From an uncultured Sphingomonadaceae bacterium (lineage in GTDB: Bacteria; Pseudomonadota; Alphaproteobacteria; Sphingomonadales; Sphingomonadaceae), in assembly GCA_946480515.1 (NCBI GenBank), contig CAMLKX010000009.1, forward strand, positions 1-18,955: 18,955 bases of DNA, given 5' to 3'. The position numbers were made by a program, and so were the translations under genes. How positions within the stretch are numbered: position 1 is the first letter of the stretch; each line of letters opens with the position of its first letter. Of this stretch, positions 1 to 18,955 are shown in pieces. Below the pieces are notes generated by a model. It searched no databases, was not told the origin of the DNA, and worked only from the letters and a program-made list of their open reading frames with translations.

Positions 1-486
1 TTCGGCCGCGGGCCCCTCGACGATCAGCCACAGATCCCGCCAGGCTTGATCCGCGGGGGTGCCGAAATAATGGTTGGACAGGTTTGAGCCGCCGACGATC
101 GCGGTCCGATTGTCGACCACCACCATCTTCTGGTGATTGCGAAGTAGGTAGCGACGTCCCCAGCGCGGATGAAACTGACAGCAACGGCCGCCCGATTCCG
201 ACAATGGCCGGCAGAAATCGGCGGGCACGTCCGAACAGCCGAACCCGTCCGTGAGCAGCGACACCGTCACTCCACGCCTGATCGCACGGAGCAGCGCGTC
301 ACGCACCTGCGTCCCGGATTCGTCGGCAGCGAAAATGTAGAACAACAGCCGAATATTGTGCTGAGCTGCGTCGATCAGCTCGACCAGGGTTCGGAGCCGT
401 TCCGGCCCCTCGGTGATCAGCCGCAGCTGATCCTCGCCGACCGCCATCCGCACTGGGTGTTGATCGTAATCGGACCGGGTCGCCAT
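1..486 (-). CDS. Phospholipase D-like (cardiolipin synthase family) protein, C-terminus cut by window edge
   Basis: Translating the minus strand from ATG 486 gives 162 codons open to the left edge. The first of the two HKD motifs expected in this family is visible: H118-Q-K120-M-V-V-V-D125, followed by the typical IVGGSNLSNHYFG segment. Upstream of it, RLRTLVELIDAAQ and IRLLFYIFAADESG match the N-terminal strand/helix layout of PLD-type phosphatidyltransferases. Such enzymes act on phospholipid headgroups at the membrane (cardiolipin synthases) or as phosphodiesterases. The second HKD motif would lie beyond the window, so the substrate cannot be inferred. The frame stays open upstream of 486, so a longer N-terminus starting at a TTG or GTG is possible. 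I prefer ATG 486 because a likely promoter for rpoZ lies at 536-564. No strong Shine-Dalgarno precedes ATG 486. The gene is divergent from rpoZ. Confidence 0.82.
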   Translation of the reverse strand, partial: MATRSDYDQHPVRMAVGEDQLRLITEGPERLRTLVELIDAAQHNIRLLFYIFAADESGTQVRDALLRAIRRGVTVSLLTDGFGCSDVPADFCRPLSESGGRCCQFHPRWGRRYLLRNHQKMVVVDNRTAIVGGSNLSNHYFGTPADQAWRDLWLIVEGPAAE

Positions 487-535
487 CGCGTCACAGTGAC
501 GCTGCCGGCGCGGCGGCGCAAGCAGGCCGTCTTTC

Positions 536-564
536 TTGACTCTGCGCCCCTCGCCACCTATCTC
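536..564 (+). promoter_or_regulatory. Candidate housekeeping promoter for rpoZ-spoT
   Basis: TTGACT at 536-541 is preceded by C, giving CTTGAC, the preferred -35 core of alphaproteobacterial RpoD promoters. A 17-nt spacer separates it from TATCTC at 559-564, which matches only the first half of the -10 consensus. Transcription would start near 571, leaving a leader of about 40 nt before rpoZ. The assignment rests on pattern alone. Confidence 0.4.
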
Positions 565-608
565 GCGCCACTTCCCGGACAGGCTTTCCAAAGAATGCGG
601 AGCGGCTG

Positions 609-950
609 ATGGCGCGCGTGACAGTTGAAGATTGTGTCGACAAGGTCTCGAACCGGTTCGACCTCGTGTTGCTCGCCGCGCAGCGGGCGCGCCAGATTTC
701 CGGGGGCGCCGAGCTGACGATCGACCGCGATCGTGACAAGAATCCGGTGGTTGCTCTGCGCGAGATCGCCGATGAGACGGTGCGTCCACCTCATCTCCAG
801 GAGGCGATCGTTGCCAGCCTGCAGCGCATCCAGGTTGATGAAGAGGACGAGACGGATGAGCTCGCCTCGCTTAGCGAATCTGCCGAGGCGCTTCGCCTGA
901 CCGCTGCCGCTCCCCCGCGGCCGAGCCCGAGCGGCAACGATTACGAATAA
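609..950 (+). CDS. rpoZ: DNA-directed RNA polymerase omega subunit
   Basis: The 113-residue product begins [20 protein letters not shown] and continues with [16 protein letters not shown], the highly conserved N-terminal core of RpoZ that wraps the beta-prime C-terminus and assists RNA polymerase assembly. [15 protein letters not shown] (about residues 44-58) is the second conserved block. The tail after residue 75 is acidic ([10 protein letters not shown]) and then Ala/Pro-rich, as in other alphaproteobacterial omegas, and is longer than the 91-residue E. coli protein. ATG 609 has a GGAG at 599-602 with a 6-nt spacer. spoT follows after 46 nt on the same strand, so the two are probably co-transcribed. 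This is functionally apt, because in E. coli omega forms part of a ppGpp binding site on the polymerase; whether that site is conserved here was not checked. Confidence 0.97.
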
Positions 951-996
951 CGCGTAATCTCTTGCATCCCGGCATGGCTCACCCCCAATTAGGGCC

Positions 997-3087
997 GTGC
1001 TTCGCCAATATGAGCTGATCGAGAAGGTTCGCGCCTACGACCCCGACGCTGACGAGGGGTTGCTCAACCGCGCCTACGTTTTCTCGATGAAGGCTCACGG
1101 CTCGCAGACGCGAGCCTCGGGCGACCCCTATTTCAGCCATCCAATCGAAGTGGCGGGAATTCTCACCGACCTGAAGCTGGACGACGAGACAATCGTCACG
1201 GGCATCCTTCACGACACGATCGAAGATACGGTCGCCACTCCGGAAGAGATCACCCGCCTGTTTGGCGAGAACGTCGCCCGCCTGGTCGACGGCGTCACCA
1301 AGCTCAGCAAGATCGAGGCTCAAACCGACAATGAGCGGGCCGCGGAGAATCTGCGAAAGTTCCTGCTCGCCTTGTCCGACGACATCCGCGTGCTGCTGGT
1401 CAAGCTCGCCGACCGGCTGCACAACATGCGCACGCTGGACCACATCAAGTCCGAGGAGAAGCGCCGCCGCATCGCGCGCGAGACGATGGATATCTATGCG
1501 CCGCTGGCGGAGCGCATCGGCATGTACGAGATCATGAAGGAGATGCAGACCCTCGCCTTCCGTGAGCTGGAGCCGGATGCGTACGCCTCGGTGATGCGGC
1601 GCCTGTCGCAATTGAATGCGCAAGGCGGCGATCTGGTCAGTCAGATCGGACTTGGGCTCAAACTGTTCCTCGCCGATCATGGCCTCAAGGCGGAGGTCAC
1701 CGGGCGGGAAAAGAACCCTTATTCGATCTGGAAGAAGATGGCCGAGCGGCACATCAGCTTCGAGCAGCTGTCGGACGTGATGGCCTTTCGGGTGATCGTC
1801 GACGAGGTCGAGGATTGCTACGAGACGCTTGGCCTGATCCACTGCCGCTGGCCGATGGTCCCCGGCCGGTTCAAGGATTTCATCTCGACGCCAAAACGCA
1901 ACGGCTATCGCTCGTTGCACACCTCGGTGATCCACGATTCCAAGATGCGGATCGAGATCCAGGTGCGGACTCGCGCGATGCACGAACAGGCGGAGCGCGG
2001 CCTGGCCGCGCACTGGGCCTACAAGGAAGGGCGTCCGGGCGAGGACCTGCACGTCCCGTGGATCGAGGACCTGGTCGAGATCCTCGACCATGCGGCCAGC
2101 CCCGAGGAGTTGCTCGAGCACACCCGCCTGGCGATGTACCAGGACCGCATCTTCGCCTTCACGCCCAAGGGCGAGTTGATCCAGCTGCCCAAGGGGGCGA
2201 CCCCGGTTGATTTCGCTTATGCCGTTCACACGGCGCTCGGCGACCAGACGGTCGGAGCGAAGGTCAATGGTCGGCTGGTGCCGCTGCGCACCTTGCTTGA
2301 AAATGGGGATCAGGTCGAAATCCTGACCTCGAAGGGGCAGCATCCCCAACCGTCGTGGCTGCGGTTCGTGGTGACCGGCAAGGCGCGCTCCAGCATTCGC
2401 CGCTTCGTTCGCCATAAGGAAAAGGACGAGACGATCTCTCTCGGCCGCAAGATCTTCGACGAGATTGTCGAGCGCTTGCCGGTGCCGGTTGGCCGGGAGT
2501 CGCTCGAGCGCGCAATCAAGCGCCTGAAGGTCGATGACGAAGAAGCGCTGATGATGGCTATCGCGCGCAAGCGCATCACGGACGACGATTTGATGGAAGC
2601 GCTGATCCCCGGCTCAACCGGCAGCGACGTCAAGCTCAAGGCTCCGCCGCAGCGGACGGCCATTTCGATCAAGGGCCTCACTCCGGGCGTGGCCTATCAT
2701 CTCGCGCTTTGCTGTCATCCCATTCCCGGGGACCGGATCGTCGGGTTGCGCCGCGAAGATGAGGAGATCGAGGTCCACACCATTGGGTGCGACCGCCTCG
2801 CCAGCGGCACCGATGCCGACTGGCTCGACCTTGCGTGGGGCGATCAGTCGGACGGCGGAACGGCACGGCTGCTGATCGTGGTGCGCGACATCCCCGGCGC
2901 TTTGGGGGTCATGGCGGGGATTCTCGGCGCGAAGGGGGCGAACATCGTCAATCTCGCGCTCACCCATCGCGATGGCAGCTTCCATACCTTCCAGATCGAG
3001 ATCGAAGTTCACGACCTCGCGCACCTTCACGCCACGCTTGCTGCTCTCAGAGCGTCGGACCAGGTGTCGAGCGCCGAGCGGATCTAG
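997..3087 (+). CDS. spoT: Bifunctional (p)ppGpp synthetase/hydrolase (Rel/SpoT, RSH)
   Basis: This is a full-length 696-residue RSH stringent-response enzyme that makes and degrades (p)ppGpp. The HD hydrolase domain is intact: R39, H48, H72-D73 and E76-D77 in GILHDTIEDT. The synthetase domain carries R291-F-K-D294, the RxKD form typical of bifunctional Rel/SpoT rather than the ExDD form of RelA, followed by STPKRNGYRSLHT and E320-I-Q-V-R-T. The TGS domain spans about 383-445. A zinc-finger-like region has C572-C573-H574 and H594/C598, and an ACT domain covers about 624-694. Both catalytic sites therefore look functional, as expected where a single RSH serves the cell. The start is GTG 997, chosen because MLRQYELIEKVRAYDPDADE aligns with the usual N-terminus. 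The SD is weak (AGGG at 991-994). The gene lies 46 nt after rpoZ, and its stop overlaps the maeB stop on the other strand. Confidence 0.97.
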   Translation: MLRQYELIEKVRAYDPDADEGLLNRAYVFSMKAHGSQTRASGDPYFSHPIEVAGILTDLKLDDETIVTGILHDTIEDTVATPEEITRLFGENVARLVDGVTKLSKIEAQTDNERAAENLRKFLLALSDDIRVLLVKLADRLHNMRTLDHIKSEEKRRRIARETMDIYAPLAERIGMYEIMKEMQTLAFRELEPDAYASVMRRLSQLNAQGGDLVSQIGLGLKLFLADHGLKAEVTGREKNPYSIWKKMAERHISFEQLSDVMAFRVIVDEVEDCYETLGLIHCRWPMVPGRFKDFISTPKRNGYRSLHTSVIHDSKMRIEIQVRTRAMHEQAERGLAAHWAYKEGRPGEDLHVPWIEDLVEILDHAASPEELLEHTRLAMYQDRIFAFTPKGELIQLPKGATPVDFAYAVHTALGDQTVGAKVNGRLVPLRTLLENGDQVEILTSKGQHPQPSWLRFVVTGKARSSIRRFVRHKEKDETISLGRKIFDEIVERLPVPVGRESLERAIKRLKVDDEEALMMAIARKRITDDDLMEALIPGSTGSDVKLKAPPQRTAISIKGLTPGVAYHLALCCHPIPGDRIVGLRREDEEIEVHTIGCDRLASGTDADWLDLAWGDQSDGGTARLLIVVRDIPGALGVMAGILGAKGANIVNLALTHRDGSFHTFQIEIEVHDLAHLHATLAALRASDQVSSAERI

Positions 3088-5354
3088 TCCTTCTTCGCCG
3101 CCAGTGCCGCGAGAACCGCTAGACTGACGAGATCGGAAGCCGTTGCCGTCATCGGCGCGATCTGCACCGGCTGCTCCATCCCGACCAGGAAGGGGCCGAG
3201 GATCGTATCCTTGCCCAGCGAGCGCAGCAGCTTCACCGCCAAATTCGCGGACTGGAGCCCGGGCAGAACCAGCACATTGGCAGGGCCGGTGAGGCGGCTG
3301 AACGGATAATAGCGTTGCTGAGCTTCGTAGTTGAGGGCCAGGTCCGGGGACATCTCGCCCTCATATTCGAAGTCCTGAGACGCCGAATCGAGCAGCCGGA
3401 CGGCGTCGCGCAACTGTTCGATGTGCGCTCCCGGAGGCGAGCCGAACGTCGTATAAGAGGCGAAGGCCACGCGCGGTTCGAGCCCGATCGACCGCACGAA
3501 CGCTGCGCTTCGGACCGCAATCGATGCCAGTTGCTCGGCGCTTGGCCGCTCAGTGACGGTCGTGTCGGCAATCGCGACCGTATCATGCTTTCCGAACACC
3601 AGGTTGATGCCGAACGGCTCCGCGCCGGGGCTGCTGTCGATGACTCGGCGAATCTGCTGAAGCGACTGGCTGTATGGGCGCGTGGTGCCCGTGATCATCG
3701 CGTCGCCTTCTCCAAGGGCAAGCATTGCCGAGGCGAAATAGTTGCGATCCTGGTTGACCATCCGCTCGATCTCGCGCCGGAGGAAACCTTTGCGCTGGAG
3801 CCGCGCATAAAGATGGTCGACCGCGCGCCCGACCAGCGGCGAGTTGCGGCTGTTGAGCACCTCATATTCGGACGGGTCCTCGACTCCGAGCTCGCGCAAC
3901 AGATCAGGAACATAGTCGCGCCCGATCAGTACTGGGATGCCGTAGCCTGCCTCCTTGAACGCGATTGCGGCCCGGAGCACGTTCGGCTCCTCGCCCTCCG
4001 CGAACAAAACCCGCCGCGGGTTCGACCGGGCAGCCTCATGAGCGGCGAACAGAACGGAATTGATCGGGTTGAGCCGAGCCCGCAAATGAGCGCGATAAGC
4101 CTGGATGTCGGGAACTGGCTTCTGCGCCACGCCGGACTTTATCGCCGCTTCGGCGACCGCGGCCGGCACCACCTCCAGCAAGCGCGGATCGAACGGGGCC
4201 GGGATGATATAGTCCGGCCCGAACCGCTGCCAGCGGCCGCCATAGGCTGCGGCGACCTCTTCCGGCACCGCCTCGCGCGCAAGTTCCGCGAGAGCCCGCG
4301 CCGCCGCGATCTTCATCTCCATGTTGATGGTCGTCGCCCGCACGTCGAGAGCGCCACGAAAGATGAACGGGAAGCCGAGGACATTGTTGACCTGGTTCGG
4401 ATAATCGGAGCGGCCTGTCGCGATAATTGCGTCGGGGCGAGCCGCCTGCGCTTCCGCGGGCGTAATTTCGGGATCGGGGTTGGCCATGGCGAAGATGATC
4501 GGCTGCGCCGCCATCTTCTCGACCATGTGGGGCTTGAGCGCCCCGGCGGCGGACAGACCGAGAAATACGTCCGCTCCGGCCAGCGCTTCCTCAAGCGTGC
4601 GGGCGTCGGTCACGATCGCATGGGCCGACTTCCACTGATCGACCTTTTCGCGACCCTGGTAGATCACGCCCTTGGTGTCGCACATCGTCACGTGATCGTG
4701 GGCAACGCCCATCGCCTTGATCAGCTCGGAGCAGGCGATCGCCGCCGCTCCGGCGCCGTTGATCACCACCTTGATGTCCGACAGCTTGCGCCCGGTGAGC
4801 TGGCAGGCGTTGATCAGCCCGGCAGCGGTGATGATCGCGGTCCCATGCTGATCGTCGTGAAAAACCGGAATGTTCATCCGCTCGCGCAGCGCCGCCTCGA
4901 TCACGAAGCAGTCCGGGGCGCCGATGTCCTCGAGGTTGATCCCGCCGAAGCTGGGCTCGAGCAGCGCCACCGCGTCGATGAACCGGTCGCAGTCTTCGGT
5001 CGCCAATTCGAGGTCGATCGAATCGACGTCGGCGAAGCGCTTGAACAGCACCGCCTTGCCTTCCATCACCGGCTTGGACGCGAGCGCGCCAAGATTGCCG
5101 AGGCCAAGAATGGCGGTGCCGTTGCTGATCACGGCCACCAGATTGCCCTTGGCCGTCAGATCATAGGCGCGGGCGGGGTCTTCGGCGATCGCCAGGACCG
5201 GCACCGCAACTCCCGGAGAATAAGCAAGGCTGAGGTCGCGCTGGCTCGACATTGGCTTGGTCGCGACGATCTCGAGCTTGCCAGGGCGACCGCGCGAATG
5301 GAACTCAAGCGCCTCTTGTTCCGAAATCTTGATGCTGCTTTCGCTCATCCGCAT
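3084..5354 (-). CDS. maeB: NADP-dependent malic enzyme fused to a phosphotransacetylase-like domain (MaeB type)
   Basis: The 756-residue product has the two-part MaeB architecture. Residues about 15-430 form the malic enzyme that decarboxylates malate to pyruvate and reduces NAD(P)+. The conserved Tyr lies in [10 protein letters not shown] (Y45), lysines in [13 protein letters not shown] (K94, K100), the metal ligands in EDIGAP (E142-D143) and FHDDQHGT (D167-D168), and a Rossmann motif in NGAGAAAIA (about 199-207). Residues about 440-756 (from [25 protein letters not shown]) resemble phosphate acetyl/butyryltransferase. In characterised fused enzymes this part is thought to bind acetyl-CoA allosterically rather than to act as a transacetylase. 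NADP preference is inferred from the family, not read from the sequence. ATG 5354 and ATG 5348 are both possible starts: AGGAG ends 4 nt before the first and 10 nt before the second. The gene is divergent from mutS. Confidence 0.96.
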
Positions 5355-5373
5355 CCCTCTCCTGCTGCCCTCG

Positions 5374-5402
5374 CCTTAATGGCATCTCCGCCGAAATGTC
5401 AC
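5374..5402 (-). promoter_or_regulatory. Possible maeB promoter in the maeB-mutS divergent gap
   Basis: On the minus strand GTGACA (5397-5402) and TTAAGG (5374-5379) are separated by 17 nt, a plausible but imperfect -35/-10 pair. Transcription would start about 15 nt before the first maeB ATG. The gap between maeB and mutS is only 72 nt and must hold both promoters. No comparably clear mutS promoter was recognised in it. Confidence 0.25.
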
Positions 5403-5426
5403 GCGGGCGCATGACTGAAAGCGCGA

Positions 5427-8045
5427 ATGGAGCTATCGACAGCGCGGATGGCCCGCGACGAGTCCGCCCCGAGGGGCATGACCCCGATGATGCAGCAATA
5501 TCGTCGCCTCAAAGCCGAGGCGGGCGACGCCCTGCTGTTCTATCGCATGGGCGACTTCTTTGAGCTGTTCTTCGAAGATGCCAAGGCCGCAGCCGCGTGC
5601 CTGGATATCGCGCTGACCAAGCGCGGCGAGGACAGCGGCGAGCCAATCCCGATGTGCGGAGTGCCGGTTCACTCGGCGGATTCCTATCTGGCGCGCCTGA
5701 TCCGCGCGGGGCATCGGGTGGCGATCGCGGAACAAGTGGAAAGTCCCGCCGAAGCGCGGAAGGCACGCGGCTCCAAGGCGCTGGTCGAACGCGCGATCAT
5801 CCGACTGGTGACAGCTGGAACGCTGACCGAAGAAGTGCTGCTCGATTCCGGAGCCGCCAATTGGCTGGCAGCAGTCGCAAAAGCGGGAGACGAGTGGGGC
5901 ATTGCCGCTGCCGACATCTCGACCGGAAGGTTCGAGCTGATCGCCTGCGGCGCGGGCGATCTTCAGTCCGAGCTCGCGCGCCTGGCTCCAGCCGAGGTCA
6001 TCTGCGAAGCGCCAATCCCCGGTATCCAGGCGACCGCCGGCAAGGACGGGTTCAGCAGCATCGAGGGCGAGCGTGCGCTCAAGGAGCGCTTCAAAGTCGC
6101 GACGCTCGACGGCTTCGGCGACCCCTCTCGCGCCGAATTGGCGGCAGCCGGGGGGTTGCTGGCCTACCTCTCGGTGACCCAGCGCGGTTCGCCGCTGCTG
6201 CTCGCTGCGCCGAGCCGGATCGAACGCGTTGGCCATATGGCGATCGATCCAGCCACCCGCGACAGCCTCGAGATCGTCTGCGACTCCAGCGGGGGACGAG
6301 CGGGAAGCCTGCTCGCCAACATCGACCGTTGCCGGACCGCCGCCGGGCGGCGGCTGCTCGCGGCCGATCTCTCGGCTCCACTCACAGACCAGCAGGCCAT
6401 TGCGAGGCGGCTCGGGATGGTCGGCTGGTTCCATGATGATGCGCTGCGGCGCGACCGGGTGCGCTCGGCGCTCGGCGCGATGCCTGACATCGGCCGGTCG
6501 CTGGGGCGGCTTGCGGCTGGGCGCGGCAGCCCCAGCGATTTGGCGCAGCTGCGCGACGGGCTCGCCGCCGCCGCCGCCTTGCGCGACGAACTGGCGCAGG
6601 AGCCGGATCAGCCGGAGCTTCTCGCTGCGTCGTTGCCGATCCTAGGGGGTCACTCGGCCTTGATCGATCGGCTCAGTGCCGCTCTGGTCGCCTCTCCGCC
6701 CCTCGACCCAAGCAAGGGCGGCTATATCGCCGAGGGCTATGATCCGGCGCTGGACGCGCTGCGCGCCACCGCAAGCGACGGCCGCCGCGCGATCGCCACG
6801 CTCGAGGCGGGTTATCGGGATGCAACCGGTGTCTCGACCCTCAAGATCCGGCACAATGCCGTACTCGGCTATCATGTGGAGGTCAGCGCCCGCCATGCTG
6901 ACCGGCTGTTGGCTCCGGACAGCGGCTTCACCCATCGCCAAACCCTTGCCGGGGTGGTCCGGTTCAATTCCCCCGATCTTCACACCGAGGCCTCCCGCGT
7001 GATCGAGGCGGGCGCCCATGCGCTGGCCGCCGAAGCCGCGCATCTCGAGGAACTCACCGCGCAGGCCATTGCGTGCTCTACTGAGATTACACGGACCGCC
7101 GAGGCGGTGGCCCGGATCGACGTGGCTGCGGCCAACGCCGCGCGCGCCGCCGAGGGCGGGTGGTGCCGTCCGCAATTCGACGACCGCGCATGCCTTGATA
7201 TCCACGCCGGTCGGCACCCGGTCGTGGAAGCGGCGCTGGCGAGTAGCGGTCAAAGGTTCATCGCCAATGATTGCGACCTTGGTCCCGATGACCGGCTGTG
7301 GCTGATCACCGGACCAAACATGGGCGGCAAGTCGACCTTCCTGCGGCAGACAGCAATCATCGCTGTGCTCGCCCAAGCGGGCTGCTTCATTCCTGCCGCA
7401 AGTGCCCGGCTGGGGATTGTCGACCGGCTTTTCAGCCGCGTCGGGGCATCGGACAATCTCGCCCGTGGGCGCTCGACCTTCATGGTCGAAATGGTCGAAA
7501 CGGCGGCGATCCTGGCCCAGGCAACACCGCAGAGCCTGGTCATCCTCGACGAGATTGGGCGCGGTACCTCCACCTACGATGGGCTGGCAATCGCCTGGGC
7601 GGTGGTCGAGGCGATGCACGACAGCATCCGCTGCCGGACGCTGTTTGCAACCCACTATCATGAACTGACGCGGTTGGCGGATCGGCTCGACGGGCTGTCG
7701 CTGCACCATGTGCGGGCGCGGGAGTGGAAGGGCGATCTTGTCCTGCTGCACGAGGTTGCGGACGGACCCGCCGACCGGAGCTATGGGATCGCCGTCGCCC
7801 GGCTGGCCGGACTCCCGCCGGCCGTTCTTGCCCGCGCGTCGAATGTCCTTTCCCGGCTCGAGGCTGGCCGCGATGCCACCGGTGGAATCGCCGCCGGGCT
7901 CGATGACCTGCCGCTGTTCGCCGCAGCCGAGCCCCCCACTCAATCGAATCCTCTGCGTGAGGCTCTGGCCGAGTTGAATCCGGACTCGCTGTCCCCACGT
8001 GAAGCGTTGGATGCGCTCTACGCGCTCAAGAGACTTGAGGAGTGA
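5427..8045 (+). CDS. mutS: DNA mismatch repair protein MutS
   Basis: The 872-residue length fits the MutS family. The N-terminal mismatch-recognition domain carries the Phe-x-Glu motif in [12 protein letters not shown] (F44, E46), whose Phe stacks on the mispaired base. The C-terminal ABC-type ATPase has Walker [10 protein letters not shown] (629-637), the ABC signature-type segment at STFMVEM, Walker [15 protein letters not shown] (D708, E709) and the switch His in FATHYHEL (H743). No disruption is visible. ATG 5427 was kept as the start, but M8 (5448) and M18 (5478) are alternatives. M18 starts MTPMMQQY and has GAGGGG one nt upstream, but it would trim sequence that E. coli MutS also has before TPMMQQY. 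The stop codon shares one nt with the glnD start (TGATG), so the two genes are likely translationally coupled. Confidence 0.98.
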
Positions 8046-10810
8046 TGACGGTTCAGCGCTTCTCCCAGGTGGAAAATCGGCGCGCGATCATCGACCGCCG
8101 CAAGGTCGCCGATGCCATCGCGGCGCTCAAGGACGGTTCGAAGCTGCGCGACGAGGTTTGCCGGTTACTAGCGGATGCCCAGACCGCGGGACGAGCCGAG
8201 ATCGCACGGCGGCTGCAGGCTGAGCCCGGCCGAGGACGGATCGCGGCGGCATCCTACGCATGGCTCTCTGATCAGATTGTCCGGCTGATCCATGATTTTG
8301 TGACGACCCGCCTCTATCCACTCGGCAACCCGACCGATGCCGAGCGCGTGTCGCTGGTGGCGCTGGGCGGCTACGGGCGCGGCGAAATGGCGCCGTTCAG
8401 CGATCTCGACCTGATGTTCCTGACGCCGACCCGGCGCAGCGGCTGGTGCGAGCAGGTCATTGAGTCGATGCTTTACCTGCTGTGGGACCTGAAGTTCAAA
8501 GTCGGGCAGTCGAGCCGCTCGCCAACCGAACTGATCAATCTGGCCCGCGAAGACGTGACCGTCCGGACGGCAATGCTGGAGGCGCGCTGGGTGTGGGGCG
8601 ATGAGGCGCTCTACGCGCTGGCGGCTGCCCGCTTCCGGGAAGAGATCGTCGATGGCACCGCGCGCCAGTTCGTCGCCGCAAAACTTGAAGAGCGCGAGGC
8701 CCGGCACAAGCGGATGGGCGACACGCGCTATGTCGTCGAGCCGAATGTGAAAGACGGCAAGGGCGGGCTGCGCGATTTGCACACCCTCTACTGGATCGGC
8801 AAATATATGTTCGGCGTGAAGGAGCCCTCGGACCTGGTCGGGGTCGGACTGCTCACGGCGCGCGAGTTCCGCCAGTTCGAGCGCGCCGAGCGTTTTCTAT
8901 GGGCAGTCCGCTGCCATCTCCACCTCGCCACCGGCCGCCCCGAGGATCGCCTGTCGTTCGACAATCAGCGCCGCATCGCGGCGGCGATGAACTATGCTGA
9001 TCGGCCGGGCAAATCGGCGGTCGAGCGCTTCATGCACTTCTACTTCCTGAACGCCAAAACAGTTGGTGACCTGACCGGGGTGTTCCTGGCGCAGCTGGAC
9101 GAGCAGGTCGCGCGCAAGGGGCGGCGCTTCACCTTGCCGGCGCTGACGCGAATTCCGGCGCTCCGTCGCCGGCCGTGGGCGATGGCCGGCTTCACGCTCG
9201 ATCGCGGCCGCCTCGCCATCCCCCGCGAGACCTTCTTCAGCGAAGACCCGGCGCGGCTGGTTGAACTGTTCGCCATCGCCACCCGCGACCAGCTCGAAAT
9301 CCACCCGGCCGCGATCCGCTCTGCCGCTCGCGACGCGAAGCTGATTGACGCATCGGTTCGGTCCGACGCGCGCGCCAATGCGCTGTTCCTTGAGGTGCTG
9401 ACCGACAAGCGAGCGCCGGACATGGTGTTGCGATGGATGAACGAAGCCGGTGTGTTCGGCCGGTTCGTTCCGGACTTTGGCCGCGTCGTCGCGCAAATGC
9501 AGTTCGACATGTATCATCATTTCACCGTCGACGAGCATTCGATCCGCGCGATCGGCGAGCTGGCGGCGATTGAACGGGGGGAGAGAAGCCAGGAGCTGCC
9601 GGTCAGCACCGCCATCTTTCGGCAGATCGACAGCCGCCGCCTGCTGTATGTCGCCGTCCTGCTCCACGACATCGCCAAGGGCCGCCATGGTGATCACAGC
9701 CTGCTCGGCGAAGAGGTGGCGCGGAAGCTCTGCCCGCGCCTTGGCCTGACCCCGGGAGAGGTCGAGACGGTTGCCTGGCTGGTTCGCCACCATCTGCTGA
9801 TGTCGAACACGGCGTTCAAGCGGGACCTCGCCGATCCGCAGACGATCCGGGATTTCGTCGATCAGGTGCAGAGTCCCGAGCGGCTTCGACTGCTGCAGCT
9901 CCTGACTGTCGTCGACATCCGCGCGGTTGGACCCGGCGTGTGGACCGAATGGAAGCGGCAGTTGCTGGTCAACCTGTTCGAGGCGGCGGAGGAGGTGCTT
10001 CGTCTCGGACACAAAAGGCGCGGGCGGGTCGACAGGATTGCCGCTCGCCAGGCGGAGGTGGCGGAAGCGCTTGGTTTGGATGACGCGCAGATGCGCGCCC
10101 ATGCGCAGCGGTTTGCCGATAGCTACTGGCTGGCTGAACCGACCGATTCACTCATCGCCAATACCCGCCAGGTCCTCGCGGCTGGAGACGACCGAGCGCA
10201 CGAAAGCGTCGTCGCTACCGATGATCCGTCGCGCGGCGCAACCCGCATCAGCCTGTTCGCTCCAGACAAGCCCGGGCTATTCTACCGGACCTGCGCTGCG
10301 CTTGCGGCCGCTGGAGCGAACATCATTGACGCACGGATCCATACGACGAGGGACGGAATGGCCCTCGACAATCTGCTGGTGCAGGACGCCAGAGGCGAAC
10401 CCTATCAGGAGGCGCGGAGCCGCAATCGGCTGGTCAAGATGGTGAACCAGGCGATCGCCGGCGAGCTTCCCGATCTGCCGGTCGATCTGGATTCCCTGAC
10501 CCGCCGCCGGGCCGCGTTCATCGTTCCGCCGATGGTGCTGGTTGCCGACGGAGCATCCCGCCGCACGACGGTGGTCGAGGTGCAGGCGCGGGACCGGCCG
10601 GCGCTGCTCGCGCATCTCAGCGGAGCAATCCTCCAGGCTGGTCATACCATTCATTCGGCCCATATCGCGACCTATGGTGAGCGGGCGGTCGACGTCTTCT
10701 ACCTAACCCGCTCGGACGGCGGCAAGCTTACCGAGAAAGATGGCGAGGATTTGCGCAAGCGTCTCCTTGCAGCGGCCGAGGATGACGGAGATTCTGCCCG
10801 CGCGGCTTAG
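8045..10810 (+). CDS. glnD: Bifunctional PII uridylyltransferase / uridylyl-removing enzyme
   Basis: This 921-residue glutamine sensor uridylylates PII when glutamine is low and deuridylylates it when glutamine is high. The nucleotidyltransferase motif is GGYGRGEMAPFSDLDLMF (108-125) with catalytic D120 and D122. The uridylyl-removing HD domain has LLHDIAKGRHGDHS (H541-D542). Two C-terminal ACT domains follow, from about 734 (RISLFAPDKPGLFYRTCAALAAAG) and from about 843 (VVEVQARDRPALLAHLSGAI). All four modules are intact. The start was taken as ATG 8045, immediately after a GTG at 8042, because GAGGAG (8037-8042) serves it and the TGATG junction with mutS is typical of coupling. The stop overlaps the galU stop on the opposite strand. 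Confidence 0.97.
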   Translation: MTVQRFSQVENRRAIIDRRKVADAIAALKDGSKLRDEVCRLLADAQTAGRAEIARRLQAEPGRGRIAAASYAWLSDQIVRLIHDFVTTRLYPLGNPTDAERVSLVALGGYGRGEMAPFSDLDLMFLTPTRRSGWCEQVIESMLYLLWDLKFKVGQSSRSPTELINLAREDVTVRTAMLEARWVWGDEALYALAAARFREEIVDGTARQFVAAKLEEREARHKRMGDTRYVVEPNVKDGKGGLRDLHTLYWIGKYMFGVKEPSDLVGVGLLTAREFRQFERAERFLWAVRCHLHLATGRPEDRLSFDNQRRIAAAMNYADRPGKSAVERFMHFYFLNAKTVGDLTGVFLAQLDEQVARKGRRFTLPALTRIPALRRRPWAMAGFTLDRGRLAIPRETFFSEDPARLVELFAIATRDQLEIHPAAIRSAARDAKLIDASVRSDARANALFLEVLTDKRAPDMVLRWMNEAGVFGRFVPDFGRVVAQMQFDMYHHFTVDEHSIRAIGELAAIERGERSQELPVSTAIFRQIDSRRLLYVAVLLHDIAKGRHGDHSLLGEEVARKLCPRLGLTPGEVETVAWLVRHHLLMSNTAFKRDLADPQTIRDFVDQVQSPERLRLLQLLTVVDIRAVGPGVWTEWKRQLLVNLFEAAEEVLRLGHKRRGRVDRIAARQAEVAEALGLDDAQMRAHAQRFADSYWLAEPTDSLIANTRQVLAAGDDRAHESVVATDDPSRGATRISLFAPDKPGLFYRTCAALAAAGANIIDARIHTTRDGMALDNLLVQDARGEPYQEARSRNRLVKMVNQAIAGELPDLPVDLDSLTRRRAAFIVPPMVLVADGASRRTTVVEVQARDRPALLAHLSGAILQAGHTIHSAHIATYGERAVDVFYLTRSDGGKLTEKDGEDLRKRLLAAAEDDGDSARAA

Positions 10811-11688
10811 CCCTGCTGGGCAAGAAAGGCGCGGACCTTGGACGCGACGTCGTCCTGGCCAAGCGCGACCGCCAGGTTCGCGATCACGAAGCCGGCCTTG
10901 TCGCCGCAGTCGTGGCGCACCGCATCGGCCTTGAGCGCGTGGAAGGGCTGCGTGCCGATCAGCTTGGCCATGGCGTCGGTCAGCTGGATTTCCCCACCCG
11001 CTCCGGTCTCATGCCGGTCGAGGATCGTCATTACCTCGGGCTGGAGGATGTAGCGGCCGATCACCGATAGCCGGGAAGGTGCAACCTCCGGCTTCGGCTT
11101 CTCGATCAATCCCTTCACCTCGGTCAGGACGCCATCGCTCTTGCCCGGCGAAATGATTCCATAGCTGGCGGTCCGTTCCTGCGGCACCTCCTCGGTGCAG
11201 ACGATATTCCCTCCAACTTTCTGATAGGCATCGACCATCTGCTTGAGCGCACCGGGCTGCCCGAGCATCAAATCGTCAGGCAGAAGCACGGCGAATGGCT
11301 CATCCCCGACGATGTGGCGCGCGCACCAGACCGCATGGCCAAGTCCGAGCGGAGTTTGCTGACGAACCGTGACCAGATCGCCCGGCTGGGTCCGCGCTCC
11401 ATCGAGGGATCCGAGATCCTTCCCGGCCGATCGCATGACGGATTCAAGCTCGAAAGCGATGTCAAAATAATCGACCATCGCTGTCTTGCCCCTCCCCGTC
11501 ACGAAGATCAGCTGCTCAATCCCCGCTTCGCGCGCCTCATCGACCGCATATTGAATGAGCGGTCGATCGACGATCGTCAGCATTTCCTTCGGAATCGCCT
11601 TGGTCGCGGGCAATAGCCGCGTGCCGAGACCGGCCACGGGGAAAACGGCCTTGCGAACAGGCCGGAGCGCATTGGTAGCGGATGTCAT
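10807..11688 (-). CDS. galU: UTP--glucose-1-phosphate uridylyltransferase
   Basis: The 293-residue product makes UDP-glucose, the donor for polysaccharide and envelope glycan synthesis. It has the classic GalU N-terminus: VFPVAGLGTRLLPATKAIPK with the nucleotide-binding G-x-G-T-R loop at about residues 19-25, then EMLTIVDRPLIQYAVDEA. VTGRGKTAMVDYFD, LLPDDLM and GGEIQLTDAM are further family blocks. The start ATG (11688) overlaps the stop of the upstream lipoprotein gene by 4 nt (ATGA) and has no obvious Shine-Dalgarno of its own, so translation is probably coupled. It is the last gene of an argH-lipoprotein-galU set. Its stop overlaps that of glnD on the plus strand, and no terminator hairpin is visible at that junction. 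Confidence 0.97.
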   Translation of the reverse strand: MTSATNALRPVRKAVFPVAGLGTRLLPATKAIPKEMLTIVDRPLIQYAVDEAREAGIEQLIFVTGRGKTAMVDYFDIAFELESVMRSAGKDLGSLDGARTQPGDLVTVRQQTPLGLGHAVWCARHIVGDEPFAVLLPDDLMLGQPGALKQMVDAYQKVGGNIVCTEEVPQERTASYGIISPGKSDGVLTEVKGLIEKPKPEVAPSRLSVIGRYILQPEVMTILDRHETGAGGEIQLTDAMAKLIGTQPFHALKADAVRHDCGDKAGFVIANLAVALGQDDVASKVRAFLAQQG

Positions 11689-11999
11689 TGCGGGGAACCG
11701 GTGTCCGTTGATGGCATGGAGGGCTCTGGCTCAGCGGGTGCCGGCGGAGCGGCTCCGCCGTCCGGCGGGGGCAGGTCGAACCGGTCCGGACGGCGCGGCT
11801 CCGAACGTTTCAGGAGCTCGTCGACCCGCGCCGGTTTAGCAATCGGGGGGAGCACGAGCAAATCGTCCGGCGAAGGCGTGTTCGCTGCCGTCTTGGGCTT
11901 GACCGGAAGCGGCTCGCCAGCCGCTGGCCTGATCTCGCCCGCTCGGCCGCACGCTGTGAGCGCAATGGTCAGCAGGAAGATGGTCGCTGCAACTCTCAT
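11685..11999 (-). CDS. Small proline-rich lipoprotein, LptM-like
   Basis: The 104-residue product starts [18 protein letters not shown], a lipoprotein signal peptide with lipobox LTAC and lipidated Cys17. [17 protein letters not shown] follows the Cys and resembles the CGxxGxLxxPxG start of LptM/YifL-type lipoproteins, which assist maturation of the LptD/LptE LPS translocon. The remainder is rich in Pro, Ala and Asp and probably unstructured, with no recognisable fold, and is longer than E. coli LptM. Placement directly after argH is where many alphaproteobacteria encode such a lipoprotein, usually before lysA. It overlaps argH and galU by 4 nt on each side (ATGA both times), and GAAGG lies just upstream of its ATG. 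The lipoprotein call is firm; the LptM identity is an inference from position and the post-Cys motif. Confidence 0.8.
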
Positions 12000-13402
12000 T
12001 GCGCCTTCTCCCTGCCCCGCCGCGCTGAAGCGATCGCTTCGCGGACCCGCACTGGCGAGGTCCCGCCATAGGACTTGCGCGCGGCAACCGAGGACTCGAC
12101 CGACAGCATTGCAAGAGCCGCGTCGCCAATCCGAGAGTCGACCGCCTGCAACTCCGCGAGGGTCAGCTCATCGAGCGCCTTACCCTGAGCTTCGGCGACC
12201 GCCACCGCACGACCGGCGATGTGATGCGCCTCTCTAAACGGCACTTCCGCCTCGCGCACCAGCCAGTCCGCCAGATCGGTTGCGGTGGCATGCCCGGCCG
12301 CAGCCGCCGCACGCATCCGATCCGGCACGAATTCGAGGTCGGCGATCATCCCCGCCATCGCCGCGAGCGACAGCGTCAACAGGTCGTGGGCATCGAACAG
12401 CGGCGGCTTGTCGTCCTGCAGATCCTTGGCATAGGCGAGCGGCAGGCCCTTGAGCAGCACCAGCAGCGCGACAAGATCGCCGATGATCCGCGCGCTATGG
12501 CCCCGCACCAGTTCCGCCGCATCCGGGTTGCGCTTGTTCGGCATGATCGACGATCCGGTCGACCAGGCATCCGGGAGCTTGACGAAGCCGAACGGCTGCG
12601 ATGCCCACAGGATGACCTCCTCCGCAAGCCGCGACAGGTGCACTGCGGTCAATGCCGCCGCATGAAGATAATCCACCGCGAAATCACGGTCCGACACGGC
12701 GTCGAGACTGTTCGCAGTCGGGCGATCGAACCCAAGCGTCCTGCTCGTCTGCTCGCGATCGAGATCGAAGCCAGTCCCCGCCAGCGCAGCCGAACCGAGT
12801 GGACACTCATTCATCCTCGCCCGCGCATCGATGAAGCGGCTGCGGTCGCGCGCCAGCATTGACTGGTAGGCCATCAGATGGTGCCCGAGCGTGACCGGCT
12901 GGCCGGATTGAAGGTGAGTGAAACCAGGCATCACGGTCGCGGCATGCTCCTCGGCCCGCGCCAGGAGTGCCTCTTCGAGCGCCCCGATCCCGGCGATTGC
13001 CTGGTCGATGCAGCCGCGCACGAACAGCTTGAAGTCCGTCGCGACTTGATCATTCCGTGAGCGCGCGGTGTGAAGACGGCCGGCTGCCGGGCCGATCAGT
13101 TCGCTCAAGCGGTGCTCGACATGCATGTGAATATCTTCGAGCGCCGGGTCTTCAGTCAGCTGCCCCGCCTCATATTCACCCGCGATCGTCTCCAGCCCGC
13201 TGTCGATCGCCTCAGCATCCTCCCGGGTCAGGATTCCCTGCGCACCCAGCATCGCGGCGTGAGCTCGCGACGCCTCAATGTCCTCGCGCCACAGCCGCTT
13301 GTCGACTCCGATCGAGGCATTTATCTCGCGCATGACTGCAGCTGGCCCGCCTTCGAAGCGGCCGCCCCACATCGCATTGGAATCCGACTTGCGACTTGCC
13401 AT
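11996..13402 (-). CDS. argH: Argininosuccinate lyase
   Basis: The 468-residue enzyme of the fumarase/aspartase superfamily splits argininosuccinate into arginine and fumarate. Family blocks are [10 protein letters not shown] at the N-terminus, [35 protein letters not shown] and the signature loop [12 protein letters not shown] (283-294) that carries the catalytic serine. The frame is open for 90 further codons upstream, but that part reads antisense to the tlpA-like gene and looks non-coding. ATG 13402 is preceded by AAGGA with 5 nt spacing, and [16 protein letters not shown] is the normal kind of N-terminus. A start at M11 (13372) would also be possible. With the 13402 start, the first codons overlap the start of the divergent tlpA-like gene. 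The stop overlaps the next gene by 4 nt. Confidence 0.97.
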
Positions 13403-13934
13403 TCCCGTCCTTGCGATCGCGCTACTTGGCGCTTGCGATAGGCAAAAGGCCACAGACCTACAAGGCAATGACAGTGCCACCGCACCTTTGCCCGGTAAGG
13501 GGGTCGATCGAAGCCGCTCCGGGACCGCGGCCCCGGACATCCAGTTTCGCGATCCGGATGGGGAAGCGGTCACCCTCGCCGGCTTCGCAGGCAAGCCGCT
13601 GCTCCTCAACCTGTGGGCGACCTGGTGCGCACCCTGCGTCAAGGAACTGCCAACACTTGATCGACTAGCCACCGCCGATCCGTCAATGACCGTCCTGACT
13701 CTGTCTCAAGATAGTGGCGAGCAGTCGAAAGTCCGTGAGTTTCTTGAAACACGGGGCCTGGCCGCGCTTGAGGCATGGCAGGACCCCGACATGGCCATGT
13801 CCAGCGCGCTCAATGTGCAGACCCTGCCGACCACCATCCTGGTCGACGCGGGGGGCAAGGAGATCTGGCGCTATTCGGGCGACCTCGACTGGACCGGTGC
13901 CGAAGCGCGCAAACTCCTCGCCGAAGCGAAATAA
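13389..13934 (+). CDS. TlpA-like thioredoxin-fold lipoprotein
   Basis: From TTG 13389 the product is 181 residues, beginning with a lipoprotein signal peptide ([15 protein letters not shown]; lipobox LGAC, lipidated C16). A redox domain with the CxxC active site follows in [18 protein letters not shown] (C80, C83), then [20 protein letters not shown] with the cis-Pro expected opposite the CxxC. TlpA/ResA-type proteins reduce periplasmic disulfides, for example for cytochrome c or oxidase maturation; the client here is unknown. The start is uncertain: TTG 13377 and ATG 13332 or 13278 are in frame, but only a start near 13377-13389 puts the signal peptide at the N-terminus. All options overlap the 5' end of argH on the other strand. 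The gene ends 3 nt before the convergent dapD stop. Confidence 0.9.
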
Positions 13935-13937
13935 GGA

Positions 13938-14765
13938 TCAGTCGCGCAGCAGCTCGTTGATGCTGGTCTTGGACCGGGTGCGCTCGTCAACGCGCTTCAC
14001 GATCACCGCGCACGCCAGCGACGGGCCACCTTTCGGATCGGGCAAGCTTCCGGGAACGACCACGGAATAGGCCGGAACCCGGCCATAAATCACCTCGCCA
14101 GTGGCACGGTCGACGACCTTGGTCGACGCGCCCAGGAACACGCCCATCGACAGCACCGCGCCCTGCTCCACCACCACGCCTTCGGCCACTTCCGATCGCG
14201 CGCCGATGAAGCAATCGTCCTCGATGATCACCGGCCCCGCCTGCAGCGGCTCGAGCACGCCGCCGATGCCGGTGCCGCCCGAGATATGGACGTTGCGGCC
14301 GATCTGCGCGCAGCTGCCGACCGTCGCCCAAGTATCGACCATCGTCCCTTCGCCGACCCAGGCGCCGATGTTGACGAAGCTCGGCATCAGCACCGCTCCC
14401 GGCGCGACATAGGCCCCGCGGCGGACGATCGCCCCGGGAACCGCGCGGAAGCCGGCCGCGGCGAAATCGGACGCGGTCCAGGCAGCGAATTTTGACGGAA
14501 CCTTGTCCCACCAGTTGGCACCGCCGGGTCCGCCGGAAATCATTTCCATCGGATTGAGCCGGAACGACAGCAGGACCGCCTTCTTCAGCCATTGATGGAC
14601 CGTCCACGCGTCGTCGACCTTCTCGGCAATCCGCGCCGTGCCGGAGTCGAGCGCCGCCAGCGCGCGGTCGACTGCGAGCCGGACCTCCCCCTTCGTATCG
14701 GGCCCGATGGAATCGCGGGCCTCCCAGGCTGATTCAATGGTCGCGGCGAGTTGCTGGTCAGTCAT
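13938..14765 (-). CDS. dapD: 2,3,4,5-tetrahydropyridine-2,6-dicarboxylate N-succinyltransferase
   Basis: The 275-residue product catalyses the succinyl-CoA-dependent step of the succinylase route to diaminopimelate and lysine. The N-terminal helical part ([15 protein letters not shown]...) is followed by [11 protein letters not shown] and then the left-handed beta-helix with imperfect hexapeptide repeats. Conserved DapD blocks are [46 protein letters not shown] and [20 protein letters not shown] (all within residues about 125-215). The frame extends 34 codons further upstream, but [17 protein letters not shown] is the family N-terminus, so ATG 14765 was chosen. It overlaps the upstream phosphatase gene by 8 nt, so the two are likely coupled. 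It is the last gene of the minus-strand series from the suf operon and faces the tlpA-like gene. Confidence 0.97.
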
Positions 14766-15435
14766 GCGGTGCTTCCAGAATGATGTCGTGGATGAAGGTG
14801 CCGACGTCGGCGGTGGTAAAGTCGATGACCGCGGGGGCTGCCTCGTCGGCACCCCGTTCCGAACCATTGTCGACCCACACCGTGGTCATGCCGATCGCCT
14901 TGGCCGGGGCCAGATTGCGAGCCATGTCCTCGAAGAACACCGCCTCTTTGGGATCGATGCCGTGCCGCTCGCACAGCTGTTCATACGCATGCGGGTCCGG
15001 CTTGGGCCGATGGCTGCTGTCATGGATGTCGTGAAGCCCGTCGAAATGCTGGCCGATGCCGATGCGGTCGAGCACCCGCTGCGCATAGGGCGCATTCGCG
15101 TTGGTGAACACGAACCGGCGGCCCGGCAGCGACAGCAAGCCGGATGCCAGCCGCTCGTCCGCGCTTAGGCAATCGAGCGGGATGTCGTGAACATCCTCCA
15201 TGAAGTGGTACGGATCGACGTCATGCTCGGCCATCAGCCCGGCGAGAGTGGTGCCTGACGCCTGGAAATGCTGCTTCTGGACTCGCCGCGCCTCGTCCGG
15301 GCCGCAGCCGAGCAGCCGCTGAATGTAGGCGCCCATCCGCACGTCGATCAGCCCGAACAACCCGGTCGCAGCCGGGTAGAGGCAATTGTCGAGATCGAAG
15401 ATCCAGTTGCGGATATGCGCGAAGCGAGGGTTCAT
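14758..15435 (-). CDS. HAD-family hydrolase, pyrimidine 5'-nucleotidase type
   Basis: This is a 225-residue HAD phosphatase. Motif I is FDLDNCLYP with nucleophile D14 and acid/base D16. Motif II is VFTNAN (Ser/Thr position), motif III the Lys in [11 protein letters not shown], and motif [17 protein letters not shown] together with the helical cap region ([18 protein letters not shown]) is characteristic of the pyrimidine 5'-nucleotidase / phosphoglycolate-phosphatase-like subgroup, related to yeast Sdt1 and Phm8. The substrate cannot be read from the sequence; a nucleoside monophosphate is the family-based guess. ATG 15435 lies 25 nt after the sufA stop, and its own stop overlaps dapD by 8 nt. 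It may therefore sit on a transcript joining the suf genes to dapD. Confidence 0.9.
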
Positions 15436-15460
15436 TCACCCGCCGCCTAGCGCCCCGGCT

Positions 15461-15814
15461 TTAGACGGTAAAGCTTTCGCCGCAGCCGCACGCACCCTTC
15501 GCATTGGGGTTCTCGAACACGAACCCGGCGGCGAAATCATCCTCGCGCCAGTCCATGACCGATCCGATCAGGTACAGCACGGAAGCGCCGTCGACGTAGA
15601 ACCGGCCGCCTGGAGTTTCGATCTTCTCGTCGAACCGGTTTTCCTCGGTGACATAATCGACCGAATAGGCCAGCCCGGAACAGCCACGGCGTGGCGTTGA
15701 GAGCTTCACTCCGATCGATCCCTCCGGAGCGCGGGCCATCAACTCCGCGATGCGGTCTTCCGCCGCAGGCGTGAGAGTGATCGCCGAAGGACGGGCGCGG
15801 GTACTAATGGTCAT
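15461..15814 (-). CDS. sufA: A-type iron-sulfur carrier (SufA/ErpA/HesB family)
   Basis: The 117-residue product has the three cysteines that define A-type Fe-S carriers: C45 in RRGCSGLAY, and C109 and C111 in the C-terminal CGCGESF. Such proteins accept clusters from a SufBCD scaffold and pass them to apo-targets. The N-terminal block ITLTPAAEDRIAELM and FYVDGASVLYLIGSVMDW are also typical. SufA is preferred over ErpA because of its position at the end of the suf operon, but sequence alone does not settle this. It is separated from sufT by about 114 nt that hold an inverted pair of G/C-rich repeats, and it has an unusually complete ribosome binding site, consistent with independent initiation. 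Confidence 0.93.
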   Translation of the reverse strand: MTISTRARPSAITLTPAAEDRIAELMARAPEGSIGVKLSTPRRGCSGLAYSVDYVTEENRFDEKIETPGGRFYVDGASVLYLIGSVMDWREDDFAAGFVFENPNAKGACGCGESFTV

Positions 15815-15817
15815 TTG

Positions 15818-15826
15818 TCCTCCTTA
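15818..15826 (-). promoter_or_regulatory. Near-perfect Shine-Dalgarno of sufA
   Basis: Read on the minus strand this is TAAGGAGGA, followed by CAA and the sufA ATG. It is close to a full complement of the 16S rRNA 3' end and much stronger than the other ribosome binding sites in the window. Unlike the other suf genes here, sufA is not coupled by overlap to its upstream neighbour, so a strong site makes sense. It lies immediately beside the repeat hairpin. Confidence 0.75.
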
Positions 15827-15827
15827 C

Positions 15828-15864
15828 GCCCCTCCCCTTCAGGGGAGGGGTTGGGGTGGGGAGC
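15828..15864 (+). repeat. G/C-rich palindromic repeat, copy A
   Basis: This is a 37-nt element made of a palindrome (10-nt arms CCCCTCCCCT / AGGGGAGGGG with a 2-nt centre, 15829-15850) followed by TTGGGGTGGGGAGC. It is identical to copy C at 18898-18934 in 36 of 37 positions, the single difference being T15839 versus G18909. The four G-tracts at 15842-15861 follow G4-A-G4-TT-G4-T-G4, a canonical quadruplex pattern on the plus strand. It lies in the sufT-sufA gap. Confidence 0.92.
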
Positions 15865-15922
15865 CGAGACACCATCCGCCCTCGGCCCCACCCCTCGATC
15901 CCCTCCCCTGAAAGGGAGGGGA
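15829..15922. other. Long inverted repeat / hairpin between sufT and sufA
   Basis: Copies A and B face each other around a 12-nt loop (15869-15880), with CCGAG and CTCGG closing the stem. The predicted stem is almost all G-C pairs over some 35 nt, with a small internal bulge where the spacers differ. Each copy can alternatively fold on its own palindrome. No T-run follows on the transcribed strand, so it does not look like an intrinsic terminator. It more probably acts as an mRNA processing or stability structure, or is simply a pair of inserted elements. Confidence 0.75.
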
Positions 15923-15923
15923 A
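15886..15923 (-). repeat. G/C-rich palindromic repeat, copy B, inverted relative to copy A
   Basis: Read on the minus strand it aligns with copy A across the palindrome (one arm substitution, CCCCTCCCTT instead of CCCCTCCCCT) and the G-tracts, with a longer spacer (ATCGA instead of TT) between the second and third tracts. The outer sequence CCGAG also matches that of copy A (15864-15868), so the inverted identity reaches the loop. It has its own four-tract G4 pattern on the minus strand at 15886-15908. Confidence 0.88.
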
Positions 15924-15928
15924 GATTG

Positions 15929-16387
15929 TCACAACATCCCCAATTCAAGCCTTGCTTCGTCGCTCATCTTGCTCGGGTCCCAGGGCGGGTCCCACACCAG
16001 CTTGACCTCGGCATCGCGAATCCCCGGAACCGACATGACCCGAAGCTCAACTTCGCCCGGCATCGATTCTGCGACCGGGCAGTGAGGGGTCGTCAGGGTC
16101 ATGGTGACGACCGCATCGCCCTCATCGCTGATCGACACGTCGTAGATCAGCCCGAGTTCGTAGATATCGACCGGAATTTCCGGATCGTAGATCGTCTTCA
16201 GAACCTCGACCACCGCCGCCTGCAGGTCGCCGCCTGGGCCCGCGACATCGTCTTTCGCCGGCTGCTCGGCGAGGAAGCCGGCAAGATAGTCGCGCTTGCG
16301 CTCGAACTCGGGAGTCACCCGGGCGCGCGGTGGCTTGGCCACGGGCATCCCGTCGTCGGTCTCGATTTTCGTCTCTTCACCCATCAT
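15929..16387 (-). CDS. sufT: SufT / DUF59 (MIP18 family) Fe-S cluster maturation protein
   Basis: The 152-residue product has a variable charged N-terminus of about 50 residues followed by a DUF59 domain: VVEVLKTIYDPEIPVDIYELGLIYDV (59-84), TMTLTTPHCPVAESMPGEVE with the conserved Cys103, and KLVWDPPWDPSKMSDEAR at the C-terminus. Proteins of this family assist Fe-S protein maturation and are commonly encoded in suf operons under the name SufT. The product ends SDEARLELGML, as family members often do. The start is ATG 16387 (ATGA overlap with the sufS stop) or the adjacent ATG 16384. Translation is probably coupled to sufS, as no good SD is seen. The gap to sufA downstream holds the inverted repeat pair. 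Confidence 0.93.
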   Translation of the reverse strand: MMGEETKIETDDGMPVAKPPRARVTPEFERKRDYLAGFLAEQPAKDDVAGPGGDLQAAVVEVLKTIYDPEIPVDIYELGLIYDVSISDEGDAVVTMTLTTPHCPVAESMPGEVELRVMSVPGIRDAEVKLVWDPPWDPSKMSDEARLELGML

Positions 16388-17604
16388 CCGAAAATCCGCT
16401 TCACCCGATGAATTCCGTCAACTAGCGCTTCGACATCGCTGCCATCGCTGTGCGCCGCGAAACTCGCCCGCGCCGTCGCCGGAACGCCCAGCCAGTCCAT
16501 CAGCGGCTGCGCGCAATGATGGCCGGCGCGGATCGCCACGCCCGCATCATCCAATATGGTGCCGACATCGTGCGCGTGAATATCGCCGACCGCAAAACTG
16601 ACGATTCCGGCGCTGTCAGCCGGTCCAAACAGCCGCACTCCGTCGATCTCGCTCAGCGCAGCGCGACATTCCGCGACCAGCGCCACCTCATGCGCATGGA
16701 TTGCATCAAGGCCCAGCCGCGTGGCCCAGTCGATCGCCGCGTGCAGGCCGAGCGCACCGACAATGTGCGGCGTTCCCGCTTCGAACCGCTGCGGCGGCGG
16801 CGCATAGGTCGTCCGCTCGAATGTCACCCGGTCGATCATCGCCCCGCCGCCATGCCACGGCGGCATGGCATCGAGAATCTCGCTCCGCGCCCACAGTGCG
16901 CCGATACCGGTCGGCCCGTAGATCTTGTGCCCGGAGAAAACATAAAAATCACAGCCGATCGCAGCGACATCGACGGTCAGCCGAGGCGCCGCCTGACAGC
17001 CGTCGAGCAGCAGCAGCGCACCGACCGAATGCGCCAGCTCGGCCGCCCGCCTCGCGTCGAGGATCGAGCCGAGGACATTGGACACATGGGCGAACGCGAC
17101 CAGCTTATGCTGCCCGGTCAGGATCGCCTCGGCGGCGTCGAGATCGATCCGGCCGTCTTCCGTCAGCGGGCAGACATCGATGGCCGCGCCGGTCCGCTCG
17201 GCGATCAGCTGCCACGGCACGATGTTCGAATGATGCTCGAGCAGCGACAGCAGGATTCGATCGCCCGGCTTCAGATTGGCCGCGCCCCAGCTGTTCGCGA
17301 CGAGGTTGATCGCCTCGGTCGCGCCGCGGGTGAACACCACTTCGTCGGGCTTGCCGCCGAGCAGCCGCGCCACCGCTCCGCGCGCCGCCTCGTAAGCCAG
17401 GGTCATGTCCGACGAGCGCTGATAAACCCCGCGATGAACCGTCGCATAGTCGCGCCCATAGGCTAGGGTAATCGCGTCGATCACGCTGCGCGGCTTCTGC
17501 GCGGTCGCGGCGCTGTCGAGATAATGCCAATTCTCGATCGCCGGGAACTCCCCGCGCACCGACAAGGCGGCGTCAGGCGGCGTGATTTTCTCGATGAGGC
17601 TCAT
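16384..17604 (-). CDS. sufS: Cysteine desulfurase SufS
   Basis: The 406-residue length is that of E. coli SufS. This PLP enzyme removes sulfur from cysteine for Fe-S assembly. PLP-binding residues are visible: LLEHHSNIVPWQ (H124/H125), LLLDGCQAAP (D201, Q204) and the Schiff-base Lys in FSGHKIYGPTG (K227). The persulfide Cys is C364 in RAGHHCAQP, the group II pattern. The frame extends 65 codons upstream, but that part overlaps sufD and is not SufS-like, so ATG 17604 was chosen. A GGAGG at 17612-17616 lies 7 nt upstream, and ATGA overlaps the sufD stop. No sufE or sufU was seen in the window to serve as sulfur acceptor. Confidence 0.97.
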   Translation of the reverse strand: MSLIEKITPPDAALSVRGEFPAIENWHYLDSAATAQKPRSVIDAITLAYGRDYATVHRGVYQRSSDMTLAYEAARGAVARLLGGKPDEVVFTRGATEAINLVANSWGAANLKPGDRILLSLLEHHSNIVPWQLIAERTGAAIDVCPLTEDGRIDLDAAEAILTGQHKLVAFAHVSNVLGSILDARRAAELAHSVGALLLLDGCQAAPRLTVDVAAIGCDFYVFSGHKIYGPTGIGALWARSEILDAMPPWHGGGAMIDRVTFERTTYAPPPQRFEAGTPHIVGALGLHAAIDWATRLGLDAIHAHEVALVAECRAALSEIDGVRLFGPADSAGIVSFAVGDIHAHDVGTILDDAGVAIRAGHHCAQPLMDWLGVPATARASFAAHSDGSDVEALVDGIHRVKRIFG

Positions 17605-18347
17605 GCCACCGCCTCCAGCGCGGCTCGCGCCGCAGCCGCAATCGCCTCGCGCTGGTCCGCGTTCGCGATCCCCTCCCACAGGTCGGCAATGAACCCTTCC
17701 AGCAGCAGCGCCTTCGCGGATGCCGGATCGAGGCCGCGACTCATCGCGTAAAACAGCTGATTGGGATCGAGCTCCCCGACACTCGCACCGTGAGCGCATT
17801 TCACATCATCCGCGAAAATCTCCAGCTCGGGCTTGCAGTTGGCGGTCGCGCCACGGTCGAGCAGCATCGCCTTGACCGACTGCTCGGCATCGGTCTGCTG
17901 TGCCTCGCGCGCCACCGCGACCTTGCCGAGGAAGGAGCCGGTCGCCTTGCCGCCAAGCACCGAGCGCACCGTCTGCCGAGATCGTGCCGATGGAGCGACA
18001 TGGCGGACCGTAGTGACGATTTCGAGATTGGCCGAGCCGCCGCCAATCTGGGCGGCATGCAAGGAGAAGTTCGCGCCCTCGGCGAGGGTCACATCAAGTT
18101 CGATGCGCGAATAATCCGACGCGATGTTGAGCGCGTGTAAGTCGAACGCGGCGCCCTCACTCAATATGATCTCGGCGCGCCGGACCTGCACGGCTTCCCC
18201 GCCCGGGGACAGCACATGCTCGTGCCGCTCACCCGCGCCAACTGTGATCCGCTTCGGCGGCGGCAGGGCACCCCACACGTCCCTGAGCGCGTCGAGGTCG
18301 GCGTAGCGCCACGCCTCCTGCTTGCGCGATGGAAACGGCGCGTTCAT
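17601..18347 (-). CDS. sufD: SufD-family Fe-S scaffold subunit
   Basis: The 248-residue product belongs to the SufB/SufD family that forms the SufBC2D scaffold with the SufC ATPase. It has the right-handed beta-helix style (VQVRRAEIILSEGAAFDLHALN, ANFSLHAAQIGGGSANLEI) and the conserved C-terminal block ELEIFADDVKCAHGASVGELDPNQLFYAMSRGL, with C184 and H186 at the position of the functional His of E. coli SufD. It is much shorter than E. coli SufD (about 420 residues), lacking most of the N-terminal domain. Residues 5-30 (FPSRKQEAWRYADLDALRD) still match the usual trimmed start, so this is probably a naturally short form rather than a truncation. The start overlaps the sufC stop by one nt (TGATG). 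Confidence 0.93.
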   Translation of the reverse strand: MNAPFPSRKQEAWRYADLDALRDVWGALPPPKRITVGAGERHEHVLSPGGEAVQVRRAEIILSEGAAFDLHALNIASDYSRIELDVTLAEGANFSLHAAQIGGGSANLEIVTTVRHVAPSARSRQTVRSVLGGKATGSFLGKVAVAREAQQTDAEQSVKAMLLDRGATANCKPELEIFADDVKCAHGASVGELDPNQLFYAMSRGLDPASAKALLLEGFIADLWEGIANADQREAIAAAARAALEAVA

Positions 18348-18955
18348 CAGGCGGCGGCCTCGGCATAGCCTGCGCGCTCAAGCTCGTGCGCGAGCTCCGG
18401 TCCGCCCGAACGCACGATCCGTCCGCCACTCAGCACATGCACCCGATCGGGAGTCACATAGTCGAGCAGCCGCTGATAATGGGTAATCAGCAGCACCGAT
18501 TTATCCGGCGCGCGCATGATCGCGTTGATGCCCGCGCCGACCGCGCGAAGCGCGTCGATGTCGAGCCCGCTGTCGGTCTCGTCGAGCACCGCGAAACGCG
18601 GACTCATGATGCCCATCTGGACCATCTCGGCGCGCTTTTTCTCGCCGCCGGAAAAGCCGACATTGACCGGCCGCTTGAGCATCTCGACATCCATGCCGAG
18701 CGTCGCCGCCTGGGCGCGAGCAAGCTTGATGAACTCCGCTCCCGACAGTTCCGTTTCGCCCCGCGAGCGGCGTTGCGAATTGAGGCTTTCGCGCAGGAAT
18801 TGCAGATAGGACACACCGGGAATTTCGACCGGATATTGGAAGCCGAGGAATAGCCCGGCGGCGGCGCGCTCGTGGGGTTCGAGGGCGAGGAGGTCTAGCC
18901 CCTCCCCTGCAGGGGAGGGGTTGGGGTGGGGAGCTTCCGGAGAAGTCGCGGCTGT
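18347..18955 (-). CDS. sufC: SufC ATPase, N-terminus cut by window edge, with an in-frame repeat insertion
   Basis: This is the C-terminal two-thirds of the SufC ABC ATPase that powers the SufBCD scaffold. Visible blocks are LFLGFQYPVEIPGVSYLQF (Q-loop region), the signature NVGFSGGEKKRAEMVQMGI, Walker B FAVLDETDSGLDIDALR with the catalytic Glu, and the switch His in LLITHYQRLLDYV. The frame is open leftward of the GTG at 18814 all the way to the window edge, so that GTG is not the start. Between TAAT and LDLLALEPHERAAAGLF lies SPEAPHPNPSPAGEG, which is not SufC-like and is encoded by repeat copy C. Ordinary SufC has a short strand-turn there (roughly TF-x-G-x-DLL), so the insertion probably adds about a dozen residues. 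Walker A lies outside the window. Confidence 0.94.
   Translation of the reverse strand, partial: TAATSPEAPHPNPSPAGEGLDLLALEPHERAAAGLFLGFQYPVEIPGVSYLQFLRESLNSQRRSRGETELSGAEFIKLARAQAATLGMDVEMLKRPVNVGFSGGEKKRAEMVQMGIMSPRFAVLDETDSGLDIDALRAVGAGINAIMRAPDKSVLLITHYQRLLDYVTPDRVHVLSGGRIVRSGGPELAHELERAGYAEAAA
18898..18934 (+). repeat. G/C-rich palindromic repeat, copy C, inside the sufC reading frame
   Basis: This copy matches copy A in 36 of 37 positions. It contains a perfect 22-nt palindrome (18899-18920) centred on CTGCAG, followed by TTGGGGTGGGGAGC. G-tracts at 18912-18931 give the same G4-A-G4-TT-G4-T-G4 pattern. Read in the sufC frame on the minus strand, the element gives A-P-H-P-N-P-S-P-A-G-E-G with no stop. 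Similarity to copy A ends at 18934, which helps to define the element's edge. Confidence 0.93.

Follow-up and report, generated by a model that had tools for sequence, protein, structure and literature searches.

The DNA analysed here, referred to as the window, is a stretch of 18,955 nt from an uncultured Sphingomonadaceae bacterium (contig CAMLKX010000009.1). It ends in a partial gene that we identified as sufC, as several of its nearest proteins are annotated as Fe-S cluster assembly ATPase SufC. The reading frame of this gene contains an arm of a palindromic repeat, of which a complete copy (copy A) is found in an intergenic region of the same window. The positions of these features are given in Table 1.

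Table 1. Features of the window that relate to the palindromic repeat in sufC.
Feature	Position	Strand	Basis
sufC, partial	18347..18955	(-)	open reading frame; 5' part past the window end
Visible in-frame insert in sufC, 20 codons (TAATSPEAPHPNPSPAGEGL)	18896..18955	(-)	comparison with insert-free loci
Palindrome arm in sufC, 37 nt	18898..18934	(-)	repeat family D7; 36 of 37 nt shared with copy A
Copy A, complete inverted pair of the same family	15824..15922	(.)	D3/D7 and I4; placed by blastn

The two members of repeat family D7 (15828-15864 and 18898-18934) share 97% identity over 37 nt. Copy A, located between the open reading frames at 15461-15814 and 15929-16387, is 99 nt long and has its arms at 15829-15859 and 15891-15921 (inverted pair I4). 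The preliminary description of this DNA had reported a 37-nt repeat lying in frame within sufC and matching the intergenic stretch at 36 of 37 positions, and this was borne out. As a length, 37 nt holds for the matching stretch but not for the element, since the stretch is one arm of an inverted pair of about 100 nt. In sufC, the visible 60 nt comprise a single arm plus a portion of the spacer, because the window ends within the insert. The frame is translated across the insert edge as TAATSPEAPHPNPSPAGEG followed directly by LDLLALEPHERAAAG, with its 5' end open, and the codon after the visible insert encodes the conserved D of a DLL motif. The part of the gene upstream of 18955 lies beyond the window, and statements below on the open frame of sufC refer to relatives. 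A chance repeat was ruled out by the 36/37 identity, together with the dispersed copies of related stems described below. Intergenic palindromes of the suf region occur in several species, apparently in one and the same interval, in the window (copy A) and near 13.1-13.8 kb in loci L053, L006, L007 and L009 (loci are numbered with L and genomes with G).

The sufC site in related genomes

At the protein level, we considered the best 120 of 8000 proteins scored against the SufC of the window. At the insert point, the surplus exceeds 7 residues in 74 of these 120 nearest proteins listed and in 81 of the 121 proteins with both anchors, drawn from 128 collected (7 of them through a search with the insert of L031). 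Many of the extra stretches start with PLP..GG..GG and end with PNPSL.GRG or PPASGRG, to which PNPSPAGEG of the window is similar. The L031 search, in which 40 residues of the insert were used, had only 11 candidates and yielded 9 proteins with E values up to 10, namely 8 SufC proteins with an insert and a histidine kinase (E 4).

At the DNA level, loci were taken from a scan of genome contigs (the 80 best of 568 confirmed loci) and from a sample of 397 genomes from the family to which G002, the genome of L003 and a Sphingomonas MAG, belongs. SufC was found in 383 of the 397 at E 1e-60, and 71 genomes with poor or no scores were searched again. Insert length was measured between the anchors MGPNG and FQYP. 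This spacing is exactly 144 nt in 105 of 149 loci (103 of 147 without two repeated records) and 216-294 nt in 42, a surplus of 72 to 150 nt, while a small surplus is seen in only two of the 149, L079 (+12, 156 nt) and L028 (+18, 162 nt). The SufC of L028 (Sphingopyxis granuli) has its 18-nt surplus (TPSLQAGAI) with no repeat pair, possibly the scar of a lost insert. The 42 measured inserts comprise 36 from the family sample and 6 others. With L127, a further in-frame insert that was read by eye as the anchor pattern failed, at least 37 of the 397 family genomes are carriers, a count that leaves out G377, whose sequence starts at the insert site. For the rest of the 397, the call relied on the score or on a full-length match among those listed. 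When 99 genomes of this family were tested directly at the junction, SufC was split in 8, whole in 90 and without a match in one. A class-wide search gave a match in 98 of 142 genomes, and SufC was unsplit in 88/88 class genomes (87/87 without G103, a member of the family sample), a count that omits G002 itself and 9 weak matches, which are probably other ABC proteins.

Comparison with insert-free relatives placed the insert between GSVTF and DLL of SufC, and in relatives it is an inverted repeat pair of 72-150 nt. All 42 large inserts are multiples of 3, are free of stops and lie at one codon. The proposal that a dispersed palindrome had entered SufC in frame and added a loop in a short turn between two strands agrees with these data; it understated the case, as several repeat families are found at this site, which is used recurrently across a bacterial family. 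Relatives show other repeats at this site, or none, rather than the same residues without a repeat. A pseudogene, which the same description had raised together with a second sufC elsewhere, was ruled out for the inserted relatives tested, as these have open frames and, at E 1e-40, a single match to SufC in each genome.

Nine stem classes were distinguished at this codon, with 15, 7, 5, 3, 3, 3, 3, 2 and 1 members; their patterns were written after the inserts had been viewed, and L067 and L161 fit two of them. The stem of the window belongs to class 8. The longest exact inverted match within an insert ranges from 7 to 28 nt, and most of the 42 inserts fold as long hairpins, with a mean of -0.58 kcal/mol per nt vs -0.37 in 126 downstream windows of the same length; 15 of the 42 fold below every control window. 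The insert of L162 (150 nt) is apparently a palindrome nested within another, with the frame kept. Genome-wide stem counts, which cover classes 2, 3 and 6, gave 12 to 195 matches of the class-2 arm pattern in six genomes (reversed control, 0), 114 of the class-3 stem in G003 and only 8 of the class-6 stem in G235. Judged by sequence, the stems tested have features of REP/REPIN-type elements, namely short palindromic units, many dispersed copies and hairpin-forming inverted pairs. Several stems (e.g. L061, L123 and L137) start with CGTC by eye, as head-to-head pairs; those of classes 2 and 8, the latter that of the window, do not.

An AlphaFold model of a near relative (P0001, 45-sequence alignment) has a mean pLDDT of 82 and its best solved matches are the E. 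coli SufC structures 5awf, 2d3w and 2zu0. Residues 68-88, within the insert, fall below a pLDDT of 50 shortly after a strand at 53-62, as would be expected of a floppy loop. In 33 of the 42 inserts, hydrophilicity is higher in the frame in use than it is on average in the other open frames (p 0.0003, with kinship ignored). The insert is presumably translated and near neutral.

History of the insertion site

For the tree, we used partial SufB and SufC minus the insert in 147 of the 149 rows, leaving out L087 and L103, which repeat other rows. The tree was obtained by a quick method, with 54 of 144 inner branches weak and 11 rows holding under half of the columns. Presence and absence change at least 28 times on it, a parsimony count that is blind to gain vs loss, and the starred branches alone give 15 independent pairs. 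Sisters with differing stem classes are L119/L121, L130/L135, L116/L123 and L002/L003 (starred) and L133/L162 (84), while sisters that differ in presence are L159, filled, vs L102 and L068, empty, on end branches of at most 0.006, and L014/L041 (87). Empty sites of exactly 144 nt are scarless and favour gain over loss. Repeated filling of the sufC site is thus the likeliest history, in which insertion would dominate over loss.

We consider it probable that REP-type pairs insert often and that selection spares in-frame, stop-free copies in tolerated loops, so that the turn of SufC is refilled repeatedly. Under this explanation, several families of non-autonomous inverted pairs, scattered over sphingomonad genomes, would insert at a high rate, and selection would purge nearly all coding insertions unless the frame is kept, stops are avoided and the loop is tolerant. 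The hairpin turn GSVTF/DLL would be such a loop and, because it tolerates inserts, would be filled again and again by whichever family is active in the lineage. The site would then be picked by tolerance rather than by targeting. A shift in synonymous codons should be counted against this explanation, because tolerance alone predicts no such shift. The first Leu of DLL is encoded by CTC in 19 of 42 inserted vs 6 of 99 empty genes, and Thr at -7 by ACG in 19 of 42 vs 12 of 99. Both shifts rank near the top of the 415 codon comparisons, that at the first Leu being the greatest, with kinship-paired median p values of 0.039 and 0.22, respectively. They may be due to shared ancestry, to inserted alleles having been exchanged or to local structure being under selection.

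Shared ancestry would apply if one or a few ancient insertions were lost in most lineages, with the core later swapped for other palindromes through recombination or replacement, or with inserted alleles passing from species to species together with short flanks. The flank codons common to inserted alleles speak for such a history, as do the flank residues TP at the start and GW(I/V/L) before DLL, which by eye recur with different stems, and the surplus of L028, which lacks a hairpin pair and is possibly a remnant. A common origin was also argued in the Rickettsia japonica case, in the available part of PMC3767692. Nonetheless, we regard this history as unlikely: with 105 of 149 sites at exactly 144 nt, loss would need to have been exact in almost every case, the near-identical L102 and L068 are empty beside the filled L159, and the stems are unrelated.

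Transposition machinery aimed at the insert codons through a DNA or hairpin target would explain why one identical codon is used each time, and the flanks show a weak tendency to pair (18 of 200 synonymous redraws were at least as stable; inserted vs empty genes, p 0.02, with kinship ignored). However, this signal is weak, for which reason we rejected flank pairing as the cause of site choice. One target would have to serve nine stem classes, and the glyS site described below differs in sequence. Targeting is, therefore, very unlikely. It is extremely unlikely that the inserts are retained for a function, whether as an mRNA hairpin that tunes suf or as a useful SufC loop. The strong folding (-0.58 vs -0.37 kcal/mol per nt) and the shifted flank codons could be taken as signs of function, but strong folding is expected of any GC-rich palindrome, most family members tested have no insert (90 of the 98 with SufC), and it changes between sisters. 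Practically no credence can be given to an insert that stays outside the protein through assembly artefact, RNA-level removal or ribosome bypass, as, even though at least one contig starts within or beside the insert (L160), inserts occur in many assemblies, one of them titled as a complete genome (L014), and all 42 keep the frame and avoid stops, which bypass would not require.

In-frame palindromes are already known from Rickettsia palindromic elements (RPEs) and intragenic REPs; what is new here is one codon with many unrelated classes. RPEs lie in frame inside functional genes and encode solvent-exposed segments, and the question of hot spot vs common origin was raised for them (PMC3767692, in part). 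All Rickettsia orthologs compared there are filled at the same site, which was read as one origin. The sufC inserts resemble RPEs as palindromes that lie in frame within genes, in frame and stop-free in 42/42. Unlike in the Rickettsia case, presence in sufC is mosaic, with unrelated stems at one codon, and the likeness to RPEs is one of description. The sufC site offers a natural replicate experiment on selfish repeats turning into protein, with one codon, dozens of fills and empty sisters, and the choice between hot spot and common descent, asked for Rickettsia, becomes testable.

S. alaskensis, too, is a sphingomonad. Its tRNA synthetases and those of E. litoralis are among the genes with intragenic REPs reported, alongside the CGTC-tagged REPs of Alphaproteobacteria, in the part of PMC3733652 available. 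Those REPs have a CGTC tag, an 8-9 bp stem and a CCA tail, which by eye were seen here in several stems outside classes 2 and 8. Among DNA-repair genes, recB of two Xanthomonas species is the sole case of a shared intragenic REP site given in that paper, and sufC does not occur in its main text. REPINs and RAYT-linked REP doublets (PMC3116915, in part) are inverted doublets with predicted hairpins and high copy number, as here. Unlike the sufC inserts, they are reported to be mostly extragenic, and REPs in general are treated as mostly extragenic in the portions available of PMC12306157 and PMC3116915. Going by titles and the beginnings of abstracts, none of the papers listed for SufC with palindromic elements, for RPEs, for intragenic REPs or for insertions in glycyl-tRNA synthetase reports the SufC insertion site.

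Palindromes in glyS and other genes

A second site lies in glyS, which encodes the beta subunit of glycyl-tRNA synthetase, between VEEGIV and LADxAEQAARL (loci L330-L365). Of 99 genomes searched, 97 gave a match; the junction is split in 36 of these, and 34 of the 97 hold large, varied, hairpin-forming inserts that are stop-free and multiples of 3. The remaining two split genes are L351, which has no length measurement, and L342, in which the frame is broken and no insert is present. The break in L342 (genome G077) falls exactly at this glyS site and would be an assembly error or a deletion. The 34 inserts fold with a mean of -0.59 per nt vs -0.35 in 34 upstream windows, a strength like that of the sufC inserts. 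As the stem-class patterns fit only 11 of the 36 stretches, the glyS inserts were left unclassed. The glyS site is hotter than that of sufC. The SufC and GlyS loops so marked seem to accept 25-50 foreign residues, and odd length variation of both proteins in databases is accounted for. A few fixed codons of sufC, glyS and probably further essential genes of sphingomonads could be standing docking sites for unrelated palindromic elements. Their choice or upkeep would then go beyond mere tolerance, because neighbouring synonymous codons differ between filled and empty genes; we consider this unlikely. In SufB, no insert above 24 nt was found in 94 full-length matches among the 99 genomes, the other 5 genomes having partial or frame-broken matches.

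That SufC is the sole decorated gene, as first suggested by 1 of 51 places in G140 under a strict coding test, was overturned by a looser test, Pfam and glyS. The 51 class-2 places checked in G140 are exact matches among those listed, with 195 arms in all, and 1, 2 or 3 of them are in frame depending on threshold: sufC, 5-FTHF cyclo-ligase and an E2 linker (Pfam). In G003, titled as a complete genome, in-frame class-3 places include acyl-CoA dehydrogenase, a dehydratase, glyS (twice) and sufC, out of 70 loci of which several are the two arms of one element and 5 were not refound; sufC was obtained at the looser threshold only. One of the 8 class-6 places in G235 is sufC. A tightened ORF test was passed by 49 of 91 places, which serve as leads only, as intergenic places are mixed in; an earlier ORF test on 81 loci was not counted owing to spurious GC-rich ORFs. 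At L071 (9372-9445), a conserved small gene downstream of sufC has a palindrome close to its start, apparently in frame, that is absent from L062.
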